A DNA stretch of 33,482 nt. Origin: a candidate division WWE3 bacterium CG_4_9_14_0_2_um_filter_35_11. Its GTDB lineage: Bacteria; Patescibacteriota; WWE3; 2-01-FULL-39-13. Of the stretch, positions 1 to 33,482 are shown one piece after another. The first letter of the stretch is position 1; each line of letters begins with the position of its first letter. The stretch spans positions 1 through 33,482 of the forward strand of contig PFSJ01000024.1 of the NCBI GenBank assembly GCA_002789015.1. Direction: 5' to 3'. Below the pieces are notes generated by a model that worked only from the letters and a program-made list of their open reading frames with translations, did no database searches and was not told the origin of the DNA. Position numbers and translations under genes: made by a program.

Positions 1-2
1 AA

Positions 3-611
3 TCCTCCATCTCCACAATTTCTGGCAAAATTATTGGTAATTTATATTACAGTGGTAAAAAGCCAGAAATCCTAGAAAATTCCTTTATAAATGGACAGGT
101 CATAGAAACAATAAAAGATGAAAATATTGAAAGTTCAAATAGAGCAGATTTAATCATTTCAAAAATTATCCACTCATTAACTATGATATTAGTTGGACTT
201 GTTCTTCTTAAAATTAACAAAGATAAATTGTCCGAAGTTGTAGTTTCATATAAAGCAAATTTGGGACGAAATATACTACTCGGAGTCGCAAGTTCAATAT
301 TAATTCCGGTCATTGTAATGGCACTCTTTATATCAATTATAGGTCTTCCTATTGGACTTTTTATTACGTTCTTAACAATCTTTGCTGGGTATTTTGGATA
401 CGTTATTCCAGCAATAGCACTTGGACAAAAAGTCTTTGAAAAAAGATCTCTAGGGATGCTTCAACTTATAACAGGCGTTTTGCTTTTAGATATTTTAACA
501 ATGACACCAATTATTGGTTCAACCTTATCTATTATAATTGTAGTATCATCGATAGGACTTATAGTGAATAAATCCGTTCTCAAACCCAAAGTCACAAAGT
601 CAAAAAAATAA
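3..611 (+). CDS. Membrane protein with bactofilin-like N-terminal region, 5' end outside window
   Basis: The frame is open from the first complete codon of the window (base 3), so the gene is cut by the window edge; the first internal ATG (183) lies inside the protein. The upstream part reads like a polymer-forming beta-helix segment with ISGKIIGNL and SGKKPEI repeats, as in bactofilin-type proteins. After about residue 55 come hydrophobic segments (LTMILVGLVLL, a long GVASSILIPVIVMALF to GYVIPAIAL block, and MLQLITGVLLLDIL to VVSSIGLIV) and a lysine-rich tail. The stop overlaps the next start by one base (TAATG), so it is translated with the MacA/MacB-type genes downstream. The fold assignment is inference from repeat style and topology; the exact role is unknown. 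Confidence 0.6.
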   Translation, partial: SSISTISGKIIGNLYYSGKKPEILENSFINGQVIETIKDENIESSNRADLIISKIIHSLTMILVGLVLLKINKDKLSEVVVSYKANLGRNILLGVASSILIPVIVMALFISIIGLPIGLFITFLTIFAGYFGYVIPAIALGQKVFEKRSLGMLQLITGVLLLDILTMTPIIGSTLSIIIVVSSIGLIVNKSVLKPKVTKSKK

Positions 612-1681
612 TGAAAAGAATATATATATATATTGTTGGGGCTCTAGCAATCTTAATTATCGGCATATATTTTATAAGGTCAAAACAATCACCTATAGCA
701 GTGGATCTTGTTGAAATACAGCAAGTTGAAGTCGAAAGCACAATATCTGCAAGCGGAATTGTTAAATCCGAAAACCAGGCAAATTTAGCATTTTCAGCTT
801 CCGGAAAAATAACCTACCTTGGCCCTCAAAAAGGTACACAGGTTTCAAAAGGACAACTTTTGGCTCAAATATACGCATTTCCACAAGCAAAGTCTTCACA
901 AAGTGCTAAAGATTCAAGAGACATCGCAATTAGAAATAAAGAAGCATATATCGATACATACGCAGATGCATCTAGCGACTTTCACAATAGCGATGAGTAC
1001 AAAATTCAAATTAGAAAATATGATGAATTAATAAGCCAGGCGGAAAGCTCATATCAATCAATAGTCGGTTCACTTGATAATTTAAAAATCAGATCTGCAT
1101 TTGCTGGCACTATATTAAATGTCACAAAAGATGTTGGCGAAATTGCATCCGCTGGAGAAACAATCTACGAAATCACAGATCTATCAAAAAAATATTTCGA
1201 AGTAGCAATTGATCAAGAGGATTTTGGCAAAATTAAAATTGATCAACAAGCTCACATATCGCTCGATGCACATGCAGACGAAGTATTTGAAGGAAAAGTG
1301 TATGAACTTCCAAATTCAGCTGAAACAGGTTCAACAAATAATGGAAGTTTTGTAATAAAAATCAAAGTCGAGGATAAAGCTAATAATGAACTTCCAATAC
1401 TTATTGGTATGACCGGAGATGTTGATGTTGTTATTCAGAAATCAGAAGGTGTAGTAACAGCAATTCCATTTGATGCAATATATACAGACACTGACGGTTC
1501 AAATTATGTTTGGACACTTGTAAGTGGAAACATTATACGAAAAAAGAATATTAAAATTGGTGTCGAAGGTAATTTATACACAGAAGTAATAGGTCTAGAT
1601 AGTTTGACACAGGTTATTACATCAGCTGATTCAAAAATCGAACTTTTAGACGGCAAACCTGGAAAAATCACAAATCAATAA
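611..1681 (+). CDS. MacA/HlyD-type periplasmic adaptor of an ABC efflux system
   Basis: 356 residues. An N-terminal membrane anchor (about 5-22) is followed by a biotinyl-lipoyl-like half (SGIVKSENQANLAFSASGKI, about 49-68), a short helical hairpin (about 95-150), the second lipoyl half (KIRSAFAGTILNV) and beta-barrel segments, the usual order of an HlyD/MacA adaptor. Known family members link a MacB-type permease to the exterior. The gene starts in the stop codon of the preceding gene and is followed after one base by the ATPase gene, so the three components look like one operon. No TolC-type outer-membrane partner is seen, which fits a monoderm-like envelope. The substrate cannot be told from sequence. 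Confidence 0.85.
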   Translation: MKRIYIYIVGALAILIIGIYFIRSKQSPIAVDLVEIQQVEVESTISASGIVKSENQANLAFSASGKITYLGPQKGTQVSKGQLLAQIYAFPQAKSSQSAKDSRDIAIRNKEAYIDTYADASSDFHNSDEYKIQIRKYDELISQAESSYQSIVGSLDNLKIRSAFAGTILNVTKDVGEIASAGETIYEITDLSKKYFEVAIDQEDFGKIKIDQQAHISLDAHADEVFEGKVYELPNSAETGSTNNGSFVIKIKVEDKANNELPILIGMTGDVDVVIQKSEGVVTAIPFDAIYTDTDGSNYVWTLVSGNIIRKKNIKIGVEGNLYTEVIGLDSLTQVITSADSKIELLDGKPGKITNQ

Positions 1682-1682
1682 A

Positions 1683-2366
1683 GTGTCACAACAAACTTTA
1701 ATCGAAACTCAAAATATTTATAAAACATATAAACTTGGGACGGAGATTATAAATGCACTCTCTGGCGTCGATATAAAAATAAAAAAAGGCGAATTTGTAT
1801 CAATCGTTGGAAAATCAGGTTCAGGCAAATCGACATTGATGCATTTAATTGGACTTCTCGACACTCCGACTTCAGGAAAGATTCTTTTAAATGATAAAGA
1901 TGTAAGCCGTTTAAATCAAAATGAATTGGCGTTCCTGCGAAATAAATCTATTGGTTTTGTTTTTCAATCTTTTAATTTACTGCAAAGGACTTCAACAATT
2001 GATAATGTAATTTTGCCTTTAAAATATAGCAAAACTCCAAAATCAGAATGGGCTCAAAAAGCCTTGAAAATGCTTGAACTTGTTGGACTTTCAGAAAGAA
2101 AAAATAATAAACCCAATGAATTATCTGGAGGACAAAAACAGCGCATTGCAATTGCACGTGCTTTGGTAAACGATCCGGATTTAATCTTGGCAGACGAACC
2201 GACAGGGAATCTTGATTCAAAGACTGGAGCAGAAATAATAGAACTTTTTAGAAAATTAAATAAGTCAGGAAAGACAGTTGTCATTGTTACGCACGATGAA
2301 GAATTAGCAAATGTTACAAATCGTAAAATAATAATTAAAGACGGAAAAGTTAGTAAATCGCTATAA
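1683..2366 (+). CDS. ABC transporter ATP-binding protein, MacB/LolD type
   Basis: 227 residues from a GTG start one base after the adaptor stop. All nucleotide-binding motifs are present: Walker [10 protein letters not shown] (43-51), Q-loop Gln95, signature LSGGQ (147-151), Walker B LILADEP (167-173) and H-loop His204. The length and the FVFQSFNLL and ARALVNDPD segments match the LolD/MacB ATPase subfamily that pairs with FtsX-fold permeases. It should power the permease encoded 10 bases downstream. Nothing unusual is seen in the catalytic residues. Confidence 0.95.
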
Positions 2367-2376
2367 ATTATAAATA

Positions 2377-3558
2377 ATGAAAATACTTGAAGTCACAAAG
2401 TCATCAATAACAGCACTTGGAGCAAATAAAGTTAGAACTGTTTTAACAATGCTTGGTGTAATCATCGGAGTTTCTGCCGTCATTTTATTAATTTCAATCG
2501 GTCGAGGAATTCAAAATTATATAACAGACCAATTTGATGCATTGGGTTCTAATTTATTATTTGTTTCACCAGGAAAAGTTTCCTTCGGGAGGGACCCTGG
2601 AAATTCATTTAGCAGAAATAAATTAGAAGAAAAACATATTAAATTAATTGAGACTCATGTTGCAGATATTGTCGAACAAATAACTCCAATGGTGAATGTA
2701 AGCGAAACGGTTAAATATAAAACAAAATATTACAATGCTGCAGTTGCAGGAATTAACGAACAAGGCAAATATTTGTTTGATTATTCAATCGATGAAGGCA
2801 CTTTTTTTACAAGAGCTGATGTTAGATCACAAAGCCGTGTAGCTATTTTAGGCAAATCAGTTAAAAAAGAATTATTTCCAAATCAAAGCCCAATTGGTCA
2901 AATTATAAAGATTGGCGGAGATAGTTATGTTGTGATCGGCACAGCAAAGGAAAAAGGGAGTGACTTTGATGAACAAGTTGTTGTCCCATATACATCAGCG
3001 ATTAGTTCATTTGAATTAAAAAACATTAGTAGAATTGTTGTGAAAGTAAAAGCAGACAAAGATATGAATATTGCAACAAAATTAATTGAAAGAGCCTTAC
3101 TTCGAGATTTAGAAGAAGACGACTTTACTGTTTTATCTCAAGCAGATATTCTTTCAACCATCCAGAATATTCTACAAATGCTAACAATTGGTCTTGGCGC
3201 AATTGCTGGAATTTCACTTCTTGTTGGCGGAATTGGCATCATGAACATTATGCTTGTTTCTGTTACTGAAAGAACTCGTGAAATCGGTCTTAGAAAAGCA
3301 CTTGGAGCAACGCCTTTTGATGTAGCACTTCAATTCCTAATAGAATCTGTTATTTTAAGCGTTACTGGAGGCTCAATCGGAATTATAATTGGTTGGCTTG
3401 CATCATTTGCAGGAAGAGCATACATAAGAACAGAAGTTCCATGGTGGTCCGTAGCAATCGCCTTTTCATTTGCAACATTTGTCGGTATAATCTTCGGAAC
3501 CTATCCTGCAGTCAAGGCGAGTAAGAAAGATCCAATTGAGGCATTAAGATATGAGTAG
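2377..3558 (+). CDS. MacB/FtsX-type ABC permease
   Basis: 393 residues. An N-terminal transmembrane helix ([24 protein letters not shown], about 20-43) precedes a large extracytoplasmic MacB core domain (about 50-245), followed by the three-helix FtsX domain with the typical [21 protein letters not shown] segment (about 285-310) and a final helix before the [13 protein letters not shown] end. This is the standard layout of MacB-like permeases that act by mechanotransmission rather than by a classical transport channel. It is the last gene of the adaptor-ATPase-permease operon; peptide, lipid or drug export is possible but not decided by the sequence. Confidence 0.92.
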
Positions 3559-3576
3559 TTAGTTTTAAGAATAATT

Positions 3577-4389
3577 ATGCAAATCACAATAAAAAAGTGC
3601 GAAAATAACACATATAAAGCAGATGTAGTGATTGAAAAATTAAAGGTAGTTAACGCTTTTAATGAAGCACTTGAACATGAAGCCAAAGATATTGAAATTA
3701 AAGGATTTAGGAAAGGGAAGGCTCCTATAGATGTAGTGAAAAAGAACATTGACCAAGCAAAGCTTCGCAGTCATGCATTAAATCATATTTTATCTGACGC
3801 ATATTCAAATATTGTTAAGGAAAATAAACTTAAACCGATAGTTTATCCAAGATTTAATATTTCTGAATTTGAAGACGACAAAGATTTAAAATTTACAGTG
3901 ACAATTATCGAAGCTCCAGAAATAAAACTTGGAGATTACAAAGCTGAAATTGCAAAAATAGAAACGAAGGGAAAAGAAAGCCCAAGTGTTCAACAAATTA
4001 TAGATGCTGTTTTAAAATGTTCCGAGGTAAAAGTTGCAGCAGAACTTATTACAGAAGAAACAGACAGAATGATGTCATCGTTAATTGACCAGCTAGGAAG
4101 ACTTGGATTAACAATTGATAAGTACATGGAATCACAAAGCAAAACTCCACAAAGTTTAAGAGATGAATATTCAAAAACAGCAGAAAATAATATTAAATCT
4201 GATTTTTTAATTACCGAAATTGCGGGGGAAGAAGGAGTTATTATTTCAGATGAAGAAGTCGAAAAAACACTTTCTGCAATTCCTGATGAAGCAAGTAAAA
4301 AAGCTTTATCAAGTCCAGATCAAAAACTTTATATTAAAGCTGTTTTATTAAAAAATAAAACAATCCAAAAGTTGGCGGAAGCAAAGTAA
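3577..4389 (+). CDS. tig: Trigger factor lacking the PPIase domain
   Basis: 270 residues, against about 430 in typical trigger factors. The ribosome-docking signature GFRKGKAP (about 43-50) sits in a normal N-terminal domain that ends near residue 130 ([14 protein letters not shown]). The chain then passes almost directly into the C-terminal helical chaperone arm ([20 protein letters not shown], about 157-176, and the [11 protein letters not shown] region). The central FKBP-like prolyl isomerase domain is absent. The known role is binding nascent chains at the ribosome exit tunnel. It lies just upstream of clpP, the classic tig-clpP order, although no clpX follows. Confidence 0.85.
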
Positions 4390-4396
4390 TTTATAG

Positions 4397-4402
4397 TATA
4401 AT
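4397..4402 (+). promoter_or_regulatory. -10 box of clpP
   Basis: A perfect TATAAT lies 7 bases before the clpP ATG. Transcription would start at or next to the ATG, so the mRNA would be leaderless, and no Shine-Dalgarno is present. The box is in the 20-base gap after the trigger factor stop, so clpP can be transcribed independently of it. Confidence 0.6.
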
Positions 4403-4409
4403 CAAAAAC

Positions 4410-4994
4410 ATGAGCATACTTATACCAATGGTAGTAGAAAAAGATCCAAGCGGATACGAAAGATCTTATGATATTTATTCAAGACTTTTAAAAGAAAGAA
4501 TTGTGTTTATTGGTGGAGCCATCGATATGGATATGGCAAACACTGTAATTGCACAATTACTTTACCTTCAAGCGGATGACAGCGAAAAGGATATAAGTAT
4601 TTATGTTAACTCTCCAGGTGGCATGATTTACAGTGGCATGGCTATCTACGACACAATAAAACATATGAAATGCGAGGTTTCAACAATTTGTGTTGGAATG
4701 GCAGCTTCAATGGGTTCAGTACTCCTTGCTGCCGGAACAAAAGGCAAAAGATTTTCATTACCACATTCCATGATCATGATTCACCAACCAAGTGGTGGTT
4801 CAGAAGGCCAAGCAACAGACATACAAATTCAAGCAAAAGAAATTTTAAGACTTCGAGAACAACTTTATAAAAAGCTAAGTGAAGACACAGGAACATCTGT
4901 AAAACAAATCGAAAAAGATGCAGAGCGCGATTTTCACATGACACCAGAAGAAGCTTTAAAATATGGCATCATAGATAAAATACTAAAGAAATAA
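4410..4994 (+). CDS. clpP: ATP-dependent Clp protease proteolytic subunit ClpP
   Basis: 194 residues, the normal ClpP length. The serine protease triad is visible: Ser100 in GMAASMGS, His125 in [10 protein letters not shown] and Asp174 in [12 protein letters not shown]. The oxyanion loop NSPGG (67-71) is intact. ClpP forms a tetradecameric chamber that degrades proteins fed by AAA+ unfoldases such as ClpX or ClpC; neither is encoded in this window. The start is the ATG placed 7 bases after a TATAAT box. Confidence 0.97.
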
Positions 4995-5010
4995 TTAGTT
5001 TTACTTTCGT

Positions 5011-5087
5011 GGGTGGTTAGCTCAGCTGGCTAGAGCGTCGCATTGACATTGCGGAGGTCATAGGTTCAAGTCCTATACTACCCACCA
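5011..5087 (+). tRNA. tRNA-Val (GAC)
   Basis: A full cloverleaf can be drawn. The acceptor arm GGGTGGT pairs with ACTACCC, the D-stem is GCTC/GAGC, and the anticodon stem TCGCA/TGCGG carries loop TTGACAT (anticodon GAC). The T-arm is ATAGG-TTCAAGT-CCTAT. Discriminator A is followed by an encoded CCA (5085-5087). It lies between clpP and the nucleotidyltransferase gene. Confidence 0.95.
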
Positions 5088-5106
5088 TTTATGTTATTCT
5101 GATTTT

Positions 5107-5955
5107 ATGCAGAAAGCCCTTTTAGATCTCAAAAACCAAATCTGTAAGATACATAAAGAAAATTCAATAACAGATGAGGAGTTTTCAATCTTTGCCGAAA
5201 ATACAACTGTTGCTTTAATGGCGGGAGGTGAAAGTAGCAGATTTAGATCTGTTCCAAGTTCCGAAAATACAAATAAAAATTCTTATAAACTTCCAAATGA
5301 TGACACGATGATTGAAATGACAATCAGAATGTATCGCGATGCTGGAATCAAAAATTTTGTAGCACTTGTATATCACAAATCAGAAACAATCATGGATCTT
5401 TTGGGCGATGGATCTTCAATGGGGGTTAAAATTACTTACAGTCACGACCCAGAGCATCCAGTAGGAAAGGGTGGAGCCGTTTTGAACGCACTTGTAAACG
5501 GATCAATTCCAGAAAATCATAACTTAATCGTTCATAATCCAGATGATGTAATACTTGATTACGAAGGGTCATTTCCAAGAGATATTATTGCAGGACACAT
5601 CGAAGGCACTAAATCAGGTTCTGTTGCAACAGTTGTTGTAGTTGAAGAAACTCCATATGCATACACAGGCATGCAAATTATCGATAATAAAGTCACTAAC
5701 ATTGAGATGTATCCAATGATTCCAATTCCGACTCATATTGGCGTTACATTATTTTCACCAGATGCATTTTTATATTTTCGCGAACTTTTTGATTTAACTA
5801 AAAAATCAGACTTTGAAATGGTTTTATTTCCAAAATTATCATCAGAGAACAAACTTTATGCAGTCAGCATACCTGAAAATAACTGGTTGGCAGTTAACAC
5901 ACTTAAAGCATATAATGATTTAGTGAAAAGGTTAGAAATAAAGCGTGAACAATAA
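5107..5955 (+). CDS. Nucleotidyltransferase family protein (NTP-transferase fold)
   Basis: 282 residues. The nucleotide-binding loop is seen as ALMAGGESSRFRS (about 33-45), followed by YKLPNDDTMIEMTIRMYRDAGI, which replaces the usual KPL and homing segment. PEHPVGKGGAVLNAL and the VHNPDDVIL segment (NPDD in the place of the metal-binding D-x-D-type motif) match the GlmU/GCD1-type Rossmann core. It probably transfers a nucleotide to a sugar phosphate for cell-surface polymers, but the substrate is not determined. A TATTCT -10 box ends 6 bases before the ATG, suggesting a leaderless transcript that starts just after tRNA-Val. Confidence 0.75.
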   Translation: MQKALLDLKNQICKIHKENSITDEEFSIFAENTTVALMAGGESSRFRSVPSSENTNKNSYKLPNDDTMIEMTIRMYRDAGIKNFVALVYHKSETIMDLLGDGSSMGVKITYSHDPEHPVGKGGAVLNALVNGSIPENHNLIVHNPDDVILDYEGSFPRDIIAGHIEGTKSGSVATVVVVEETPYAYTGMQIIDNKVTNIEMYPMIPIPTHIGVTLFSPDAFLYFRELFDLTKKSDFEMVLFPKLSSENKLYAVSIPENNWLAVNTLKAYNDLVKRLEIKREQ

Positions 5956-6319
5956 ACCCAGTATCTTCAACAAATTCATAATCGCATTATTTGGGTCGTG
6001 GTATTCCGTTATTGGTCATACGGTTTTATTTGTTATCATCCTATTCGTTTCACAAGACCTATTATTTTTTAATACATTTGTTTCTATTGAGGCAATTTAT
6101 ATCGGCGTCCTGATTTTAATGGCAGAATATAGACAAGAAACAGAAAAAGAAAAGAAAGAAATTTCTCATAGGGAAAGTGATAGAAAATTAGTCAGAGAAG
6201 ATGTCTATATCACGCAAAATGTTATGGATGAAATTAAAATATTAAAAACGCATCAACAAGCATCAAGCAAAGCCCTTGAAGAAATAAGAGATATACTATC
6301 TATCAGTACTAAAGATTAA
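5945..6319 (+). CDS. Small two-TM membrane protein with charged cytoplasmic helix
   Basis: 124 residues from a GTG that overlaps the end of the previous gene by 11 bases. Two hydrophobic segments (about 20-38 and 42-60) are followed by an AEYRQETEKEKKEISHRESDRK segment and a long charged helix that may form a coiled coil. This two-helix plus charged-tail layout resembles the DUF1003 family, but that is a weak topology match, not a motif match. It sits directly before thrS with a 2-base gap, so it is likely co-transcribed. Function unknown. Confidence 0.6.
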   Translation: MNNKPSIFNKFIIALFGSWYSVIGHTVLFVIILFVSQDLLFFNTFVSIEAIYIGVLILMAEYRQETEKEKKEISHRESDRKLVREDVYITQNVMDEIKILKTHQQASSKALEEIRDILSISTKD

Positions 6320-6321
6320 TA

Positions 6322-8094
6322 ATGGAAAACAAATTACACGAATCACGACATAGCGCAGAACACGTTCTAACTCAAGCCATGAAAAACCTTGGTTATAAAT
6401 TTCACATGGCAATGGGACCTGCAACAGACGACGGATTCTATTTTGATTTTGAACTTTTAGAAGGAACAATCTCTGAAGATGATTTTCCTAAAATTGAAAA
6501 AGAAATTGAAAAAATCATAAAGCTAGATCTTCCAATTACTGAACACGAAATAAACGCAGACGACGCAAGAAAACTTTTTAAAGACAATCCATACAAACAG
6601 GAATGGATAGATGAAATTATTTCAAACGAATCTCCATTAACAATATATTGGATAGGAACTCCAGATGCTAAAGATTCCTTTGTGGATCTTTGCAAAGGTC
6701 CACACGTAAATTCAACAAAGGAAATTGGAGTAGTAAAACTTCTATCAATTGCTGGAGCATATTGGAGAGGAAGCGAAAAAAACAAAATGCTAACAAGAAT
6801 ATATGGAACAGCGTTTGAAACAAAGAAAGAACTTGAAGAATACTTAGAAAAAAAAGAAAAACAAAGTGCAAACGATCATCGAATTCTCGGTAAAAAGCTT
6901 GATCTTTTTGCCTTTTCCGACCTTGTCGGAAAAGGCTTCGTCATGTACACGCCAAAGGGAACAATAATCAAAAACGAGCTTAAAAATGCACTTGTCGCAA
7001 TGAGCAAGAAATACGGCGTTTTGGAAGTGAATATTCCACACCTTGCGAAAATTGATTTATACAAAATTTCAGGGCACGCAGATAAATTTTCCGATGAACT
7101 TTTTAGAGTAACAACTCACTATGACGAAGAATTTGTTTTAAAACCAGTGAACTGTCCTCATCATACTCAAATTTATGCTTCAAAGCCGAGAAGCTACAGA
7201 GATTTACCAATTAGATATATCGAATCAACTCAACAGCACAGAGATGAAAAACCAGGAGCAATCGGAGGCTTAAATCGTACGAGGTCATTTGAAATTGATG
7301 ATGGACACACTTTTTGTACACCAAATCAGATAAAACAAGAAGTTATAAATACAATAAAAATTGTTGAAGAGTTTTATACAGGACTTGGCATGTGGGGAAA
7401 ACATTGGGTATCTTTATCATTTAGCGATCCAAATACTCCAGAAAAATATATTGGCGAACCAAAAGATTGGCAAAAAGCAGAAGAAATGTTGCAACAAATT
7501 TCTGATGAGCTAAAACTAAATGCAAAAGTAATGATCGGAGAAGCAGCACTTTACGGACCTAAAATAGATTTTATGCTTAAAGATGTTCAAGGAAACGACA
7601 GACAACTTGCAACTGTTCAGGTTGATTTCGCTATGCCAAAAAGATTTGAACTTACATATACCGACGAAGGTGGTGTCAAAAAGACTCCTGTTATGATGCA
7701 TAGAGCAATTCTTGGGTCATATGGCAGATTTATTGCAAATCTTATCGAAAGTACAGGCGGTGCGTTTCCAGTGTGGCTTTCCCCTGTTCAAGTTATGGTT
7801 ATTGCAATATCAGAGAAATCCTTTGATTATGCAAAAAAGATAGAATCTGAATTGAATATGGAAGATATTCGTGTGGAATCAGATTTATCTTCTGAAACCA
7901 TGGGAAATAAGATTAGAAAGGCGGGGGAGCAAAAGGTTCCATATATGCTAATTATTGGCGAAAAGGAAGCGGAGGCTAAAACAGTTTCAATCCGGACAAG
8001 AGATGGCAAACAGAAAAATAATGTTGATTTAAAAACCTTTACTAGTATGATAAAAACCAATATAATGACGAAATCGCTTGAAGTTAATATTTGA
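6322..8094 (+). CDS. thrS: Threonyl-tRNA synthetase without TGS domain
   Basis: 590 residues. The protein begins directly with the editing domain (SRHSAEHVL, about 8-16, and the Cys/His pair in DLCKGPH near residue 123), so the roughly 60-residue N-terminal TGS domain of typical ThrRS is missing. The class II core follows, with zinc ligands in VNCPHHTQIY, motif 2 in TQQHRDEKPGAIGG, and motif 3 near HRAILGSYGRF. A C-terminal anticodon-binding domain ends at residue 590. A perfect 27-nt hairpin lies in codons 197-205. The gene ends with TGA, and the infC frame continues in phase 12 bases later. It begins the translation gene block. Confidence 0.96.
   Translation: MENKLHESRHSAEHVLTQAMKNLGYKFHMAMGPATDDGFYFDFELLEGTISEDDFPKIEKEIEKIIKLDLPITEHEINADDARKLFKDNPYKQEWIDEIISNESPLTIYWIGTPDAKDSFVDLCKGPHVNSTKEIGVVKLLSIAGAYWRGSEKNKMLTRIYGTAFETKKELEEYLEKKEKQSANDHRILGKKLDLFAFSDLVGKGFVMYTPKGTIIKNELKNALVAMSKKYGVLEVNIPHLAKIDLYKISGHADKFSDELFRVTTHYDEEFVLKPVNCPHHTQIYASKPRSYRDLPIRYIESTQQHRDEKPGAIGGLNRTRSFEIDDGHTFCTPNQIKQEVINTIKIVEEFYTGLGMWGKHWVSLSFSDPNTPEKYIGEPKDWQKAEEMLQQISDELKLNAKVMIGEAALYGPKIDFMLKDVQGNDRQLATVQVDFAMPKRFELTYTDEGGVKKTPVMMHRAILGSYGRFIANLIESTGGAFPVWLSPVQVMVIAISEKSFDYAKKIESELNMEDIRVESDLSSETMGNKIRKAGEQKVPYMLIIGEKEAEAKTVSIRTRDGKQKNNVDLKTFTSMIKTNIMTKSLEVNI
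6910..6936 (+). repeat. Perfect 12-3-12 inverted repeat inside thrS (nine codons)
   Basis: Left arm GCCTTTTCCGAC, loop CTT, right arm GTCGGAAAAGGC; all 12 pairs match and the next flanking pair does not. It begins on a codon boundary and covers residues 197-205 (AFSDLVGKG), with codon 201 as the loop. Two further hairpins of identical geometry and phase occur in ppsA and eno. Confidence 0.95.
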
Positions 8095-8106
8095 AAGGGT
8101 TTTCGT

Positions 8107-8607
8107 TTGTATCTAAAACTTAATGAAAAAATAGGCTCAAAGGAAGTTAGGCTTATAGACCAAAATGGGGAAAATGTAGGTGTGAAATCACGAGATGAAG
8201 CTATAAAAATGGCAAAAGAGCTTGGTCTTGATCTTCTTGAGGTTTCGGGATCAGCAGTTCCTCCGGTTTGCAAAATCATAGACTACAATAAATATCTCTA
8301 TGAACAAAAAGGAAAACTAAAAAAGTCAAAATCTAAAAAAACTGAGCTTAAAGAGTTTACGATGTCTCCGAATATAAGTGAAGGCGATTTGAATGTTCGT
8401 ATAAAAAGAGCAAAAGAATTTCTAGAAGATGGCAATATGGTAAAATTCACAGTGAAATTTAAGGGTAGAGAAGCAACTTACCCAGAACGCGGAGAAATTA
8501 AAATTAAAATAATAGAGTCAGAATTGAATGGCATGGGGAAAGTTGAAAGACCACTGCAAATGGTAGGACAACTTATGACTGTAACATTCATGCCGGTATC
8601 TAAATAA
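8107..8607 (+). CDS. infC: Translation initiation factor IF-3
   Basis: 166 residues. The N-terminal domain (LNEKIGSKEVRLIDQNGENVGV, about 4-25, and GLDLLEVSGSAVPPVCKIIDY, about 38-58), the lysine-rich linker and the C-terminal ribosome-binding domain (FTMSPNISEGDLNVRIKRAKEFLE) are all present. The start is a TTG at 8107 preceded by GAAAGGG at 8093-8099 with 7 bases spacing; this SD-like sequence supports the unusual start. Rare start codons for infC are known elsewhere (AUU in E. coli) and linked to autoregulation, so the TTG may serve the same purpose. It is followed by rpmI and rplT as in most bacteria. Confidence 0.95.
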   Translation: MYLKLNEKIGSKEVRLIDQNGENVGVKSRDEAIKMAKELGLDLLEVSGSAVPPVCKIIDYNKYLYEQKGKLKKSKSKKTELKEFTMSPNISEGDLNVRIKRAKEFLEDGNMVKFTVKFKGREATYPERGEIKIKIIESELNGMGKVERPLQMVGQLMTVTFMPVSK

Positions 8608-8616
8608 AAATATAAA

Positions 8617-8820
8617 ATGGCAAAAAAACAAAAAATGAAAACAAGAAAAGTAGTAGTTAAAAGATTTAAACTTTCAAAAACAGGGAAAGTATTAAGGGAA
8701 CACAGCAAAACTACACACCTAGGCCGAAAAGATGATTCAAGCACAAAAAACAGAAAAAAACGTATTGAAACAATCAAAGGAAAATTCAAAAAAAAGTTCT
8801 TGAAAATGTTAAAAGTATAA
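8617..8820 (+). CDS. rpmI: 50S ribosomal protein bL35
   Basis: 67 residues, very basic. It starts MAKKQKMKTRK and contains KRFKLSKTGKVLREHS and a KNRKKR segment typical of bL35. It lies in the conserved infC-rpmI-rplT order, 9 bases after infC and 7 before rplT. No Shine-Dalgarno is visible before the ATG. Confidence 0.95.
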   Translation: MAKKQKMKTRKVVVKRFKLSKTGKVLREHSKTTHLGRKDDSSTKNRKKRIETIKGKFKKKFLKMLKV

Positions 8821-8827
8821 AATTATT

Positions 8828-9175
8828 ATGTCACGTGCAAAAACAGGCGTTGTAAGACACCAACGACACAAAAAAGTATTAAATGCCACAAAAGGCTTTT
8901 GGGGATCAAGAAGTAAACTTTTCAGAAGAGGGCAAGAGGCATTTATTCGTTCTGGCGAACATGCTTTTAGTGGTCGAAAACTTAGAAAAAGAGATATGAA
9001 AAGTTTGTGGATTATCCGAATAAATGCCGGATTAAAGGCATTCAATATCAGATATTCATTATTTATTAAAAACCTCAATGACAGTAAAGTGATTCTAGAC
9101 AGAAAGATATTGTCAGAGCTTGCGGTTTCATATCCAAAAGCTTTTGAAAAAATCGTTAAAAAAGTAAGTGAATAA
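8828..9175 (+). CDS. rplT: 50S ribosomal protein bL20
   Basis: 115 residues, standard length. It begins MSRAKTGVVRHQRHKKVLNA, with the GFWGSRSKLFRRGQEAF and RKRDMKSLWIIRINAG segments typical of bL20, which binds 23S rRNA early in 50S assembly. In other bacteria L20 also represses its own operon; no clear L20-mimicking leader is visible here. Its end overlaps the GTG start of pheS by 8 bases. Confidence 0.96.
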   Translation: MSRAKTGVVRHQRHKKVLNATKGFWGSRSKLFRRGQEAFIRSGEHAFSGRKLRKRDMKSLWIIRINAGLKAFNIRYSLFIKNLNDSKVILDRKILSELAVSYPKAFEKIVKKVSE

Positions 9176-10166
9176 AAAATCAGAGAAACTTGCCATAGAT
9201 AATCATAAAAATCAGTTCTCAAAGGACTTGGATATTTTAGACATAGATTCTCTTTATATAAAATACTTAGGCAAAAAAGGTATAATTAACAGCCTTTTCT
9301 CAAAAATCAAAAACCTTTCAAACGAATTAAAAAAAGATATTGCCAAAGATCTAAATAATTTCAAATCTACAGTTGAATCAGAAATTAAAAATAAAAAGGC
9401 GTCTTCTGGTAACGCACCAAAAGAACATTTTGATTTAACTTACCCAGTAAAAGCAACTTCTGTTGGAAATTTACATCCAATTACAATTGTTACAAGAGAA
9501 CTTTATCAATTCTTTCATTATTACGGATTTTCAGTTCAAGGCGGCCCAGAAATAGAAGATGATTTTCACAATTTCGAAATGCTAGGAGTTCCAAAAGACC
9601 ATCCAGCAAGAGAATTGCAGGACACTCTTTATATTATGGAACCAGAAGTGCTTCTAAGAACCCAAACTTCAAGCATTGAATCACGTGTATTAAAAAATAC
9701 TCAACCTCCTATTAGATTTGTCACAGGCGGAAAAGCTTTTCGAAACGAAACCGGAAGCAAAAGTAACGGAGCGATATTTCATCAATTTCAAGGAGTTTGT
9801 ATCGATGAAAACATCACAATGGCAAATTTAAAATGGATATTTTCTAAATCATTGAAATTTATTTTAGGTGAAGACACAAAAATCAGATTTAGAGCAAAGT
9901 ATTATCCGGAAGTCGAACCAGGTTTAAGTCCCGATATTGAGTGTACATTTTGCAAAGGTGATGGATGCGAAATTTGTAAATATAGAGGCTGGATTGAAAT
10001 TGCAGGCGGTGGAATGATTCATCCAAATACACTAGAAAAAGCAAATATTGATAGTGATAAATACTCAGGTTTCGCATTCGGATGGGGATTAGATAGAATC
10101 GCCATGCAAAGATTTAAAATCCGTGATATCAGACTTTTAATTAACGGAAATTTAATTTATAAATAA
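9168..10166 (+). CDS. pheS: Phenylalanyl-tRNA synthetase alpha subunit
   Basis: 332 residues from a GTG overlapping the rplT end. A short N-terminal coiled-coil region (about 1-80) precedes the class II catalytic core: HPITIVTRELYQFFHYYGF, then LLRTQTSSIESRVL, the motif 2 region (GGKAFRNET) and motif 3 (GFAFGWGLDRIAMQRF). A CTFCKGDGCEIC cluster (about 261-272), likely a zinc knuckle, is seen in a subset of bacterial PheS. It forms an alpha2-beta2 enzyme with pheT, whose ATG is 2 bases downstream. Confidence 0.96.
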   Translation: MNKKSEKLAIDNHKNQFSKDLDILDIDSLYIKYLGKKGIINSLFSKIKNLSNELKKDIAKDLNNFKSTVESEIKNKKASSGNAPKEHFDLTYPVKATSVGNLHPITIVTRELYQFFHYYGFSVQGGPEIEDDFHNFEMLGVPKDHPARELQDTLYIMEPEVLLRTQTSSIESRVLKNTQPPIRFVTGGKAFRNETGSKSNGAIFHQFQGVCIDENITMANLKWIFSKSLKFILGEDTKIRFRAKYYPEVEPGLSPDIECTFCKGDGCEICKYRGWIEIAGGGMIHPNTLEKANIDSDKYSGFAFGWGLDRIAMQRFKIRDIRLLINGNLIYK

Positions 10167-10168
10167 AA

Positions 10169-12160
10169 ATGAAGATACCACTAAGCTTTGTTGAAAAATA
10201 TATAAGGATCGAACATACTCCAAAAGAATTTGGCGATATCATGACTGGCTTAGAATTTATGCAAGATGGTCCTATTAAAGAAGTTGACGGTGATAAAGTA
10301 ATAGATCTTGAAATAAGACAAAATCGTCCAGACATGCTTTCTGTTATCGGAGTTGCCAGAGAATATGCGGCTTATCTAGGCAAAAGGCTTAAATATCCTG
10401 AACAAATCATAGAATCCGAAGTACCTTGGGAAACACCAAAAGGAATCTTAAGCGTTCAATCAAAAGAAAACGTCAAAAGATTTTGCTCAGTTCAAATCAA
10501 GGATATAAAGATTAAAAAATCTCCTGATTATATTATTAAGGCATTAAGTGCTTATGGAATGGCGTCTAAAAATAATTTAATAGACATAACTAATTACGTT
10601 ATGCTCGAATATGGAATTCCACTTCATGCATTTGATGTAAATAAATTAAAAAAGGCACAAGGACACTCACTTCTTACAATAAGACAAGCAAAAGACGGTG
10701 AAATATTTGAAACTTGGCAAAAAACAAAAATAAATTTAGATACTAATGATCTAATTGTTGCAGACTCAGAAAAACCAGTGGCAATTGCTGGAATAATTGG
10801 AGGAGCAAATTCAGACATCGACCAAAGTACAAAAGAAATAATTCTGGAGGCCGCAGTTTATAATCACGCATCTATAAGAAGAACGGCAATTAAACATAAC
10901 ATTAGAACAGAAGCATCACTAAGGCATGAAAAATTTTTAAATCCAGAAATGGTTGAAGTCGCAATTAAAAGGGCAACATATTTGATTAAAGAATTATGTT
11001 CTGGAGAAGTTTCCAAAATAGAAGATTATTACGAAGGAAAAACGCCACCTAAATCTATAGAATTTAACATCTTTGAGATAGAAAGATTAGGAGGAATACA
11101 CATAGAAAGATCTGAAGCTGTAAATCTTTTGGAAAATTTGGAATTTAAAATTAGAGACCAAAAAGAAGCAATTGGAGTCAACAAAGATATATTAACTGTA
11201 ATTGTGCCAAATCACCGAACAGACGTTAATATTCAAGCCGATTTAGTCGAAGAGGTTTTAAGATTAAAAGGCTATGAACACATACCATTAATTGGAATAA
11301 GTTCATCGCCTCCAGATTTATCAACGACAAAGGATTTAATATTAGAGGAAAAGATCAGAGATATTTTGGTAAATCTAGGTTTATACGAACACATCACAAA
11401 TCCTCTAGTGAAATTTGATTCAGAATCGAGTAGTAATCAAATTCAGTTAGAAAATCCCTTAAACGCAGACCTAGATGGGTTGAGAACAACAATAAGAGAA
11501 ACACTCGTTCCAATACTTTCAAGAAACTCAAAAGCAGGGAATAACAACGTTGGATTATTTGAGGTTGGAAAAGTTTACTTTACAAAAAAGAAAGGTTCAT
11601 TTACAGAGGAACGCAGAATAGAAACTGTTTACTCTAATGACACTAACTTGGAAAACAATTTCAGGAAAAAAGTAAAACCAGACTTTATGACCGTAATTAC
11701 AAAACTTGGCCTAAATGATGAGAGCTTAAAATATTCTTCAAAAGGAGAGCACCTTGAATATACTTATAATAAAAAGCACGTCTCAAATTTATTCCAAAAC
11801 GGCTACGAATTATTTACAGAAACAATAAAGGATATAGTTGAGATACAAAATATTCCGCTAACATCAATCGAGTCCTCCTTATCTCAAAGAATAGTTGAAG
11901 AGCTTTCTTTAGTCGTTTCAAAAAGTAAAGCCTTAGGTGAAATTTCCGAAATAATAAAATCAACAAAAGAATCTATATCTGAAGTTGAAATTACAGACCT
12001 TTATGAAGACGTAAAACTTGGTGCAGAAAAAATCTCAATCACGGTAAAAATGATATTCGAAGATAGTGAAAATAAGCTAACTAAAGAATCTGTTTCAAAA
12101 ATAAAAGAGAATGTAATAAAGCTACTTAATAAAAAAGGCTTCAAACTAAGAGAATCCTAA
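10169..12160 (+). CDS. pheT: Phenylalanyl-tRNA synthetase beta subunit, short form
   Basis: 663 residues, against about 790 in E. coli. The N-terminal segment runs from MKIPLSFVEKYI into the B1 domain (DLEIRQNRPDMLSVIGVAREYAAYLG, about 47-72) with only a short connection, so the EMAP-like tRNA-binding insert (B2) is absent. The B3/B4 editing region (TNYVMLEYGIPLHAFD), the B5 domain (IEFNIFEIERLGG), the catalytic-like region and a C-terminal FDX-ACB domain (about 570-663) are present. Its stop overlaps the convergent PBP gene by 4 bases, and no terminator lies between them. Confidence 0.93.
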   Translation: MKIPLSFVEKYIRIEHTPKEFGDIMTGLEFMQDGPIKEVDGDKVIDLEIRQNRPDMLSVIGVAREYAAYLGKRLKYPEQIIESEVPWETPKGILSVQSKENVKRFCSVQIKDIKIKKSPDYIIKALSAYGMASKNNLIDITNYVMLEYGIPLHAFDVNKLKKAQGHSLLTIRQAKDGEIFETWQKTKINLDTNDLIVADSEKPVAIAGIIGGANSDIDQSTKEIILEAAVYNHASIRRTAIKHNIRTEASLRHEKFLNPEMVEVAIKRATYLIKELCSGEVSKIEDYYEGKTPPKSIEFNIFEIERLGGIHIERSEAVNLLENLEFKIRDQKEAIGVNKDILTVIVPNHRTDVNIQADLVEEVLRLKGYEHIPLIGISSSPPDLSTTKDLILEEKIRDILVNLGLYEHITNPLVKFDSESSSNQIQLENPLNADLDGLRTTIRETLVPILSRNSKAGNNNVGLFEVGKVYFTKKKGSFTEERRIETVYSNDTNLENNFRKKVKPDFMTVITKLGLNDESLKYSSKGEHLEYTYNKKHVSNLFQNGYELFTETIKDIVEIQNIPLTSIESSLSQRIVEELSLVVSKSKALGEISEIIKSTKESISEVEITDLYEDVKLGAEKISITVKMIFEDSENKLTKESVSKIKENVIKLLNKKGFKLRES

Positions 12161-14478
12161 TCTTTTTTCTTATCTTCTTCGCAATGATCAAGATCAAATC
12201 TTTCTGGATTTTTCTCTTTTTCATAATCTGGGCCACGATAAGTATACAAAGAATCAGTATCATCTTTATATTTATTATCAATCCAAGCATCAACATACTT
12301 TTGCCATTCTGGTTTTTCTGCCGTATAAACGATATATAATTTATCTTCAATTTTTCCATCATCACAAATTTTAACTCTTTGGAAGATGTCTGATTTAGAC
12401 TTAGGTTCAGTACCTTCAACGAAATATTCGACGCGCCTGTCTTCTTTATCTTCATATTGATCCATACCTGACAATGTTCCGACCCAAGCAGTTACAACAC
12501 CTTCCGGCTTTGGAAATTCTGGATTTGGGTGATCCTTCAAATAATAACTTATAGCTCGATTCCAAATTGGAGCTGCGCCTGTAAGACCTGAAGCCAGACG
12601 TACATTCATCTGAGTTCCATCATTATTTCCGACCCAAACACCAATTGTAATATCAGGAGTAAATCCTAAAGTCCAGTTATCTTTCAAATCATTTGATGTA
12701 CCAGTCTTTACAGCAGCTTTATTGGGAAGTGGAATATAAAGTTGAGATCTTCCACCAAAAGCAGGAGTTCTTGCATTATTATCAGACAAAATATCTGTTA
12801 TTATCCAAACTGCACGTGGATCGGCAACTTGTCTTCCTTCAAAATTAACATTTTTTTCTAAAACTTTTCCATTTGTATCGGTAATTTCAAGAATTGCTAC
12901 TGGATCTTTTGCATATCCACCATCAGCTAAAGATGCATAACCGTTAGTCATATCTAAAAGAGAAACCTCTCCACCGCCAAGTGCAATTGATAAACCAATT
13001 TTTGTCGGATTATATTCCAAAGACTTAACGCCTAAATCGTTGGCTAGTTTAACCATATTTGGAATTCCAACAAGATCAAGCATTTTTACAGCAGTCGAAT
13101 TCACCGAATTTGCCAATGCATATCTAACTTGGATCGGTCCACGAAACCCCCAATTCCCGTAATTTTGCGGCGCATATGACTTTTGAGTTGGATTATCTTT
13201 AATTGGAAACTCTGTTTGAACGTCGTACATTAGTGAAGCTGCTGTATATCCTTGGATTAGACCTGTTAAATATGTAAAAGGTTTTAATGATGAACCTGGC
13301 TGACGTCTTCCTGTTGTAACATTAAATTGCCCGCTGATATCTTTTGAAAAATAATCAATTGATCCAACCATTGCTAAGATGTTTCTGGATTTTGGTTCCA
13401 AAGCAATAAGCCCAGCATTTGTTAAATCCAGAGCAGCAGCTTTTGTCACTTCATCCTTTACAATTGCCTGAAATTCTTCTTGAACATTTATATCTAATGA
13501 AGTTGTGACTTTTAAACCACCGCTATCAACAGTTTCATCTCCATACTTTTCACGCAGCAATTGCAACACATACATTATAAAGTGAGGAGCTTTAATTGAC
13601 GTATCAATGCTAGCGTATACTAAAGGCTGCTCTATGGCTTGATTATATTCTTCATCTGAAATCTTTCTGTGTACTCCGTCTCGATCAACCCAACCTCTTT
13701 CGTGCATTAATTTCAAAACATATCTTTGACGATTTTTCGCGATTTCTGGATCGTTAAATGGAGAATAGTATGTGGGGCGCTGAGGCAAACCTGCAATTAA
13801 AGCAGCCTCTGCAAGAGTTAAATCAGCGGCACTTTTATTAAAAATAGTTTTGGAAGCTGCCTGCGCGCCCCACGTTGTTCCTCCATACGGAACCTCATTT
13901 AAATACATTTGTAATATTTCATCTTTTGAATAATTCTTCTCGATTTGTAAAGCTAAAACGACATCTTTTATTTTTCTCGAGACTGTTCTTTCCGAAGTTA
14001 ATAGTGCGTTTTTCGCAACTTGCTGTGTCAGCGTTGAGCCGCCTTGTTTTCCTTGTCCAGTTAAAGTTACTAAAACGCTTCGAGCAATTCCAAGTGGGTC
14101 AATTCCTTGATGTAGGTAAAAATCCGCATCTTCTGCAGCCAATGTTGCGTTTAATAAATAAGGTGTAACGTCACCAATTTTCACTAATGTTCTATCTTTG
14201 TCTTGAAAGACTGAATATAACAAAACGCCATTTCTATCAAAGATTTTTGTGGACTGCTCAACTTGTCTATTTGTGAGTTTACTAGGCGAAGGAAGTGTGC
14301 TAGAAAAAGCAGTAAAAACAAAAATAGTAGTTATAGCAATAAGTATCGTTCCCATAAGTCCAAGTCCTGATAGAACAGTTAATATATATAAGGATTTATT
14401 TTGACCTTTTGGGATACCAAGGGTTTTTATTTTTGCAGGTTTTTTAATACCACTACCACGATTTACAAAACTCTTCAT
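12157..14478 (-). CDS. Class A penicillin-binding protein (transglycosylase/transpeptidase)
   Basis: 773 residues. A cytoplasmic basic tail and one transmembrane helix (about 33-57) precede a GT51 glycosyltransferase domain with AAEDADFYLHQGIDP, GGSTLTQQVAKN and RKIKDVVLALQIEKNYSKDEILQMYLN. The transpeptidase domain follows with SSLK (in PGSSLKPF), SVN (in ALANSVNSTAVKML) and KTGTSNDLKDNWTLGFTP. Both peptidoglycan-synthesizing activities therefore look intact. The C-terminal 100 residues are acidic and lysine-rich without a recognised domain. A TAGAAT -10 box (complement of 14488-14493) ends 9 bases before the ATG. The product should act with the LCP protein encoded divergently. Confidence 0.95.
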   Translation of the reverse strand: MKSFVNRGSGIKKPAKIKTLGIPKGQNKSLYILTVLSGLGLMGTILIAITTIFVFTAFSSTLPSPSKLTNRQVEQSTKIFDRNGVLLYSVFQDKDRTLVKIGDVTPYLLNATLAAEDADFYLHQGIDPLGIARSVLVTLTGQGKQGGSTLTQQVAKNALLTSERTVSRKIKDVVLALQIEKNYSKDEILQMYLNEVPYGGTTWGAQAASKTIFNKSAADLTLAEAALIAGLPQRPTYYSPFNDPEIAKNRQRYVLKLMHERGWVDRDGVHRKISDEEYNQAIEQPLVYASIDTSIKAPHFIMYVLQLLREKYGDETVDSGGLKVTTSLDINVQEEFQAIVKDEVTKAAALDLTNAGLIALEPKSRNILAMVGSIDYFSKDISGQFNVTTGRRQPGSSLKPFTYLTGLIQGYTAASLMYDVQTEFPIKDNPTQKSYAPQNYGNWGFRGPIQVRYALANSVNSTAVKMLDLVGIPNMVKLANDLGVKSLEYNPTKIGLSIALGGGEVSLLDMTNGYASLADGGYAKDPVAILEITDTNGKVLEKNVNFEGRQVADPRAVWIITDILSDNNARTPAFGGRSQLYIPLPNKAAVKTGTSNDLKDNWTLGFTPDITIGVWVGNNDGTQMNVRLASGLTGAAPIWNRAISYYLKDHPNPEFPKPEGVVTAWVGTLSGMDQYEDKEDRRVEYFVEGTEPKSKSDIFQRVKICDDGKIEDKLYIVYTAEKPEWQKYVDAWIDNKYKDDTDSLYTYRGPDYEKEKNPERFDLDHCEEDKKKD

Positions 14479-14508
14479 TGTCCCTAAATTCTAACATAAT
14501 GATATAAT
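14478..14508 (+). promoter_or_regulatory. Promoter of tRNA-Tyr, overlapping the divergent PBP promoter
   Basis: On the plus strand TTGTCC (14478-14483) and TATAAT (14503-14508) are separated by 19 bases, and the tRNA begins 24 bases after the -10 box. On the minus strand TAGAAT (complement of 14488-14493) serves the PBP gene. The two promoters interleave in a gap of about 54 bases. Confidence 0.5.
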
Positions 14509-14532
14509 TCCGACGTAGCATTTTTTGTGTTT

Positions 14533-14618
14533 CCAGGGGTGGCGGAGTGGTCAATCGCACCAGACTGTAAATCTGGCGGGTCTTCCCTACGTTGGTTCGA
14601 ACCCAACCCCCTGGACCA
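14533..14618 (+). tRNA. tRNA-Tyr (GTA), class II with C1-G72
   Basis: The acceptor arm CCAGGGG pairs with CCCCTGG. The anticodon stem CCAGA/TCTGG carries loop CTGTAAA (anticodon GTA). A long variable arm (GGG-TCTT-CCC) follows, and the T-arm is GTTGG-TTCGAAC-CCAAC. Discriminator A and CCA (14616-14618) are encoded. The long variable arm is bacterial, but the first base pair C1-G72 is the form typical of archaeal and eukaryotic tRNA-Tyr rather than the bacterial G1-C72. Confidence 0.95.
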
Positions 14619-14647
14619 CTTTCTAATCTGATATACTCATTTTAAAC

Positions 14648-15709
14648 ATGACTGCCTATAAGGGATTATCATCTATAAATTTCATAATTTTGTGGACAAT
14701 ATTGCTTTCGCTTTTGACATTCGGATACTTTTTTGTAAAACCATATTTTAATTCATCGACTAAAATTGAATCTCCGATCACAGATCAAGCAAATTTAACT
14801 CCGGATATTGACGAGGCAGAGTTTGAAGGCATTAATGAAATTGCGTCTCCGATTCCCGATGAAAAATCTGCACTTAGTAAATCAAAGGAATCGAGTAGTC
14901 CAAACGACGAGTCAAAACCCTTTAATATCCTAATTTTAGGAATAGATCGAAGGTCCGGCGATCAAACTAGTTTTCGAACCGATGTCATTCAATTAATAAC
15001 AATATCAAGTGACAGAAAAAATGCAGTAGTAACACATATTCCAAGAGATGTTTGGGCAGAAACATACAAAATCAACTCTATTTATAATTTAAAAGGGCCA
15101 GAGGCACTAAAAGATATTGTTGAAAAAATTACCGGCCAAAGGCCAGATAGAATCATACGAGTTGATTTTGATGCATTTGTTTACGCTGTTGATGCTGTTG
15201 GTGGAATTGATATTGACGTTCCGACTGAATTTACAGATGATTGGTATCCAGATGATAGAAATGGAAATGAAGATATAATCTCAATCAAGTTTGAATCAGG
15301 GCAACAGCACATGGACGGCGAAACAGCATTGATTTACACAAGATCAAGAAAAGGCACAAATGGGGAAGGCAATGACTATGCGAGAGGAACAAGGCAACAA
15401 CTTGTAATGAATACAGTTATCAAAGATTTTTTTAAACCAAAAAATTTATTTAATCCAAAAACTGCGAAAGTTTTGTATGAAATTGCTACAAAAAAGGTTT
15501 ATACGGATATAACACTATCTGATACCGAAATACTTTTTGAATTGCTTTTGAATTATAAGAAAATCGCGGTAAATTATTTGAGTTTAGATACAACTAACTT
15601 TCTAGTGAGTCCTACAGACAGAACACCATACAACGGCGCTTGGACATTAATAGCAAAAGACAATAATTACACACCAATACACGAAGGAATAGCCAGCTAT
15701 ATCAATTAA
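14648..15709 (+). CDS. LytR-CpsA-Psr (LCP) family cell-wall glycopolymer ligase
   Basis: 353 residues. One N-terminal transmembrane helix (about 11-31) and a low-complexity linker rich in Ser, Glu and Asp (about 38-95) precede the LCP domain (about 97-290). The domain opens with FNILILGIDRRSGDQTSFRTDVIQL and contains the conserved Arg/Asp segments HIPRDVW, PDRIIRVDFDAFVYAVDAVGGIDIDV and LIYTRSRKG. LCP enzymes transfer polyprenyl-linked polymers onto peptidoglycan. A TATACT box (14632-14637) ends 10 bases before the ATG, so the mRNA is probably leaderless. Confidence 0.92.
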   Translation: MTAYKGLSSINFIILWTILLSLLTFGYFFVKPYFNSSTKIESPITDQANLTPDIDEAEFEGINEIASPIPDEKSALSKSKESSSPNDESKPFNILILGIDRRSGDQTSFRTDVIQLITISSDRKNAVVTHIPRDVWAETYKINSIYNLKGPEALKDIVEKITGQRPDRIIRVDFDAFVYAVDAVGGIDIDVPTEFTDDWYPDDRNGNEDIISIKFESGQQHMDGETALIYTRSRKGTNGEGNDYARGTRQQLVMNTVIKDFFKPKNLFNPKTAKVLYEIATKKVYTDITLSDTEILFELLLNYKKIAVNYLSLDTTNFLVSPTDRTPYNGAWTLIAKDNNYTPIHEGIASYIN

Positions 15710-15732
15710 ATCCGCAAACTATCCTATATAGA

Positions 15733-15762
15733 TTTACACGTTCTTGACGTATGGGATATAAG
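15733..15762 (+). promoter_or_regulatory. Promoter of the 25-residue basic peptide gene
   Basis: TTTACA (15733-15738) and TATAAG (15757-15762) are separated by 18 bases. The leader would be about 60 bases and includes an inverted repeat TAGTTTT/AAAACTA (15783-15789 and 15799-15805). Confidence 0.45.
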
Positions 15763-15830
15763 TCGCATCATAAGATTATAGATAGTTTTTCTGCCCATAA
15801 AACTAGCAGAATTTTAGGCGGTGATATTCG

Positions 15831-15908
15831 ATGAAAGCAAAAAGTCCTGCAAAGAAAGTTGCAAAGAAACCAAAGACAGCTGTAAAAAAGAAAAAAGCAA
15901 AAAAGTAA
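15831..15908 (+). CDS. 25-residue lysine/alanine-rich basic peptide
   Basis: The ORF has 26 codons including the stop and encodes MKAKSPAKKVAKKPKTAV followed by KKKKAKK. More than half the residues are Lys, the rest mainly Ala, Pro and Val, as in histone H1-like or ribosome-associated tails. The start is supported by AGGCGGTGA (15816-15824), an 8 of 9 match to the ideal Shine-Dalgarno, 6 bases before the ATG; this is the best SD in the window. A promoter lies upstream and a strong terminator downstream, so it is a separate transcription unit. Nucleic-acid binding is inferred from composition only. Confidence 0.7.
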   Translation: MKAKSPAKKVAKKPKTAVKKKKAKK

Positions 15909-15941
15909 CTATTTTTCATAAATTTTGCTTAAGCAAAAATG

Positions 15942-15973
15942 GGAGGGGTCTAAAAAAAGGCCCCTCCTTTTTT
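15942..15973 (+). terminator. Rho-independent terminator after the basic peptide gene
   Basis: GGAGGGGTC (15942-15950) pairs with GGCCCCTCC (15959-15967) with one G-T wobble; the loop is TAAAAAAA and a run of six T follows. It is preceded by a perfect palindrome TTTTGCTTAAGCAAAA (15923-15938). It is the clearest intrinsic terminator in the window. Confidence 0.9.
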
Positions 15974-15988
15974 GTTAGCAATTTTTAA

Positions 15989-16017
15989 TTGACTACTGAT
16001 AGCACAGGCCCTACAAT
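15989..16017 (+). promoter_or_regulatory. Promoter of aspS
   Basis: TTGACT (15989-15994) and TACAAT (16012-16017) are separated by exactly 17 bases. The ATG follows the -10 box after 6 bases, so the transcript would begin at about the A of ATG. Confidence 0.7.
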
Positions 16018-16023
16018 TTCCTC

Positions 16024-17340
16024 ATGAATCGAACACTTGTTATAGACTCTATTTCACAAATTGGTAAGGAAGTTTTGTTAAAGGGTTGGGTTGATATTAA
16101 AAGAGATCACGGAAAACTCACGTTTATAGAACTGCGAGATCGTACAGGACGCATTCAATGCGTCGGTTTTGAAAAGATGAGCGAACTTGTAGTTCAATCT
16201 CCAATAGAAATTATTGGCACTGTAAAATTGCGACCAGAAAGAATGGTTAATCCAGAAATGCTAACTGGAACAGTGGAAATTGATGTTAAGGAATATAAGG
16301 TTTTGGCAGTTCCTGCAGAAGTCTTGCCATTTGATTTAGGAAAAGCCGAACTTGATGTCGAACTTCCAACCTTGCTTGACCACAGACCAGTTTCATTAAG
16401 ACATCCAAAGGTTCAAGCTATTTTTAAAGTCCAGGCAGTTATAATCGATTCTTTTAGAGAATTCTTAAAACAAAATGGTTTTTTCGAATTTCAAGCTCCT
16501 TCAATTACGGGAGCCATTGCAGAAGGTGGCGCAGAAGTTTTCGAGGTCAGTTATTACGACAAAAAAGCATACCTAACACAAAGTCCGCAACTTTATAAAC
16601 AAATTGTCATGAGTGCTTTTGAAAGAGTGTTTAGTGTGAATAAAGTTTTTAGAGCAGAACCAAGTGTTACAACAAGACATTTAACAGAAGTTGTCTCACT
16701 TGATGCCGAAATGGCATTTATAAAAAGTTGGGAAGATGTTAAAGATATGGCAGATAATTTAATCAAATATGTATTTGAACAAATCGAAAAACAGTGCGCA
16801 CATGAATTAAAAATGTTTGATGTTAAATTACCTCAAACAATAGAAGAAACTCCGACATTAAGCTTAACCGAAGCACAAGAGATGATTTTTCAAAAGCTCG
16901 GCAAAGGTGTTAGAGAAAATAAAGATTTAAATCCAGAAAGTGAAAGAGATATTTGCTCAATTATCAAAGAGGAAACTGGGTCTGATTTAGTTTTTATATA
17001 TGGATATCCAACAAAAAAGAAACCATTTTATGTTTATCCAAATCCAAAAAATCCTGAATTTAACGAGGGGATGGATCTTTTATGTAGAGGTGTTGAACTT
17101 TTATCAGGAGGAAGACGTATTAACGATTACAAGCAATTAATGGAACATGTAAAAGAATGGGGAATGGACCAAGAAAAAATTAAAGGCTTTTTAGAAGCGT
17201 TTAAATATGGAGTACCTCCAGAAGGCGGATTTGCATTTGGAGCAGAAAGAATCACAATGCAAGTGCTGGGACTAAAAAACATACGCGAAGCAACAATGTT
17301 TCCACGCGATATGGAAAGAATAGATTATCAACTTCCTTGA
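16024..17340 (+). CDS. aspS: Aspartyl-tRNA synthetase, archaeal/eukaryotic type
   Basis: 438 residues; bacterial-type AspRS is near 590 with a GAD insertion, which is missing here. The N-terminal OB-fold anticodon domain (LKGWVDIKRDHGKLTFIELRDRTG) is followed by the class II core with motif 2 (KVFRAEPSVTTRHLTEVVSLDAEMAF) and motif 3 (GGFAFGAERITMQVLGL). This is the short archaeal-type enzyme, often non-discriminating and able to charge tRNA-Asn with Asp for a GatCAB pathway. The position after GWV that is Trp in known discriminating archaeal enzymes is Asp here, which hints at relaxed specificity but does not prove it. It has its own consensus-like promoter. Confidence 0.93.
   Translation: MNRTLVIDSISQIGKEVLLKGWVDIKRDHGKLTFIELRDRTGRIQCVGFEKMSELVVQSPIEIIGTVKLRPERMVNPEMLTGTVEIDVKEYKVLAVPAEVLPFDLGKAELDVELPTLLDHRPVSLRHPKVQAIFKVQAVIIDSFREFLKQNGFFEFQAPSITGAIAEGGAEVFEVSYYDKKAYLTQSPQLYKQIVMSAFERVFSVNKVFRAEPSVTTRHLTEVVSLDAEMAFIKSWEDVKDMADNLIKYVFEQIEKQCAHELKMFDVKLPQTIEETPTLSLTEAQEMIFQKLGKGVRENKDLNPESERDICSIIKEETGSDLVFIYGYPTKKKPFYVYPNPKNPEFNEGMDLLCRGVELLSGGRRINDYKQLMEHVKEWGMDQEKIKGFLEAFKYGVPPEGGFAFGAERITMQVLGLKNIREATMFPRDMERIDYQLP
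16148..16164 (+). repeat. 17-bp interrupted palindrome inside aspS
   Basis: GACGCATT and AATGCGTC flank a single central C, an exact inverted repeat encoding part of TGRIQCVG. Unlike the hairpins in thrS, ppsA and eno it is not aligned to codon boundaries. Confidence 0.8.
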
Positions 17341-17350
17341 CATAAACTGG

Positions 17351-18425
17351 TTATCCAAAAGTAAACGCAAAGAGTTCCGCGTTGCTATCTTCAAATTCCA
17401 AACGAAGTGTATGTCTACCTGCAACTGACAGGTTTATTAATTCATAAAGTTTATCGGCATCGACTGTAATAACGCTATCAAGTTCATCATCAATATAGAC
17501 TTTCACTTTTGCAGGTGTTCCTTTTGTTCGCATTACCAAAAATACTTGCTTTGATTCAAAATTAAATATTAAACTTGCACCTTTTTGAGGATTTGCGTAT
17601 TCAGACATGACGTTCCAATCTCCCTTATATGCAAATTGATTCGTTTTAATTGTAGTAGGTGCTGTATATGTCGCAAACGAATCTGGAGTAATCTTTTCTT
17701 TTGAAGCAAAATTATCGATTCTTCCATATCCCAAATATGTTTCTGGAGTTTTTGCATATGTTTGATATTCAGGATTATCAATTGGTGTGGAAATTTCAGT
17801 TGCTCCAGCTTCTTCTAAAAGGTCTTGTATTACTTTTTCAGTTTCGTCATATCCGCCTTCACCAAAGTGTGTGTAGCGAATGTATCCAATCTTTATCGAT
17901 TATGTATTTTGCTGGCCAATAGCGGTTGTTGTAAGCTCTCCACGTAGAAAAATTGTTATCTTGAACGATAGGGTAGGTTAGTCCAAAATCAGAAATAGCC
18001 TGTGACAGGTTTTTTGCATTTTTCTCGAATTCAAATTCTGGTGCATGAACACCGATTATCACAAGACCTTTGTCTTTGTATTTTTCGTTCCATGATTTTA
18101 GATATGGAAATGTTCTTTGACAATTTATGCAGGTGTATGTCCAAAAATCGATTATGACAACTTTGCCTTTAAGCTCACTAAGTATCAAAGGGTCAGTATT
18201 AAACCACACCCCACCGAGAATTATTTCAGGAGCCATAGGACCTTTTGGGAGTATCGTGTCAAATGTCAGGTCTGTTCCATCATTTTTTTGAAGCTGATTT
18301 CTAATTAATCTGTTATCTTCAAAGTTTGTTAATCCCGCACCATATTTTGGAAATGTATTTAATATATAAGTTTGAAATTGCCTGTCTATACCTGCTATAA
18401 ATGCGAATGCGACAAGTAAAATCAT
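17351..18425 (-). pseudogene. DipZ-like thioredoxin-family protein, frameshifted and lacking the CcdA domain
   Basis: Two frames join into one protein. The first (from 18425) has one hydrophobic helix (about 1-12), then a redoxin domain with active site FWTYTCINCQ (Cys99, Cys102), and runs to YIIDKD. There one extra base (an A at 17888/17889 on the plus strand) shifts the frame into WIHSLHTLW and a stop. Without that base the sequence continues DGYIRYTHFGEGGYDETEK and into the C-terminal DipZ domain (GYGRIDNFASK to AFTFG, ending at 17351). Typical DipZ proteins start with a six- to eight-helix CcdA domain; here only its last helix remains. The ATG overlaps the upstream stop (ATGA). A sequencing error is possible. 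Confidence 0.85.
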
Positions 18426-18940
18426 TTAATATTTGCAATTAATTCAGCCAAATTACCACCGTTCCATTTTGTGATCTCATTTCCATCTGTGTCGATTTGA
18501 ACAAATGTATGTTGATATGTGACGCCATGCTTTTTGGCAAGAGCTTTTTCTTCTTGATCTGTATCTGGGTCATTATAATTGACACGAATTATAGTTACAT
18601 CTTCTGGAATTAGATTTCCGTTTATAGTTAGATCTGTATCGGTAGGTCTGCAAGTAGGGCACTACGTTGCATAGAAAAATAAGACTATTCGATTAGTCGT
18701 GACCTTGTCTAAAACCTTTTCTGAATATTCTATATATCGTGAGTTCCTAACTGATTCATTTGTCATAGGATCCTCAACTGTAAGGTCTTTTTTCATCATT
18801 GCTTCTTCGGTTTCGGTAGTCATCTTTTCTGCATCCTCGTCTCTATCATTTTTTAGATTGATAGAAGCCGTATATGCAAAAACCGCAATAAGTAAAATGG
18901 CTACAACAACAACTGGTAGAACTATTCTTTGATTTTTCAT
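18422..18940 (-). pseudogene. Membrane-anchored thioredoxin-like protein with amber codon at the active-site Trp
   Basis: The frame runs for 172 codons with one in-frame stop. An N-terminal helix (about 7-24) and an acidic, Met-rich linker precede TNRIVLFFYAT, then TAG at codon 93 (complement of 18662-18664), then CPTCRPTDTDL and a normal thioredoxin-like end (VTYQHTFVQIDTDGNEITKWNGGNLAELIANIK). The expected motif is WCPTC, so one G-to-A change turned TGG into TAG at the catalytic Trp. The end overlaps the start of the DipZ-like gene by 4 bases, so the two formed a redox operon. Both copies are now broken, by mutation or by sequencing error. Confidence 0.85.
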
Positions 18941-19051
18941 TGTTTAAGCGTATTAAACTAATATACGAATATCAAACACACATTGCTCATAATAGAAAGT
19001 GGTTGCATTCAAGTTTACTACCGCTGAAATAATGCTATTCTATTTGCAATT

Positions 19052-19372
19052 ATGGGATTATTTAATAGAAAATCAAAAGTAATCAGCGAGGAAGTGCCGT
19101 ATGAGACACTCGGAACCTCGGAACCAGTTGTACTAAAAAAACAAGTTGATTTCTTTTCTAAACAAGCAAACAAAGCATTGGCCGAAGAACAAAAAACACG
19201 CGAGTTAATTAAAGAAAATGGAGGTCGTACGCCATGGGGAACAGCATATAATGAAGTATTATATGCAGCAGAAACTGAGGCGCAATGTTGGCGCCACGAG
19301 GCTTTAGGTGGCAGAAATGAAGCTTATAATGAATTGCAGGATGTAGAAAATGGGGGAAAAGGAAAAGTATAA
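19052..19372 (+). CDS. Hypothetical protein
   Basis: 106 residues without a recognised domain. It begins MGLFNRKSK and has a predicted helical middle (KKQVDFFSKQANKALAEEQKTRELIKE, about 29-56), then GGRTPWGTAYNEVLYAAETEAQCWRHEALGGRNEAYNELQD. No signal peptide or membrane helix is visible, so it is probably cytoplasmic. A TATTCT box (19036-19041) ends 10 bases before the ATG. It is divergent from the broken thioredoxin gene and precedes the AbiE pair. Confidence 0.6.
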   Translation: MGLFNRKSKVISEEVPYETLGTSEPVVLKKQVDFFSKQANKALAEEQKTRELIKENGGRTPWGTAYNEVLYAAETEAQCWRHEALGGRNEAYNELQDVENGGKGKV

Positions 19373-19442
19373 GCGCAAATAGAGCTGTTGGTTTAGATTT
19401 TGTTTCACGTCTATAAGAACATGTTGTTACTAGTTTTGCCAA

Positions 19443-19476
19443 TTGACTTGTTCCGCTTACTGTATATATAATATAC
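19443..19476 (+). promoter_or_regulatory. AbiE promoter with overlapping palindromic operator
   Basis: TTGACT (19443-19448) and TATAAT (19467-19472) are spaced by 18 bases. The -10 box lies inside a perfect interrupted palindrome GTATAT-ATA-ATATAC (19462-19476), a likely operator for the AbiEi-type antitoxin, which in known systems represses its own promoter through inverted repeats. Confidence 0.65.
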
Positions 19477-19481
19477 AAATA

Positions 19482-20108
19482 GTGAAACAAGTAGACAAGC
19501 TTAAACAACTAGAAAACATAAGTTATTTTGATACAGAAACTGTAGCACAACTAACTGGACTCGAGGGGAACACCCTATATAAAAATATTTCCAGGTGGGT
19601 TAGTCAAGGGTGGATTATCCGATTAAAAAAAGGCGTATATACAACAAAAGCTTTTTATTCAAAACAAAGTACCGAAAATTACCTTGAATTTGTAAGCAAT
19701 AAATTACGCTATCCATCATATCTAAGCCTAGAGTATGTTTTAAATAAATACCAAGTGCTTACTGAAAGTGTGTTTATTTATACATCAATTACACAGAAAT
19801 CAACAAGGTCGTACGTAAATGATCTTGGAACATTTTCTTATAGGAATGTAAATAAGTCATTATTTACTGGATATTCAGTGATAAGGCAAGGTAATTTTGA
19901 AATTGCTATTGCAACAAAACCAAAAGCTCTATTCGATTTTCTTTATTTAAAATTATATAGAAATTCTGGAATTACAAAGTCAATGATCGATGACTTAAGA
20001 TTAAATTTAGACGAATTTACTAAAAAAGAAATAAAAGAATTTTCTGATTATTGCAAAAGTACAAAAATTGATAAATTTTATAATTTAGAGAAATTAGTTT
20101 TTAATTAA
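19482..20108 (+). CDS. AbiEi-type antitoxin / transcriptional repressor
   Basis: 208 residues if translation starts at GTG 19482, ten bases after the -10 box. An in-frame TTG at 19443 would add 13 residues but lies within the promoter, so I reject it. The N-terminal winged-helix domain (YFDTETVAQLTGLEGNTLYKNISRWVSQGWIIRLKKGVYTT) and the C-terminal AbiEi segment (PSYLSLEYVLNKY, SRSY-like TRSYVND, IATKPKALFDFLYLKLY) match the type IV AbiE antitoxins. It precedes the AbiEii toxin gene with a 1-base gap. The transcript would be nearly leaderless. Confidence 0.85.
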   Translation: MKQVDKLKQLENISYFDTETVAQLTGLEGNTLYKNISRWVSQGWIIRLKKGVYTTKAFYSKQSTENYLEFVSNKLRYPSYLSLEYVLNKYQVLTESVFIYTSITQKSTRSYVNDLGTFSYRNVNKSLFTGYSVIRQGNFEIAIATKPKALFDFLYLKLYRNSGITKSMIDDLRLNLDEFTKKEIKEFSDYCKSTKIDKFYNLEKLVFN

Positions 20109-20109
20109 C

Positions 20110-20964
20110 ATGATAATTAACTATATCAACAAAATTATTTTAACAGAACAAAACAAGGGGTCGAATCCGCTTTATGCTAGAAGTGCCATAAAAGAATATT
20201 TGCAGATTTTAGTTTTACAATATATTTATACAAATAATGAGTTTAAATCAAATCTTATCTTTACCGGGGGTACTTGTTTACGACATTTTTATGGAATAGA
20301 TAGATTATCAGAAGATCTAGACTTTGACTGCATTGAACACGTAGACACAAACAAAATTGCGAGCAAAATAGAAACATACTTTAAAAGTTCTTTGAAATAT
20401 CCAGAATTAAAAGTATCTATCAAACAACACGGTAAACAGATATTATTAAAATTTCCTATATTAAGGTTAGTTGGTATTGCAGGTCCAAATGAATCCGAGA
20501 TGTTATATATTAAAATTGATCTAACGTTGCTCGATACGAAAAACCACAATGTTGAAAAGAGCTCAAAAAGTGCATTTGGGTATAATTTTGTTGCTTTACA
20601 CTATGATCTTCCAAGTTTATTTGCAGGAAAAATTTCAGCGATTCTAACCAGAAATTTACTAACTGGAAAAGACAATAAACAAACAGTAAAAGGCAGAGAT
20701 TTTTATGATCTATTGTGGTACTTAAAAATGAGTGTTCAGGTAAATATCGATCTGGTAAAGGAAAAAACTAAGATTTCGAATTTAAATTTAGATAAATTGA
20801 CGAACCTTGTAGACGATGAAGTTAATCTTGCTTGTACTAAATATAAAAATGACTTTACAAATGACCTAGTTGCATTTATTAATAACAAAGACTTTATTTT
20901 AGACTATGTTGATAATTACTTAGAGGAATATAAAAGATATAAAATAACTTCATCAGCTAATTGA
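20110..20964 (+). CDS. AbiEii-type nucleotidyltransferase toxin
   Basis: 284 residues. The DUF1814/AbiEii motifs are all visible: FTGGTCLRHFYGIDRLSEDLDFD (Gly53-Gly54, Asp69, Asp71), the third acidic site YIKIDLTLLD (Asp137), LPSLFAGKISAIL, and KGRDFYDLLWYL (Lys194 to Leu204). Known AbiEii toxins are GTP-dependent or tRNA-modifying nucleotidyltransferases that arrest growth and can abort phage infection. The ATG follows the antitoxin stop by one base. All catalytic residues are intact, so the module is probably active. Confidence 0.88.
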   Translation: MIINYINKIILTEQNKGSNPLYARSAIKEYLQILVLQYIYTNNEFKSNLIFTGGTCLRHFYGIDRLSEDLDFDCIEHVDTNKIASKIETYFKSSLKYPELKVSIKQHGKQILLKFPILRLVGIAGPNESEMLYIKIDLTLLDTKNHNVEKSSKSAFGYNFVALHYDLPSLFAGKISAILTRNLLTGKDNKQTVKGRDFYDLLWYLKMSVQVNIDLVKEKTKISNLNLDKLTNLVDDEVNLACTKYKNDFTNDLVAFINNKDFILDYVDNYLEEYKRYKITSSAN

Positions 20965-20986
20965 AAGCTTCTATATGCTCGCAAAC

Positions 20987-21155
20987 ACCTTTAATGAAGC
21001 GAAGGTTTATGTGTAAAACTATTGTCCTAGAATTAAAGTGTAAATCGGTGCAAGTAATACCCCTTTAAAGTAGTTGCTTTTATTGATTTAATGGATTCGT
21101 TGGATCTGAAATTGAAATGGCTATATTTCAAAAGCAATCGCACCTTCATTAAGGC
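20987..21155. other. Non-coding gap with inverted repeats between AbiEii and the NYN gene
   Basis: The 222-base gap 20965-21186 has no convincing ORF. TTAATGAAG (20991-20999) is complementary to CTTCATTAA (21144-21152), TTGCTTTT (21074-21081) to AAAAGCAA (21130-21137), and TTGAAAT (21112-21118) to ATTTCAA (21125-21131). Nested arms of this kind suggest a folded RNA or the ends of a small element, but no known RNA family is recognised. Confidence 0.3.
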
Positions 21156-21173
21156 CTAGAAAATTTTAGCATG

Positions 21174-21179
21174 TATAAT
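21174..21179 (+). promoter_or_regulatory. -10 box of the NYN-domain gene
   Basis: A perfect TATAAT ends 7 bases before the ATG at 21187, again predicting a leaderless transcript. Confidence 0.55.
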
Positions 21180-21186
21180 AAAAGTT

Positions 21187-21708
21187 ATGATCAATAAACA
21201 TGCAAACTACGCTTTTGTTGATAGTCAAAATCTGAATTTAGGAGTTAAGAGTATGGGATGGGAGCTAGACTTTAGAAAATTTAGATTGTATTTAAAAAAT
21301 AAATACAATGTATCACAAGCCTATCTGTTTATTGGTCACGTGAGTGGGAATGAACAACTTTATACAAATTTACAAAAATATGGATATATCCTTATTTTCA
21401 AACCAACACTTGAATACAAAAAAAGCGGAAAACAAATAATAAAAGGTAACGTTGATGCGGAGTTGGTTTTGCATACCATGATCGAATACCCCAATTACAA
21501 TAAGGCTATAATAGTTTCTGGGGATGGAGATTTTCATTGTCTAGTTGAGTACTTAGACGAGAAAGATAAGTTGTTAAGACTCATTGTCCCAAATAAAAAA
21601 TACTCGAGCTTGTTACGAAAGTTCAATAAATATATCGTGGAAATAGAAAATTTAAGAAGTTTATTAGAAATAAAAAAGGCCAAGATCAGCGGTCGGTCGA
21701 AACCTTAG
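21187..21708 (+). CDS. NYN-domain (LabA/DUF88-type, PIN-like) protein, putative ribonuclease
   Basis: 173 residues. The acidic residues of the PIN-like NYN fold are in place: Asp12 in FVDSQNLN, Asp90 in KGNVDAELVLHTM, and Asp113/Asp115 in VSGDGDFHCLVEYL. The protein stops soon after the core with a basic tail (KKAKISGRSKP). Family members are metal-dependent RNases or RNA-binding proteins; the specific substrate is unknown. It sits between an AbiE module and tRNA genes, so a role in tRNA or phage RNA cleavage is possible but only inference from context. Confidence 0.85.
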   Translation: MINKHANYAFVDSQNLNLGVKSMGWELDFRKFRLYLKNKYNVSQAYLFIGHVSGNEQLYTNLQKYGYILIFKPTLEYKKSGKQIIKGNVDAELVLHTMIEYPNYNKAIIVSGDGDFHCLVEYLDEKDKLLRLIVPNKKYSSLLRKFNKYIVEIENLRSLLEIKKAKISGRSKP

Positions 21709-21790
21709 GCTACTTAACTTGGTCATCGTGATGAAAACATTTTAACTTAAAGTACGAAAAGACACAACAGCACAATAGCTACTCCAAACT

Positions 21791-21867
21791 TGGTGACCCC
21801 GGCGGGGTTCGAACCCGCGATCTTCTGGATGAAAACCAGATGTCCTAGACCACTAGACGACGGGGCC
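21791..21867 (-). tRNA. tRNA-Glu (TTC)
   Basis: On the minus strand the acceptor GGCCCCG pairs with CGGGGTC. The anticodon stem TCTGG/CCAGA carries loop TTTTCAT (anticodon TTC), and the T-arm is GCGGG-TTCGAAC-CCCGC. Discriminator A and CCA are encoded (complement of 21791-21794). It lies 23 bases downstream of tRNA-Lys, probably in the same transcript. Confidence 0.95.
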
Positions 21868-21890
21868 ACACTTTACAAACCACAAAATTT

Positions 21891-21966
21891 TGGTGAGCCA
21901 GGTTGGAATCGAACCAACGACACCCTGCTTAAAAGGCAGGTGCTCTAACCCCTGAGCTACTGGCCC
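21891..21966 (-). tRNA. tRNA-Lys (TTT)
   Basis: On the minus strand the acceptor GGGCCAG pairs with CTGGCTC (one G-T). The anticodon stem CCTGC/GCAGG carries loop CTTTTAA (anticodon TTT), and the T-arm is GTTGG-TTCGATT-CCAAC. Discriminator A and CCA are encoded. Degraded copies of its 5' half follow immediately on the upstream side (21998-22119). Confidence 0.95.
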
Positions 21967-21997
21967 GCGATATATTCTATTTTTCTTAATGTCCTTT

Positions 21998-22073
21998 GGC
22001 AGGTGCTCGAACGCCTTTGCTTCGCTTCGGCTATCATTTGCTTCGCAAATGGAACCCCTGAGCTACTGGCCCG
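21998..22073 (-). pseudogene. Partial copy of the tRNA-Lys 5' half with a 44-nt hairpin insertion in the D-loop
   Basis: Reading the minus strand, 22073-22053 repeats the tRNA-Lys start from the base before the acceptor through the D-arm, and 22008-21998 repeats the end of the D-stem and the anticodon 5' stem. Between them 44 bases (22009-22052) replace one base of the D-loop. The insert holds a perfect hairpin CATTTGC-TTC-GCAAATG (22035-22051) and two direct copies of TTTGCTTCGC (22016-22025, 22037-22046). The anticodon and the 3' half are missing, so it cannot give a tRNA. Confidence 0.85.
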
Positions 22074-22119
22074 TACTCGGGACAGGTAGCTGCGTACTCG
22101 CAGCGTCACTGGCCCGCGA
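22070..22119 (-). repeat. Second tRNA-Lys fragment with two TACT-loop hairpins
   Basis: Positions 22108-22119 repeat 12 bases of the tRNA-Lys 5' end and its flank (same as 21959-21970). Between this and the first copy lie two short hairpins with the same loop: CCCG-TACT-CGGG (22070-22081) and GCTGCG-TACT-CGCAGC (22089-22104). No ORF in this stretch is credible. Confidence 0.75.
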
Positions 22120-22144
22120 AATCGGGAATTTCTGCTTAATTTTA

Positions 22145-22175
22145 TATGAAACAGACTAAATAGGCAAAGCTTTTT
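22145..22175. repeat. 31-bp direct repeat, copy 1 (duplicated truB 3' end)
   Basis: Identical over 31 bases to 23300-23330 (starting TATGAAACAGACTAAATAGG). On the minus strand it encodes the last codons of TruB (KALPI and stop) plus the following bases, but here no truB gene precedes it. Together with copy 2 it brackets the Tat-signal gene, like an att-type duplication. Confidence 0.9.
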
Positions 22176-22203
22176 TGACATCGATGGTTTATTATATCAA
22201 TAG

Positions 22204-23298
22204 ATGACAATTAATTCAGATATACAAGAAGAAAAACCAGAAGGAATAACGAGAAGGAATTTTTTAACACTAGCAGGCATAACAACCATTGCAGCTCCAC
22301 TTGCATTGAAAGGTTTAGAAAGCGCATTCTATCAAGGTTTAATCTTTGGGTTTAATAATCCGACGGCCAACGATTCGGCTACCTCAATAGCATTAAGGAT
22401 TGGAGAAATGGCTCCAAACAGTGAAAATTTAGAATACCGACCGATGATCGACATTTTAGAAGAAGGAATAGCCACATATAAATTGGAATCTGGGCCACAA
22501 CCATTCTCTCGAAGAATCGACGATTACAAAGGCGTTGACTATTATATTGACGTAATCGATAAATATCGTTCTGAACATTTATTTCCACAACCACCAAATA
22601 AACTTGTTGGTCAACTCGTCAGCAACTTCCCGCAAGGAGCACATGAAGCATATTTTCAAAGTTCGATGGCGAACAATAGTTTTGAAGAATTGTTTACCGC
22701 TGGAAGTGGTTTTGACAAAAGATTTAGAAAAAAACACCCTGAATTTATCCATAAGTCGGGCTTGTATATTAACAACGATAAAATCGGACAAATAATGTAT
22801 GAAGAAGGAAAGCTCGAAATAAATGAATTAAAACTGATGATCGAAGAAAAAAAAGCAGAAACAGGAGCTCCGGTCTCTGCTTCGTATATTTTTGCACATT
22901 TCCTAAAAGGAAACGACGGTGATATCTCAAATAGCATTTTTGACACAGCAATCTTTTTAAAATTCATGGCAAGGAACAATTCAGATACAGGCGACTTTGT
23001 ACCAAATGAAAATAACGTTAACTGGTATAGGCAGAACATTAAAGATGAATATCAAGGCCAAAATTATACGTCTACACTCGAGGATGAAAAGAAATCGGCT
23101 ATTAATTTGATAGGGAAACCATATCACAGCTGGAACCTTGTCTCTATGCTTCAATTTCTTCCAGTTGAAGTTATCAGAATAGGGGGAATACAAAAACAAC
23201 TTTCAACATTCTCTGAACAAGGATTGGGTAAAACAAGAGCAGACATTCAGACATTAGACGACCTAAAAAAAATAGAATCATTTCTTTTTTCTTTTTAA
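22204..23298 (+). CDS. Protein of unknown function with Tat-type signal
   Basis: 364 residues. The N-terminus has a twin-arginine motif TRRNFL (16-21) and a hydrophobic stretch (LTLAGITTIAAPLAL), as in Tat-exported proteins, but no clear signal peptidase site. The rest is hydrophilic, with YKGVDYYIDVIDKYRSEHLFPQPP and NKIGQIMYEEGKLEINELKLMI-like segments, and I recognise no family. A TATTAT box (22190-22195) ends 8 bases before the ATG. The gene is alone between two copies of a 31-bp repeat whose second copy is the 3' end of truB, so it looks like an inserted single-gene cassette. Presence of a Tat translocase cannot be checked here. Confidence 0.75.
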   Translation: MTINSDIQEEKPEGITRRNFLTLAGITTIAAPLALKGLESAFYQGLIFGFNNPTANDSATSIALRIGEMAPNSENLEYRPMIDILEEGIATYKLESGPQPFSRRIDDYKGVDYYIDVIDKYRSEHLFPQPPNKLVGQLVSNFPQGAHEAYFQSSMANNSFEELFTAGSGFDKRFRKKHPEFIHKSGLYINNDKIGQIMYEEGKLEINELKLMIEEKKAETGAPVSASYIFAHFLKGNDGDISNSIFDTAIFLKFMARNNSDTGDFVPNENNVNWYRQNIKDEYQGQNYTSTLEDEKKSAINLIGKPYHSWNLVSMLQFLPVEVIRIGGIQKQLSTFSEQGLGKTRADIQTLDDLKKIESFLFSF

Positions 23299-23299
23299 T

Positions 23300-23330
23300 T
23301 ATGAAACAGACTAAATAGGCAAAGCTTTTT
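23300..23330. repeat. 31-bp direct repeat, copy 2 (native truB 3' end)
   Basis: The copy that overlaps the functional truB terminus (coding from 23311 upward on the minus strand). It begins 2 bases after the stop of the cassette gene. See copy 1 at 22145-22175. Confidence 0.9.
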
Positions 23331-24075
23331 CATCTAGCCTGTATTTTCCAACCCTTGTTCTTTTGATTGTTAACGTGCATGCACCAACTTTTAGGTCTTT
23401 TCCTAGCTTGTATGCGATTGCTCTTACGTAGGTTCCTTTAGAAACTGTTGTTTTTATTTTAGCGATTAGAAATTGCTTTTGTTTTGAAGAATTCAGAACT
23501 TTTTCCCAACTTTCCAAAACTTGCTTTTGACGGAATCCTGATTTTACAGTTTGAAGTAGGGAATTTATTTTTGCATGGAGATCTTCTTTTGGAACCATTT
23601 CAATACTTTTGATTTCTGCAAAATCAATATGAACCTGCTTAACAGGAATTTCCACCTCATTAATTTTCCCATCTAAATACCATCGATATAACTCGCGACC
23701 TTTGACTTTTACAGCACTAAAGGCTGGCACCGGCTGGTCAAGGTCACCTTTAATATCCGATATTAAATTATTCAGCTGTGGTAACAAAATATCGCAATCA
23801 TAAGATCCAACCTCCTTGACCAGCCCTAAAATATCATACGTATCCGTTTCAAACCCAAATAAAACCTCAAAAATATACTCCTTATCACAATTCATAAACT
23901 CGCTTTGCCTTTTCGTCGCATCTTTTCCAACAAGACAAATCAAAACGCCACTTGCCAAAGGATCCAAAGTTCCTGCATGACCAATCTTCTCACCTGGAAA
24001 CTTCTTTTTTAAATCCCTTATAACATCAAAACTTGTAACACCAAGTGGCTTATTAACAACCAAAATTTCATTCAT
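23311..24075 (-). CDS. truB: tRNA pseudouridine-55 synthase TruB
   Basis: 254 residues from the ATG at 24075. Upstream in-frame codons give a nonconserved extension, and a TACATT box (complement of 24082-24087) ends 6 bases before this ATG, so I choose it. The start reads MNEILVVNKPLGVTSFDVI, and the catalytic Asp lies in GHAGTLDPLASGVLI. KEYIFEVLFGFETDTYD and PVPAFSAVKVKGRELY follow, then KTTVSKGTYVRAIAYKLGK. TruB makes the universal pseudouridine in the T-loop. A 19-bp palindrome lies in the gene (23749-23767). The 3' end is duplicated at 22145. Confidence 0.94.
   Translation of the reverse strand: MNEILVVNKPLGVTSFDVIRDLKKKFPGEKIGHAGTLDPLASGVLICLVGKDATKRQSEFMNCDKEYIFEVLFGFETDTYDILGLVKEVGSYDCDILLPQLNNLISDIKGDLDQPVPAFSAVKVKGRELYRWYLDGKINEVEIPVKQVHIDFAEIKSIEMVPKEDLHAKINSLLQTVKSGFRQKQVLESWEKVLNSSKQKQFLIAKIKTTVSKGTYVRAIAYKLGKDLKVGACTLTIKRTRVGKYRLDEKALPI
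23749..23767. repeat. 19-bp palindrome, copy in truB
   Basis: TTTAATATCCGATATTAAA, two 9-base arms around one base (or 8-3-8). It encodes part of NLISDIKG on the minus strand. Confidence 0.85.
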
Positions 24076-24144
24076 AATTAAAATGTACCATGGCGCAAAA
24101 TTAACATAGCATATTCCGTTTATTACAGAATAATATCTAAATAT

Positions 24145-24150
24145 TATAAT
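24145..24150 (+). promoter_or_regulatory. -10 box upstream of the Zeta-like kinase
   Basis: TATAAT followed 28 bases later by ATG 24179. A second in-frame ATG (24149) lies inside the box and is therefore unlikely to be used. Confidence 0.45.
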
Positions 24151-24178
24151 GATTTCATTACTAAATCTAGTAAACATT

Positions 24179-24781
24179 ATGGCCTTTATAGTTTCATCAG
24201 ACGAAATAAAGAAAGAATTAACCAACTATTCTCCTGATAAAGCAGAAGAATTTCATCGCGAATCCGCAATGAAGACAGATAAAATATTTTCAAAAGCATT
24301 AAAAGAGCGTTCTTATATCGGTGTAATTTTATTAAATGGAGGTACGGCTTCAGGAAAGAGCGAGTTTTTATCAACACAACTTAAGGGAAAAAATTATATT
24401 ATTCTCGATGCGACACTGTCTACAGAACTAGATGCTAAAAACAAATTAAGGCAAAACATGAAAGTAGGTAAAACCCCAATAATATATTCAGTCATACCTG
24501 ACGATTTAAAAAGGGCTTTTATCGCTTTTCTTAGTAGGGACAGAAAATTTAGTGATACACATTTTTATAAAACTCACTCAGGTTCAAGAAGGACATTATT
24601 ATGGATAACCAAAAATTACCCTGATATAGAAATTAATATTGTTGAAAGTTCCTATACTTTAGATGGAAAATTACAATCCTCGCAAATTCAATTTGATCAG
24701 AAAAAGAAGCTATATAATACGCAGAAACAAATGCTACCTCCGGAACTGCAGTTTTTATCCATAGCTCTGACGGTCGCATAA
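24179..24781 (+). CDS. Zeta-toxin-like P-loop kinase
   Basis: 200 residues from the ATG at 24179. The Walker A loop LLNGGTASGKSEFL (GGTASGKS, 54-61) is followed by YIILDATLSTELDAKNKL, TPIIYSVIPDDLKRAFIAFLSRDRKFSDTHFYKTHSGSRRTLL and a C-terminal VESSY segment. This layout resembles Zeta/PezT-type kinases: a P-loop after a short helical lead, an acidic residue 15-20 residues later, and basic residues in the lid. Known Zeta toxins phosphorylate UDP-sugars and block cell-wall synthesis. No epsilon-type antitoxin precedes it; a 53-codon ORF follows. A non-toxic phage or housekeeping kinase remains possible. Confidence 0.6.
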   Translation: MAFIVSSDEIKKELTNYSPDKAEEFHRESAMKTDKIFSKALKERSYIGVILLNGGTASGKSEFLSTQLKGKNYIILDATLSTELDAKNKLRQNMKVGKTPIIYSVIPDDLKRAFIAFLSRDRKFSDTHFYKTHSGSRRTLLWITKNYPDIEINIVESSYTLDGKLQSSQIQFDQKKKLYNTQKQMLPPELQFLSIALTVA

Positions 24782-24793
24782 AAGAGAGAAAGG

Positions 24794-24808
24794 ATTACTA
24801 GAAGTAAT
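24794..24808. repeat. Short inverted repeat between the kinase and the 53-codon ORF
   Basis: ATTACT-AGA-AGTAAT followed by TTTTATATC. It may be an operator before the TATATC box (24811-24816), or a weak terminator of the kinase gene. Confidence 0.35.
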
Positions 24809-24825
24809 TTTATATCGAAAGTTGT

Positions 24826-24987
24826 ATGAATACAAAAAACTTATTAGAAAAATCTAATAGAGGTTTTAAAACATTAAAAATCGACCAAAAGTTCAAAGAC
24901 TCAGCCCTTTTGCATCTTGAAGAATGGTTATCACAAGATTTATATAAAGACTACAGACCACAAATCGAACATATTATTAATAGTTAA
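24826..24987 (+). CDS. 53-residue protein: mutase N-terminal remnant or partner of the kinase
   Basis: ATG to TAA is 54 codons, coding for a soluble helical protein starting MNTKNLLEKSNRGFKTLKID and continuing DSALLHLEEWLSQDLYKDY, then RPQIEHIINS. Two readings are possible. The second half resembles the extreme N-terminus of alpha-phosphohexomutases, where a helical HLEEWL-type segment precedes the FGTGG motif, so this could be a truncated mutase remnant. Alternatively its position 44 bases after a Zeta-like kinase, behind an inverted repeat, would suit an antitoxin. I cannot decide between these. A TATATC box ends 9 bases before the ATG. Confidence 0.45.
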   Translation: MNTKNLLEKSNRGFKTLKIDQKFKDSALLHLEEWLSQDLYKDYRPQIEHIINS

Positions 24988-25011
24988 ACAGTTAGATAAA
25001 CAACTGAGATA

Positions 25012-25040
25012 TTGACATATTTCACGCTTTAACAGAATAT
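25012..25040 (+). promoter_or_regulatory. Promoter of the HAD phosphatase gene
   Basis: A perfect TTGACA (25012-25017) is 17 bases from GAATAT (25035-25040), and the ATG follows after 6 bases. Confidence 0.55.
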
Positions 25041-25046
25041 CAATGT

Positions 25047-25838
25047 ATGACATATACAATACAAAACTTTCCATTTGAAAAACTAAATGCAAAAAAACTA
25101 ATTTCATTTGACGCAGACGGAACGCTTGTTCTAAGCAAAACTCCAATGGACGCCGAAATGGTTGCAATATTCAACAAACTCCTTCATTCAAAATATATGG
25201 TAAATATCGTCTCTGGTGGAAAATACTCCATCTTTTTTGACAACATAATCTCCAAAATAACAGATGATCCGAACGACCTAAAATCACTTACATTAAGCCC
25301 AACCTGTGGAGCTAAATTCTTTGAATTCGATAATCAATGGCAGGAATCGTATAAAGAAGAACTAAGCGAAGACCAGAAAAAAAGAATTTATGCAGCATTT
25401 GACTATGCTCTAAAAATGGCTAATCACCAGCCACAAAAACTTTATGGAGAACTAATCGAAGACAGAGGGACTCAAATAACATTTTCAGCGGCTGGCTCCA
25501 CAGCTCCACTTGAAATAAAAAACAAATACGATCCAGATTTTAGTAAGCGATTAATAATAAAAAAATACCTTGACGAAAAAATCGGAGATTTAGACGTAAA
25601 AGTTGCAGGAACAACCTCGATTGACGTGACTAAAAAAGGAATTAACAAGGCATACGCAATGAAAAAACTAATGGAAAGATTTAATTTAAATATGGACGAA
25701 ATTCTTTTTATTGGAGATGCACTTCTCGAAGGCGGAAATGATGAACCCGTTTCCTTAATGGGAATAGACTCAATAGAAATCAAAGACGTAGAAGAAACAA
25801 AAACCCTAATCAATAAAATGCTTTCCTTAACTACCTAA
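25047..25838 (+). CDS. HAD-superfamily (IIB, phosphomannomutase-like) phosphatase
   Basis: 263 residues. Motif I is LISFDADGTLVLS (Asp22-x-Asp24), motif II lies in VNIVSGGKYSIFF, and the late motifs are in GINKAYAMKKLMERF (Lys) and ILFIGDALLEGGNDEPV (GD and ND). The cap sits between motifs II and III, as in class IIB enzymes that include eukaryotic-type phosphomannomutases and sugar phosphatases. A sugar-phosphate substrate is likely but not proven. The 3' end overlaps the convergent exchanger gene by 8 bases. Confidence 0.85.
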   Translation: MTYTIQNFPFEKLNAKKLISFDADGTLVLSKTPMDAEMVAIFNKLLHSKYMVNIVSGGKYSIFFDNIISKITDDPNDLKSLTLSPTCGAKFFEFDNQWQESYKEELSEDQKKRIYAAFDYALKMANHQPQKLYGELIEDRGTQITFSAAGSTAPLEIKNKYDPDFSKRLIIKKYLDEKIGDLDVKVAGTTSIDVTKKGINKAYAMKKLMERFNLNMDEILFIGDALLEGGNDEPVSLMGIDSIEIKDVEETKTLINKMLSLTT

Positions 25839-26796
25839 CAAACATAGTTAGCAGGTACCCGAGGTATAGACATAGAAACAATATTCCATGGAGTCTTGTA
25901 AGTTTGTATTGTTTTATCGTATACAAGAATAAGAAAAGAACTAATGTCGCCATCGCCGCGAATGTTACATCAAAGTACGCAAAGCTTGATATCTTTATTG
26001 GTCTGATTATCGCACTTAAACCAAGTATCCAAAGTAAATTGAAAATATTTGAACCAATAATATTTCCAATTGCTATATCTGTTTGTTTTTTCAGCGATGC
26101 AACAACCGATGTTGCAAGTTCAGGCAAAGACGTTCCAATTGCAACTATAGTAAGCCCTATAATAGACTCACTAATTCCAAATGATTTTGCGATTTGGGTC
26201 GCTCCATCTATCACAAGTTTTCCCCCAAGCATTAATCCCAAAATTCCAAGCACGATAAAGGACATTGAAACAACAGCCCTTTTTACTTTTACATCCTTAA
26301 TTTCATCAACGTCTAAATTTTGCGAACCAAGATTCTTATTAAAAAATGTATAAAAAAGAAAATAAGAAAAAAATACAAGCAATATCACACCGTCTATTCT
26401 AGTAATAAAAGCGGAACTTATTACCATGAAAAAGCAAACAACAGTCGCAACAAGACTATATGGAATATCACGCAAAACAGTAAGTCTATCAACATTCAAA
26501 GGGTAAATAATCGCACTAATCCCCAAAACCAAAAGAATATTTGAAATATTGCTTCCTATAACATTACCAAAGGCGAGCTCACCACTACCATTTAAACTTG
26601 AAATAATATTAACGACAAGTTCTGGAGCCGAAGTTCCAATTGCAACAATTGTCATTCCAATTACGATATTTGGGATTTTATATCTTTTAGCTAAAGAAAT
26701 TCCACCCTCGACTAAAAAATCTGCACCTTTAATCAATAGCCCAAAACCAAAAATTAAAAAGAAGAAAGATAAAAACTGGGCGGGCAAAAACACCAT
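25831..26796 (-). CDS. Sodium/calcium exchanger family (CaCA) membrane protein
   Basis: 321 residues, about ten transmembrane helices. The two inverted alpha repeats are clear: GMTIVAIGTSAPELVVNII with GNVIGSNISNILLVLG, and GLTIVAIGTSLPELATSVV with GNIIGSNIFNLLWILG. An acidic loop (NLDVDEIKDVKVKR) joins the halves. It belongs to the YrbG-like prokaryotic branch and should exchange Ca2+ for Na+ or H+. A TAGAAT box (complement of 26803-26808) ends 6 bases before the ATG, and the promoter is shared back-to-back with the next gene. Confidence 0.93.
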   Translation of the reverse strand: MVFLPAQFLSFFFLIFGFGLLIKGADFLVEGGISLAKRYKIPNIVIGMTIVAIGTSAPELVVNIISSLNGSGELAFGNVIGSNISNILLVLGISAIIYPLNVDRLTVLRDIPYSLVATVVCFFMVISSAFITRIDGVILLVFFSYFLFYTFFNKNLGSQNLDVDEIKDVKVKRAVVSMSFIVLGILGLMLGGKLVIDGATQIAKSFGISESIIGLTIVAIGTSLPELATSVVASLKKQTDIAIGNIIGSNIFNLLWILGLSAIIRPIKISSFAYFDVTFAAMATLVLFLFLYTIKQYKLTRLHGILFLCLYLGYLLTMFVR

Positions 26797-26826
26797 AAGC
26801 GAATTCTATCATGTTATATTTTAAAC

Positions 26827-27237
26827 ATGGAAAATTGGGTTTTATACATAAAACTAGCTTTAATCCTAGTTGCAGTAATTTACATAAAAATAAAATTAAG
26901 CAAAACACAAAAAACATGGAAAAAAGAAATTGCATCAAAACTAAATCAAATTTCACAAAATGAACAAACTCAAAACCTACTAGAATGGAAAGCTCTATTA
27001 GTAGAAATAGATAAACTCCTCGACTACGCATTTAAGAAACGTGGAATAAAAGGCGAAACAATGGGCGATAGGCTAAAAAATGCCAAATCATTTTATAACT
27101 ATTTAGACTATCAAAACACATGGGAAGCCCACAAAACAAGAAACAAGATAGCACACGAATTTGACGCAAAAATGTCTGTATCAAAAATGAAAAAACACTA
27201 CATGATTCTAAAACGCTCTATCCAAGCTATTATTTAA
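26827..27237 (+). CDS. Membrane-anchored HEPN-like protein
   Basis: 136 residues. An N-terminal membrane helix (about 4-23) and a basic coiled stretch lead into a helical domain (LEWKALLVEIDKLLDYAFKKRG) ending in HKTRNKIAHEFD. The RNKIAH segment (105-110) fits the R-x4-6-H motif of HEPN domains, many of which are RNases in toxin or defence systems. No nucleotidyltransferase partner is adjacent, and a non-catalytic HEPN-like fold is possible. The TATATT box (26815-26820) ends 6 bases before the ATG. The stop codon is part of a 19-bp palindrome. Confidence 0.65.
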   Translation: MENWVLYIKLALILVAVIYIKIKLSKTQKTWKKEIASKLNQISQNEQTQNLLEWKALLVEIDKLLDYAFKKRGIKGETMGDRLKNAKSFYNYLDYQNTWEAHKTRNKIAHEFDAKMSVSKMKKHYMILKRSIQAII

Positions 27238-27251
27238 TATCGGATATTAAA
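27233..27251. repeat. 19-bp palindrome, copy overlapping the HEPN-like gene stop
   Basis: TTTAATATCGGATATTAAA. The TAA within the first arm (27235-27237) is the stop of the upstream gene. It lies 17 bases before the ppsA ATG, just upstream of the -10 box. Confidence 0.85.
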
Positions 27252-27267
27252 GTGGTACTATCCAATT

Positions 27268-29550
27268 ATGCCTAATCCTACCGCCGGCAAAGTTTTTACA
27301 CTTCCGTTTTCACAAATTTCAAAAAATGACATAGCCATGGCAGGGGGAAAAGGCGCCAATCTTGGTGAAATGTATAATGCTAAAATACCTGTTCCGAATG
27401 GCTTTGTTGTAACTTCAAAGGCTTACTATCACTTTATAGAAACTTCTGGGCTAAAAGAAAAAATCTTATTAGAATTAAAAAACCTTGATGTTGAAAATTC
27501 CAAAAAACTACAAACTGCATCAGACAATATAATAAAGCTAATCCTAAAGGAACAAATCGCGCAGGAAGTTCAAGATGAAATCAAAAATATGTACCACGGA
27601 CTTTCTGGAACAACAGACAAACAAGTTGCAGTCAGATCATCAGCTACAGCCGAGGATCTACCAGAAGCAAGTTTCGCAGGACAACAAGAAACATATTTAA
27701 ATATTTCTGGCTGGCGAGAAGTAGTTAAATCAACAAAAATGTGCTGGGCTTCGCTTTTTGGAGCGCGCGCGATATACTATCGCGCGCGCCAGGGATTTGA
27801 CCACTTCAAAGTAGGCATCGCAGTTCCAATACAACTTATGATTCAAAGTGAAATTTCTGGAATCATGTTTACAATAAATCCGCTAACAAATAACAAAGAT
27901 CAAATTTCAATAGAAGCAGCTTACGGGTTAGGACAGCCTGTAGTTTCAGGTGAATTAACACCAGATCAATATTTTGTTTCAAAAAATGGATATAAGATTG
28001 AAGAAAAGTTTATTATTCCCCAAACTTGGCAACTAACTCAAAAAGGAAGAATCACAATTTCGAAACATTATCAAAAAAAGCAGAAATTAGATGATAAATA
28101 CATCATTAAACTCGCACATATAGGAATGCAATTAGAAAATCATTATGGAAGACCTCAAGACATCGAATGGGGACTTTATAATAAAAAACTATATATTGTT
28201 CAAACAAGGCCAGTTACAACAATCGGCAAAAAGAAGGAAACCGTTAAAGTTGATGTGACGTCAAAAGTTCCTGCAAAAGATGTCGTATTAGAAGGTTCCG
28301 CCGCATCGCCTGGATATGCTAGCGGAAAGGTTAAAATAATTCACGATGTAAAAGATATCGATAAAATTAAACAGGGACACATTCTAGTTACCGAAATGAC
28401 GAATCCGGATTTTGTTCCGGCAATGAGAAAAGCATCAGCAATTGTTACAGACGAAGGTGGAGTAACGTCTCACGCTGCAATTGTTTCAAGAGAACTTGGA
28501 ATTCCTGCAGTTGTTGGAACAAAGCATGCGACATCAATGCTTAAAGATGGCGAAATAATAACTGTAAATGGTTATAATGGCCAAATCTACACAGGAGATT
28601 ATGCCGAGAGTTTAAGGAAAATTAAACCAGAGGAAGATTATTCGGAATATAAAAATGCAAAAACAGCAACTAAAGTTTATGTAAATCTTGGCGAACCTGA
28701 ACTTGCACAAAAGATAGGCCAAATGGGAGTAGATGGGATCGGCCTTTTGCGTGCTGAGTTTATGATTGCAGGGATAGGAAAACATCCACGTAAGTTTATC
28801 CAAGAAAAAAAGCAAAAAGTTTTTATTGACAAACTTGTAGAAAGCTTAAAAATTTTTGTTGAAAGTTTTGAAGGAAGGCCTGTTATATATAGAGCAACTG
28901 ATTTTAAAACTAATGAATATAGATCTTTAAAAGGTGGTGCGGAATTTGAAGACGAAGAAAACAATCCAATGATCGGATTTAGAGGAGTTTCAAGGTACCT
29001 TGTTGATGATGAGGTTTTTAAAATGGAAGTTGAGGCAATCAAAATAATCAGAAATAAGCTCGGTTATAAGAATTTGCATTTGATGCTTCCGTTTGTAAGA
29101 ACAACAAAAGAATTAATTGACGTCAAAAAATTATTAACAACATTTGGTTTAACAAGAAAAGGAAGTTTTGAACTTTATCTAATGGTGGAAATTCCATCTG
29201 CCGTTATTCTTTTAGACGACTTCATTGATGTTGGAATAGATGGAATTTCCATAGGCTCAAACGACTTAACAATGTTAATACTTGGTGTTGACCGCGATAA
29301 TGAAAAAGTCGCTGGAATATACGATGAAAGAAACCCTGCAGTTTTATGGGCACTCGAAAAAGCAATCACAACCGCAAAAAGAAGAAACATCAAAGCATCA
29401 ATATGCGGACAAGCTCCATCAAGATTCCCAGAATTAACACGAAGCCTAGTCAAATGGGGAGTAACGTCGGTATCCGTTTCTCCCGATGTTGCATACCTTA
29501 CACGCAAAATAATATCTGAATCAGAATACGAAATTGCAAGAAAATCTTAA
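27268..29550 (+). CDS. ppsA: Phosphoenolpyruvate synthase
   Basis: 760 residues with the three domains of PpsA. First comes an ATP-binding domain (GGKGANLGEM, VRSSATAEDLPEASFAGQQET, IMFTINPLT, DIEWG). Next is a swivelling phosphohistidine domain with TDEGGVTSHAAIVSRELGIPAVVG (His402). Last is a PEP-binding barrel (MIGFRGVSRY, HLMLPFVRT, SIGSNDLTMLILGVDRD, CGQAPS with Cys713). It converts pyruvate and ATP to PEP, AMP and phosphate, and may run toward pyruvate in organisms lacking pyruvate kinase. A TACTAT box (27256-27261) ends 6 bases before the ATG. Codons 166-174 form a perfect GC-rich hairpin. Confidence 0.95.
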   Translation: MPNPTAGKVFTLPFSQISKNDIAMAGGKGANLGEMYNAKIPVPNGFVVTSKAYYHFIETSGLKEKILLELKNLDVENSKKLQTASDNIIKLILKEQIAQEVQDEIKNMYHGLSGTTDKQVAVRSSATAEDLPEASFAGQQETYLNISGWREVVKSTKMCWASLFGARAIYYRARQGFDHFKVGIAVPIQLMIQSEISGIMFTINPLTNNKDQISIEAAYGLGQPVVSGELTPDQYFVSKNGYKIEEKFIIPQTWQLTQKGRITISKHYQKKQKLDDKYIIKLAHIGMQLENHYGRPQDIEWGLYNKKLYIVQTRPVTTIGKKKETVKVDVTSKVPAKDVVLEGSAASPGYASGKVKIIHDVKDIDKIKQGHILVTEMTNPDFVPAMRKASAIVTDEGGVTSHAAIVSRELGIPAVVGTKHATSMLKDGEIITVNGYNGQIYTGDYAESLRKIKPEEDYSEYKNAKTATKVYVNLGEPELAQKIGQMGVDGIGLLRAEFMIAGIGKHPRKFIQEKKQKVFIDKLVESLKIFVESFEGRPVIYRATDFKTNEYRSLKGGAEFEDEENNPMIGFRGVSRYLVDDEVFKMEVEAIKIIRNKLGYKNLHLMLPFVRTTKELIDVKKLLTTFGLTRKGSFELYLMVEIPSAVILLDDFIDVGIDGISIGSNDLTMLILGVDRDNEKVAGIYDERNPAVLWALEKAITTAKRRNIKASICGQAPSRFPELTRSLVKWGVTSVSVSPDVAYLTRKIISESEYEIARKS
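27763..27789 (+). repeat. Perfect 12-3-12 inverted repeat inside ppsA (nine codons)
   Basis: Left arm GCGCGCGCGATA, loop TAC, right arm TATCGCGCGCGC. It starts on a codon boundary and covers residues 166-174 (ARAIYYRAR). It uses GCG and CGC codons, uncommon in this AT-rich genome, where GCA and AGA dominate. Confidence 0.95.
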
Positions 29551-29586
29551 AATTTTATAGAAACGCTATTGACCCGAATCCCATAG

Positions 29587-29991
29587 CAAGTTAAAGTCAA
29601 CGCAAAATTTCCTGCAGCAGAATTTATTTTACGTGAGCTAGATGAAAACGATATAGAACGAATTTCCTTATACATTAGTTGGGACAATAATCGAGCTGAT
29701 GTCATTTTAGCTGAATTCATGTCTGATAAATCGGCATCTATCGCAAATGTATTTATCTCTTACAATCTATTAGGCGAAATTCAAGGGTATACGATTACAA
29801 CCTACACAATATACGAGAATCATCCTACTGGAGTAGAGGTTTTGGCGATAGATCTTAGATCAAGAGAATATCATTACGTTTATAGGTATAAACAAGGCAT
29901 TCCACCAGAGGATAGAGTCCGTGATTTACTTGAGGTTCCATCACGAATTATTAATACAGTAAAGCTTACAAATTGGAGCAACCCAGCCTAA
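29587..29991 (+). CDS. Hypothetical protein with unclear start, possibly broken
   Basis: From the first ATG (29719) the ORF has 90 residues (MSDKSASIANVFISYNLL to NTVKLTNWSNPA). The same frame is open back to 29587 and reads like protein (KFPAAEFILRELDENDIERISLYISWDNNRADVILAEF), but contains no ATG, GTG or TTG. A TAG at 29584 closes it. A possible promoter (TTGACC 29569-29574, TAAAGT 29592-29597, 17-base spacing) overlaps the start of the open stretch. Either a rare start such as ATT is used, or the original start was lost. No family is recognised; the coordinates give the open frame. Confidence 0.4.
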   Translation, partial: QVKVNAKFPAAEFILRELDENDIERISLYISWDNNRADVILAEFMSDKSASIANVFISYNLLGEIQGYTITTYTIYENHPTGVEVLAIDLRSREYHYVYRYKQGIPPEDRVRDLLEVPSRIINTVKLTNWSNPA

Positions 29992-30130
29992 TTTGCAAAC
30001 TAACGATAGCTTCTGGGAAAATGAGATCAGACTATCAGGTGAAAAATCCACATTTAGAAATTAGAAAAGCTATGGGCCAAGCGATGTCTGTTTGTGATAA
30101 CCAAATTGCTGACTCTTAATTATCAAATGC

Positions 30131-30136
30131 TATACT
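30131..30136 (+). promoter_or_regulatory. -10 box of eno
   Basis: TATACT ends 6 bases before the eno ATG; leaderless start predicted. Confidence 0.5.
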
Positions 30137-30142
30137 CAGTTT

Positions 30143-31285
30143 ATGAAAATTAAATCAATTTTTTCACGAACTATTTTGAATTCTGCGGGAAGTTTGACTA
30201 TCGAAACTCGACTTGAGCTTGATGGTGGATTTGTCGGAGTTGCCTCGGTTCCGGGCGGAATTTCTAAAGGCAAAACCGAGGTTGCTTCAATTGATCCGGT
30301 GGAATCTGTAAAAAGGGTAGGGGAGCTTTCAGAAAAATTGACTTCACGCGAATTTGATTCTCAAAAAGAGTTTGATGAATTCTTGATTGAAATTGATGGT
30401 ACTTTAGATAAATCAAATTTAGGCGGAAATACAATGCTTTCGTTATCAGTTGCGTTTTGCAAAGCATGCGCAAAAGCCGAAAAGCTTGAGACATATCAAT
30501 ATCTTCACAATATACATAATCCTGAACAGCTTTTGTCAGAAGCCAAATTTTTCATGCCACAAATGATGATGCTAATTTTGGAAGGCGGACTTCATGGATC
30601 TGGCGGTGCAACAATTCAAGAATTTATGGCAATAGTTGAAACTATAGGGAGGGGAGTTGAAATTTATAAATCAGTTAAAAAAGAGCTAGAAAGGTTAGGA
30701 CAATCTACGAATGTCGGAGCAGAAGGAGCATTTTCTCCAATAGGCTATGACAACGAACAAATTCTTTCTTTATTAAACGGATATTTACACGGAGAAAAAA
30801 TTGCTTTGGATATCGCAGCAACATCGTTTGCCGAGGCCGGTTGGGAGGCTATAGATTACGACGTTGTATTAGGGAGCTATCCAATCGAATCAATCGAAGA
30901 TCCATTTGGCGAAGATGATTGGGCAAATTGGGAAATCTTTGCGAACAAGAAACTTGGTAATATAAAAGGCAAATTGATGATTGTGACCGATGATTTAACA
31001 ACAACAAATCCTGTCATTCTTGAAAAAGCTATCGCACTCGAAGTAGGAAATGCGATACTTGTTAAACCTAATCAGATTGGAACTGTAACAGAAACATTGC
31101 AGGTAATAAAAATGGCGCAAAATAGCACGTGGAAGATTGTAGTTTCCCATAGGGGAACAGATACAAATGACGACTTTATAGCGGATCTGGCGGTGGGGAC
31201 CGGCGCCGAATTTGTAAAATTCGGCGCCCCAGCTCGTGGAGAACGCGTCGCAAAATACAATAGGCTTCTTCAGATAATTTTCTAA
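30143..31285 (+). CDS. eno: Enolase, short and divergent
   Basis: 380 residues, against about 410-430 for typical enolases. The N-terminal capping region (SRTILNSAGSLTIETRLELDGG, VPGGISKGKTE) and the barrel are recognisable. The metal and catalytic positions remain: the His in EGGLHGSGG, the Glu in NVGAEGAFSP, the Asp in ALDIAATSFA, the Glu in IEDPFGEDDW, the Asp in VTDDLTTTNP, the Lys in VKPNQIGT and the Lys in FVKFGAPARGER. The usual SHRSGE substrate loop is SHRGTD here. It interconverts 2-phosphoglycerate and PEP. Codons 354-362 form a perfect hairpin. The stop overlaps the next ATG (TAATG). Confidence 0.9.
   Translation: MKIKSIFSRTILNSAGSLTIETRLELDGGFVGVASVPGGISKGKTEVASIDPVESVKRVGELSEKLTSREFDSQKEFDEFLIEIDGTLDKSNLGGNTMLSLSVAFCKACAKAEKLETYQYLHNIHNPEQLLSEAKFFMPQMMMLILEGGLHGSGGATIQEFMAIVETIGRGVEIYKSVKKELERLGQSTNVGAEGAFSPIGYDNEQILSLLNGYLHGEKIALDIAATSFAEAGWEAIDYDVVLGSYPIESIEDPFGEDDWANWEIFANKKLGNIKGKLMIVTDDLTTTNPVILEKAIALEVGNAILVKPNQIGTVTETLQVIKMAQNSTWKIVVSHRGTDTNDDFIADLAVGTGAEFVKFGAPARGERVAKYNRLLQIIF
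31202..31228 (+). repeat. Perfect 12-3-12 inverted repeat inside eno (nine codons)
   Basis: Left arm GGCGCCGAATTT, loop GTA, right arm AAATTCGGCGCC. It starts on a codon boundary and covers residues 354-362 (GAEFVKFGA), including the conserved Lys (359) of the active site. Its geometry is identical to the thrS and ppsA hairpins. Confidence 0.95.
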
Positions 31286-31563
31286 TGTCAATTGAAGTAC
31301 CGTCTGAAAAAACATCAAATATAGATAGTAATGATAATGAATTTGAGACACGCCTTACAGCCCAAGATATGCTATGGAATAGGTGCAACTCCATGGGATA
31401 TTCTGGTGGGGAGTCAATTGAATATGGAAAACTATCTCCGCCCAGAGCACAAGGCGGATCTTTTGCAGGATTTCATGATCTAAATCGAATAAATCCTATA
31501 TACGATACAACGCAAAATCCATCCCCAGAGGATTCTCCACCGTCATCTCCTCTAGAACAGTAA
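31285..31563 (+). CDS. Small hypothetical protein, disordered C-terminus
   Basis: 92 residues starting in the eno stop codon (TAATG), the same coupling seen at 611. It is polar and acidic in the first third (MSIEVPSEKTSNIDSNDNEF), has a possible helix (TRLTAQDMLWNRC), and ends in a Pro/Ser-rich tail (PSPEDSPPSSPLEQ). The last 68 bases overlap the convergent mutase-like gene. No family is recognised; it could be a spurious ORF, but its start position speaks for translation with eno. Confidence 0.4.
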   Translation: MSIEVPSEKTSNIDSNDNEFETRLTAQDMLWNRCNSMGYSGGESIEYGKLSPPRAQGGSFAGFHDLNRINPIYDTTQNPSPEDSPPSSPLEQ

Positions 31564-32176
31564 GTTTTTCAAAATATCTTCTTATAGCTCGCATTGAATT
31601 TCCGCTTGCAGATAAGGCCGCGTTGATTTTATGTTGTTTTATATAATCCACAAGCTCATCTAAAAATGGCCATACTCGGGCTTCTACCACTTTTATACTT
31701 TCTCCACTAGGCGGAGGCGTCTCGTACCCGCGTCTCCATTTTATTGCCTCTTCGGGGTTCATCGCCATTGCTTCTTCTTTGCTTTTGCCATTTAGATCGC
31801 CATAGTTTCTTTCTTTTATTCGCCAATCTTCCTTCCACACTAAATTGTCTAAATTAGGGTGTGTTGCAAAAGCAATTCTCGCCGTGTGTTTTGATCTTAA
31901 CTGATCGGAAGTTATGACTTCGTGTATATGAAGTTTGTTCAAACCGAGTCGCAGTGCTTCAGCCTGCTTAACACCTACCTCTGTAATATCCGTTTGATCT
32001 CTCCATCCAGAAAAAATCCGATTCACGTTATCTTCAGATTCTCCATGTCTAAATACGACTATAAAGTTATCGTCTGGACCGACTTTATCTTTTGGCAAAG
32101 GCCCCGCTGTTTTCCCTGGGTTTTTTAACGAATCTTCTGCCGCTTTTGTTATTTGGGAAAGAATTTCTTCATCCAT
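31496..32176 (-). CDS. Phosphoglycerate mutase-like protein lacking the second catalytic His
   Basis: 226 residues of the histidine phosphatase/dPGM family with a 35-residue N-terminal extension. The phosphorylated His lies in VFRHGESEDN (His44). SGWRDQTDITEVGVKQA, TSDQLRSKHTARIA and the acid Glu122 in IKERNYGDLNG match dPGM. The second His, expected in the A-A-H-G-N-S-x-R motif, is Ser191 here (codon AGC; ASGNSMRAIRR). This His normally helps bind and transfer the phosphate, so activity may be altered. It starts 1 base after rsmI and is surrounded by eno and ppsA, consistent with a glycolytic role. Confidence 0.85.
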   Translation of the reverse strand: MDEEILSQITKAAEDSLKNPGKTAGPLPKDKVGPDDNFIVVFRHGESEDNVNRIFSGWRDQTDITEVGVKQAEALRLGLNKLHIHEVITSDQLRSKHTARIAFATHPNLDNLVWKEDWRIKERNYGDLNGKSKEEAMAMNPEEAIKWRRGYETPPPSGESIKVVEARVWPFLDELVDYIKQHKINAALSASGNSMRAIRRYFEKLTVLEEMTVENPLGMDFALYRI

Positions 32177-32195
32177 TTTAATATCCGATATTAAA
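32177..32195. repeat. 19-bp palindrome, copy at the rsmI stop
   Basis: TTTAATATCCGATATTAAA. On the minus strand it encodes the last residues FNIGY and the stop of rsmI, directly before the ATG of the mutase-like gene. Confidence 0.85.
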
Positions 32196-32873
32196 TAACA
32201 CCACTACTTCGCCCTTTTCTACATATTTGTCATTTTTAAGGATTTCAAGAAGCTCCAAAGGCGTTCCTAATTCAACGCTTTCGTGAAGCTTGGTGAGCTC
32301 CTTGCATACAACAACTTGCACCTTGTCCATAAATATAGAATGCATCAATTCAAGTGTTTTTACAATACGATGCGGAGATTCAAATGCGATGTATGTACAT
32401 TTAATATCCGATGTTAAAGTTGAAGAAAGCAGTTTAGTGAGTTCACCAGTTTTACGAGGCAAATATCCCAAAAAGAAAAACTTATCTGGAGGAAGAGTTG
32501 ATGCCACAAGTGCCGTTGTTATGGATGTTGCTCCGGGCAAAACTTCGATTTTATGAGAAGTTTTGCGCACTGCTTTTATAAGTTTGTATCCGGGATCATT
32601 TATTACAGGAGTTCCAGCGTCAGAAACTATTCCAATATCGCATCCATTATCAAGCATAGCTACTATTTCCGAAACCCTGTTCATTTCATTATGGTCAAAA
32701 TATTTTATTAGCCGTTTATTTTTGGAATCAATTCCCAAAAGTCCAAGGAGCTTTAATGTCATGCGAGTATCTTCCGATAGCAATACTTCAAGCTTTTTTA
32801 AAACTTCGATCGCCCTGATTGTTATATCGCCTAAATTTCCGATCGGAGTGGGGATTACGTATAAAGTAGACAT
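32178..32873 (-). CDS. rsmI: 16S rRNA (cytidine-1402-2'-O)-methyltransferase RsmI
   Basis: 231 residues; typical RsmI is near 280, so the C-terminal domain is short. Conserved segments are YVIPTPIGNLGDITIRA (5-21), LLSEDTRMTLKLL, VSDAGTPVINDPGYKLI, EVLPGATSITTAL and YIAFESPHRI. Family members use SAM to methylate C1402 of 16S rRNA in the P-site. It is the first gene of a minus-strand pair with the mutase-like gene. Two 19-bp palindromes lie in it (32177-32195 at the stop, 32400-32418 internal), and a 10-bp inverted repeat at 32537-32566. Confidence 0.95.
   Translation of the reverse strand: MSTLYVIPTPIGNLGDITIRAIEVLKKLEVLLSEDTRMTLKLLGLLGIDSKNKRLIKYFDHNEMNRVSEIVAMLDNGCDIGIVSDAGTPVINDPGYKLIKAVRKTSHKIEVLPGATSITTALVASTLPPDKFFFLGYLPRKTGELTKLLSSTLTSDIKCTYIAFESPHRIVKTLELMHSIFMDKVQVVVCKELTKLHESVELGTPLELLEILKNDKYVEKGEVVVLFNIGY
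32400..32418. repeat. 19-bp palindrome, copy inside rsmI (one mismatch)
   Basis: TTTAATATCCGATGTTAAA, one base different from the other copies. It encodes the LTSDIK segment on the minus strand. Confidence 0.75.
32537..32566. repeat. 10-10-10 inverted repeat inside rsmI
   Basis: GCAAAACTTC (32537-32546) and GAAGTTTTGC (32557-32566) are perfect inverted arms around a 10-base loop. It is not codon-aligned. Confidence 0.85.
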
Positions 32874-33161
32874 ATGATAGTATGAATTTTATCATGCCAA
32901 CTGAATTTGTTTCGTTGAGTATGACAGACCAGAAGCCGTGATAATATATACACATGAATACAAGTGAAAGAAGAAATCTCCCGCACAGGAAACAGGAACG
33001 GAAATGATGCGATAATAACACAAATGCAATATGATGGATAAGCAACTAACACCTTGTAATCTACGCAATAATCGCTACAATAATTGGATTTGTGGCGTGG
33101 AGGGCAGTAGTGGAAAAAAAGGGCAGGAAAAGTGACCGCTAAATAAAAAATAAATTTATTT
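32874..33161. other. Intergenic stretch, possible decayed small membrane protein
   Basis: No intact gene is supported in these 288 bases. On the plus strand 33053-33142 encodes LVIYAIIATIIGFVAWRAVV and then EKKGRKSDR with a stop, which looks like a membrane helix with a basic tail. A plausible beginning (MDKQLTP, from ATG 33034) is in another frame, so at least one frameshift would be needed. Minus-strand ORFs here have no coding character. Confidence 0.3.
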
Positions 33162-33419
33162 TTATGCAGGACTAGTCGGTTCCTGAAGTTCACCTTCCAG
33201 TTCGGCTCTTAGTAAGACTTCCAATTCGCTTGCTAATTCTGCAATATCAGGATTATTCAAACCCTCTGTCGATTCAGGGAAGTTTACAGCAAGATCTTGT
33301 TCTGACATACCACTTATCTTTGCATCCACATATCCGCTTATCCAGTTAGCATTGGCATCAACTTCAAAATCTGATACATCAAAAATATCTGCCAAAAGGG
33401 CTCTTAAATTCATTGACAT
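33162..33419 (-). CDS. Small acidic protein of unknown function
   Basis: 85 residues from the ATG at 33419. An AGGTGA (complement of 33425-33430) lies 5 bases upstream and fixes this start; a GTG at 33428 overlaps the SD and is rejected. The sequence MSMNLRALLADIFDVSDFEVDANANW recalls the first helix of acyl-carrier-type proteins, but the phosphopantetheine Ser motif is missing, so this is not a call. The rest is strongly acidic (LASELEVLLRAELEGELQEP). It is one of only three genes in the window with a clear SD, which may mean high or regulated expression. Confidence 0.65.
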   Translation of the reverse strand: MSMNLRALLADIFDVSDFEVDANANWISGYVDAKISGMSEQDLAVNFPESTEGLNNPDIAELASELEVLLRAELEGELQEPTSPA

Positions 33420-33482
33420 AAATATCACCTACTTTCGCTAAAATCGTAGTTAGTATACAACAAAGGATATCAATCAGAAAAG

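Follow-up and report, generated by a model that had tools for sequence, protein, structure and literature searches.

The truB tail appears to serve as a docking site for small gene cassettes in a candidate division WWE3 bacterium

Introduction

In some described systems, direct repeats of the 3' end of a conserved gene border the inserted genes. CIMEs are att-bounded elements without integration or transfer genes (PMC5704250). In the Dehalococcoides ssrA islands, varying cargoes have an essential gene on one side and, on the other, a 20-bp direct repeat of that gene's 3' end; some of these islands are integrase-less, and sister islands occupying that site encode the serine recombinases DsiA/DsiB (PMC3146451). 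The locus described here shares features with both, as well as with integron cassettes and with the pdif modules of Acinetobacter plasmids. Our literature search found no mention of truB as an integration site. Little is known of how Patescibacteria with reduced genomes acquire accessory genes.

We analysed a stretch of 33,482 nt (hereafter the window), contig PFSJ01000024.1 of candidate division WWE3 bacterium CG_4_9_14_0_2_um_filter_35_11 (GCA_002789015.1). The source genome (G000, WWE3/Katanobacteria) is 96.6% complete and comprises 31 contigs. In the window, a single gene is bordered by two copies of the 3' end of truB, which encodes tRNA pseudouridine synthase B, and in a sister species (G001) a different cargo occupies the same slot.

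Results

Architecture of the repeat-bounded insert

A repeat search of the window identified TATGAAACAGACTAAATAGGCAAAGCTTTTT as an exact 31-bp direct repeat whose copies are spaced 1155 bp apart (Table 1). This is the sole non-simple exact repeat of at least 18 nt within 8 kb, and it has no further occurrence in the 750,652 bases of the genome even with up to three mismatches allowed. Under a second-order model of the window, about 2e-11 such 31-bp words are expected per genome. Besides the window, the exact-repeat scans covered a few other stretches and 180 kb of G001:C2.

Copy 2 consists of the last six codons of truB through the stop (AAA GCT TTG CCT ATT TAG) and 11 nt downstream. The truB gene is intact; its longest ORF with a TTG start spans 23311-24225. 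Between the two copies lies one gene, which starts 28 nt past copy 1 and stops 1 nt short of copy 2. The first-pass annotation had described an exact repeat around one gene, with copy 2 as the natural end of truB and copy 1 as an orphan duplicate. Both points were confirmed. The genome has no other truB.

Table 1. Positions of the repeat copies, the insert and its surroundings in the window
Feature	Position	Strand	Remarks
Repeat copy 1	22145..22175	+	Distal att-like copy, an orphan duplicate of the truB tail; from repeat search
Leader, copy 1 to cargo start codon	22176..22203	+	28 nt; no other non-coding DNA at this end of the insert
Cargo gene, 364-aa ORFan	22204..23298	+	Tat-like N-terminal signal TRRNFLTLAG; no relatives detected
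Repeat copy 2	23300..23330	+	truB tail, proximal att-like copy
truB, tRNA pseudouridine synthase B	23311..24099	-	PF01509, E 1e-31; target site at its 3' end
Distal flank of the reconstructed empty site	22120..22144	.	Conserved in G001, ..TATAAAATTAAGCAGAAATT; from alignment
tRNA-Lys	21891..21966	-	Landmark beyond the slot, conserved in both congeners
CTTTGCCTATTT			Stretch in which a recombinase might cut
Reconstructed joined empty site of G000			truB tail / TATAAAATTAAG

The cargo protein

No relatives of the cargo protein were detected in 379 other genomes of the phylum, nor in GTDB contigs, viral contigs, plasmids or phages, and the protein had no match in PDB, Pfam, PHROGs or PADLOC. A weak match to DUF4855 (E 0.006) was below the cut-off and was not used, and the AlphaFold model, made without relatives, was unusable (pLDDT 34). 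The only family matched was the Tat-signal family TIGR01409, and this match was marginal (17.0 bits against a cut-off of 16.7). The Tat-type signal noted at first pass finds marginal support in the motif itself, but no TatC was found in the host genome. TatC (PF00902) was absent from G000, G001 and five more relatives, and was found in 11 of 14 control genomes. The signal may serve as a Sec-type anchor, or it may reflect a Tat-bearing donor. Such a donor would fit a foreign origin. By composition, however, the cargo gene does not stand out as foreign, as its G+C content (35.8%) is like that of truB (35.7%).

A different cargo in the same slot of a sister species

The sole congener compared was a candidate division WWE3 MAG that is 100% complete (G001, CALRDH010000002.1). 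Its contig G001:C2 is collinear with the window on either side of the slot, and its truB is 79% identical to that of G000 (about 21% different at the DNA level). The 364-aa gene is absent from G001, whose slot holds a thioredoxin-like gene and a CcdA-MsrA-MsrB fusion. The fusion was matched over its whole length in G001 alone and is patchily distributed. By these distributions, both the 364-aa gene and the CcdA-MsrAB operon are accessory.

The truB tail of G001 reads GAAAAAG-CTTTGCCTATTTGA (L035 9218-9231), and the cargo starts beyond it. A second exact CTTTGCCTATTTGA lies 5 nt past the cargo end (L035 11487-11500), and next to it comes the distal flank known from the window, TTTCATATAAAATTAAGCAGAAATT. 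Coding sequence reaches within 38 and 5 nt of the insert borders. The core common to both borders in G001 is just 14 bp; the chance of finding this 14-mer within 12 kb is about 8e-5, a value that does not yet require the border position. The distal copy is orthologous between the species, with window positions 22123-22169 aligning to G001:C2 47532-47486.

When the cargo and one repeat copy were removed, the resulting empty sites of the two species aligned gap-free across the junction, as predicted by integration into an old contiguous sequence of truB tail and downstream DNA. The joined flanks read GAAAAAGCTTTGCCTATTT-6 nt-TTTCATATAAAATTAAGCAGAAATT, and the sole difference is a block of about 6 bases. 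The two cargoes are oppositely oriented relative to truB, and the fixed gene-to-site polarity of integrons is therefore lacking.

Site-specific integration into the truB 3' end with restoration of the target gene, as originally proposed, is supported by the different cargo in the same slot and by the collinear empty sites; restoration holds because truB is intact in both species. Nor is the gene with its repeat a shared inheritance of all relatives: the gene is missing from G001 as well as from the other genomes of the phylum, and the G001 slot combines a duplicated truB-tail core with a cargo of its own.

The comparison also bears on two explanations that involve no dedicated recombinase. An assembly misjoin, or replication slippage, might have copied the truB tail around an ordinary gene, as could happen in a draft as fragmented as G000. 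We consider this highly improbable, since in another species, assembled independently, the same core borders other cargo, and since 31 bp is below the usual k-mer length of assemblies. Alternatively, a circle carrying the truB tail by chance might have entered by Campbell insertion through short homology, dependent on RecA or on annealing. The repeat length is near the minimum for homologous recombination, and no recombinase is linked to the site. This route nevertheless seems unlikely, because it leaves unexplained why two cargoes in two species sit at the same last codons of truB, and why G001 has a 14-bp core.

Age and distribution of the duplication

Although the species differ by about 21% in truB, the two repeat copies in G000 are identical, so the insertion in G000, or its last conversion, probably postdates the split between G000 and G001. 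Among 40 other truB loci of the class and phylum, we found no convincing comparable 3'-end duplication (the best tail matches were 10-13 nt, and one of 16 nt was of low complexity) and saw no truB-specific element. The slot is thus known in this genus alone. A search of GTDB genome contigs for further truB relatives returned only G001, and because one congener was compared, recurrent use of the slot refers to two genomes.

Two members of the same family have other arrangements. In G002, a tRNA pair lies about 0.4 kb after truB, without a comparable cargo gene. In G004, truB and tRNA-Lys are separated by an unrelated 496-aa ORF, in a stretch cut by a contig end. The core 17-mer had 12 matches in viral contigs, whose flanks were unlike the site; these were attributed to chance.

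Candidate recombinases and the nature of the site

Family searches found no recombinase on contig PFSJ01000024.1, in line with the earlier remark that the cassette has none of its own. In the whole of G000 there are only two PF00589 proteins, both of which were read as Xer-type tyrosine recombinases. One (355 aa, on contig C20) is vertically conserved beside ruvC and pyk, and the other (292 aa, on contig C2) was classed by its length and conservation. The genome also encodes one large serine recombinase, on contig C7. An identical core of 31 bp at a gene 3' end is more in keeping with a tyrosine recombinase than with a large serine one, and given this core, a tyrosine recombinase is the most likely acting enzyme. 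A Xer-like 339-aa gene directly upstream of truB in G014, a genome of the same class (L025 2203-3150, minus strand), was considered and rejected, as no repeat was present there.

The truB tail might contain a dif-like site at which the chromosomal XerC/XerD mobilise the cassette; the cassette would then be an IMEX or a pdif-like module. The presence of two Xer-type enzymes and no other PF00589 protein in G000 is consistent with this, and Acinetobacter pdif modules are likewise small gene units without a recombinase. We regard the idea as quite unlikely, however. When scored against the dif arms of E. coli, B. subtilis and a consensus, from which WWE3 dif may differ, the site matched at 11-12 of 22 positions, no better than random 70-bp windows (means 11.3-11.9), and a dif-like site was rejected on these arms from other bacteria. 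Furthermore, the sites here are direct, whereas those of pdif modules are inversely oriented. An attC-like site was also rejected, since paired hairpin structure was missing in the fold test: the 31-mer folds at 0 kcal/mol, and for the longer stretches with flanks included (81 and 61 nt) folding was not better than that of shuffled sequences (z about +0.6).

A larger element might instead have brought its own enzyme. An integrase-bearing ICE, IME or prophage may have entered the truB tail and then shrunk to one gene between attL and attR. Integrase-less att-bounded elements usually arise by such decay (PMC5704250), some ssrA islands lack integration modules (PMC3146451), and integrase-type enzymes are present in both G000 and G001. 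A search of the insert for ICE or IME remnants found none, only one ORF of substance, and neither occupant of the slot contains a remnant of an integrase, phage or mobilisation gene. In addition, the 31-bp repeats are still identical, and non-coding DNA amounts to just 28+1 nt in the G000 occupant and 38+5 nt in that of G001, a tight fit that decay is unlikely to leave twice. This near-absence of non-coding DNA favours small cassettes as the units of integration over decayed islands, but is only suggestive because intergenic spacers are short in these genomes. We therefore hold the decayed island to be a tentative possibility, somewhat short of an even chance; it overlaps with the explanation that we prefer (see Discussion), being a variant of it that concerns the fate of the recombinase.

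Other features near the slot

Several features around the slot were recorded in their own right. Just upstream of tRNA-Lys, positions 22000-22118 contain two degenerate partial copies of the 5' part of this tRNA, both of them carrying a hairpin insert; the part that includes the first copy is 88% conserved in G001, above the level of truB. On the other side of truB, positions 24149-25838 encode a kinase/zeta-toxin-like ORF and a HAD hydrolase, in the place taken in G001 and G002 by a phosphomannomutase-like gene next to truB. This is another replacement.

The window also contains an AbiE type IV toxin-antitoxin pair (19443-20964), which shows 73% DNA identity over 1.5 kb to G006, a genome from another family of the same taxonomic order. 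This suggests transfer. In G001, AbiEi/AbiEii and a 153-aa ORF (G001:C2 82333-84596; L061 2333-4596) lie between exact 23-bp direct repeats, GCAATAACTGGACTTGGATTTGA, one copy of which is within a 139-aa ORF without relatives and the other directly after the stop of a 384-aa gene. That unit is possibly a second repeat-bounded cassette; the AbiE pair of the window has no such flanking repeats. G001 further carries an element of about 31 kb adjoining tRNA-Glu (G001:C2 ~50.7-81.5 kb), with a large serine recombinase of 521 aa (PF00239/PF07508; L035 14666-16231, minus strand). The flanks of this element are adjacent in the window (21598-21772 and 21790-21874), where the site is unoccupied. Finally, a thioredoxin/TlpA-like redox operon at 17351-18940 (minus strand) looks degenerate, with an in-frame TAG in place of the WCPTC Trp near 18662 and a TlpA-like gene split near 17734-17859.

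Discussion

It appears that small foreign gene cassettes dock at the truB tail. We think it likely that the 1,155-bp unit is an integrated cassette that arrived by Campbell-type site-specific integration at the truB tail, a route used at least twice in the genus, and that the recombinase either acted in trans or has been lost. In this model, a small circle whose attP contains the truB tail would recombine once with the chromosomal truB tail. The incoming tail would rebuild truB and the displaced tail would land on the far side of the insert, so that a single gene would end up between an intact truB and an orphan tail. Excision would result if the two direct copies recombined in the same way. 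The enzyme would have been supplied from elsewhere, probably in trans, or would since have been lost. The slot between truB and tRNA-Lys would thus have been filled twice, by the orphan Tat-signal gene in G000 and by the thioredoxin/CcdA-MsrA-MsrB operon in G001. We infer circularisation, the enzyme class, any present mobility and the function of the cargo product from the arrangement of the locus.

A fixed slot at an essential gene, filled with unrelated small cargoes in sister species and without a recombinase, points to gene capture in trans. One extension of this idea is that the truB tail is a cassette-exchange site at which compact circles of one gene or one operon are swapped in and out by a recombinase encoded elsewhere. 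This would amount to integron-like capture, with neither attC nor a linked integrase, in a host that has a reduced genome and is probably episymbiotic, and we consider it rather doubtful. The 31-bp repeat provides a tag for finding circles and other cargoes.

Among known systems, integron cassettes are likewise one-gene or one-operon units with hardly any non-coding DNA at a fixed exchange site. Unlike them, the truB repeat has no attC-like fold, the orientation of the cargo varies, the site is the tail of a housekeeping gene, and no integron integrase was recognised in a PF00589-level search of G000. IMEX and the pdif modules of Acinetobacter plasmids resemble the insert as small gene modules without a recombinase of their own, but the truB sites are chromosomal, direct rather than inverted, and not dif-like, although WWE3 dif may differ. 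The Dehalococcoides ssrA islands come closer, with varied cargoes beside a repeat of an essential gene's 3' end and integrase-less members; at the truB slot, in contrast, neither a recombinase-bearing occupant nor a tandem array was found.

By analogy, the insert would work like a minimal cis-mobilizable element. As in CIMEs, direct repeats of a conserved gene's 3' end form the borders, the target gene is intact, and the insert has one ORF of substance and no integration or transfer genes. Unlike CIMEs, no parent ICE or IME was recognised at the truB site, the borders are, on sequence grounds, att-like, and the insert is just one gene in 1.16 kb with a protein gene as its target. The locus differs from CIMEs and from the ssrA islands in lacking a recombinase-bearing element at the site, in its minimal size and in the use of a protein gene, truB, as the target.
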